39,453 bases of DNA, from contig JAFYQD010000004.1 of the NCBI GenBank assembly GCA_017547245.1, forward strand, positions 1-39,453, given 5' to 3'. Positions 1 to 39,453 of this stretch are shown here, in pieces. The stretch is from Oscillospiraceae bacterium (GTDB lineage: Bacteria > Bacillota > Clostridia > Oscillospirales > Ruminococcaceae). Position numbers and translations under genes: made by a program. The first letter of the stretch is position 1; every line of letters starts with the position of its first letter. The notes under the pieces are model-generated. The model was not told where the DNA came from, ran no database searches, and saw only the letters and a list, made by a program, of their open reading frames with translations.

Positions 1-288
1 AGCACCGGTGATCATGTTCTTAACATAGTCAGCGTGGCCGGGGCAGTCTACGTGAGCGTAGTGACGTACGTCGGTTTCGTATTCTACGTGAGCAGTGTTG
101 ATGGTGATGCCGCGTTCTCTTTCTTCGGGAGCCTTATCGATCATATCGTAAGCTTCGAACTGAGCCTGGCCCTTCTTAGCCAGAACCTTGGTGATAGCAG
201 CAGTCAGGGTGGTCTTGCCGTGGTCAACGTGGCCTACAGTACCAATGTTGACATGGGGCTTGCTACGTTCAAATTTAGCCTTTGCCAT
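1..288 (-). CDS. tuf: Elongation factor Tu, N-terminal part (cut by window edge)
   Basis: EF-Tu is the GTPase that carries aminoacyl-tRNA to the ribosomal A site. Only the first 96 codons are present; the gene runs off the left edge. The translation begins [20 protein letters not shown], contains the P-loop GHVDHGKT near residues 19-26, the switch I region with ERGITI, and the DCPGH motif around residue 81, all typical of EF-Tu. The ATG at 288 is preceded by a GGGAGG-like ribosome-binding site. It is the last gene seen in the rpsL-rpsG-fusA-tuf order, 119 bp after fusA, so it is the translational EF-Tu and not a paralogue such as SelB. Identification is very sure; the length of the missing part cannot be judged. 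Confidence 0.97.
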
Positions 289-351
289 TTGAGTTTTCCT
301 CCCTTAAATTAGGTGTTTTTTTAATTTTTGACGAGTAACCGTTCAGGTTGT

Positions 352-395
352 ATTGTAGCAAGGAAATGTGCAAAAAGCAAGAGCTTTTGCACATT
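352..395 (-). promoter_or_regulatory. fusA-tuf spacer: hairpin plus possible tuf promoter
   Basis: Just past the fusA stop the spacer has a long inverted repeat (365-378 against 383-395, one bulge, loop AAGA on the plus strand). No T-run follows it on the minus strand, so it is not a standard terminator. A TACAAT -10 (352-357) lies 17 bp from a weak TTGCTT -35 (375-380) inside the hairpin. This could give extra tuf transcription, or the hairpin could be an RNA-processing site. The promoter reading is uncertain. Confidence 0.38.
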
Positions 396-407
396 CCCCT
401 GCAAGGA

Positions 408-2489
408 TTACTCCTTCTTGCCGCGAGCGTTCATAATGCCTTCGGCAATGCTCTTGGGAACTTCGATATAGTGGCTGGGTTCCATGGTGTACTGGCCACG
501 GCCCTGGGTCTTGGAACGCAGGTCGGTGGCGTAACCAAACATTTCGGACAGGGGTACGAAGGACTTGATCTCTTCGATGCCGTTGTCGGCGTCCATGCCC
601 TGGATCTGGCCACGACGAGAGTTCAGGTCGCCGATAACGTCGCCCATGTATTCTTCGGGAACGATTACAACAACCTTCATGATGGGCTCCAGAATGACGG
701 GATCAGCCTTGCGCATAGCATCCTTGAATGCCATGGAGCCGGCGATCTTAAATGCCATTTCAGAGGAGTCAACTTCATGGTAAGAACCGTCGTACAGGTG
801 AACCTTAACGTCAACTACGTTGTAGCCGGCCAGAACACCGGACTGCATTGCGCCCTGGATGCCCTGATCAACAGCAGGAATGTATTCCTTGGGAATAGAG
901 CCGCCAACAACTTCGTTGAGGAACTCGTAGCCCTTGCCGCTTTCGTTGGGTTCGATGCGGATCTTAACATGACCATACTGACCCTTACCACCGGACTGAC
1001 GTGCATACTTGGTATCCACATCGGCCATCTTGCGGATGGTTTCCTTGTAGGCAACCTGAGGCTTACCTACGTTGGCTTCTACCTTAAATTCACGCAGCAG
1101 ACGGTCTACGATGATTTCCAGGTGAAGTTCGCCCATGCCGGCGATGATGGTCTGACCGGTTTCTTCATCAGTATAGGTGCGGAAAGTGGGATCTTCTTCA
1201 GCCAGCTTGGCCAGACCGATGCCCATCTTTTCCTGACCAGCCTTGGTCTTGGGTTCGATAGCAACACGGATAACAGGTTCGGGGAATTCCATGGACTCCA
1301 GAATTACGGGAGCCTTGGGATCACACAGAGTGTCACCGGTGGTGGTATTCTTGAGGCCTACTGCAGCAGCGATATCGCCGGCGTAGCAGACTTCCAGATC
1401 CTTACGGTTGTTGGCGTGCATCTGCAGGATGCGGCCCATTCTTTCGTTCTTGCCCTTGGTGGAGTTCAGTACCGAAGCACCGGCCTCAACCTTACCAGAG
1501 TAGACGCGGAAGAAGCAAAGCTTACCAACGTAAGGGTCGGTAGCAATCTTAAATGCCAGAGCGCCGAAAGGAGCGTCGTCGGAAGAAGGACGTTCTTCCT
1601 CTTCTTCGGTTTCGGGGTTTACGCCCTTGATGTTAGGAACATCGGTGGGGGCAGGCATGTAAGCTACAATATTGTCGAGCAGGGGCTGTACGCCCTTGTT
1701 CTTGTAAGAAGTACCGCAACATACGGGTACCATGGTGTTGTCGATGGTGGACTTTCTGATAGCAGCCTTGATCTCATCCAGAGTGAGCTCTTCTTCCATC
1801 AGATACTTTTCCATGAGGGCTTCGTCAGTTTCAGCAACATGCTCCAGCAGAGCTGCACGGTACTCCTGAGCCTTTTCCAGCATATCGGCAGGAATTTCTT
1901 CCTCGCGAATATCGTTGCCCATGTCATCGTAGTAAACGATGGCCTTCATGGTCAGCAGATCGATGATGCCGCGGAAGTCGGATTCAGAGCCGATGGGCAG
2001 CTGAATGGGAACAGCGTTGCACTTCAGACGATCGCGCATCATGTCCAGTACATGGTAGAAGTTGGCGCCCATAATGTCCATCTTATTGACGTAAACCATT
2101 CTGGGTACACGGTATTTGTCAGCCTGACGCCATACGGTTTCAGACTGAGGCTCAACGCCACCCTTTGCGCACAGTACGGTTACGGAACCGTCCAGTACAC
2201 GCAGCGAACGTTCTACTTCAACAGTAAAGTCAACGTGGCCGGGGGTGTCGATGATGTTGATTCTGTGGCCCTTCCAGTAGGCAGTGGTAGCGGCAGAGGT
2301 AATGGTGATGCCTCTTTCCTTTTCCTGTGCCATCCAGTCCATTGTTGCAGCGCCTTCATGAGTTTCACCGAGCTTATGGCTTACGCCGGTGTAGTACAGA
2401 ATACGCTCAGAAGTGGTAGTTTTACCAGCATCAATGTGGGCCATTATGCCGATGTTGCGAGTCATCTCAAGTGAAACATCTCTTGGCAT
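408..2489 (-). CDS. fusA: Elongation factor G
   Basis: EF-G is the GTPase that drives translocation of mRNA and tRNA on the ribosome and, with RRF, ribosome recycling. The 693-residue product is full length for bacterial EF-G. It starts [20 protein letters not shown], with the P-loop AHIDAGKT at residues 17-24, then [14 protein letters not shown] and NKMD motifs of the G domain, and the usual domains II-V with conserved GGxIP and CDPKAP stretches. ATG at 2489 follows an AGGAGGACAC ribosome-binding site. It sits between rpsG and tuf in the classic str order, 80 bp after rpsG, and should be co-transcribed from the rpsL promoter. It does not look like the tetracycline-protection paralogues, because the context and the sequence are those of the housekeeping factor. 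Confidence 0.98.
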
Positions 2490-2514
2490 AGTGTCCTCCT
2501 AAAATTAGTACATC

Positions 2515-2534
2515 TCTGCCGAATTTACGGCAGA
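2515..2534 (-). other. Hairpin in the rpsG-fusA spacer
   Basis: A 7-bp inverted repeat (TCTGCCG at 2515-2521 and CGGCAGA at 2528-2534, six-base loop) lies in the 80-bp gap between rpsG and fusA. No T-run follows it, so it is not a terminator. It may be an mRNA stability or translational-control element. The function is not shown by sequence. Confidence 0.4.
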
Positions 2535-2569
2535 ATGATTGAATCGTAGTACCAAAAACGCAAAGCGAA

Positions 2570-3040
2570 TTAGTATCTGTAGTGGGCGAATGCACGGTTT
2601 GCTTCTGCCATCTTGTGGGTATCGTCACGCTTCTTGCAAGCGCCGCCCAAGTTGTTCAGAGCATCCATGATTTCACCAGCCAGACGCTCCTTCATGGTGC
2701 GTTCGGAACGCTTGCGAGCATAGGCAGTCAGCCAACGCAGGCCCAGGGTCTGACGTCTTTCGGGACGAACCTCCATGGGTACCTGATAGGTTGCACCGCC
2801 AACACGGCGAGCCTTAACTTCCAGCTGAGGCATGATGTTTTCCATTGCCTGTTCGAAAGCTTCGATGGGATCCTTACCGGTCTTTGCGGTAACGATTTCG
2901 AAAGCTCCGTAAACGATCTTCTGGGCTACACCCTTCTTGCCGTCCAGCATGATGCTGTTGACCAGACGGGTAACCATCTTGGAGTTGTACAGAGGATCGG
3001 GCAGAACATCACGCTTGGTGATTTGACCTCTTCTTGGCAC
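2570..3040 (-). CDS. rpsG: 30S ribosomal protein S7
   Basis: S7 is a primary 16S rRNA-binding protein that nucleates the head of the 30S subunit. I place the start at the GTG at 3040, which gives [16 protein letters not shown] and 156 residues, the usual S7 length. That GTG has a perfect AAGGAGGG ribosome-binding site 8 bp upstream. The farther ATG at 3058 lies upstream of this site and would add six atypical residues, so I reject it. The family pattern [16 protein letters not shown] and the C-terminal [21 protein letters not shown] region are intact. It lies between rpsL and fusA and is part of the str operon. In E. coli S7 represses translation at the rpsL-rpsG spacer; the spacer here also holds a hairpin. 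Confidence 0.97.
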
Positions 3041-3112
3041 TTCTCTTCCCTCCTTCACATAATGATATCATAGGTACTCGAAAGTGTGAATTTCTTCCGT
3101 GGGCCAACAACA

Positions 3113-3134
3113 GGTCTCTTATATATAAGAAACC
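3113..3134 (-). other. Hairpin in the rpsL-rpsG spacer, possible S7 regulatory site
   Basis: A 9-bp inverted repeat with one G-U pair (3113-3121 against 3126-3134, TATA loop) lies in the 141-bp spacer between the rpsL stop and the rpsG start. The spacer is long for a ribosomal operon. In E. coli the matching spacer is where S7 binds its own mRNA. Extending that role here is inference; no T-run follows, so termination is unlikely. Confidence 0.4.
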
Positions 3135-3181
3135 GAGTTATCGGCAGTTACTTTCTGAGTGATTGTTTTTCGGACAAATTT

Positions 3182-3598
3182 TTACTTGCCCTTGGGACGC
3201 TTGGCACCGTACTTGGAACGAGCCTGGCCACGGTTTGCTACGCCCTGAGCATCCAGGGTACCGCGGATGATGTGGTAACGCACACCAGGAAGGTCCTTAA
3301 CACGGCCGCCACGGATCATAACTACGCTGTGTTCCTGCAGGTTGTGGCCAATACCAGGAATGTAAGCAGTTACTTCCATACCGTTGGAAAGACGTACTCT
3401 GGCTACTTTACGCAGAGCGGAGTTGGGCTTCTTAGGAGTCTGGGTTCTGATAGCAGTGCAGACGCCTCTCTTCTGAGGAGAGTTATGGTCGGTAGCAACA
3501 TGCTTCTTGGAGTTCCAGCCCTTCAGCAGAGCGGGAGCAGTAGACTTCTTAACAACTTCATCTCTTCCCTTACGAACCAATTGGTTAAAGGTCGGCAT
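3182..3598 (-). CDS. rpsL: 30S ribosomal protein S12
   Basis: S12 sits at the decoding centre and helps set translational accuracy. The 138-residue protein has the Firmicute-type insertion ([18 protein letters not shown]) and the conserved [11 protein letters not shown] and [14 protein letters not shown] segments. The lysines at the known streptomycin-resistance sites in these two segments are the wild-type residues, so the sequence gives no sign of rpsL-type streptomycin resistance. ATG at 3598 has an AAGGAGGAAAATC ribosome-binding site. It is the first gene of the str operon, 205 bp downstream of rpoC, and has its own promoter at 3699-3728, so the ribosomal genes need not depend on rpoBC transcription. 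Confidence 0.98.
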
Positions 3599-3636
3599 GA
3601 TTTTCCTCCTTTCTTCGAAAATACATTATCTTAAGC

Positions 3637-3665
3637 CCGGGAAAGGCCCCTTTGACCTTTCCCGG
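3637..3665 (-). other. Strong hairpin in the rpsL 5' leader
   Basis: CCGGGAAAGG (3637-3646) pairs with CCTTTCCCGG (3656-3665) around a 9-base loop. It lies downstream of the rpsL promoter and about 40 bp before the rpsL start codon, so it would be in the untranslated leader. The bases after it on the minus strand are not T-rich, so it is not a typical intrinsic terminator. Possible roles are leader stabilisation or feedback by a ribosomal protein. Confidence 0.55.
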
Positions 3666-3698
3666 ACGTAGATACGGAACAATCCGTTCCAATTTGTT

Positions 3699-3728
3699 AT
3701 TGTATCAAAGCGTGCCCCTGTTTGTCAA
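3699..3728 (-). promoter_or_regulatory. Promoter of the rpsL-rpsG-fusA-tuf operon
   Basis: A perfect TTGACA -35 (3723-3728) is followed after 18 bp by a TACAAT -10 (3699-3704), reading toward rpsL. It lies in an A+T-rich stretch after the rpoC stop. The start point would be about 90-100 bp before the rpsL ATG, placing the 3637-3665 hairpin in the leader. Confidence 0.8.
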
Positions 3729-3802
3729 TAAAATTCGCAAATTTTTTTGTAAAAAATCTACAATTTTTTCTTGGCAAATTTAGCACTTTAGCGAGGCAAA
3801 AT

Positions 3803-6800
3803 TTATGCCAGCAGATCGTCGGGAATCAGCTCTTCCAGAGTTTCCACAATCTCCTCTACAGGGGTGGGATCTTCGGGAGTAGGTTCTTCTTCGATCTCTT
3901 CTTCGGGAACCATACCGGTGCCGGCAGGAACCAGTTTGCCGATGATGACGTTTTCCTTCAGGCCCAGCAGAGGATCGCTCTTGCCCTTGATGGCTGCTTC
4001 GGTCAGAACACGGGTGGTTTCCTGGAAGGAAGCGGCCGACATGAAGGAGTCGGTGGCCAGCGAAGCCTTGGTGATACCCAGAATGATGGGAGTGATTTCT
4101 ACGGGACGAGCGGGAGAACCATCGTCGTTCAGCTTGCCTTCCAACAGAGCGTTGGCACGGGAAACTTCCAGACGGTCGGCCAAAGAGCCGGGAATCATAT
4201 CGCTGTCGCCGCCGTCGTCTACACGAACCTTCTTCATCATCTGACGTACGATAACTTCGATGTGCTTATCGTTGATATCTACACCCTGGGTACGGTAAAC
4301 CATCTGTACCTGCTGGATGATGTAGTCCTGAACAGCAACTTCACCGCTTACCTGCAGAATTTCGGCAGGTTCGGCGGAACCTTCGGTCAGGAAGTCACCC
4401 TTCTTGACTACGTCGCCTTCCTTAACCTTCAGCTTGGAGCCGTAAACGACCTGCTTTTCAAAGCGTTCACCGGTTTCGGCGTTGTCAATAATGATCATGT
4501 CAGCGCCCTTGGGATCCTTATCAAAGGAAACGGTGCCGGAGCAGTGAGCAATAATGGCAGCGTTCTTGGGCTTACGTGCTTCAAACAGTTCTTCTACTCG
4601 AGGCAGACCCTGAGTAATGTCGGCTGCAGAAGCAACACCGCCGGTATGGAAGGTACGCATGGTCAGCTGGGTACCGGGTTCACCGATGGACTGAGCAGCG
4701 ATAATACCAACGGCTTCGCCGATGGCAACGGGCTGATCGGTGGCCAGGTTGTTACCATAGCACTTGGCACAAACACCGTTCTTGGAACGGCACTTGATGA
4801 TAGAACGGATCACAACGCTCTTGATGCCGGCGTCGATGATCTTCTTGGCGTCGCTCTCGTCCATCATCTTGTCCTTGGAGACCAGTAGTTCACCGGTTTC
4901 GGGGTGTACGCAGTCTTCAACCAGATAACGGCCGTAGAGACGTTCGCCGAATTCTTCAATGGTACGGCCTTCATCCGAAATTTCGGCGATGGTCAGACCT
5001 TCGGTGGCGCCGCAGTCGTCTTCACGAATGATAACTTCCTGCGAAACGTCAACCAGACGACGGGTCAGGTAACCCGAGTCAGCGGTACGCAGAGCGGTAT
5101 CGGCCAGACCCTTACGGGCACCTCGAGAGGAGTTGAAGTATTCCAGAATATTCAGACCTTCACGGTAGTTGGCACGGATGGGGATTTCGATAGCCTTACC
5201 GGAGGTGTTGGCAATGATACCACGCATACCGGCCAGCTGACGGATCTGTTCCATCGAGCCACGAGCGCCCGAGTCAGCCATCATATAAATGGGGTTGTTC
5301 TTTTCCAGGTTGTCCTTCAGTGCTTCCTTAACCTTGCTGGTGGTTTCTTCCCAAACCTTGATGGTACGTTCATAACGTACATCTTCGGTGATCAGACCAC
5401 GGTCATAGCGCTTACGGATATCTTCAACCTTCTTTTCGGCTTCGGCCAGGTACTCTGCCTTCTGGGGAGGAATTACAGCGTCACATACGGCAACGGTAAT
5501 ACCACTGCGGGTAGAGAACTTGTAGCCCTGAGCCTTAATCTGGTCAAGTACTTCGGAGGTACGGGCGGTGCCGTGCTTCTTGATGCACTTGTCGATGATC
5601 TTGGAAAGCTGCTTTTTATCAACCAGACGTTCAATTTCCAGGTTGAACAGGTTTTCGGGGTTGGAGCGATCAACAAAGCCCAGATCCTGAGGAATGGGGT
5701 TGTTGAAAATCAGACGACCAACGGTGGTGCCGATGATCTTGCTCTGACGCTGACCGTTGATGTCCTTGAACAGACGAACACGGATGGGAGCATGCAGGCC
5801 AACTACACCGTCCTGATATGCCATCAGGGCTTCGTTTACGTCGCGGAAAGCCTTGCCGTGACCAATTTCGTCTTCCACCACCATGGTCAGGTAGTAGGAG
5901 CCCAGAACCATGTCCTGAGTGGGAACAGCAACGGGACGACCGTCCGAAGGCTTGAGCAGGTTGTTGGCAGCCAGCATCAGGAAACGGGCTTCGGCCTGAG
6001 CTTCGGCAGACAGAGGTACGTGAACAGCCATCTGGTCACCGTCGAAGTCGGCGTTGTAAGCGGTACATACCAGGGGATGCAGCTTCAGAGCACGGCCTTC
6101 AACCAGTACGGGTTCAAAGGCCTGGATGCCCAGACGGTGCAGAGTAGGAGCACGGTTGAGCAGAACGGGGTGATCCTTGATGACCACTTCCAGAGCGTCC
6201 CAAACTTCCTTCAGCTGGGCGCGTTCTACCATCTTGCGGGCCTTCTTGATGTTTTCGGCAACCTTCTGGTCTACCAGGCGCTTCATAACGAAGGGCTTGA
6301 ACAGTTCCAGAGCCATTTCCTTGGGCAGACCGCACTGATACATCTTCAGTTCGGGGCCAACAACGATTACCGAACGGCCGGAGTAGTCAACACGCTTACC
6401 CAGCAGGTTCTGACGGAAGCGGCCCTGTTTGCCCTTCAGCATGTCGGACAGCGACTTGAGAGGACGGTTGTTGGGGCCGGTTACGGGGCGACCGCGGCGG
6501 CCGTTGTCGATCAAAGCGTCAACAGCTTCCTGCAGCATACGCTTTTCGTTGCGTACGATGATGTCGGGAGCGCCCAGTTCCAGCAGCTTCTTCAGACGGT
6601 TGTTGCGGTTGATAACACGACGGTACAGGTCATTCAGGTCACTGGTGGCAAAACGGCCGCCGTCCAGCTGAACCATGGGACGAATATCGGGAGGAATAAC
6701 CGGCAGTACGTCCAGAATCATCCATTCAGGCTTGTTGCCGCTCTGACGGAAAGATTCAACAACTTCCAGACGCTTGAGCAGCTTGGCACGCTTCTGACCG

Positions 6801-7393
6801 GAAGCCTTTTCCAGTTCGCCGCGGATTTCCTTGACGATCTGTTCCAGATCCAGTTCAGCCAGCAGTTCCTTGACTGCTTCGGCACCCATGCCGGCCTTGA
6901 ATTCGTCTTCGTAGGCTTCACGATGCTCACGGTATTCCTTTTCATTAAGCAGGTCATACTTCTTCAGCTTGGTGATGCCGGGATCGATGACGATGTAAGA
7001 TGCAAAGTAGAGTACCTTTTCCAGCAGACGGGGCGACATATTCAGCAGCAGACCCATGCGGGAAGAGGTTCCCTTGAAGTACCAGATGTGAGAAACAGGA
7101 GCTGCCAGTTCGATGTGACCCATACGTTCACGACGAACCTTGGCGCGGGTAATTTCAACGCCGCAGCGTTCACACACCTTGCCCTTGAAGCGGATGCGCT
7201 TATACTTGCCGCAGTAGCATTCCCAGTCCTTCATAGGCCCAAAAATGCGTTCGCAGAACAAGCCGTCGCGTTCAGGTTTCAGGGTACGATAGTTGATAGT
7301 TTCGGGTTTTTTTACTTCCCCGTAAGACCACTGACGGATGCTGTCGGGGGAAGCAAGACCTATTTTAATCGAATCAAATACGTTGAATTCCAA
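3803..7393 (-). CDS. rpoC: DNA-directed RNA polymerase subunit beta'
   Basis: RpoC forms one half of the RNA polymerase active-site cleft and carries the catalytic Mg2+ aspartates. The 1196-residue product has the N-terminal zinc site (C59, C61, C74, C77), the active-site motif [12 protein letters not shown] at residues 447-458, the trigger-loop region with [18 protein letters not shown], and the second cysteine cluster ending [15 protein letters not shown]. The start is a TTG at 7393, supported by a GGAGGG ribosome-binding site 7 bp upstream and by the match of [17 protein letters not shown] to the family N terminus. The C terminus is acidic and glutamate-rich. It lies 84 bp after rpoB and shares its promoter. 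Confidence 0.98.
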
Positions 7394-7477
7394 TAGCGAG
7401 CCCTCCTTGGAAAGTTTAGGGCGACAATCTTACGCCCTTTGTGTTACGCCCTGCGGCGTCCGAACTGCGGCAGATGA

Positions 7478-10400
7478 TTATTCGTCGTCGCCGAAGAAAT
7501 CATCGTCCCCGCCCATCAGGTCTCCGACCAGAAGGTCGTCGTCTTCAATGGCTTCGCCTTCGGCATTTTCAAAACCAAAACCGGCAAAGTCATCCTTGAC
7601 TTCAACGTTCTCCTGTTCGAATTCCACAGGGGTAAGGCCCATATTGTCATCTTCATCAAAGTTCTGCTTCAGGTCGATTTCTTCGCCTTCCTTATCCAGT
7701 ACCTTGATGTCCAGGCACAGGGACTGCAGTTCCTTGATCAGAACCTTGAAGGACTCGGGGATGCCGGGCTTGGGAACGTTCAGACCCTTAACAATGGATT
7801 CAAAGGTCTTTACACGACCGACAACGTCGTCCGACTTAACAGTCAGGATTTCCTGCAGAGTGTAGGCAGCACCGTAAGCTTCCAGAGCCCAAACTTCCAT
7901 TTCGCCGAAGCGCTGGCCACCAAACTGTGCCTTACCGCCCAAGGGCTGCTGGGTTACCAGCGAGTAAGGACCGGTGGAACGGGCATGGATCTTATCGTCA
8001 ACCAGATGATGCAGCTTGAGGTAGTACATATAACCGACAGTGATGCGGTTGTCAAACTTTTCGCCGGTGCGGCCGTCGTATACAACAAACTTGCCGTCTT
8101 CGGGCATGCCGGCCTGCTTGAAGCATTCGCGGATGTCTTCTTCGTGAGCACCGTCAAATACAGGGGTCATAACCTTCCAGCCCAGTGCGCTGGCAGCCAT
8201 GCCCAGATGAACTTCCAGTACCTGACCGATGTTCATACGGGAAGGTACGCCCAGGGGATTCAGAACGATATCCAGAGGAGTACCGTCTTCCAGGAAAGGC
8301 ATGTCTTCCTGAGGCATAATACGGGAAACAACGCCCTTGTTGCCGTGGCGGCCGGCCATCTTATCGCCTACGCTCAGCTTACGCTTCTGGGCGATATAGC
8401 AGCGGACAACCATATTAACACCGGGAGAAAGTTCATCGCAGTTTTCACGGGTGAATACCTTAACATCAACGATGATGCCGTATTCGCCGTGGGGAACACG
8501 CAGCGAGGTATCACGAACTTCACGAGCCTTTTCACCAAAGATGGCACGCAGCAGACGTTCTTCGGCGTTCAGTTCGGTTTCACCCTTGGGGGTTACCTTA
8601 CCGACCAGAATGTCGCCGGCACGAACTTCGGCACCGATGCGGATGATACCGCGTTCGTCCAGTTCCTTCAGAACATCTTCGCCAACGTTGGGAATATCGC
8701 GGGTGATTTCTTCGGGCCCAAGCTTGGTGTCACGGGCTTCGATTTCATATTCCTCGATGTGGATAGAGGTGTAAACGTCGTTGCGGACCAGCTTTTCGTT
8801 GATCAGTACGGCGTCTTCGTAGTTGTAACCTTCCCAGGTCATGAAGCCGATCAGGGCATTCTTACCCAGAGAGATTTCGCCCTGGCAGGTGGAAGGACCA
8901 TCGGCCAGAACCTGACCCTTGACTACCTTTTCGCCCTTGGCAACGATGGGACGCTGGTTGATGCAGGTGCCCTGGTTGGAGCGCAGGAACTTGGTCAGGT
9001 GGTAGGTGGACAGTTCACCCAGTTCGTTGCGGATCACAACTTCGGTCGCGGATACACGTTCAACGGTACCGGCTTCCTTAGCCAGAACAACAACACCCGA
9101 GTCAACAGCAGCCTTGTATTCCATACCGGTGCCAACGATGGGAGATTCGGGCATCAGCAGAGGAACTGCCTGACGCTGCATGTTGGAGCCCATCAGAGCA
9201 CGGTTGGCGTCGTCGTTTTCCAGGAAGGGAATCATGGAAGTAGCGACCGAAACAACCATTCTGGGAGATACGTCCATGTAGTCTACCTTTTCACGGGCAA
9301 CTTCCTGGATGGTATCACGGTAACGAACGGTAACACGGTCCTGAATGAAGCGGTTTTCTTCATCCAGAGGAGCGTTTGCCTGAGCTACTACATATTCGTC
9401 TTCGATGTCGGCAGTCATGTATTCCACTTCATCCAGAACACGGCCGGTTGCCTTATCGATCTTACGGTAAGGAGCTTCTACAAAGCCGTATTCGTTGATG
9501 CGGGCAAAGGTTGCCAGGTAGGAAATCAGACCGATGTTGGGACCTTCGGGAGTTTCAATGGGGCACATACGGCCATAGTGGCTGTAGTGAACGTCTCGAA
9601 CTTCGAAACCGGCACGGTCACGGGAAAGACCGCCGGGGCCCAGAGCCGACAGACGGCGCTTGTGGGTCAGTTCGGCCAGAGGGTTGGTCTGGTCCATGAA
9701 CTGGGACAGAGGCGAGGAACCAAAGAATTCCTTGATGGCAGAGGTTACGGGACGGATGTTTACCAGAGACTGGGGAGTAATAACGTCCATATCCTGAGCC
9801 TGGGTGGTCATGCGTTCACGGATAACGCGTTCCATACGGCTGAAACCAATGCGGAACTGGTTCTGCAGCAGTTCGCCAACGCTGCGGATGCGGCGGTTGC
9901 CCAGGTGGTCGATATCATCGGTGGTACCCAGACCATGCCACAGGCCGCACATATAGTTGATGGAAGCATAGATGTCATCCAGAATGATGTGCTTGGGAAT
10001 CAGTTCGTCGATGCGGGCCTTGATGGCTTCCTTGACGGATTCTTCATCGGCGTTGTTTTCCAGAATGTCGCACAGTACGCTGAAGCGAACCTTTTCGTTT
10101 ACGCCCAGTTCAGCAGCATCAAAGCCAACAAAGTCCTTGATGTCAACCATGCCGTTGGACATAACCTTGACTTCGCCTTCGCCAACCTGTACATAAACAG
10201 TGTCAACACCGGCACGGCCGATTTCCTGTGCCTTTTCACGGCTCAGCAGTTCGCCTTCTTCGGCCATCACTTCACCGGTCAGGGGATTTACAACAGGACG
10301 GGTAAGGGTCTGACCGCTCAGACGAGCAGCAATGGACAGTTTCTTGTTGTACTTGTAACGACCTACGCGGGAAAGGTCATAGCGGCGGGGGTCAAAGAAC

Positions 10401-11176
10401 AGACCGTCCAGATGGCTCTGAGCACTTTCAACCGTGGGGGGTTCACCGGGACGCAGCTTGCGGTAAACTTCCAGCAAAGCTTCTTCGGTATTGATGGTGG
10501 TGTCCTTATCGAAAGTGGCACGCAGCAAGGGTTCGTCACCAAACAGGTTTTCAATCTCCTGGTTGGAAGAAAGGCCCATTGCACGGATAAAGGTGGTGAT
10601 GGGCAGCTTGCGGTTCTTGTCGATACGGACATAGAAAATATCGTTGGAATCGGTTTCGTATTCCAGCCATGCGCCGCGGTTGGGGATTACGGTAGAGGAG
10701 AACAGTTCCTTACCGGCCTTGTCGCGGGTGGAGGCGTAGTAAACGCCGGGGCTGCGCACCAACTGAGAAACGATTACACGTTCGGCGCCGTTGATGATGA
10801 AGGTGCCGCTGTCGGTCATCAAGGGGAAATCACCCATGAAGACATCGGATTCCTTGATTTCACCGGTCTCCTTGTTCAGCAGGCTTACACGCACACGCAT
10901 GGGGGCTGCATAGGTGGTATCCCGTTCCTTGCATTCCTCGATGGTGTACTTGGGCTTGTCGTCCAGGCGGTAATCCAGGAATTCCAGAACCAGGTTTCCC
11001 TGATAGTCGGTGATGGAAGAGATATCACGGAATACCTCTTTCAGACCGTCGGTCAGGAACCACTTATAGGAGTTCTTCTGAACTTCGATCAGATTGGGCA
11101 TATCCAGAACTTCTTCGATATGGGAGAAACTCTGGCGTACATTTTTTCCCAATTGAACCTGTTTGACATTCACCAT
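7478..11176 (-). CDS. rpoB: DNA-directed RNA polymerase subunit beta
   Basis: RpoB is the second-largest RNA polymerase subunit and the target of rifampicin. I start it at the ATG at 11176 ([17 protein letters not shown]), which matches Firmicute RpoB N termini and follows a GGAGTGAG stretch; a GTG at 11188 would add four residues and lacks a ribosome-binding site. The protein is about 1232 residues. The rifampicin cluster reads [20 protein letters not shown] around residues 490-509 followed by SALGPGG, with the usual Gln, Asp, His and Ser residues, so it predicts sensitivity. The C-terminal tail is unusually acidic, ending [11 protein letters not shown]. Unlike in many bacteria no rplL gene lies upstream; the gene has a promoter of its own. 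Confidence 0.97.
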
Positions 11177-11336
11177 AGGCTCACTCACTCCATTTCTTGT
11201 ATTTTAAAAGTCGTCTTACGGCTGGCGGAACTTGTACGTTTTGTGCAAATTGCAAAAAATCAAGTGGAATTTCGCCTAAAATTTCTTGCAACTTTTTACA
11301 CCTTTTGCACAATTAGCCATTGAGATACAGTTTATT

Positions 11337-11393
11337 ATTATATCCAAACGGCTTTTTTTTGTCAAGAAAAACTTTTTGATTTTTCAAAAAGTT
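11337..11393 (-). promoter_or_regulatory. Perfect-consensus rpoBC promoter with upstream A/T inverted repeat
   Basis: TTGACA (11360-11365), 17 bp, TATAAT (11337-11342) reads toward rpoB; both hexamers and the spacing are ideal for the housekeeping sigma factor. Directly upstream is an A/T inverted repeat, AACTTTTTGA (11370-11379) with TCAAAAAGTT (11384-11393), where an UP element would sit. The leader to the rpoB ATG is about 155 nt. The whole 295-bp gap between rpoB and the aminopeptidase holds only this promoter, the leader and the upstream terminator. Confidence 0.88.
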
Positions 11394-11441
11394 TCCAGTT
11401 CAGATAATGATTTCCATCTAAGCCGAAAATATGCTTTTTTA

Positions 11442-11472
11442 CAAAAAAAGGACCGACGAAATCTCGTCGGCC
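11442..11472 (-). terminator. Intrinsic terminator of the prfA-aminopeptidase operon
   Basis: CCGACGA (11453-11459) pairs with TCGTCGG (11464-11470), extended by GG/CC around a bulge, and is followed on the minus strand by seven T residues (11443-11449). It lies 12 bp past the aminopeptidase stop and separates this operon from the rpoB promoter. Confidence 0.85.
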
Positions 11473-11483
11473 ATCTTCCCTGT

Positions 11484-12887
11484 TTACTTGATAAATTCGC
11501 TGAATGCACGGTAGGTCATGTAAACATCCACCTTGGAAACGACCTCCAAAGGAGCATGCATGGACAGCACGGGAACACCCACATCCACTACATCCACGTT
11601 CAGCTTGGCAATATATTTGGCCACGGTTCCGCCGCCGCCGGCATCCACCTTACCCAGTTCGCCGGTCTGCCAGACCACGCCGCCTTCGTCCAGCAGTCTG
11701 CGCACCGATGCCATGTATTCGGCAGTGGCATCGCTGGTGCCATATTTGCCGCCGCTGCCGGTATACTTGGTGATGACTACACCATAGTTAAGGTAGCTGG
11801 TATTGCGGCGTTCGCAAACATCACCGAAGGTGGGGTCATAGGCTGCGTTGACATCGGCCGACAGACAGGTGGAAGCAGCCAGAACGGCACGTCCGGTTTC
11901 GCCCTGCATGGCAGCCAGATCCTTGACGAAATCTTCCAGATAGCGGGAATCCAGACCGGTGTTGCCTTCCGAACCGGTTTCTTCCTTATCGGCCAGTGCC
12001 AGCACAGTGGTGTGGCTGGGAGTTTTCTGTTCCAGTTCGGCCATCAAAGAGGTGTATGCGCAAACACGGTCATCGTGGCCATAGGCACCAATCATGGCGC
12101 GGTCCAGACCAAGGTCACGTGCCTTAAAGGCCGGTACAACACACAGTTCGGCCGACAGGAAGTCGGCTTCCACAATGCCATACTTTTCGTTCAGCAGACG
12201 GATCAGATTGAGCTTTACCTTTTCGCTGGCCTTATCATCACGGAAAGGATGACAGCCAATCAGCACATTCAGTTCTTCTCCGCGCAGGCCTTCGTTCAGG
12301 GTGCGCTTCATCTGCTCACGGGCAAGGTGGGGCAGCAGATCGGTCACACAGAAGATGGGATCGTTTTCGTCTTCGCCAATGGAAACACGAACGGTCTCGC
12401 CATTCTTCTTGACAATAACACCATGCAGCGCAAGAGGGATGGCGCCCCACTGATACTTTTTGATGCCGCCATAATAGTGGGTCTTGAGGTAACCCAGCTG
12501 AGCCTCTTCGTACAAGGGGTTGGGCTTCAGATCAAGACGGGGGTTATCCAGATGGCTGACCACAATGCGCACGCCCTTGCTGATGGGTTCGGTACCAAAG
12601 GTACACATCAGCAGAGCCTTGCCCCGGTTGTTCAGATATACCTTATCCCCTGCTTTATAGTCAGCCTTGGGATCAAAGGGAACATAGCCGGCCTTTTCAG
12701 CCATAGCAACCACAAGGTCAACGGCCTCACGTTCGGTTTTGGCTTCATCCAAAAACTTTTTATAACCTTCACAGAAAGCAAAGGCCTTTTCCAGTTCTTC
12801 ATCACTGAGAATGATGCCGCCGTTTTCGGGGTGCATCAACAACCGTTCCTGCAGCAGTTCGCCGGCGGTTTTTTCGGTATTTGCCAT
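11484..12887 (-). CDS. apeB: M18-family zinc aminopeptidase
   Basis: M18 enzymes are dodecameric two-metal aminopeptidases that remove N-terminal residues from peptides in the cytoplasm. The 467-residue product has the first metal-ligand block SHLDNPRLDLK (H112, D114), the conserved HYYGGIKKYQW segment, and the DKEETGSEGNTG block that carries the catalytic glutamate pair and a Ser/Gly-rich loop, then a histidine near the C terminus in PVLSMHAPLE. Length and order fit bacterial M18 enzymes. ATG at 12887 follows AAGGAAGGAT. It is the last gene of the DUF951-prfA-sua5-coaE-transglycosylase operon. The gene name is by family resemblance only; substrate preference is not readable. Confidence 0.88.
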   Translation of the reverse strand: MANTEKTAGELLQERLLMHPENGGIILSDEELEKAFAFCEGYKKFLDEAKTEREAVDLVVAMAEKAGYVPFDPKADYKAGDKVYLNNRGKALLMCTFGTEPISKGVRIVVSHLDNPRLDLKPNPLYEEAQLGYLKTHYYGGIKKYQWGAIPLALHGVIVKKNGETVRVSIGEDENDPIFCVTDLLPHLAREQMKRTLNEGLRGEELNVLIGCHPFRDDKASEKVKLNLIRLLNEKYGIVEADFLSAELCVVPAFKARDLGLDRAMIGAYGHDDRVCAYTSLMAELEQKTPSHTTVLALADKEETGSEGNTGLDSRYLEDFVKDLAAMQGETGRAVLAASTCLSADVNAAYDPTFGDVCERRNTSYLNYGVVITKYTGSGGKYGTSDATAEYMASVRRLLDEGGVVWQTGELGKVDAGGGGTVAKYIAKLNVDVVDVGVPVLSMHAPLEVVSKVDVYMTYRAFSEFIK

Positions 12888-12920
12888 ATTCTATCCTTCC
12901 TTTCGGGGCAATGTTTCGTG

Positions 12921-13514
12921 TTATTCCATGTTGTAAAGTTTACGGTATATTTCGGCTGTTTTTGTCACGTTCTCAACATAGGCAGCCGTATCTTTATAGG
13001 GAATGTTTTCGATGTTTTCACCGTCGGGGGCATATTGCGGATTGTCAAGCCATTTGCGGGCCATACCCCATCCGGCATGATAGGCACACAGGGCATTGGG
13101 GACGGTCTTGTATTCCTGCAGAAGCAGGCCAAACAAACGGCATCCGTACTTCAAATTGATTTCGGGGTCAAACATATCGTCGTACCGGGTGTTTTCTTCC
13201 CCCTCCAGCCGATCCCTGACCCATTCAAAGGTAGGCTCCATCAGCTGCATCAAACCTCGTGCCCCCACGGAAGAGACCGCATCAGGATCAAAGCGGCTTT
13301 CGCAGTAGACAATGGCATACACCAAATCCGGCGGAAGATCGTTTTCTGCGGCATACTGCTTGATCCATGTTTCGTATTTCCGGGGAAAAACCACTTCCGA
13401 TATGCTTTCACGGCTGCAGCTGAAAAGCAGTACCCCTGCAATCAGAACCAAAACCACCGCCAGCACAAGGCAGCCTCCGCGGCGTCTTTTGCGGTAACCC
13501 TTTGCTTTACTCAA
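12921..13514 (-). CDS. Membrane-anchored lytic transglycosylase (SLT/GH23 domain)
   Basis: Lytic transglycosylases cut peptidoglycan between MurNAc and GlcNAc. The 197-residue protein has a basic start (KGYRKRRRGG), one hydrophobic segment at residues 14-31 that should anchor it with the catalytic part outside, and an SLT domain from about residue 45. The catalytic glutamate is E72 in YCESRFDPDAVSSVGARGLMQLM-type sequence, followed by the family GLMQLM and AYHAGWG blocks. The start is a TTG at 13514 that overlaps the coaE stop (TTGA), with GAGG eight bases upstream. The overlap suggests translational coupling with coaE. A cysteine at 33 could suggest a lipoprotein, but the lipobox (LFSC) is poor, so a membrane anchor is likelier. 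Confidence 0.87.
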   Translation of the reverse strand: MSKAKGYRKRRRGGCLVLAVVLVLIAGVLLFSCSRESISEVVFPRKYETWIKQYAAENDLPPDLVYAIVYCESRFDPDAVSSVGARGLMQLMEPTFEWVRDRLEGEENTRYDDMFDPEINLKYGCRLFGLLLQEYKTVPNALCAYHAGWGMARKWLDNPQYAPDGENIENIPYKDTAAYVENVTKTAEIYRKLYNME

Positions 13515-14110
13515 TGTTCTGTCCTCAGCTTTTCCAGAAGTTCCATCACCTGCAGACGAAGGGATGTGGCATCGCCATCGTTGCGGATAATGTGGTCAGC
13601 ACGGGAGAGATAAAACGCATCGTCATGCTGGCTGCCAATTCTGGCTTCGGCCTCCTGCTCGGTAAGACCGTCACGCTGCATAATGCGCTGTTTGCGGGTA
13701 TCGGTATCGGCAAGAACGGCAAGAATGCTGTCGCAGAGTTGGTCCGCCTTGCTTTCAAACAGCAGCGGCGCATCCAGTATAACAATACTGTTCCCGTTCT
13801 GCAGACCTGCCTTGATTTCAGCCTTTATGCCTGCAACGATGTGGGGAAATGTGATTCGGTTCAACTCTTTCAGCTGGTCACGGTCGTTGAATACAATCTC
13901 GGCCAGTTTTTTGCGGTTAAGGGTTCCATCTTCGTTCAGCACGATGATGGAGAAATGAAGCACGATTTCCATCAGACAGTCGGTGCCGGTGGTAACCACT
14001 TGACGGGCTATCTGATCCGCATCCACCACACAAATATTCTGTTCATTCTGAAGCATCCGGCAAACGGTACTTTTTCCGGCGCCGGTCTGTCCGGTCAAAC
14101 CCAATACCAT
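13511..14110 (-). CDS. coaE: Dephospho-CoA kinase
   Basis: CoaE phosphorylates the 3'-hydroxyl of dephospho-CoA, the last step of CoA synthesis. From the ATG at 14110 the product is 199 residues, the usual length, and begins MVLGLTGQTGAGKST with the P-loop GQTGAGKS at residues 7-14. The DADQIARQVV block and the LLFES motif of the family follow. I prefer this ATG over the one at 14152 because it has an AAGGAG ribosome-binding site 8 bp upstream and because the longer form would overlap sua5 and add 14 residues before the first beta strand. The stop overlaps the transglycosylase start. Confidence 0.95.
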   Translation of the reverse strand: MVLGLTGQTGAGKSTVCRMLQNEQNICVVDADQIARQVVTTGTDCLMEIVLHFSIIVLNEDGTLNRKKLAEIVFNDRDQLKELNRITFPHIVAGIKAEIKAGLQNGNSIVILDAPLLFESKADQLCDSILAVLADTDTRKQRIMQRDGLTEQEAEARIGSQHDDAFYLSRADHIIRNDGDATSLRLQVMELLEKLRTEH

Positions 14111-14138
14111 GGCGTTTTCTCCTTGTGGGTATTTTATG

Positions 14139-15179
14139 TCACTCAAGATCAATTACACGGAAAGCCGCCGCACGCAGCAATCGGTTGTAAACAGCCAGAC
14201 CAACACCCTCGGCCGCAGGGGCATGGGCGTAAACCGTTTTTGCGCCCAGTTCATCCAATTCACGCAGGGCCTCAAACAAACGGTGTGCCTGACTGGAAGA
14301 ATCTTCGGCACTGCCATAGCAAAGATAAGGCAGGCCAATGTCGTCATCTTCTTCAAACTGAAGCAGGTATACACCCTGCTCTCGATGCTGGCCGACATAA
14401 TCCAAAAAGGCCTGACGGCTGCCGCGCAGAATGGTAACTTCAGCCTTGGGGGCATAGTGCTTATATTTCATGCCCGGCGATTCGGCCTTCATATCGGACG
14501 AAAGGGGTGCGGTGATACTGGGATGCACCGAAACATGTTCTTCCCCCACCACACGGGCAATGTCGGCAGGTGTTACCGCACCGGGGCGCAGCACCAGCAC
14601 ATCTTGGCCATGCAGGGCAACCACGGTGGATTCCACACCCACCTGGGAATCTTCGTCCATCACAATGGCCTCTACCCTGCCGTCCATATCCTGGGCGCAG
14701 CGGAAAGCCGTGGTGGGGCTGGGGCTGCCCGAAAGATTGGCCGAGGGCGCAGCCAAAGGAAGACCCGACTTTTCGATGATAAGACGTGCGGTTTTGTGGG
14801 AGGGCATACGCACCGCCACGGTATCCAGACCACCCGAGGTAACATCGGGCACCAGGTCAGACTTGGGCATGACCATGGTAAGCGGACCGGGCCAATAACG
14901 CTCTGCCAACAGACGGGCGTTTTCGGGAATCTCTCTTACCAAAGGGGCAATCTGTTCCATATCCGAAATGTGTACGATCAGGGGGTTATCCTGGGGACGT
15001 CCCTTGGCAACAAAGATGCGCTTTACCGCCTCGGCATCCAAAGCGTTGGCCGCCAGACCATAAACCGTTTCGGTGGGAATGATGACCAGCTTGCCTTCTT
15101 TCAGCAAACCGGCCGCAGTATTAACAGCCTCTTCCCTGCTTTCGGGGGCAAGGGCATTCAAATGCAGTGTTTCTATCAT
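14139..15179 (-). CDS. tsaC: L-threonylcarbamoyladenylate synthase (Sua5 type)
   Basis: This enzyme makes threonylcarbamoyl-AMP from threonine, bicarbonate and ATP for the t6A modification at position 37 of ANN-decoding tRNAs. The 346-residue product is the long Sua5/YwlC form. The YrdC domain covers about residues 12-205 with PTETVYGLAANA (35-46), KGRPQDNPL (59-67) and PSANLSGSPSPT, and the smaller Sua5 domain follows from about 245 after SPGMKYKHYAPKAE. ATG at 15179 has GAGG eight bases upstream. It lies between prfA and coaE in the same operon, a common Firmicute arrangement next to prfA. Confidence 0.94.
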   Translation of the reverse strand: MIETLHLNALAPESREEAVNTAAGLLKEGKLVIIPTETVYGLAANALDAEAVKRIFVAKGRPQDNPLIVHISDMEQIAPLVREIPENARLLAERYWPGPLTMVMPKSDLVPDVTSGGLDTVAVRMPSHKTARLIIEKSGLPLAAPSANLSGSPSPTTAFRCAQDMDGRVEAIVMDEDSQVGVESTVVALHGQDVLVLRPGAVTPADIARVVGEEHVSVHPSITAPLSSDMKAESPGMKYKHYAPKAEVTILRGSRQAFLDYVGQHREQGVYLLQFEEDDDIGLPYLCYGSAEDSSSQAHRLFEALRELDELGAKTVYAHAPAAEGVGLAVYNRLLRAAAFRVIDLE

Positions 15180-15210
15180 ATCCGTTTCCTCGTTGGATAC
15201 ACAAAGTTGC

Positions 15211-16290
15211 TTAAACCTGACCCGACTGTTCCTTCAAACGTTCGGCCTGGTCAAAGGTGATCAGCGACTCGACCAGTTCGGTAAGTGCGCCATTCATAAT
15301 TGCCTCGATTTTATACAGGGTAAGACCGATGCGGTGATCGGTGACACGGCCCTGTGGAAAGTTATAGGTGCGGATTCGTTCCGAACGGTCACCGGTGCCC
15401 ACCTGCAGCTTGCGCTGGCTGGCAATCTTTTCGTTCTGTTCCCGTTGGGCCTGTTCGTACAAACGGGCACGCAGCACCTTCATGGCCTTGTCACGGTTTT
15501 TGTGCTGGCTGCGTTCATCCTGGCATTCCACTACCATACCGGTGGGCAAATGGGTGATGCGGATGGCCGACTCGGTCTTGTTAACATGCTGACCGCCTGC
15601 ACCGCTGGCGCGATAGGTATCAATTTGAAGATCCTTGGGGTCAATGACCAGTTCCACATCCTCTGCCTCGGGCAGTACAGCCACAGTAACGGTAGATGTA
15701 TGGATGCGCCCCTGGGTTTCGGTTTCGGGCACACGCTGAACACGGTGTACGCCGCTTTCATACTTCAGGCGGGAATAGGCCCCTTCGCCATCCACCGAAA
15801 AGCTGACTTCTTTGAAGCCGCCAAGTTCGGTCTCGTTAAGCGAGATGATCTCGGTCTTCCAGCGCATGGCTTCGGCATACATGGTGTACATACGGTAAAG
15901 GGAAGCCGCAAACAAAGCTGCTTCATCGCCGCCGGCGCCGCCGCGGATTTCAACGATAACGCTGCGGTCATCGTTGGGGTCCTTGGGCAGCAGCAGAACC
16001 TTCAGTTCTTCGGCATACTGTTCCATTTCTTCACGGGCTGTCTGCTGTTCTTCTTCAGCCAACTGGCGCAGTTCGGCATCCAAGCCGCTGTCGGCCAACA
16101 GTTCTGCCGCTTCTGCAGCGGAATTCTTTGCCGCAGTGTACTGACGGAATTTTTCGACCACGGGGGTCAGGTTTTTATATTCCTTCATCAAACTGCGATA
16201 ACGCTGCTGATCGGCAATGGCATCCGGTTCGGCCAGCTGAGTATTTATTTCTTCATACCGCGCTTCCACGGCTTTCAGTTTGTCAAACAT
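15211..16290 (-). CDS. prfA: Peptide chain release factor 1
   Basis: RF1 recognises UAA and UAG stop codons and triggers peptide release. The 359-residue product is full length. The catalytic GGQ lies at residues 232-234 ([15 protein letters not shown]), and the stop-codon recognition tripeptide region reads PET at 188-190 ([14 protein letters not shown]), the RF1 form and not the SPF of RF2. An N-terminal coiled-coil domain precedes them. The prmC methyltransferase gene, often next to prfA, is not adjacent here; DUF951 lies upstream with a 4-bp gap and sua5 downstream. Confidence 0.97.
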
Positions 16291-16294
16291 TGGT

Positions 16295-16483
16295 TTATTC
16301 CTCGTTGGTGCGGCTTATTTGCTTGATGTTCTTTTCAATCTTTACACGGGGAACCATCATTTCATGGCCACATCCCTGACAGCGCAGACGGAAGTCCATG
16401 CCGGAACGCAGCACCAGAAAATTCAGGCTGCCGCAAGGGTGCTTTTTTTTCATGGTAAGAACATCCCCTACCCGTACATCCAT
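16295..16483 (-). CDS. DUF951 small zinc-ribbon-like protein
   Basis: A 62-residue protein of the DUF951 family, widespread in Firmicutes and of unknown role. It starts [19 protein letters not shown] and has three cysteines, HPCGS near residue 17 and CQGC near residues 35-38, typical of the family. ATG at 16483 has an AGGAGG ribosome-binding site eight bases upstream and a good promoter further up. It is the first gene of the operon with prfA, four bases before it, so its expression is tied to translation termination and tRNA-modification genes. No function should be assumed. Confidence 0.85.
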
Positions 16484-16519
16484 AAAATCCGCCTCCTGTA
16501 CAAATTAATCCAGTTAAAT

Positions 16520-16548
16520 ATTATACAGAAATCGGCCGCTTTTATCAA
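16520..16548 (-). promoter_or_regulatory. Promoter of the DUF951-prfA operon
   Basis: TTGATA (16543-16548), 17 bp, TATAAT (16520-16525) reads toward DUF951, about 37 bp before its ATG. Just upstream is an A/T hairpin, TCTTTTTTC (16561-16569) with GAAAAAAGA (16573-16581), in the divergent region shared with the S1-domain gene. I could not assign a confident promoter for the plus-strand gene. Confidence 0.78.
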
Positions 16549-16644
16549 TTATCTGCAGGGTCTTTTTTCAACGAAAAAAGAATATAGATGTTATCGGCGC
16601 AAATGTACCGCCGCATTGTTACCAAAAAAGCGGGAGGCTGCAAA

Positions 16645-17574
16645 ATGACAACATATCTACCCGAAGGAAAATTGCTGAACACCCAGGATAACCAGACCAG
16701 TATCTGCAGCCCGGAAGGCCTGCGCCGCGCCAAGGACAGCGGAAAAATATTGGAGGCACGGGCGGTGCTGTGTGACAGCCAGCACAACCTTATGGTCGAC
16801 CTTGGCGGAATTCGGGGCATCATCCCCCGTGAGGAAGCGGCAATGGGCATTGCAGAAGGAACCACCCGGGATATTGCCATCATTTCCCGAACGGGAAAAC
16901 CGGTCTGCTTTAAGATAATAGAACTGTGGCAGGATGCCCAAGGTGGCATACGCCCCATCCTTTCACGCAGGGCGGCACAGCAGCAGTGCTATAATCACTA
17001 TATCTCTTCCCTGCTGCCGGGTCAGGTCATTCCGGCACGGGTAACCCATCTGGAATCCTTCGGATGCTTTGTGGACATCGGGTGCGGAGTCATTTCGCTC
17101 ATTCCAATCGATGCCATCTCGGTCTCACGCATCTCCCATCCATCCGACCGCTTCCGTCCGGGGCAGGATATCTTTGCCGTGGTGCGTGGTTTTGACCCTT
17201 TGGGGCGCATCACCCTTAGCCACAAAGAGCTGCTGGGCAGCTGGGAAGAAAACGCCGCCCTTTTCAAGGGTGGTCAAACGGTGGCAGGAATTGTTCGTTC
17301 GGTTGAAAACTACGGTGTATTTGTAGAGCTTGCCCCCAATCTGGCAGGTTTGGCAGAGCCCTGCCCATGGGCAAAACCCGGCCAGCACGCCAGTGTATAT
17401 GTAAAATCACTTATACCCGAAAAAATGAAAGTAAAGCTGATGATTGTAGACACATTTGAGCCTCCTTTGGGGTTTCCTCTTCCTCCGCAATACTTTATCC
17501 GTCAGGGACGGCTGCGCCTATGGCGATATTCCCCCGAAAGCTGCGCCAGACAAATTGAAACCGAGTTCTATTAA
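16645..17574 (+). CDS. S1-like RNA-binding domain protein
   Basis: This 309-residue protein looks like a string of S1-like (OB-fold) RNA-binding modules, resembling the short S1 homologues of Firmicutes. Module 1 is weak (about residues 33-95, with MVDLGGIRGIIPREEA). Module 2 is clear (about 125-200, with SFGCFVDIGCGVISLIP and a closing DPLGRITLSHKELL). Module 3 is also clear (about 210-285, with VENYGVFVELAPNLAGLAE). I start it at the ATG at 16645, which has GGGAGG seven bases upstream, and not at the earlier ATG at 16588. It stands alone and divergent from the DUF951-prfA operon, with a terminator directly after the stop. It may act in translation or RNA turnover; it is too short and divergent to call a full ribosomal S1. 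Confidence 0.83.
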   Translation: MTTYLPEGKLLNTQDNQTSICSPEGLRRAKDSGKILEARAVLCDSQHNLMVDLGGIRGIIPREEAAMGIAEGTTRDIAIISRTGKPVCFKIIELWQDAQGGIRPILSRRAAQQQCYNHYISSLLPGQVIPARVTHLESFGCFVDIGCGVISLIPIDAISVSRISHPSDRFRPGQDIFAVVRGFDPLGRITLSHKELLGSWEENAALFKGGQTVAGIVRSVENYGVFVELAPNLAGLAEPCPWAKPGQHASVYVKSLIPEKMKVKLMIVDTFEPPLGFPLPPQYFIRQGRLRLWRYSPESCARQIETEFY

Positions 17575-17610
17575 AAACAGGCAGAAGCCATCGGCGGCTT
17601 CTGCCTGTTT
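17575..17610. terminator. Bidirectional intrinsic terminator
   Basis: A perfect 15-bp inverted repeat, AAACAGGCAGAAGCC (17575-17589) with GGCTTCTGCCTGTTT (17596-17610) and a six-base loop, lies between the convergent S1-domain and MBL genes. It starts right after the S1 gene stop and ends 4 bp before the MBL gene stop. T-rich ends occur on both strands, so it should stop both genes. Confidence 0.88.
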
Positions 17611-17614
17611 TGTG

Positions 17615-18517
17615 TTACGGTAACGGATGCCCTTCCATAGGAGAAGATATGCCCCGGGCATGTTCGTGCAATACGGTGCGTATCATGGCACGGGTGTTGA
17701 TGTCAAAGGCATGGTTGGGCTGTTCGGCACGGATTTCATCATCACGGAAACGTACCTCGTAGGCGTTAAGAATCTCGTCCTCGCTCTTCCCCATCTCACC
17801 CCATTCAACAATAAAGTCCCGGCTTTCCAAAATCGATTTCAGGCAGGCCTGCCAGTACTGTCCAGAAGTGGAATCGGTAACCAGACCATAGTGCGGTGCC
17901 ATTATTTTGGGTATGTGCTGCTTTGAGCAATGATAAAGTGAAGTAAGTGAATCGGCACAGCCGGAAAGAAAGGCCGGATACACCTTGCCCGAGCGGCTTT
18001 TATAACAGGTGGTCTCGCTGGGGAAAATGTATTCCTCCCCTGCCACAAAGGCCAGACAGCATTTGGTATGTCCCGGGTTTTCCAGCACACGGATGCTGAT
18101 GTCACCCAAGCCAATCAGGTCACCTTCTTTTACCACAACATCAATGTGCAGGTCAGCGTCATCATAGGGGGCAACTGCACCGGGTGCGCCATAATATTCG
18201 GCAGCCTCCTCGTTTAGGCGGCGCATCAATTCCAATGCGCCCTGCCGCTCCAGCACATCATGGGCATGCTGGGATCCAAACACCTTCAGTTGGGGATAGC
18301 GCTGCCGCAGATAGGGCATTGCCGCAATATGGTCGTAATGGGAATGGCTGACCAGCATATAATCCAGAGTGCGCCCTTTCAGGGCTTTATCCAGTTTTTC
18401 CATCATAACCGGGGCGCAATAGGCCATACCTGCATCATAAAGCGCAGTCTTTTCACTGCCTTCAATCAAAAAGACCGATCCACCGGGTCCACCAGTCACT
18501 TCAATGGGTTGCTTCAT
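17615..18517 (-). CDS. MBL-fold metallohydrolase
   Basis: The 300-residue protein has the metallo-beta-lactamase fold signature HSHYDH at residues 58-63, a second ligand in NPGHTKCC (H150) and a later MAPHYG histidine. The position that usually holds the bridging aspartate reads PSETTC, so a glutamate (E168) may replace it; that is odd but seen in diverse members. The last ~90 residues form a helical extension beyond the core. ATG at 18517 follows TGAGGTAACCCCT. It is the last gene after the HAD hydrolase, with a weak terminator between them. Substrate unknown; it could be a thioesterase-, lactonase- or phosphodiesterase-like hydrolase. Confidence 0.82.
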   Translation of the reverse strand: MKQPIEVTGGPGGSVFLIEGSEKTALYDAGMAYCAPVMMEKLDKALKGRTLDYMLVSHSHYDHIAAMPYLRQRYPQLKVFGSQHAHDVLERQGALELMRRLNEEAAEYYGAPGAVAPYDDADLHIDVVVKEGDLIGLGDISIRVLENPGHTKCCLAFVAGEEYIFPSETTCYKSRSGKVYPAFLSGCADSLTSLYHCSKQHIPKIMAPHYGLVTDSTSGQYWQACLKSILESRDFIVEWGEMGKSEDEILNAYEVRFRDDEIRAEQPNHAFDINTRAMIRTVLHEHARGISSPMEGHPLP

Positions 18518-18555
18518 AGGGGTTACCTCAATTGAAACATTGCTGCAAACAGGGA

Positions 18556-18577
18556 CAAAAACGGCGAAAGCCGCCGT
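18556..18577 (-). terminator. Possible weak terminator after the HAD gene
   Basis: ACGGCG (18561-18566) pairs with CGCCGT (18572-18577); on the minus strand it is followed by TTTTTG. It lies 7 bp past the HAD gene stop, inside the 67-bp gap before the MBL gene. The stem is short, so partial termination is more likely than full. Confidence 0.5.
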
Positions 18578-18584
18578 CAGCTTC

Positions 18585-19193
18585 TTAAAGAAGCTCCGGC
18601 AGCTCTACCAGAGAGTTGATCTGTTCTCCATCGTAATCGTGACCATCACGGTTGTAAAGGATGGTGCGCATGCCAAGTTCGGCGGCAGGCTCCAGGTTAC
18701 CGGGACGGTCATCCACAAAAACGCATTCTTCGGGCTTCAGGCCAAGGCGTTCGGCCGCAATCTGATAAATCTTGGGGTCAGGTTTGCGCACCAGCACATC
18801 ACCGCTGATGATGGCTTCTTCAAAGTATTCATCCAAACCGTGGTGTTCACGCAGATGTTTGCTCCAGGAGCCAATATCGTTGGAAAGCATGGCCAGACGG
18901 TAGTGACGAGAAAGGGTTTCCAGCACATCTATAATATCGGGATCAAGTTCCAGCATGGTGTCCAGATAATCTTCTTCCATCTGGGCAATGTTGTCGGTAA
19001 AACCGCAGGTCTTCCACAATTCTTCAGCAGTCATGCGGCCTTCGGCAGCTTCGATGTAAGCATCGATCAATACCTGCAGTTCCAAATCGGGGTTGCGGTC
19101 GACCATGTAGGGATATGTAAGGTTGACAGTGTCATTACCCTCTACAAATACAACGCCCATAGCGTCAAAAATAACGGCTTTTTGCTTACTCAA
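18585..19193 (-). CDS. HAD-superfamily hydrolase (subfamily IA)
   Basis: This 202-residue protein has the four HAD motifs: FDAMGVVF (nucleophile D10), LSND for motif II, RKPDPKIY for motif III and VFVDDRPGNL for motif IV. Motif I lacks the second aspartate (M12 in its place), as in haloacid-dehalogenase-like and some phosphatase-like members, so a simple phosphatase role is not certain. The start is a TTG at 19193 with AGGAGG nine bases upstream; the longer reading from 19223 would overlap rarA and has no such site. It follows rarA by 2 bp and is probably translated from the same message. Confidence 0.82.
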   Translation of the reverse strand: MSKQKAVIFDAMGVVFVEGNDTVNLTYPYMVDRNPDLELQVLIDAYIEAAEGRMTAEELWKTCGFTDNIAQMEEDYLDTMLELDPDIIDVLETLSRHYRLAMLSNDIGSWSKHLREHHGLDEYFEEAIISGDVLVRKPDPKIYQIAAERLGLKPEECVFVDDRPGNLEPAAELGMRTILYNRDGHDYDGEQINSLVELPELL

Positions 19194-19195
19194 AA

Positions 19196-20455
19196 CTACT
19201 TTTCCTCCTTGATGGCACGCCAATAGGCCTGTGCCGCCTGTTCGATCTTATTTTCGCCATACCTGTAATACACTCTGTCCTTGATGGCATCGGGCAGATA
19301 TTGCTGCTTTACATAGTGGTTGGGATAGCTGTGGGGATATTTATAACCTTGGGCACGGCCAAGTTTTTGCGCTCCTGAATAATGTCCATCCTGCAGATAG
19401 GAAGGAATCGGCCCAGTATTGCCCATCCGTACATCAGCCATTGCGGCATCGATGGCCTCGATGGCACTGTTGGATTTTGGTGCGGTACACATCAGAATGA
19501 CCGCCTCGGCCAACGGCAGCCTTGCTTCGGGCAATCCCAGCTGCAGGGCGCTGTCGATGCAGGATTTTACAATGGATATGGCCTGGGGATAGGCCAGGCC
19601 CACATCTTCGGAAGCCATGACCAACAGCCGGCGGCAGGGCGAAATCAAATCTCCTGCTTCCAACAGACGGGCCAGATAGTGCAGGGCGGCGTTTTCATCC
19701 GAACCGCGCACCGACTTTTGCAGTGCCGAAAGGATGTCGTAATGCTGGTCGGCATCACGGTCGTAACGCATGGCACTGCGCTGGCTTACCGCTTCAACAT
19801 CCTGCAGGGTGATGACACGGGGTTCTCTTCCTGCCGAGGCCAGCCATGCCATTTCAAAGGCATTCAAGGCTTTGCGTACATCGCCGCCGCAGGTGCGTGC
19901 AATGTGGGGCAGCGCCCCTTCTTCGGCTTCTACAGGACCTTTTTCCCTTAGGATAACAAGGGCACGCTCCAAAGCCTTTTCCACATCCTTGGGTTCAAGC
20001 GGTTTGAACTCAAAAACGGTGCTTCGGCTAAGAATAGCGTTATAGACATAAAAATAGGGGTTTTCGGTGGTGGATGCAATCAGGGTAACGGCACCGGTTT
20101 CGATGCATTCCAGCAAAGATTGCTGCTGCTTTTTGTTCAGGTACTGAATTTCGTCCAGATAAAGCAGCACACCGTTGCGGCCGTCGATGGTATCCTGTTG
20201 GGCCACCACATCCTTGATGTCGGCAGTGGAGGCGGTAGTGCCATTGAGATGGCACAGCTTTTTTCCGGCGGTGGCAGCAATAATGCGTGCCACCGTGGTT
20301 TTGCCCACCCCAGAAGGGCCGTAGAAGATCATGTTCGGAATGGTTCCGCCTGCCACAACGCGACGCAGCACACCGCCTTCGGCCAGAATATGTTCCTGCC
20401 CGAAAACGTCATCCAATGTTTGTGGACGCAGTGCCGCCGCCAGCGGTGATGACAT
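19196..20455 (-). CDS. rarA: Replication-associated recombination protein RarA (MgsA)
   Basis: RarA is an AAA+ ATPase of the clamp-loader clade that acts at stalled replication forks. The 419-residue protein has Walker A GPSGVGKTT at residues 46-54, Walker B LLYLDEIQYLNK (D101, E102), the sensor segment ASTTENPYFYV, and the long C-terminal helical and tetramerisation regions with the family YLQDGHYSGAQKLGRAQGY-type stretch. ATG at 20455 follows GGAAGAT. It lies 24 bp after the esterase gene and 2 bp before the HAD gene. Identification is firm because the C-terminal domain separates it from RuvB and DnaX. Confidence 0.94.
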   Translation of the reverse strand: MSSPLAAALRPQTLDDVFGQEHILAEGGVLRRVVAGGTIPNMIFYGPSGVGKTTVARIIAATAGKKLCHLNGTTASTADIKDVVAQQDTIDGRNGVLLYLDEIQYLNKKQQQSLLECIETGAVTLIASTTENPYFYVYNAILSRSTVFEFKPLEPKDVEKALERALVILREKGPVEAEEGALPHIARTCGGDVRKALNAFEMAWLASAGREPRVITLQDVEAVSQRSAMRYDRDADQHYDILSALQKSVRGSDENAALHYLARLLEAGDLISPCRRLLVMASEDVGLAYPQAISIVKSCIDSALQLGLPEARLPLAEAVILMCTAPKSNSAIEAIDAAMADVRMGNTGPIPSYLQDGHYSGAQKLGRAQGYKYPHSYPNHYVKQQYLPDAIKDRVYYRYGENKIEQAAQAYWRAIKEEK

Positions 20456-20479
20456 TATGATCTTCCTTTCTATGTAACA

Positions 20480-21250
20480 TTACTTCTTCAGCAGATGATT
20501 TACGCCGCGTACGATGGCTTCTTCCCAGAAGTTCCAGTCGTGCTTGCCGGGCCATTCGGCATGGGTAAAGTCGATGGGCAGCTTTTCCATGGCTTCCTTG
20601 AACTCGATGTGTTCATCGTACAGTTCATCTTCGGTGCCAACACAGCTGATGATGCGGGGACGCTTTTCTTCGGGCAGCAAAGCGCACTTCTTGGCCAGTT
20701 CAAACAGGTTGTCTTCGTCCTTCAGCTTCAGGTCTGCGCCGAAGATGGAGGGAGCATCCTTGATGCACAGCTCACCGCCCAGTTCAGGGCTGAGGGCATA
20801 GTTGAGGGGATGAATGGTGGAAGACAGACCGGCAGCACCGCCAAAGCGTTCGGGGTTGCGCAGGGCCAGCTTCAGGGCAGCGTAACCACCCATGGAAAGA
20901 CCGGAAGCAAAGGTATCTTCGGGCTTATCGGAAACGCCAAACATCTTGCAAACCAGTTCGGGCAGTTCCTGAGACAGATAGGTGTAGTAGGCAGGGCCAT
21001 GTTCCATATCGGTCCAGAAGCTGCGGCCGCCTTCGGGCATGATAACGGCAATGCCGTTTTCCTTGGTGAAGTTTTCAAGGTTGGTAAAACGCTGCCAACC
21101 GGTGGTGTTCAGCTTCATGCCATGCAGCAGGTACAGAACCTTGCAGGGTTCCTGCTGATTCTTTACAGGGCGGTCATAGGGAAGAATAACGGTCAGACCG
21201 GTATCCATCTGCATTACGCTGGATCTTACGTCGCCACGAAACAGTGCCAT
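20480..21250 (-). CDS. Esterase D / tributyrin-esterase-like alpha/beta hydrolase
   Basis: A 256-residue alpha/beta hydrolase. The oxyanion strand reads YLLHGM (40-45), the nucleophile elbow is GLSMGG (S119), and the likely acid and base are D208 in GTEDELYD and H237 in PGKHDWNFW. This is the esterase D/EstA group, which includes tributyrin, acetyl and feruloyl esterases and S-formylglutathione hydrolases. No signal peptide is present, so it is cytoplasmic. ATG at 21250 has AGGAGG upstream. It lies 38 bp after glyA and 24 bp before rarA; the neighbours do not explain its substrate. Confidence 0.85.
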   Translation of the reverse strand: MALFRGDVRSSVMQMDTGLTVILPYDRPVKNQQEPCKVLYLLHGMKLNTTGWQRFTNLENFTKENGIAVIMPEGGRSFWTDMEHGPAYYTYLSQELPELVCKMFGVSDKPEDTFASGLSMGGYAALKLALRNPERFGGAAGLSSTIHPLNYALSPELGGELCIKDAPSIFGADLKLKDEDNLFELAKKCALLPEEKRPRIISCVGTEDELYDEHIEFKEAMEKLPIDFTHAEWPGKHDWNFWEEAIVRGVNHLLKK

Positions 21251-21288
21251 AATAGTTTCCTCCTGTTTTATCTGAAAGCTTTATTTGT

Positions 21289-22545
21289 TTATTCGTAAAG
21301 GGGATATTTTGCGCAGATGGCGTTCACATCGGCACGCACAGAATCTGCGTTCTTTTCAAAATCTTCGGCAACACGGTTGATGCAGTCGGCAATCATATCC
21401 ATGTCGGTTTCCTTCAGGCCGCGGCTGGTAACGGCAGGAGTGCCCAAACGCACGCCGCTGGTAACAAAGGGACTTTCGGGATCGTTGGGAACAGCATTCT
21501 TGTTGGCGGTGATATATACTTCATCCAACTTGTGTTCCAAATCCTTACCGGTCAGCCCCTTGCTGCGCAGGTCTACCAGCATCAGGTGGTTATCGGTACC
21601 ACCCGAAACCAGATCAAAGCCGCGCTTAAGCAGACCTTCGGCCAATGCTGCGGCATTCTTTTTAACCTGTGCCTGATATGCCTTGAATTCATCGGTAAGA
21701 GCCTCGCCAAAGCAGACGGCCTTGCCGGCAATGACATGCATCAACGGACCGCCCTGGGTGCCGGGGAACACAGCCTTGTTGATGGCCTTGGCATATTCTT
21801 CGTTATTGGTCAGAATCATGCCGCCACGGGGGCCGCGCAGGGTTTTGTGGGTGGTGGTGGTTACCACATCGGCATAAGGAACGGGGCTGATGTGCTGGTC
21901 GGCAGCAACCAAACCGGCAATGTGGGCCATGTCCACCATCAGCAAAGCACCGCATTCATGGGCAATGTCTGCAACGGTCTTAAAGTCGATTTCACGGGGA
22001 TAGGCACTGGCACCTGCCACAATCATCTTGGGCTTGAGCTGTTTTGCCTGTTCCCTCAGAGCCTCATAGTCGATGGTGCCGGTTTCATCGGCAACACCGT
22101 AAGAAGCAAAGTTATAGTACTTGCCCGACATGTTTACGGGAGAACCATGGGTAAGATGACCGCCATGGGCCAAGCTCATACCCAGCACGGTATCGCCGGG
22201 CTGCAGCAATGCAAAGTAAACGGCCAGATTGGCCTGTGCGCCCGAATGAGGCTGAACGTTGGCAAAGCCTGCACCAAACAGCTTTTTGGCACGGTCGATG
22301 GCGATATCTTCCACCACGTCAACACACTGGCAGCCGCCATAGTAACGCCTGCCGGAATAGCCTTCGGCATACTTGTTGGTCAGCACGCTTCCCATAGCGG
22401 CCATAACGGCGGGGGAAACAATGTTTTCCGAGGCAATCAGTTCCAGGTTGCGGCGCTGACGAAACAGTTCCTGTTCCATTGCTGCACCAACTTCAGGGTC
22501 GATATTTTTTACAAAGCCGATGGTATCCAGCATGTTACTGTGCAT
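21289..22545 (-). CDS. glyA: Serine hydroxymethyltransferase
   Basis: GlyA is the PLP enzyme that converts serine and tetrahydrofolate to glycine and methylene-tetrahydrofolate. The 418-residue product carries the PLP lysine K234 in [14 protein letters not shown], the ELIASEN and [13 protein letters not shown] motifs near the N terminus, and PHSGAQAN at 99-106. ATG at 22545 follows GGAGGAG. It has its own promoter although it directly follows purD. The context makes sense: purine synthesis needs glycine (purD) and one-carbon units (purN and AICAR transformylase), both supplied by this enzyme. Confidence 0.97.
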
Positions 22546-22586
22546 TTCTTTCTCCTCCGGTTTTATTAACGGGATATATCCGATTT

Positions 22587-22615
22587 ATTATATTCCTTTT
22601 TGCCCTCTCCTGCAA
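22587..22615 (-). promoter_or_regulatory. glyA promoter
   Basis: TTGCAG (22610-22615), 17 bp, TATAAT (22587-22592) reads toward glyA. A ten-base palindrome GGATATATCC lies just downstream (22572-22581), close to the expected start point, and could be an operator. The -35 overlaps a small inverted repeat (CCCTCT...AGAGGG). Confidence 0.68.
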
Positions 22616-22640
22616 GAGGGGGAATGTTTCAGGATGGTCG

Positions 22641-22671
22641 GTTTGCCCGGAAGAACCCCTCCCGGGCAAAC
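22641..22671 (-). terminator. Hairpin after purD, possible terminator
   Basis: GTTTGCCCGG (22641-22650) pairs with CCGGGCAAAC (22662-22671) around an 11-base loop, 12 bp past the purD stop. No T-run follows on the minus strand, so it may be a factor-assisted stop, an mRNA end stabiliser or a partial barrier between purD and glyA. Confidence 0.45.
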
Positions 22672-22683
22672 ACTTTTCACACA

Positions 22684-23946
22684 TTATTTGCGTCCAATAT
22701 CCTTGCGGTAATGGGCATTTTCAAAGTGAATTTTTTCAACACCTGCATAGGCCTTGTTCAGGGCATCCTGCAGATTGGAACCCACGGCGGTAACACCCAA
22801 CACACGGCCGCCGCCGGTGCAATAGGTACCGTCCACCAGCTTTGTGCCGGCATGGATCACGGTAACACCTTGTGCCTGACCGTCGGCATCCAGACCGCTG
22901 ATGGGCAGACCGGTGGGGTATTTGCCGGGATAGCCGCCGCTGGCCATAACAACACAGGCGGCTGCGCCGTTGTTCCACTTGATATCAAGGCTGTCCAGCT
23001 TTTCTGCATGGATAGCCAGCATGATTTCCATCAGATCGCTTTCCAGCAGGGGCAGCACAACCTGAGTTTCGGGATCGCCAAAACGGCAGTTGTATTCAAT
23101 AACCTTGGGACCCTTGGGGGTAAGCATCAGCCCAAAGTAAAGACAGCCCTTGAAGGGACGGCCCTCGCTGTTCATGGCCTCGATGGTGGGCTTGAAGATG
23201 GTCTCAACGCATTCGGCAGCCACCTCGGGGGTGTAATGGGGGTTGGGGGCAATGGTGCCCATGCCGCCGGTGTTGGGGCCCTGGTCATTGTCATATACAC
23301 GCTTGTGGTCCATGGAAGAGACCATGGGACAGAAGGTTTTGCCGTCGGTAAAGCAAAGCACCGAAACCTCGGGGCCGGTCAGGAATTCTTCCACGACCAC
23401 ATGGTCGCCCGACTTGCCAAAAATCTTATCTTCCATAATGGAAGAAATACCGGCCTTGGCTTCTTCCAGATTCTGAGCAATGATAACACCCTTGCCCAAA
23501 GCCAGACCATCGGCCTTGATAACAGCAGGAAAACTATCCTGTGCAACGATGTAGTCCAGCACCTTGGCGGGGTCATCAAACACTTCGTAACCAGCGGTGG
23601 GAATGCCGTACTTCTTCATCAGGTTTTTGGAAAAAACCTTGCTGCCTTCGATGGCGGCAGCCTTTGCGGTGGGACCAAAGGTCTTGATGCCTTCGGCTTC
23701 CATGGCATCCACCATACCCAAAACCAGAGGGTCATCGGGAGCAACCACGCAAAAATCGATTTTATTCTCTTTGGCACAAGCCACCATGCCTTCAATGTCG
23801 GTAGCCTTTACAGCCAGACAGGTAGCATCGGCCGAAATGCCGCCGTTGCCGGGGGCACAGAATAATTCGGTAACAAGGGGGCTTTCTTTCAGCTTTCGGA
23901 TCAGAGTGTGTTCACGTCCGCCCGAACCTACGACCAAAACTCTCAT
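22684..23946 (-). CDS. purD: Phosphoribosylamine-glycine ligase (GAR synthetase)
   Basis: PurD joins phosphoribosylamine, glycine and ATP to make GAR, the second step of purine synthesis. The 420-residue protein begins MRVLVVGSGGREHTL, the family N-terminal signature, and shows the ATP-grasp core with the RFGDPETQVVLPLL motif near residue 280 and the C-terminal ASGGYPGKYPTG stretch. Length is normal. It is the last gene of the purE-purD run, 24 bp after the AICAR transformylase gene. ATG at 23946 follows AAGGAGCAAAAAC. Confidence 0.96.
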   Translation of the reverse strand: MRVLVVGSGGREHTLIRKLKESPLVTELFCAPGNGGISADATCLAVKATDIEGMVACAKENKIDFCVVAPDDPLVLGMVDAMEAEGIKTFGPTAKAAAIEGSKVFSKNLMKKYGIPTAGYEVFDDPAKVLDYIVAQDSFPAVIKADGLALGKGVIIAQNLEEAKAGISSIMEDKIFGKSGDHVVVEEFLTGPEVSVLCFTDGKTFCPMVSSMDHKRVYDNDQGPNTGGMGTIAPNPHYTPEVAAECVETIFKPTIEAMNSEGRPFKGCLYFGLMLTPKGPKVIEYNCRFGDPETQVVLPLLESDLMEIMLAIHAEKLDSLDIKWNNGAAACVVMASGGYPGKYPTGLPISGLDADGQAQGVTVIHAGTKLVDGTYCTGGGRVLGVTAVGSNLQDALNKAYAGVEKIHFENAHYRKDIGRK

Positions 23947-23970
23947 GTTTTTGCTCCTTATATGGATGGA

Positions 23971-25146
23971 TTAGTGGTGGAACAGGCGAATGCCGGTAAA
24001 GGCCATAGCCATATTGTACTTGTTGCAGGTTTCAATTACGTTGTCATCACGAATGGAGCCGCCGGGCTGGGCAATATAGGCAACGCCGCTGCGCTTTGCA
24101 CGTTCAATGTTGTCGCCAAAGGGGAAGAAAGCGTCGGAACCCAGAGCAACACCTTCCATGGTGTTCAGCCATGCACGCTTTTCCTCACGGGTCAGGGGTG
24201 CAGGGCATTCGGTAAAGAACATCTGCCACATACCGTCGGCCAGAACATCCATATAGTCATCCGAGATGTAAACATCAATGGTGTTGTCACGGTCGGGACG
24301 GCGGATATCAGCCTTGAAGGGCAGGTTGAGAACTTTTTCGTGCTGACGCAGGAACCAGTTGTCGGCCTTGTTGCCGGCCAGACGGGTGCAGTGAACACGG
24401 CTCTGCTGGCCTGCGCCAACACCGATGACCTGGCCGCCCTTGGCATAGCAGACCGAGTTGGACTGGGTGTACTTGAGGGTGATGAGGGCAATGACAAGAT
24501 CACGCTTGGCCTCGTCGCTCATTTCCTTGTTTTCGGTTACAATGTTGCCCAGCATTTCGGCATCAATTTTCAGTTCGTTTCTGCCCTGTTCAAATGTAAT
24601 GCCGAAAACATCCTTGTGTTCCACAGGTGCGGGAACATAGTTGGGGTCAATTTTAACCACGTTATAGGTGCCCTTGCGCTTGGTCTTCAGGATTTCCAGC
24701 GCTTCGGGGGTATAGTCAGGGGCAATAACACCGTCGGATACTTCGCGGGCCAGATAGGCAGCGGTTTCCTTATCGCAGGTGCGGGAAAGGGCAACCCAGT
24801 CGCCATAGCTGGACATACGGTCGGCACCACGGGCGCGGACATAGGCGGCCGACATATCGCTCATGGGCAGGCCTTCCACAAAGTAGATCTTTTCTTCCAC
24901 TTCGGTAAGGGGGGTGCCAACGGCGGCGCCGGCAGGACTTACATGCTTGAAGGAAGCAGCACTGGGCAGACCGGTGGCGGCATCCAGTTCCTTTACCAGC
25001 TGCCAGCTGTTGAAAGCATCGAGAAAGTTGATAAAGCCGGGTTTGCCGTTAAGTACTTCAATAGGCAGTGTTCCCTCTTTCATAAAAATCTTAGAGGGTT
25101 TCTGGTTGGGGTTACAGCCGTATTTCAGTTCCAGTTCTTTAGCCAT
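23971..25146 (-). CDS. Stand-alone AICAR formyltransferase (PurH C-terminal activity only)
   Basis: This enzyme transfers a formyl group from 10-formyl-tetrahydrofolate to AICAR to give FAICAR. From the ATG at 25146 the protein is 391 residues (MAKELELKYGCNPNQKPSKIF), with the catalytic Lys-His pair K67-H68 in ASFKHVSPAGAAVG. It has no MGS-like IMP cyclohydrolase domain at its N terminus, unlike the usual ~510-residue bifunctional PurH. The ATG has GGAGG nine bases upstream; the longer reading to 25266 would overlap the IMP cyclohydrolase gene and carry an unrelated leader, so I reject it. The neighbouring PurO-type gene supplies the missing last step. Confidence 0.92.
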   Translation of the reverse strand: MAKELELKYGCNPNQKPSKIFMKEGTLPIEVLNGKPGFINFLDAFNSWQLVKELDAATGLPSAASFKHVSPAGAAVGTPLTEVEEKIYFVEGLPMSDMSAAYVRARGADRMSSYGDWVALSRTCDKETAAYLAREVSDGVIAPDYTPEALEILKTKRKGTYNVVKIDPNYVPAPVEHKDVFGITFEQGRNELKIDAEMLGNIVTENKEMSDEAKRDLVIALITLKYTQSNSVCYAKGGQVIGVGAGQQSRVHCTRLAGNKADNWFLRQHEKVLNLPFKADIRRPDRDNTIDVYISDDYMDVLADGMWQMFFTECPAPLTREEKRAWLNTMEGVALGSDAFFPFGDNIERAKRSGVAYIAQPGGSIRDDNVIETCNKYNMAMAFTGIRLFHH

Positions 25147-25163
25147 TGTCCGTTTCCTCCTGA

Positions 25164-25868
25164 TCAGTTGTTTTTGTTGATGATTCGGGTTTCGGTTGCG
25201 CCGGTGGCCAGGTCGATATAACGGGTAAACAGCGATACCTTGTTGTCGGCATTCAGGCTGTTCCATACCAGTTCGGTAAATTCGTCAATATTGCCGCTGA
25301 TGGCAACCTGTTCGGGTTCGCCTTCAAAGGAAGGAATGGGATTGCCGTCGCAGCGGTAGGTATGAATGAAGTGACCCTGACCTGCCAAAGTGTCGGAATA
25401 TTCAAAGAAGTAGCGGCGGGCGCTGGCAGAGTTGCCGTCAGCACTCTTCAGGATAGACAGACGATAGTCACCGTTGGGCAGCACAATGCCAGAAATTCTG
25501 GGGGTAAAGTTGGGGTCATCGGGTTCAAAGGTGCGGCTGCGCAGAGAATCTTCAAAGGTTTTGCCCTCTGCCATAAAGTCATAGATGGTGTCGGTCTGGT
25601 CACCGTTGGTAACGATGGTGACATCGTTCAGCACACGCACGGGAGCGTAGATGATCAGAGAAGGATCCTTCATCTTGGAAGGGTCGTGAGCCTGGGTGCG
25701 GATGCCCTGGCCTTCTTCTACAAACACACGGTTACGGCTGTTTTCGCTGCGGCCCATGATGAAATAGGCAATAACGGCCTTGGCACCGTCTTCGGTACGG
25801 CCCAGCACGATGCCGCGACCGGGATAAGCGTTCTGTTCCAGCAATTCTTTCAGTACAAACTGAGGCAT
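25164..25868 (-). CDS. purO: IMP cyclohydrolase, archaeal PurO type
   Basis: The protein matches the PurO/IMP_cyclohyd family, which closes FAICAR to IMP in many archaea and in some clostridia. From the ATG at 25868 it is 234 residues. It starts MPQFVLKELLEQNAYPGRG and continues with GIVLGRTEDG and a YFIMGRSENSRNRVF stretch, resembling the PurO N-terminal pattern, and it shows no MGS-like domain. A GGGGA ribosome-binding site precedes the ATG; the upstream reading to 25916 adds an asparagine-rich leader and is less likely. It lies between purN and the transformylase in an unbroken purine operon, which supports the role strongly. Confidence 0.87.
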   Translation of the reverse strand: MPQFVLKELLEQNAYPGRGIVLGRTEDGAKAVIAYFIMGRSENSRNRVFVEEGQGIRTQAHDPSKMKDPSLIIYAPVRVLNDVTIVTNGDQTDTIYDFMAEGKTFEDSLRSRTFEPDDPNFTPRISGIVLPNGDYRLSILKSADGNSASARRYFFEYSDTLAGQGHFIHTYRCDGNPIPSFEGEPEQVAISGNIDEFTELVWNSLNADNKVSLFTRYIDLATGATETRIINKNN

Positions 25869-25931
25869 TTTTATAGTCCCCTTTCGGTTATTGTTATTAA
25901 ACGGTGTAATATTCACACCGGCTTATGGTAC

Positions 25932-26537
25932 TTATTTGATTTCGCCGCTGCACCACATGGCCACGGCCTTGGGAAGAATGATCCATTCGGCTTCCACCAT
26001 CACACGCTTCTGCAGAGTTTCGGCAGTATCTTCGGGCAGGATGTCTACAGCCTTCTGCAGTATGATTTGTCCGCCGTCAGGAATTTCGTTGACAAAATGT
26101 ACGGTTGCACCGGTCACCTTTACGCCATATTCCAACGCAGCCTCGTGCACCCTAAGGCCATAAAAGCCTTCGCCGCAGAAGGAAGGAATCAGGGCCGGAT
26201 GAACATTGATGATGCGCCGTGCAAAGGTATCGGTAACCTTCTGTCCAAGAATGGAAAGGAACCCGGCCAGCACAATCAGGTCAATTTTTTCTTCCTGCAA
26301 AGTTTTGATCAAAGCATCATCAAAGGCTTCGGCTCCACCCAAGGCCTTGCGGGAAAGCACCATGTGCTTGATTCCGGCTTTTTCGGCGCGCTGCAGAGCG
26401 TAGGCCTTGTCGTTGGAGGCAATGACCAGCACGATTTCGCCTTCGGGGTTCTCCCCTCTCTGCTGGGCATCAATAAGCGCCTGCAGATTGGTTCCGCCGC
26501 CCGAAACAAGAACGGCAATGCGTTTCTTTTCAGCCAT
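25932..26537 (-). CDS. purN: Phosphoribosylglycinamide formyltransferase
   Basis: PurN transfers a formyl group from 10-formyl-tetrahydrofolate to GAR. The 201-residue protein has GGGTNLQ at residues 13-19 for phosphate binding and the catalytic trio N111, H113 (NVHPALIPSF) and D154 (IPDGG). These match the Asn-His-Asp set of the E. coli enzyme. The usual KG after the PSF segment reads CGEGFYG here, a mild variant. It follows purM by 12 bp and precedes the PurO-type gene. Confidence 0.95.
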   Translation of the reverse strand: MAEKKRIAVLVSGGGTNLQALIDAQQRGENPEGEIVLVIASNDKAYALQRAEKAGIKHMVLSRKALGGAEAFDDALIKTLQEEKIDLIVLAGFLSILGQKVTDTFARRIINVHPALIPSFCGEGFYGLRVHEAALEYGVKVTGATVHFVNEIPDGGQIILQKAVDILPEDTAETLQKRVMVEAEWIILPKAVAMWCSGEIK

Positions 26538-26549
26538 AGCGGTTACTCC

Positions 26550-27593
26550 TTACTTGATGACGATTTCACGGTCGCCATCTTCAATATGACCCAGAATGTA
26601 GGCCTCTTCCCCATTCTGCTTCAGCAGTTCCAAAGCCTTGTCGGCATCTTCCCGGGCAACCACCAGACACATACCCACACCCATGTTGAAGGTGTTGAAC
26701 ATATCCCGTTCGGGAATATTGCCTTCACGGGCAATCAGGTCAAAGATGGGCAGCACCCTGACAGCCGACTTTTCAACAACTGCCTTTTTATCCTTGGGCA
26801 GACAGCGGGGAATGTTTTCATAAAAGCCACCGCCGGTGATGTGGGAAATGCTCTTTACATTGACGCCTGCGTCCAGCACAGCCATAACGGGCTTTACATA
26901 GATGCGTGTGGGGGTCAGCAGGGTTTCGCCCAAAGTGGCTCCGCCCAGCTCTTCGTTAAAGCGGTCCAGTGGTTTTTCACCAATGCCGAACACCTTGCGC
27001 ACCAGCGAAAAGCCGTTGGAATGCACACCGGTGGAGGGCAGCGCAATGATGATATCGCCGGCAGCCACATTTTCGGGATTGAGGATTTTTTCTTCATCCA
27101 CAATACCCACGGCAAAACCGGCCAGATCATATTCATCCTCAGGATAGAACCCGGGCATTTCGGCAGTTTCGCCGCCAATCAAAGCGGCACCCGACTGCAC
27201 GCAGCCCTCAGCCACGCCCGAAACGATTTGGGCAACACGCTCGGGAATGTTTTTGCCCACGGCAACATAGTCCAAAAAGAACAGTGGACGAGCACCGGCA
27301 CAAACAATATCATTGACACACATGGCAACACAGTCGATGCCTACGGTATCATGTTTATCCTGCAGAAAAGCCAGTTTCAGCTTGGTGCCTACACCGTCGG
27401 TGCCCGAAACCAATACAGGCTTTTTCATTCCCCCAACAGGAGGGGCAAACAGGCCGCCAAAACCGCCGATGGCCGACATAACTCCGGGCACTGCGGTACG
27501 GGCAACATGGCCTTTCATCAGTTCAACTGCCTTATATCCGGCGGTTACATCAACACCCGCCGCTTTATAGCTGTCACTAAAGCTCTTTTCCAT
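26550..27593 (-). CDS. purM: Phosphoribosylformylglycinamidine cyclo-ligase (AIR synthetase)
   Basis: PurM closes FGAM to AIR using ATP. From the ATG at 27593 the protein is 347 residues, normal for the family, and starts [20 protein letters not shown]. The signature [14 protein letters not shown] lies at residues 63-76, [15 protein letters not shown] at 87-101 and the [11 protein letters not shown] block follows. GGAGG lies five bases before this ATG. The longer upstream reading overlaps purF and begins with an unrelated sequence, so I reject it. It is 16 bp after purF. Confidence 0.96.
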
Positions 27594-27609
27594 TTGTTCC
27601 TCCGTCTTT

Positions 27610-29052
27610 TTACTTCTGAGTGTATTTCTGTTTAGCTTCGTGCGGGAGGGCGCTTTCAAACTTGTTGGGGCCATGTTCGCCGGGCACCGGTATGGGATAT
27701 TCTCCGGTAAAACAGCCAACGCAGTATTCACAGTTTGACTTTTCGGCCACACGCTTGATACCCTCAAGGCTGAGGTAACCCAATGTATCAGCACCGATTT
27801 TCTGTCTGATTTCTTCCACCGACATCTGGCAAGCAATCAGATTCTTTTTGCTGCTGACATCGGTGCCGAAATAGCATACATCAATAAAGGGAGGCGAAGA
27901 AAGACGCATATGCACTTCTTTGGCACCTGCTTCACGCAGCAGGCTGACAATACGGGCGCTGGTGGTGCCGCGAACAATCGAGTCATCCACCAGAATAACA
28001 CGCTTGCCTTCCACAGTGTGGGCAAGGGCATTCAGCTTGATGCGCACCGATTTTTCACGCTGGCTTTGGGAAGGCTGAATAAAGGTTCTGCCCACATAAC
28101 GGTTTTTGATAAAACCAACACCGTAAGGAATGCCCGATTCACGGGAATAGCCCAAAGCAGCATCCAACCCCGAGTCGGGAACACCGATGACCACATCGGC
28201 CTCAACGGGATGTTCCTGAGCCAGAATAGCACCGGCCTTAAGGCGGGCTTCGTGCACACTGATTCCTTCAATGACCGAGTCGGGACGGGCGTTGTAAACA
28301 AATTCAAACACGCACATATTGCATTTGCCGCCGCAGTGGCTGCGGATGCTGCGCACACCGTTGGGGTCGCAGACAACAATTTCGCCCGGTTCGATGTCAC
28401 GCACAAAGGCAGCGCCAATGCTGTCAAGGGCGCAGCTTTCGGAAGCAAAGATAATCTTTTCGCCCATGCGGCCCATGCAAAGAGGACGGAAGCCGTTGGG
28501 GTCACGGGCAGCAATCAGCTTCTGCGGTGACATAACAATCATGGAATAGGCACCCTTCAGACGGTCCATTGCGCCTTCAATGGCCAGCTCAATGGAGGTA
28601 TGGTGCAGACGTTCGCTGGTGATGATGTAAGAGATTACTTCACTGTAGTTGGTGGTGTGAAAAATGGCACCGTTCAGTTCCAACTCCTCACGCAGTTCCT
28701 TTGCATTGGTCAGGGCACCGTTGTGGGCCAAAACCATGCTGCCCTTGATGTGGCGGACCACCAGAGGCTGTGCATCGCTGCGGGTAACCTTTCCCGAACT
28801 GGAATAGCGCACATGACCTACAGCCATCTGGCCAAGTCCCAGTTTTTCCAACGCTTCACGGTGGAAAACATCGGGAACAAGCCCCACATCCTTGTGAACA
28901 GCGATAACGCCATCATGGTTTACCGCAATACCGCAGCTTTCCTGTCCACGGTGCTGCAGCGCATAAAGCGCCATATAAGCTTCGGAAGCTACGTCGTACT
29001 CGGTTGGACTCCAAATGCCGAACACACCGCATTCTTCATGAATATGCTTCAT
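27610..29052 (-). CDS. purF: Amidophosphoribosyltransferase
   Basis: PurF makes phosphoribosylamine from PRPP and glutamine, the committed step. The 480-residue protein begins [15 protein letters not shown]8 would be the N-terminal nucleophile after removal of a short propeptide, as in the Bacillus-type enzyme. The glutaminase domain follows ([18 protein letters not shown]), then the phosphoribosyltransferase domain with the PRPP loop [14 protein letters not shown] around residue 350. Cysteines in [11 protein letters not shown] and SNCEYCVGC fit the [4Fe-4S] cluster of that class. It is 29 bp after purC, with a weak GGGTGAT ribosome-binding site. Confidence 0.97.
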
Positions 29053-29081
29053 ATGTAAATCACCCGTTAGGTTAAGTTATT

Positions 29082-29792
29082 TTATTCACCCATCAAACGC
29101 CGCATCACTTCGTTATAGGCGTCTTCTACACCGCCCAGGTCACGTCTGAAGCGGTCCTTATCCAGCTTTTCGTGGGTATTTTCGTCCCAGAAGCGGCAGG
29201 TATCGGGAGAAATTTCGTCAGCCAGCACGATGGTGCCGTCGCTCAGCTTGCCAAATTCCAGTTTGAAGTCAACCAGGTCGATGCCCAGCTTCTTCATATA
29301 AGCCTTCAGGAAATCGTTTACAGCAAAGGCATACTTGGTAATCAGCTCAATTTCTTCACGGGTAGCGGCCTTTAGGGCAATGGCATGATAATCGTTGATC
29401 AGGGGATCGCCCAGGTCGTCATTCTTGTAGGAAAATTCGATGGTGGGCTGTTCAAAAACAATGCCTTCTTCCACACCGTAACGCTTGGCAAAGGAACCGG
29501 CAGAGATATTGCGGATGATAACCTCCAAGGGAACGATGGAAACCTTCTTTACGATGGTTTCACGGTCAGAGATTTCTTCTACATAATGGGTGGGGACACC
29601 GGCTTCTTCCAGCTTCTGCATCAGGAAGTTGGACATCTTATTATTGATAACGCCCTTGCCGGCAATGGTTCCCTTTTTCAGGCCATTGAAAGCCGTGGCA
29701 TCATCCTTGTACTCGACAATGTACATTTCGGGGTTTTCGGTAGCGAAAACCTTTTTTGCCTTACCTTCGTACAGCTGTTCCATCTTAATCAT
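29082..29792 (-). CDS. purC: SAICAR synthetase
   Basis: PurC joins CAIR and aspartate with ATP to form SAICAR. The 236-residue product has the family N terminus [13 protein letters not shown], the substrate-binding [20 protein letters not shown]-type block in mid-protein, LVDFKLEFG and [14 protein letters not shown]. The ATG at 29792 overlaps the purE stop in the sequence ATGA, which supports this start and suggests translational coupling; a GGAGG lies ten bases before it. Confidence 0.97.
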
Positions 29793-30289
29793 AATGCTTC
29801 AACCTCCGTCATGATTTTATTATCTTTTTCCCGGACTTTATCGATCATGTCCTGTTTTGCATCCAAAAGGGTTTTTGCAAGCTCTTCATCACCAAGGGCC
29901 AGCATCTGTGCAGCCAGAATGGCGGCGTTTTCAGCACCGTTTACGGCCACGGTAGCCACGGGGATGCCGGTGGGCATCTGTACGGTAGCCAGCAAAGCAT
30001 CCAAGCCATCAAAAGTGGAGGATTTGATTGGAATGCCGATGACAGGCAGCGTAGTGTGTGCGGCAAGAACACCGGCCAGGTGAGCCGCCATGCCGGCTGC
30101 GGCAATGATAACACCAAAGCCGTTTTGTGCCGCTGCTGCTGCAAAGTTTGCCGCTGCCTTGGGGGTACGGTGGGCAGACATTACGTGTGCCTCAACCGGA
30201 ATATTCCAGGCTTTAAGCCGCAGAACAGCCTTTTTGACCACATCAAAATCGCTGTCGCTACCCATGATGACCGCAACCTTTTTTCTCAT
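29789..30289 (-). CDS. purE: N5-carboxyaminoimidazole ribonucleotide mutase
   Basis: PurE moves the carboxyl group of N5-CAIR to give CAIR. From the ATG at 30289 it is 166 residues, with GSDSD at residues 10-14 and SAHRTP at 38-43, the class I pattern that normally works with PurK. No purK is in this cluster. The ATG has GGAGG six bases upstream; the longer reading to 30334 starts inside the upstream terminator and is rejected. It is the first gene of the purine operon. Only 21 bp separate it from the RNA terminator upstream, so it seems to depend on read-through. Confidence 0.96.
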
Positions 30290-30310
30290 TTTTAACCTCC
30301 GTATTTTATC

Positions 30311-30344
30311 GGGTAAAAATAAAAACTGCGGCACGAGTCCGCAG
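30311..30344 (-). terminator. Intrinsic terminator between the structured RNA and purE
   Basis: CTGCGG (30326-30331) pairs with CCGCAG (30339-30344), loop of seven, followed on the minus strand by a T-rich run (TTTTTATTTTT, from 30325 down). It ends the 6S-like RNA and could also act as an attenuator for purE, since no promoter fits between it and purE. Confidence 0.85.
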
Positions 30345-30530
30345 CTTGCTTTTATCCCATATTATTTACAATTACACTGATGCACTTATTGTGATGCAGA
30401 TTGGACAAAAAGAGGCACTTATTCCGACTGCCGAAGTGCGCACTACGCCCGGAAAGATAGGTTTGAGCCCAACTTCCAACCGTAAACCCCAACACGGAAT
30501 CAACCTCCCTGCCATAAGTTAAAAGTATTG
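30345..30530 (-). ncRNA. ssrS: Candidate 6S RNA upstream of purE
   Basis: A non-coding stretch of about 185 nt lies between a good promoter and an intrinsic terminator. Folding by eye gives a 6S-like rod. The ends close: CUUUUAACUUAU (30525-30514) with AUGGGAUAAAAG (30360-30349), 11 pairs and one mismatch. A large asymmetric bubble follows, then GGUUGGA (30481-30475) with UCCAAUC (30405-30399). The end arm is UUCCG (30454-30450) with CGGAA (30426-30422), capped by an AGU-GCGC-ACU hairpin. The 3' side of the bubble has a small UGCA...UGCA hairpin. Closing stem, central bubble and terminal arm are the 6S plan, which mimics an open promoter and binds RNA polymerase. Placement next to purine genes is also known for 6S in some lineages (purK in cyanobacteria, from memory). 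It could instead be a purine-operon leader; it does not match the purine riboswitch. Confidence 0.62.
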
Positions 30531-30535
30531 CTTTT

Positions 30536-30564
30536 ATTCTACCGAATTTTGCGAAAAAAAACAA
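30536..30564 (-). promoter_or_regulatory. Promoter of the 6S-like RNA and purine operon
   Basis: TTGTTT (30559-30564), 17 bp, TAGAAT (30536-30541) reads toward purE. The expected start is near 30529, at the base of the closing stem of the RNA. It is the only convincing promoter I find before purE. No PurR-box pair was recognised. Confidence 0.68.
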
Positions 30565-30650
30565 TGGAATTTGCAGACTTTGACCGCCAAATAATTAGCC
30601 ATAAAATATGATTGGATTGTCGATGTTGACCAATGATATTTTTTGTCAAA

Positions 30651-30690
30651 TAAAAATGCACCTATCCCACCGGAACAGGTGCAATTTTTT
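30651..30690. terminator. Terminator after the small membrane-protein gene
   Basis: GCACCT (30658-30663) pairs with AGGTGC (30677-30682), with a partly paired interior. On the minus strand TTTTTATTT follows; on the plus strand a run of six T follows. It lies about 20 bp past the stop of the 92-residue gene. Confidence 0.75.
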
Positions 30691-30702
30691 GAAAAACAAA
30701 GC

Positions 30703-30981
30703 TTATGCAGCGCGCAGTGCGGGACGGGAAACAGCGGTGGCAGGATGATTTACCACATTGTTGCGGCGGCGGCGACGGGCGGCATACATGGCACGCTTTG
30801 CAGCAGCGGCAGTATTGGCTGCAGCATAGGCAAATACACCAAAGAAAGCTGCCTGAACGATCATGCGGATAAAGGTGATGTTGCCGGCTTCCCAGGCGCT
30901 CATGCTGCCCAGAACACCCAACAGAACAGACAAAACTGCGATCATATTCCAAACAAAAGCCTTAACTTTCAGATTCAACAT
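30703..30981 (-). CDS. Small two-helix membrane protein, unknown function
   Basis: I do not recognise this 92-residue protein. It has two hydrophobic segments, about residues 8-29 (with NMIAVLSVLLGVLG) and 37-60 (with IVQAAFFGVFAYAAANTAAA), and then a strongly basic stretch ARRRRR at 68-73 followed by a polar tail. This predicts a hairpin in the membrane with both ends probably inside. The ATG at 30981 has an AAGGTGA ribosome-binding site. It is divergent from an XRE-S24 repressor, and its TTTACA-N17-TAATAT promoter has a perfect operator palindrome in the spacer, so it is very likely repressed by that protein and released when the repressor cleaves itself. It could be a stress- or damage-induced membrane protein, possibly toxic; no toxin family is recognised. 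Confidence 0.72.
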   Translation of the reverse strand: MLNLKVKAFVWNMIAVLSVLLGVLGSMSAWEAGNITFIRMIVQAAFFGVFAYAAANTAAAAKRAMYAARRRRRNNVVNHPATAVSRPALRAA

Positions 30982-31025
30982 GAGATGTCACCTTCCTTTT
31001 TGTCTCTATACACGATGGTTTTGAC

Positions 31026-31141
31026 ACAACCATTTGTTTTCTGAGCTTATATTACCACAACTTTTGGTTGTTGTAAAGAGGTTTTTACAACTTTTTGGAA
31101 TATTTTTTGTTTTTCTCTTTACTTTAACCACTTTTGGTTGT
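31026..31141. promoter_or_regulatory. Four phased operator-like sites in the divergent region
   Basis: Sites share ACAAC-N5-GTTGT: A 31026-31040 (ACAACCATTTGTTTT, left half only), B 31057-31071 (ACAACTTTTGGTTGT, perfect), D 31087-31101 (ACAACTTTTTGGAAT, left half), C 31127-31141 (ACCACTTTTGGTTGT, one mismatch). Start-to-start distances are 31, 30 and 40 bp, close to 3, 3 and 4 helical turns. B fills the spacer of the minus-strand promoter and C fills the spacer of the plus-strand promoter. This is the layout expected for a dimeric repressor that binds on one face of the DNA. Confidence 0.72.
31049..31077 (-). promoter_or_regulatory. Promoter of the small membrane-protein gene
   Basis: TTTACA (31072-31077), 17 bp, TAATAT (31049-31054) reads toward the 92-residue gene. 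Operator B (31057-31071) covers the last 15 bp of the spacer, so bound repressor would block RNA polymerase. Confidence 0.72.
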
Positions 31142-31146
31142 ATAAT
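31118..31146 (+). promoter_or_regulatory. Promoter of the S24 repressor gene
   Basis: TTTACT (31118-31123), 17 bp, TATAAT (31141-31146) reads toward the repressor gene, about 30 bp before its ATG. Operator C (31127-31141) lies in the spacer and touches the -10, which implies autorepression. Confidence 0.78.
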
Positions 31147-31176
31147 AAAAACATCTAAAACGAGGAGGCTTAAAAC

Positions 31177-31788
31177 ATGTTTACAGCAAGGCTGAAAGAA
31201 CTGCGCAAAGCCAAAAACGTTTCACAAACTTTGCTGGCCGAGGTGCTGGGTGTAAGCCAGCAGGCCGTGGGCAAGTGGGAAAGCGGACGCTCCTCCCCCG
31301 ACCCCCACACCGTGGCTGACATTGCTTCTTATTTTGGTGTAACGGCCGACTACCTGCTGGGTTGTTCGGATATGCGCCATTTTCCCCAATACGAAAATAC
31401 CACCAATGGTGCCTTTATCCCCGTTATCGGCACCGTACGCGCCGGCTATGGCGCCCTTGCCTTTGAAGATGACTATGGCAGCGAGGTTGCCGATGTCCGC
31501 CGTCCCGAAGATTACTTTTACCTGATGGTGCGCGGCGACAGCATGGAGCCCCGCATCCAAAGCGGCGATCTGGCACTGGTGCACCGTCAACCCGATGTAA
31601 ACAGCGGTGAACTGGCTGTTGTGCTGGTGGATGGCGAAGAAGGCACCCTGAAAAAGATCATCAAAAAAGACGGCATGCTGATTCTGCAGCCCTTCAACCC
31701 CGCCTACCCTGCCATGATTTATTCGGGTGAGGACCTGAACTATATCCAGATTGTGGGCAAAGTGGTTGAAACCAAAGCCCGTTGGTAA
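31177..31788 (+). CDS. XRE-family repressor with S24 (LexA-like) autocleavage domain
   Basis: This 203-residue protein has an N-terminal Cro/CI helix-turn-helix (about residues 6-62, with SQTLLAEVLGVSQQAVGKWE) and a C-terminal S24 peptidase domain. The domain shows the Ala-Gly cleavage pair A89-G90 (VRAGYG), the nucleophile S122 in RGDSMEPRI and the general base K159 in EGTLKKI. Such proteins resemble lambda CI and cleave themselves when RecA filaments form. It is not LexA itself, whose DNA-binding domain is winged helix. No phage genes are nearby, so it seems to be a chromosomal regulator. ATG at 31177 has AGGAGG eight bases upstream. It is divergent from the small membrane-protein gene and probably controls both itself and that gene. 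Confidence 0.92.
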   Translation: MFTARLKELRKAKNVSQTLLAEVLGVSQQAVGKWESGRSSPDPHTVADIASYFGVTADYLLGCSDMRHFPQYENTTNGAFIPVIGTVRAGYGALAFEDDYGSEVADVRRPEDYFYLMVRGDSMEPRIQSGDLALVHRQPDVNSGELAVVLVDGEEGTLKKIIKKDGMLILQPFNPAYPAMIYSGEDLNYIQIVGKVVETKARW

Positions 31789-31795
31789 AACAAAC

Positions 31796-31838
31796 ACAAA
31801 AACTCCCGAAACCTTACGGCTTCGGGAGTTTCTTTTCG
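31796..31838. terminator. Bidirectional terminator
   Basis: AACTCCCGAA (31801-31810) pairs with TTCGGGAGTT (31821-31830), loop of ten. T-rich runs follow on the plus strand (TTTCTTTTC) and on the minus strand (TTTTTGTGTTTG). It separates the repressor gene from the convergent SIS gene. Confidence 0.87.
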
Positions 31839-31844
31839 TTATGT

Positions 31845-32462
31845 TTACTTCTGGCCGGTCAGCAGACGTTCGCCCACTGCTCCGCCGGGATGAATGATGG
31901 CAAACTGATCACGGGTGTATTCGGTCACCTCAATCAGTGTGATGGCGATGGCATCCCAAATGGACATGGCCGACAGAGTGCTGGAAGTGGCCAGCATGTT
32001 GAAAGGATCGGCCTCGTAATTGATGTTCATGGGGACGATGTAATCGCTTTCCTTGGCCAGTTCACCCTCGGGCTTTTCGGTAGTGGTGATAACGGTAACG
32101 CCCTTGGCCTTACAGGCACCCAGCATGGGCATCAGCTCGCCCGACTTACCGCCCTTGGAAACAAAAATCATGATATCACCGGGCTTTACACGGCCTAATG
32201 CGCCGTGAACGGCATCGGCAGGCGACAGGAACGAGGCCGGAACTTCGATGCAGGAAAGGGTGTGGGCAATCTTCTTGGCTGTAACACCCGAGGTACCGCA
32301 GGCACTGGTGAAAATGCGGCCCTTATGGTTGGCAATCAGGTTAACCACATCCGAAATCTGATCGCCATCAACATAATCGGCAAGATAGGAGATGGCAGCG
32401 GCCTCATCCTTCATCGCCTTTTTAACCTTGGCCGAAATTTCGGCATTACTGAGCTGCTTCAT
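31845..32462 (-). CDS. SIS-domain sugar-phosphate isomerase (KpsF/GutQ-like, no CBS)
   Basis: A 205-residue SIS-domain protein. The phosphosugar-binding features are SACGTSG at residues 53-59, the FVSKGGKSGE loop in mid-protein and the HPGGAVGERL motif at 191-200, which is typical of KpsF/GutQ arabinose-5-phosphate isomerases. It stops right after this motif and lacks the tandem CBS domains of KpsF. Many Gram-positive gut bacteria encode such CBS-free forms in sugar-utilisation clusters, so a Kdo role is unlikely. It lies 18 bp after nrdR in an apparent operon, which does not explain its substrate. Other phosphosugar isomerases are possible. Confidence 0.83.
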   Translation of the reverse strand: MKQLSNAEISAKVKKAMKDEAAAISYLADYVDGDQISDVVNLIANHKGRIFTSACGTSGVTAKKIAHTLSCIEVPASFLSPADAVHGALGRVKPGDIMIFVSKGGKSGELMPMLGACKAKGVTVITTTEKPEGELAKESDYIVPMNINYEADPFNMLATSSTLSAMSIWDAIAITLIEVTEYTRDQFAIIHPGGAVGERLLTGQK

Positions 32463-32480
32463 GGTTGGATACCTCCGAGA

Positions 32481-32939
32481 TTATTCTTCGCTTTGCAAAA
32501 TGGTCTTCAGTTCGGAAAGGAAGGAATTGATGTCCTTGAACTGGCGGTAAACCGAGGCAAAGCGCACATAGGCTACCTGATCGATGTTTTTCAGCTTTTC
32601 CATGGCATATTCGCCGATTTCGGTGGAAGGCACTTCCCTTTCCAGCGAATTCTGCAGGGAAGTTTCGATTTCTGCCACAGCGTTTTCCAGTGTGGAAAGC
32701 GAAACGGGACGTTTTTCACAGGATTTCAGCATACCCGAAAGCAGCTTGGCGCGGTCAAAGGCCTCGCGGGAGCCATCACGCTTGATGACCATCAAGGGGG
32801 TGGTTTCAACCACTTCATAGGTGGTAAAGCGCTTTTCACAGGTAAGGCATTCACGGCGGCGGCGGATGCGCTCGCCTTCATCGGTGGGACGGGAATCGAT
32901 TACTTTGCTGTCGGCACTGCCGCAAAACGGACATCTCAT
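32481..32939 (-). CDS. nrdR: Transcriptional repressor NrdR
   Basis: NrdR senses ATP and dATP and represses ribonucleotide reductase genes. The 152-residue protein has the N-terminal zinc ribbon (C3, C6, C31, C34), the following [17 protein letters not shown] stretch and an ATP-cone domain at about residues 46-136 ([20 protein letters not shown]). ATG at 32939 follows an AGGAGGATGAGTAT stretch. A NrdR-box-like palindrome covers the -35 of its own promoter, so it is probably autoregulated. No nrd structural gene is in the window. Confidence 0.96.
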
Positions 32940-32987
32940 ATACTCATCCTCCTGACCCTTGGTCCTGGGTGAATTTTACTTATAGTT

Positions 32988-33070
32988 ATCATAGCAAAAA
33001 AACATTAATACCACAAGTAGTTGTGGTGAAATAGTACGAAAAAAGGTATTATTGCACAACTACTTTGGTC
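32988..33070 (-). promoter_or_regulatory. nrdR promoter with two NrdR-box-like sites
   Basis: TTGTGG (33011-33016), 17 bp, TATGAT (32988-32993) reads toward nrdR. Box 1, ACCACAAGTAGTTGTGGT (33010-33027), is a perfect 7-bp palindrome over the -35 and fits the known CwA-N4-TwG core of NrdR boxes. Box 2 (33053-33070) is an imperfect copy, matching 12 of 18 bases of the box 1 reverse complement, with its centre 43 bp upstream, about four helical turns. Confidence 0.68.
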
Positions 33071-33101
33071 TATATGTTCCCTAATGAAGAAAATACGATA
33101 T

Positions 33102-33136
33102 GGAAAAATAAACCCCCCGAGAGAATCTCTCGGGGG
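33102..33136 (-). terminator. mreB terminator
   Basis: CCCCCGAGAG (33114-33123) pairs with CTCTCGGGGG (33127-33136) with a three-base loop, followed on the minus strand by GTTTATTTTTCC. It lies 7 bp past the mreB stop. Confidence 0.9.
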
Positions 33137-33143
33137 TCATTTT

Positions 33144-34160
33144 TTATGCCTGATAGTGGTTGGTGTGGTTGATGAAGCCATCGACCAAAACTTCCAGATA
33201 GTCGAAAGCCATGCCAACGCCGCGGGCTACACATTCCACGGGGTCATCGGCCAGATAGCACTTGAGGCCCATGCGGTGGGAAAGATACTTATCCAGACCA
33301 CCCAGCATGGCGCCGCCGCCGGTCATCAGCAGGCCGCGTTCATGGATGTCGGCCACCAGTTCGGGAGGGGTGCGTTCCAGCACCGACTGTACTGCGGTGG
33401 CAACCTGTTCGGCTTCGGCCAGCAGAGGAGGAATCAGCTCCTTGTTGGTCAGCTGCAGACGGTGGGGCAGGCCGTTCATCAGGTTGCGGCCCTTTACTTC
33501 ACAGGTCTTCAGGGGGTCATCTTCCCAGATGGTGCCGATTTCAATCTTGGTTCTTTCGGCAGTGTTGTCACCCAGCAGAACATTATAGCGGTCACGCACA
33601 TAGCGGACAATGGCTTCGTTAAAGCGGTTGCCGGCAACCTTGATGGAGGTTTTGCAGACGATGCCGCTGAGGGAAAGCACAGCGATATCGCTGGTGCCGC
33701 CGCCCATATCCAGAACGATAACACCACCGGGCTTGGTGATGTCAATACCGGCGCCCAGACAGGCTGCAACAGGTTCTTCCATCAGGTAAACCTTGCGTGC
33801 GCCTGCGGCCAGACAGGTATCGATAACGGCACGGGATTCTACTTCGGTAACGCCGGAAGGAACGCAGACGCAAACACGCGGTTTGAGGAAGCTGCCCTTG
33901 CAGACCTTCTTCAGGAAGTGTTTGATCATCATTGCGGTAACATCATAGTCGGAAATTACACCATCGGCCAAGGGCTTGATGGCACGGATGCGGTCAGGAG
34001 TTTTGCCCAGAACGCGGTAGGCTTCTTCACCTACGCTGAGCACCTTACCGTTGGATGTATCAAGGGCAACAACCGAAGGCTCACGCAGAACAACACCCTG
34101 TCCACGCACATGGATCAGAGTGGTAGCTGTGCCAAGGTCGATTCCTATATCTTTATTCAT
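33144..34160 (-). CDS. mreB: MreB/Mbl-family rod-shape protein
   Basis: MreB is the bacterial actin that guides side-wall peptidoglycan synthesis. The 338-residue protein has the phosphate-1 motif GIDLGTATT at residues 6-14, the family PLADGVISDYDVT segment at 63-75, phosphate-2 LDMGGGTSD at 150-158 and the adenosine motif MTGGGAMLGG near residue 285. It lacks the amphipathic N-terminal leader of some MreBs. No mreC, mreD or rodA is adjacent, so it is a lone copy that could be an Mbl or MreBH-like paralogue. Promoter and terminator flank it, which makes it monocistronic. Confidence 0.92.
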   Translation of the reverse strand: MNKDIGIDLGTATTLIHVRGQGVVLREPSVVALDTSNGKVLSVGEEAYRVLGKTPDRIRAIKPLADGVISDYDVTAMMIKHFLKKVCKGSFLKPRVCVCVPSGVTEVESRAVIDTCLAAGARKVYLMEEPVAACLGAGIDITKPGGVIVLDMGGGTSDIAVLSLSGIVCKTSIKVAGNRFNEAIVRYVRDRYNVLLGDNTAERTKIEIGTIWEDDPLKTCEVKGRNLMNGLPHRLQLTNKELIPPLLAEAEQVATAVQSVLERTPPELVADIHERGLLMTGGGAMLGGLDKYLSHRMGLKCYLADDPVECVARGVGMAFDYLEVLVDGFINHTNHYQA

Positions 34161-34193
34161 GGTCGGATCCCCCTAAGTAAGTCATACAAAAAA

Positions 34194-34222
34194 ATTATAC
34201 TGTATTTTCCATTCAAATACAA
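34194..34222 (-). promoter_or_regulatory. mreB promoter
   Basis: TTGTAT (34217-34222), 17 bp, TATAAT (34194-34199) reads toward mreB, ending 33 bp before its ATG. Upstream lie two adjoining palindromes, AAGAGCTCTT and CTTCATGAAG (about 34221-34237). No T-run terminator is seen after comF, so read-through into mreB is possible. Confidence 0.75.
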
Positions 34223-34249
34223 GAGCTCTTCATGAAGGCTTTAACAACA

Positions 34250-34912
34250 TCAGTCCTGCTGAAAACGAGGTGTTACGGCTATGGTCAGGCACACCACCTC
34301 GGATGCTCCGGCATCCTTCAGCAGCCATGCACAACGGCGCAAAGTGCTGCCGGTGGTAAAGACATCGTCCACCAGCAAAATGCGCTTGCCTGCAGGAGAA
34401 GCTCCGTTGGCCAGCACAAATGAATGGTTGGCCTCCAGCCTGCGCAGACGGGCCGAAAGGTCATGTTGCGCCACGCTTCCCACACGTGCAAGCACCTCGG
34501 GATGATATTCGGCCGAAAGAAGCCCGGCAATGGGTTCCGCCAACAATTCGGCCTGATTATAGCCACGTTCTTTGCGGCGGTGTTCGGCCATGGGCACGGG
34601 CACAACCCATTCGGGAGAAAAGTCTTCCAACGCCTGCACCATATAGGGCACAAAGAATTTGGCAGCATCTTTTCTGCCGTAAAACTTCATTTGACCGATG
34701 GCATGGCGCACCCCATCTTTATACCAAAACGGTGCTGAAATTTTTGAAAAAGGATCCTCGTGGTGGACTGCTGCCCCCTTTTCTTCCAAAAACGGCAGAG
34801 CTTGGGCGCATTTGGGACAGCACAGCAGGCCCGACTTGACCACTTCTCCGCAAAGCAGGCAGCGGTCGGGATAAAAGGCGGTTATGATTTTGTTGAAAAA
34901 TGCACAGGCCAT
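34250..34912 (-). CDS. comF: ComF-family phosphoribosyltransferase-like protein
   Basis: ComF proteins take part in DNA uptake during competence, probably with the ComFA helicase, and carry a PRTase fold. The 220-residue protein has an N-terminal zinc finger (C18, C21, C32, C35), the family block PVPMAEHRRKERGYNQAELLA in mid-protein and the PRPP-loop motif ILLVDDVFTTGST near residue 187. I place the start at the ATG at 34912; a TTG just before it is less likely. It lies directly after recD2, 3 bp past its stop. No comFA gene is adjacent, so a competence role is an inference from the family. Confidence 0.9.
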   Translation of the reverse strand: MACAFFNKIITAFYPDRCLLCGEVVKSGLLCCPKCAQALPFLEEKGAAVHHEDPFSKISAPFWYKDGVRHAIGQMKFYGRKDAAKFFVPYMVQALEDFSPEWVVPVPMAEHRRKERGYNQAELLAEPIAGLLSAEYHPEVLARVGSVAQHDLSARLRRLEANHSFVLANGASPAGKRILLVDDVFTTGSTLRRCAWLLKDAGASEVVCLTIAVTPRFQQD

Positions 34913-34915
34913 CAA

Positions 34916-37120
34916 TCAGATCCCCATTCGGTTTTCCACCATATATCTCAGGTTGGTATAACGGGAGGTACGGGCATTGTTCTCTACCATAGCGGCAACG
35001 GTTGTCTTTTCCCCCACCATAACCAGAATACGACGGGCACGTGTAACCCCCGTATACAGCAGATTGCGGTAATGCAGCCTGCGGTGGCTGCCCCACAGCG
35101 GCATTATCACCGCCTCAAATTCGCAGCCCTGACTTTTGTGGATGGTAACGGCATAGGCATGTTCCAGCTGATCCAGCATTTCGAAGGAATAGAGGGCGGT
35201 TTTATCGTCAAAACGCACCCGCAAGGTTTTGGACCCACGGTCCAGCATATCGATAACACCGATGTCACCGTTAAAGACACCCATCCCCTGGGCATCCCCC
35301 GACTTCCACACAATGTCGTAATTGTTTTTGATCTGCATAACCTTGTCCCCTTCTCGGAAAACACGGCCCATAAAGGCAGTTTCGCCCTTCTGCGGATCGG
35401 CAGGATTCAGCACAGCCTGCAGCCTGCGGTTCAGTTCTTCCACGCCAAGGGCGCCCTTGCGTCCGGGACAGAGCACCTGAATATCGGCAATGGGCGAATA
35501 TCCATAGGAAGCCGGCAGACGGCGGCTGACCAGGTCGGCCACCGTGGCGGCAGCACTTTCCATACCGCTGCGGGCAAGGAAAAAGCAGTCGCTTTCTTTG
35601 GCATCCAGTTCAGGAAGTTCGCCACGCACAATGGCATGGGCATTGGTAACAATCAGGCTGTTGGCAGCCTGACGGAATATCTCGTCCAAATGTACGGTAG
35701 CCACACGCTCGCTGGCAATCAAATCCCTCAGCAGATTGCCTGCCCCAACCGAAGGAAGCTGGTCAGGGTCACCCACCAAAATAAGCTTACAGCTCATTTT
35801 CAAAGCCCTCAGCAGCGATTCAAACAACAGTGTGTCCACCATTGACATCTCGTCCACGATGACGGCATCGCAGCGCAGAGGGTTCTTTTCATTGTGCTTG
35901 AACCCGTGGGAAGGACTGGCAGGATCGATTTCCAACAAACGGTGAATGGTTCTGGCTTCACGGTGTGTAACCTCGGCCAACCGCTTGGCGGCACGGCCGG
36001 TGGGCGCAGCCAAAGCCACCTTCAGCCCCTGCTGTTCCAACAGTTCCAGTATGCCGGCCATGGTGGTGGTTTTGCCTGTACCGGGGCCGCCGGTAAGGAT
36101 AAACAGATTATGAGAAAGTGCCTGAGCCACCGCACTGCGCTGCCGTGCAGCATAGGTGATGCCCAATGTCTGCTCCAGCAGTTCCACCGATTTATGATAA
36201 TCGGGCGGATAGGGGTTCTGGGTTGCAAGCATCAGGTTGATGCGTCCGGCAATGTAGTTTTCAGCAAAGAAAAGCTCGGGAAGATAGATGCATTCGCCCC
36301 ATTCGCCATCCAGCAGATAAAGCGAGCCGTCTTCCAGTTCTCCCTCCAGTTCGTCTTCCACCAGTTCGGTTTCACACTGAAGGAACTGGGTAGTGATGGG
36401 AACAAGTTTTTCGCGTGGAACACAGGTATGCCCGTTCTGGGCGTTGCGGCGCAGCACATGGCCAAGGGCAGCCTGAACACGCAGCGGACTGTCTTCGGCA
36501 ATGCCCATTCTTCCCGCAATCTCATCGGCCTCTTCAAACTCCAAGCCAATCTGTTCACAACACAGGCGGTAGGGGTTTTCCTGTACCACCTGGGTGGTCA
36601 TGGTACCCCACATCTTCCAGATGCGGATGCTGGCGGCAGGGTCGATGCCCAGACCCGAAAGAAAGACCATAGCCGTGCGGATGCCGTACAGGCCACGGAA
36701 CGCCTCACCGATTTCCCGAGCCTTTTTGGGCGAAATCCCCTGTACCTCGGCCAGTCGGTCGGGATCATTTTCCATGATTTCCAGCGTTTTGTCGCCAAAC
36801 TTTTTAACAAGACGACCAGCCAGCACCGGGCCGATGCCACGCACCGCACCCGAAGTAAGGTATTTTTTGATGGCACCCTCGGTGGCAGGCATTACCCTTT
36901 CGTATATCTCTGCCTTGAACTGCATTCCGTAAGTTCCGTGGGTGGTATAGCTGCCGGTAACGGTAACTTCTTCGCCCTCGGCAATATCCAGCACCTCGCC
37001 CACAACGGTCACCAACTCGTCATCTACCGCCAGATCAAGCACGGTAAAGCCGGTATCTTCGTTGCGGAAAACAATGGTTTCCACCGTTCCGCTCAGCTTT
37101 ATTGTTTCTTTTTCAGCCAT
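34916..37120 (-). CDS. recD2: RecD2-type ATP-dependent DNA helicase
   Basis: RecD2 is a 5'-3' superfamily 1B helicase that acts in DNA repair without RecBC. The 734-residue protein has the N-terminal OB-like and helix-hairpin-helix region (GAVRGIGPVLAGRLVKKFG, residues 91-109), Walker A GGPGTGKTT at 344-352, motif II IVDEMSMVD at 421-429, motif III LVGDPDQLPSVGAG and the C-terminal motif VTIHKSQGCEFEAVI with YTGVTRARR. ATG at 37120 follows GGAGGTAAGCCGGT. It is between a small membrane-protein gene and comF in one operon. Confidence 0.95.
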   Translation of the reverse strand: MAEKETIKLSGTVETIVFRNEDTGFTVLDLAVDDELVTVVGEVLDIAEGEEVTVTGSYTTHGTYGMQFKAEIYERVMPATEGAIKKYLTSGAVRGIGPVLAGRLVKKFGDKTLEIMENDPDRLAEVQGISPKKAREIGEAFRGLYGIRTAMVFLSGLGIDPAASIRIWKMWGTMTTQVVQENPYRLCCEQIGLEFEEADEIAGRMGIAEDSPLRVQAALGHVLRRNAQNGHTCVPREKLVPITTQFLQCETELVEDELEGELEDGSLYLLDGEWGECIYLPELFFAENYIAGRINLMLATQNPYPPDYHKSVELLEQTLGITYAARQRSAVAQALSHNLFILTGGPGTGKTTTMAGILELLEQQGLKVALAAPTGRAAKRLAEVTHREARTIHRLLEIDPASPSHGFKHNEKNPLRCDAVIVDEMSMVDTLLFESLLRALKMSCKLILVGDPDQLPSVGAGNLLRDLIASERVATVHLDEIFRQAANSLIVTNAHAIVRGELPELDAKESDCFFLARSGMESAAATVADLVSRRLPASYGYSPIADIQVLCPGRKGALGVEELNRRLQAVLNPADPQKGETAFMGRVFREGDKVMQIKNNYDIVWKSGDAQGMGVFNGDIGVIDMLDRGSKTLRVRFDDKTALYSFEMLDQLEHAYAVTIHKSQGCEFEAVIMPLWGSHRRLHYRNLLYTGVTRARRILVMVGEKTTVAAMVENNARTSRYTNLRYMVENRMGI

Positions 37121-37166
37121 ACCGGCTTACCTCCTTTCGGCAGTTTTTTCAGTCCGCTTATATCAT

Positions 37167-37523
37167 TTAAGTATAATCCATTCGACCTATTTTTTCAACG
37201 AAACTTTCCAGTTGCGCCGCCTCTTCCCTTTCAATCCAGATTACTCCGCTTCCCTTACAAAACACCTTGCAGCGCTCTTTTTCACGGTCATCCAGCCCAA
37301 GGTCGGCCGCCGCCACATGCCCCGGAAAAACACCCCTCTGCCATTCCAGCCAGTCGACTGCCTCCCTCAAACGCTTTTCTCCCATTTTCCCGACCAGAGG
37401 AATCAGCAAAATCATACCATCCAGACGCCGATGCAGCAAAACCGTACCCACAACAATTTCTGCAAGGGTAAACACCCCGGCAAACACCAGACCCAATAGC
37501 AAAGCAGCCATCCACAAATCCAT
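37167..37523 (-). CDS. Small membrane protein, unknown function
   Basis: I do not recognise this 118-residue protein. Residues 5-30 are a long hydrophobic segment (LLLGLVFAGVFTLAEIVVG), followed by a shorter hydrophobic stretch DGMILLIPLVG at about 35-45 and a polar, charged C-terminal part of 70 residues with two cysteines (CKVFC near residue 85). This suggests a membrane anchor with a cytoplasmic domain. The ATG at 37523 has a strong AAGGAGGG ribosome-binding site, which supports it as a real gene. It precedes recD2 by 46 bp and is probably the first gene of that operon. Confidence 0.68.
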   Translation of the reverse strand: MDLWMAALLLGLVFAGVFTLAEIVVGTVLLHRRLDGMILLIPLVGKMGEKRLREAVDWLEWQRGVFPGHVAAADLGLDDREKERCKVFCKGSGVIWIEREEAAQLESFVEKIGRMDYT

Positions 37524-37579
37524 TACATTCCCTCCTTTTTCTTCCCTGTATCTTATGAAAAAGAAGAAAAGATGGTGAA

Positions 37580-37609
37580 TTGATGTGTCAAAACAAATGG
37601 GTTTATGAT
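37580..37609 (+). promoter_or_regulatory. Probable promoter of the MATE gene
   Basis: TTGATG (37580-37585), 18 bp, TATGAT (37604-37609) reads toward the MATE gene and ends 35 bp before its ATG. A TAGAAT lies 4 bp further but has no matching -35. The divergent region is 121 bp long and must also hold the promoter of the minus-strand gene, which I could not place. Confidence 0.5.
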
Positions 37610-37644
37610 AGAATAGTCAACAGACTAAGAAAGGAGGGTTCAAC

Positions 37645-39051
37645 ATGTTTCTGCAGCGTCTGTTTTCCACCGGATATATGGTACCGCCCGGACGCATCTG
37701 CGGCGAACTTCCCTCCTCCCGTCAGGCCTACCGCAGTGCCATTGCCATAGCCTGGCCCTCTGCCATTGAATCCTTTTTGGTGGCGTTGATTGCCTCGGTA
37801 GATACCATCATGGTCGGTACCCTTGGGGCCGAAGCCATTGCAGCGGTGGGCATTACCACCCAGCCCAGATACATGGTGCTGATTTTTATCATTTCGCTGA
37901 ATGTCGGTGTCACCACCATTGTAGCCCGCCGAAGGGGCGAAAACGACCCGGAATCAGCCAACCGCTGTTTGCGTCAGGGCATTATACTTTCCTGTCTGCT
38001 TTCGTTTCTGCTTGGCGCTCTTGCCATTCTTTTTGCGCCCCAACTGCTTGTTTTTGCAGGCGCGGGGCAAGACATTCTGGCCGATGCCGTAATTTATTAC
38101 CGCATTATTATGGTCGGCAATTTCTTCTATTCGGTAAACCTGACCATAAACGCCGCACAGCGTGGTGTGGGCAACACCAAAATTTCGATGGTCACCAACC
38201 TTACCGCCAACGGAATCAATCTGGTTTTCAACTATCTGCTGATTGGCGGCAACTTTGGATTCCCCCGCTGGGGCGTTATGGGTGCGGCCATCGCCACCGC
38301 TCTGGGCAATTTTATCGCCTTTGTTATGTCTTTCCGCTCTATTCTTCGCCCTCATCAGAATGATTTTCTGCGACTTAGCCGCAAAGACAAGTGGAAGCTG
38401 GATATCCCCACCATCCGTCAGATTTTCCGCATCAGTTCCGGGGCCACCGCCGAACAGTTTTTCACCCGTTTTGGCCTGTTCAGCTACTCCAAAATAGTGG
38501 CAGGTTTGGGCACCATCCCCTTTGCCGCCCACCAAATCGTAATGAACGCTCTTTCCATCTCCTTCTCGTTTGGGGAAGGCCTGGGCGCAGCCTCTTCGGC
38601 AATGGTGGGACAGGGTTTGGGGCGCAGCCGTGCCGACCACGCCATTATGTACGGAAAAATATGCCAGCGCATTGGTCTTCTTATTTCCATGGTGCTGTGT
38701 GTTCTCTTTATCACTCAGCGTTTTCCCATTGTTTCGGTCTTTAACGACTCGGCCGAGATTCTTGCCATGAGCAGTATCCCCATGATTCTGACCGGGTGTG
38801 CCTGTTTGTTCCAGGTTTCTTCCACCATTTATTCGGGCAGCCTGCGGGGTGCCGGCGATGTCATCTATGTTGCCATCATATCCCTTGTTTCGGTGGGGAT
38901 TGTACGCCCCATTATCTCGTGGGTTATTTGCTATCCGCTGGGGTTAGGACTTATGGGTGCTTGGCTGGGACTGCTGATAGAGCAGATTTTACGGCTGGTT
39001 CTTTACGGCCGACGTTTCTTAAAATACAAATGGGTTGATATCATTGTATAA
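37645..39051 (+). CDS. MATE-family multidrug/Na+ antiporter
   Basis: MATE proteins export cationic drugs or metabolites in exchange for Na+ or H+. The 468-residue product has about twelve hydrophobic segments in two halves. The first half holds AWPSAIESFLVALIASVDTIMVG (TM1), the second the matching FRISSGATAEQFFTRFG. Segments such as VGNTKISMVTNLTANGINLVFNYLL and GLGAASSAMVGQGLG are typical of the family. ATG at 37645 has AGGAGGG six bases upstream. It is monocistronic, with a terminator at its stop. Substrate cannot be read from the sequence. Confidence 0.93.
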   Translation: MFLQRLFSTGYMVPPGRICGELPSSRQAYRSAIAIAWPSAIESFLVALIASVDTIMVGTLGAEAIAAVGITTQPRYMVLIFIISLNVGVTTIVARRRGENDPESANRCLRQGIILSCLLSFLLGALAILFAPQLLVFAGAGQDILADAVIYYRIIMVGNFFYSVNLTINAAQRGVGNTKISMVTNLTANGINLVFNYLLIGGNFGFPRWGVMGAAIATALGNFIAFVMSFRSILRPHQNDFLRLSRKDKWKLDIPTIRQIFRISSGATAEQFFTRFGLFSYSKIVAGLGTIPFAAHQIVMNALSISFSFGEGLGAASSAMVGQGLGRSRADHAIMYGKICQRIGLLISMVLCVLFITQRFPIVSVFNDSAEILAMSSIPMILTGCACLFQVSSTIYSGSLRGAGDVIYVAIISLVSVGIVRPIISWVICYPLGLGLMGAWLGLLIEQILRLVLYGRRFLKYKWVDIIV

Positions 39052-39086
39052 AAAAATCCCTCTGCCGCAGCAGAGGGATTTTTTTA
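39051..39086. terminator. Bidirectional terminator between MATE gene and metK
   Basis: ATCCCTCTGC (39056-39065) pairs with GCAGAGGGAT (39070-39079) around CGCA, flanked by an A-run on the left and a T-run on the right, so it works for both convergent genes. It begins at the last base of the MATE stop codon. Confidence 0.9.
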
Positions 39087-39090
39087 TATG

Positions 39091-39453
39091 TTACTTTACA
39101 GCTTCCTTCAGTGCTTCTGCACGGTCGGTCTTTTCCCAGGCTACATTCAGATCTTCACGACCCATGTGGCCATAGGCAGCCAGCTGACGATAGATGGGTT
39201 TGCGCAGGTCAAGAGCCTTGATGATGGCAGCGGGACGCAGGTCAAATACCTTGCTTACTGCTTCAGCCAGCTTTTCGTCCGAAACAACACCGGTGCCAAA
39301 GCTGTTTACCATGATGGAAACAGGCTGAGCAACACCAATGGCGTAGGCCAGCTGTACTTCGCAGCGCTTGGCCAGGCCGGCAGCAACAATGTTCTTGGCT
39401 ACCCAACGGGAAGCATAAGCAGCGGAACGGTCCACCTTGGTGGGGTCCTTGCC
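39091..39453 (-). CDS. metK: S-adenosylmethionine synthetase, C-terminal part (cut by window edge)
   Basis: MetK makes S-adenosylmethionine from methionine and ATP. Only the last 120 codons are present; the 5' part lies past the right edge. The frame is open to the edge and starts [17 protein letters not shown], the strongly conserved MetK block that holds active-site residues, followed by [13 protein letters not shown], the [18 protein letters not shown] stretch and AYGHMGRED near the end. All fit the family. The stop lies just after the bidirectional terminator. Confidence 0.96.

Follow-up and report, generated by a model that had tools for sequence, protein, structure and literature searches.

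The window, i.e. the whole analysed stretch of 39,453 nucleotides, carries an XRE-S24 repressor gene and, divergent from it, a gene for a small membrane protein, with 195 bp between the two starts. Both ORFs were recovered at the coordinates claimed for them in a first-pass annotation of this DNA. They are listed in Table 1 together with the putative operators and the promoter elements of the locus. Family scans identified purE, purC, purF, a KpsF-like SIS protein and nrdR as neighbours of the pair, and the setting looks chromosomal. The genome assembly is 1.23 Mb in size and 56% complete.

Table 1. Genes, putative operators and promoter elements of the divergent locus, in window coordinates
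Feature	Position	Strand	Remarks
Small membrane protein gene	30703..30981	-	92 aa; two hydrophobic segments, Arg-rich tail, C-terminal LRAA
Operator O1 (putative) ACAACCATTTGTTTT	31026..31040		1 mismatch; within small-gene leader
Small-gene -10 TAATAT	31049..31054	-	by eye; 17-bp spacer
Operator O2 (putative) ACAACTTTTGGTTGT	31057..31071		exact; in spacer of small-gene promoter; counterpart in relatives
Small-gene -35 TTTACA	31072..31077	-	by eye
O3	31087..31101		ACAAC half site only, 3 mismatches over the dyad; read directly
Repressor -35 TTTACT	31118..31123	+	by eye
Operator O4 (putative) ACCACTTTTGGTTGT	31127..31141		1 mismatch; in spacer of repressor promoter; counterpart in relatives
Repressor -10 TATAAT	31141..31146	+	by eye; 17-bp spacer
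XRE-S24 repressor gene	31177..31788	+	203 aa; cleavage site A89-G90, catalytic S122 and K159

The repressor contained the domains HTH_3 (64.5 bits) and Peptidase_S24 (87.4 bits). The residues A89, G90, S122 and K159 were invariant across 18 aligned orthologs, so that the cleavage and catalytic residues are intact as first described. A profile search against solved structures matched LexA over the catalytic part and lambda CI over nearly the whole protein, while the P22 C2 and 434 repressors matched the DNA-binding part. The protein is not a canonical LexA: HTH_3 was listed instead of PF01726, and the score with TIGR00498 was 62 bits at a cut-off of 110.95. A phage-type HTH with an S24 domain, an Ala-Gly site, a Ser-Lys dyad and a palindromic (putative) operator in the own promoter are the features of the S24-family LexA substitutes, and all of them were present here.

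A site of the type ACAAC-N5-GTTGT had been claimed for the 17-bp spacer of both promoters, and this was confirmed (O2 exact, O4 with one mismatch); likewise, the starts of the four sites are 31, 30 and 40 bp apart as reported before. Within the window alone, dyads with up to two mismatches were no commoner than expected by chance (16 seen, 16.75 expected), and the weight of the operator claim therefore lies on the relatives. A scan of the whole window genome, 56% complete, for further sites yielded a single exact dyad, which is the one at the repressor/small-gene locus.

In total, 162 relatives were confirmed by a scan of the collection and the best 80 were kept. Of these, 79 had enough upstream DNA and were analysed together with the window as 80 loci. 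The kept relatives span Faecalibacterium, Gemmiger, Subdoligranulum, Fournierella, Anaerofilum, Anaerotruncus, Ruthenibacterium, Marasmitruncus and further kin, and in named isolates across many genera the unit was chromosomal. Orthologs of the repressor with at least 55% identity were present in 18 of 149 genomes, the own genome included. In the 220 bp preceding the repressor gene, 65 of the 80 loci had an exact ACAAC-N5-GTTGT, compared with 0.1 expected from dinucleotide shuffles, and sites with at most one mismatch numbered 189 (2.7 expected, same loci, length and shuffles). The centres of the dyads varied, with 105 kinds among 175 sites. Loose pattern matches placed an operator inside the small-gene promoter in 52 of 72 loci and inside that of the repressor in 54. 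The pattern ACNNCN5GTTGTATAAT had eight matches in 20 genomes, seven of them at the repressor's own locus.

The divergent small gene adjoined the repressor in 72 of the 80 loci. The proposed pairing was thereby upheld for the large majority of the relatives, but the small gene was missing next door in seven loci, namely six of the F. prausnitzii group and L101, and was split off in an eighth (L054). Absence here refers to the adjoining position only, with starts 70-420 bp away, and 2.5 kb were read in most cases; small ORFs of L101 and L078 were excluded as spurious. In L054 an insertion splits the pair, and the small gene and two sites remain. A transposase gene, presumably IS110-like, lies about 0.3-1.5 kb upstream of the repressor in this locus and cuts it off from its usual operators.

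The genes kpsF and nrdR were located near the repressor in one of the 80 loci (L038) and purE/C/F in none, whereby the flank lengths vary. Repressor and small gene thus travel as a pair while their surroundings change. Clusters of the type lexA-divS-nrdR exist and had prompted the idea of a functional link to nrdR, which was rejected, nrdR being nearby in this one locus only. In the window, a palindrome is located at 33010-33027 between nrdR (32481-32939, minus strand) and an ORF at 33084; we take this sequence, ACCACAAGTAGTTGTGGT, to be perhaps an NrdR box rather than an operator of the XRE-S24 repressor. In four loci (L018, L019, L021 and L023) a gene resembling rSAM_link_UDG by eye follows directly after the repressor in convergent orientation.

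The four sites had further been described as lying near whole helical turns. This was not conserved: among 104 spacings in 72 loci the commonest were 34, 73 and 50 bp, and the mean resultant at 10.5 bp was 0.29. Of the first-pass interpretation, a compact chromosomal switch whose immediate output would be an uncharacterised membrane protein was retained, with predicted autorepression, and the phasing was given up.

The small proteins of the 72 loci were 79-104 residues long, and the copy in the window shared only 14-34% identity with 35 aligned relatives. A direct sequence search with the window protein found it in only five other genomes of 149, and the family was therefore recognised by place and shape. 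Two hydrophobic segments were present in 68 of 72 proteins according to a crude hydropathy rule. The N-terminus was positive in 68, the loop not positive in 68 and the tail positive in 66 of the 72; the topology as a whole rests on hydropathy. The window protein matched no NCBIfam model, and a Pfam scan of 36 of the 72 proteins returned no convincing family and no holin. Alanine was the C-terminal residue in 67 of 72 proteins. An -AA end occurred in 48 of 72, compared with 5 of 633 other long ORFs in these loci. When free at the C-terminus, -AA is similar to the ssrA tag which is read by ClpXP, and such a tail, located inside the cell, would make the small protein short-lived.

To place the repressor within the SOS response, canonical LexA was searched for by its DNA-binding domain PF01726. 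Among 149 relatives, the window genome included, 102 had a match and 96 a match above the cut-off. The LexA of the window genome, which had been missed before, is canonical, intact and above the curated cut-off. From the best 80 relatives 50 repressor-bearing genomes were taken before results were available, mainly on contig size. Thirteen of them had a PF01726 match, ten over the cut-off. Five carried a clear LexA (E below 1e-11), one a diverged LexA-like protein, and in 44 none was detected by this one DNA-binding model, which diverged forms can escape, as G156 illustrates. All 44 belong to one derived clade comprising Faecalibacterium, Gemmiger, Fournierella and others.

Marginal PF01726 matches were read in eight genomes and six of the proteins were scanned. 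The protein of G156 was a diverged LexA-like S24 protein (99 bits at a lexA cut-off of 111), and this genome was counted outside the LexA-less set; the others were MarR-type or unrelated regulators. The G156 protein (L362, 655-1302) has an IclR-type HTH and Cys-Gly at the expected cleavage site, and neither recA nor uvrB of this genome carries the dyad.

The gene recA was found in 46 of the 50 repressor-bearing genomes. An exact dyad was present in the recA promoter of 32 of the 40 genomes in which recA was found and LexA was not detected. These dyads fell into 18 kinds of centre and were followed by promoter-like spacing in 30 of the 32. None was found in the five LexA-plus genomes or in G156; instead, two LexA-plus genomes carried GAAC-N4-GTTC at recA. 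The remaining eight of the 40 genomes lacked an exact recA dyad, with one mismatch in G194 and no site in G166 and G164. Of the repressor genomes outside the 50, G054, G033 and G020 were without an exact recA dyad and G022 had one. None of 19 relatives without an ortholog of the repressor, for which the recA locus was obtained, had the dyad at recA. In the recA promoters of G162, G173 and G152 (L206, L207 and L208) the dyad is part of a palindrome of about 33 bp which could fold as a hairpin.

At uvrB, which was not found in four of the 50 genomes, a site with at most one mismatch was present in 24 of 40 genomes without detected LexA (nine exact) and in none of the five LexA-plus genomes or G156; 0.15 such sites were expected by chance over all 46 genomes. 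All six genomes of the F. prausnitzii group, in which the small gene was not found next door, had an exact recA dyad together with a uvrB site. In a subclade of metagenome-assembled genomes (G184, G185, G188 and G189) exact dyads preceded rSAM_link_UDG in four of four and radA in three of four genomes; one protein each was confirmed by NCBIfam and the rest were recognised by eye. This rSAM_link_UDG is the same gene as the one beside the repressor in the four loci mentioned above. The occurrence of the same dyad before recA, uvrB, radA and rSAM_link_UDG in relatives without detected LexA lends indirect support to a damage-triggered reading of the switch.

In these relatives the dyad of the repressor thus lies at SOS genes and canonical LexA was not detected, which are further features of the S24 substitutes; neither applies to the window genome (56% complete). 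Its recA lacks the ACAAC-N5-GTTGT dyad, and the recA genes of the window genome and of its nearest relative carry a LexA-type box, AATATATGTTCG. Given this box and the intact LexA, we regard the unit as a side branch in the window organism. Sites at core SOS genes, and with them support for an SOS role of the repressor, occur in the sister clade only. It is a guess that annotation pipelines may label the repressor as LexA-family, which could have hidden the replacement of LexA.

Genome-wide, 170 exact dyads were counted in 52 genomes, compared with 104 for the reversed pattern. Of the 170, 59 were near the repressor, 33 at recA (32 from the set of 50 genomes and that of G022), nine at uvrB, four at rSAM_link_UDG and three at radA, with 62 left. 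The 59 lie up to 2 kb upstream of the repressor and include G022 and G033; the one in L042 lies beyond the small gene. The 62 leftover sites were not above the background given by the reversed pattern, and a wide exact-dyad regulon in all genomes was rejected. Sixty of the regions around exact dyads were retrieved for reading. Beside a gyrB-like gene (L290) and folA/SLOG-like genes (L298, L299) the sites were single or paired, too few for a claim. In L276, L277, L285, L286, L291 and L295 exact dyads lay beside genes of phage-like appearance, judged by eye (some terminase-small-like, others for a recurrent MTYxEKI protein), as though the SOS box of the host served prophages as well. Two genomes of a ruminant-type subclade encode a second XRE-S24 repressor whose gene is preceded by an exact dyad, in L306 (2044-2646, family-scanned) and in L309.

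A tree of 84 repressors, built by maximum likelihood, placed the window sequence and six other LexA-plus sequences outside one clade of 74 sequences (support 100/99). L038 was counted as LexA-plus here, being the contig of G001. For 45 of the 74 clade members LexA had been searched for: none had a clear one and one (L115, G156) the diverged form. The root of this tree rests on very long outgroup branches. The simplest order of events, a reading and not a proof, begins with the unit, followed by the loss of LexA and the appearance of the dyad in SOS promoters.

According to a more far-reaching reading, the Faecalibacterium-Gemmiger lineage exchanged its SOS master regulator, and the unit captured recA, uvrB, radA and rSAM_link_UDG after the loss of LexA. 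Stages before, during and after the exchange would survive in living species, the unit still accompanying LexA in the genus of the window and in Anaerotruncus, taken as the ancestral state, and the small proteins would be a new family of SOS-induced brakes cleared via a conserved C-terminal -AA. We consider the arguments for and against this reading to be evenly balanced.

For the unit itself we infer the following mechanism. The repressor would bind ACAAC-N5-GTTGT in the -35/-10 spacers of its own and the small-gene promoter and thereby keep both genes low. RecA filaments on damaged DNA would trigger self-cleavage of the repressor at A89-G90, by which both genes would be released. The small protein is predicted to form a membrane hairpin whose two ends face the cell interior, and would most likely be a division brake of short lifetime which is removed by way of its C-terminal -AA. 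Its gene would occupy the place beside the repressor that yneA or sosA occupies beside lexA. In the sister clade, to which Faecalibacterium, Gemmiger and Fournierella belong among others, the repressor appears to control recA and uvrB, and in one subclade radA and rSAM_link_UDG as well. The division brake is favoured because the -AA end resembles the ssrA tag and because of the parallel to the C-terminal turnover of SosA; taken alone, this part has about an even chance. The explanation as a whole, i.e. a self-contained damage unit which is a side branch in the window organism and the SOS repressor in the sister clade, with the small protein as division brake, we regard as probable.

The main rival to the division brake is a membrane toxin, holin-like or TisB-like, which would lyse or depolarise the cell after damage without any pause in division, the unit being a domesticated prophage immunity region. 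Class II holins have two TM segments, both ends inside and a basic tail, and the two hydrophobic segments and basic tail of the small protein agree with this shape. The phage-type HTH, the CI/C2-like structure matches of the repressor and tblastn matches in 989 phage records point in the same direction. The flanking genes, however, are those of purine and sugar-phosphate functions and nrdR, the unit is chromosomal in named isolates of many genera, Pfam detected no holin, and true phage repressors were at most 37% identical. The sole match of 57% came from an unannotated 4.6-kb faecal fragment filed as 'Bacteriophage sp.' (MT839076.1, 309-929), which is possibly a chromosomal fragment misfiled as phage. 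We therefore judge such an origin and action unlikely, and it would leave the place of the regulator at recA and uvrB unaffected.

Two further alternatives concern the regulator. The dyads at recA and uvrB might be bound by another protein, either another S24 repressor or an undetected LexA, so that the repressor would control only its own pair everywhere. Further S24 proteins do occur in several genomes, in one subclade (L306, L309) an exact dyad precedes the second XRE-S24 gene, and one of the 50 genomes has the diverged LexA-like protein. That genome, G156, has the dyad at neither recA nor uvrB, though; moreover, the dyad is the predicted autoregulatory site of the repressor in the same genomes, and 0 of the 19 relatives without ortholog have it at recA. 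This makes another binder very improbable. A switch answering other stress such as heat or envelope stress, by RecA-independent cleavage or by proteolysis, with a small protein that protects or signals at the membrane, also appears improbable to us. It would fit the description of HdiR, which responds to heat as well, and S24 proteins are also found in other roles (PMC8565304), IrvR being a further example; yet the putative operators at recA, uvrB, radA and rSAM_link_UDG in the relatives point to DNA damage.

The preferred reading, a damage unit with an SOS role in the sister clade, would name candidates for the SOS regulator and the SOS box of Faecalibacterium and its kin, which are abundant human gut bacteria. 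In the open-access literature on LexA or SOS in Faecalibacterium or Ruminococcaceae, no study of the candidate regulator was among the matches listed. The relatives would furthermore constitute a comparative series for the change of hands of a global regulon, an idea advanced from Francisella (PMC13148647). Prediction of prophage induction and of drug-driven mutation in Faecalibacterium-type commensals would be aided, and small membrane proteins of an unknown family, whose role is open to testing, are added.

The arrangement resembles lexA-sosA and lexA-yneA of Staphylococcus and Bacillus, where a gene for a small, fast-evolving membrane protein is divergent from that of the SOS repressor (PMC6851548). 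In S. aureus sosA is divergent from lexA, and the C-terminus of SosA appears to direct turnover by CtpA (PMC6851548). The small gene shares with this type its divergence from the repressor and the repressor's putative operator (72 of 80 loci). In contrast to YneA and SosA, which have one TM segment and an outer C-terminal part, the small proteins have two hydrophobic segments (68 of 72) and a positive tail (66 of 72) which is predicted to lie inside and ends in -AA, and they are without Pfam match. Moreover, the repressor of those systems is LexA, which the XRE-S24 repressor is not.

By its sequence features the repressor would work in the manner of the S24-type substitutes for LexA, namely HdiR, FddR and the repressors of Bacteroidetes. 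HdiR of the Streptococcaceae is such a substitute in a LexA-less Gram-positive family and controls cinA-recA in S. thermophilus; it differs in that it is said to control mainly umuC-type genes and to cluster with Streptococcus phage repressors, the comparison being one by description only (PMC8565304). The non-canonical LexA repressors of Bacteroidetes likewise combine a phage-type HTH with an S24 domain, replace LexA and control SOS genes. Their operators are GGA-N5-TCC and another, they are described as exclusive to Bacteroidetes, and the available text does not mention a small-membrane-gene partner (PMC8565304).

Nearest in layout is FddR of Francisella, a phage-type S24 repressor with a palindromic operator, whose gene and a divergent one of unknown function together make up a self-contained unit (PMC13148647). 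According to the same text FddR differs by its operator, GTG-N11-CAC, by its lineage and by recA being outside its control. Its authors argue there that divergent units of this self-contained kind may be the material from which SOS networks are rebuilt, and FddR is regarded as able to seed a new one. Among the relatives of the XRE-S24 repressor, by contrast, the unit accompanies LexA in some lineages, and in others its dyad is found at recA and uvrB.
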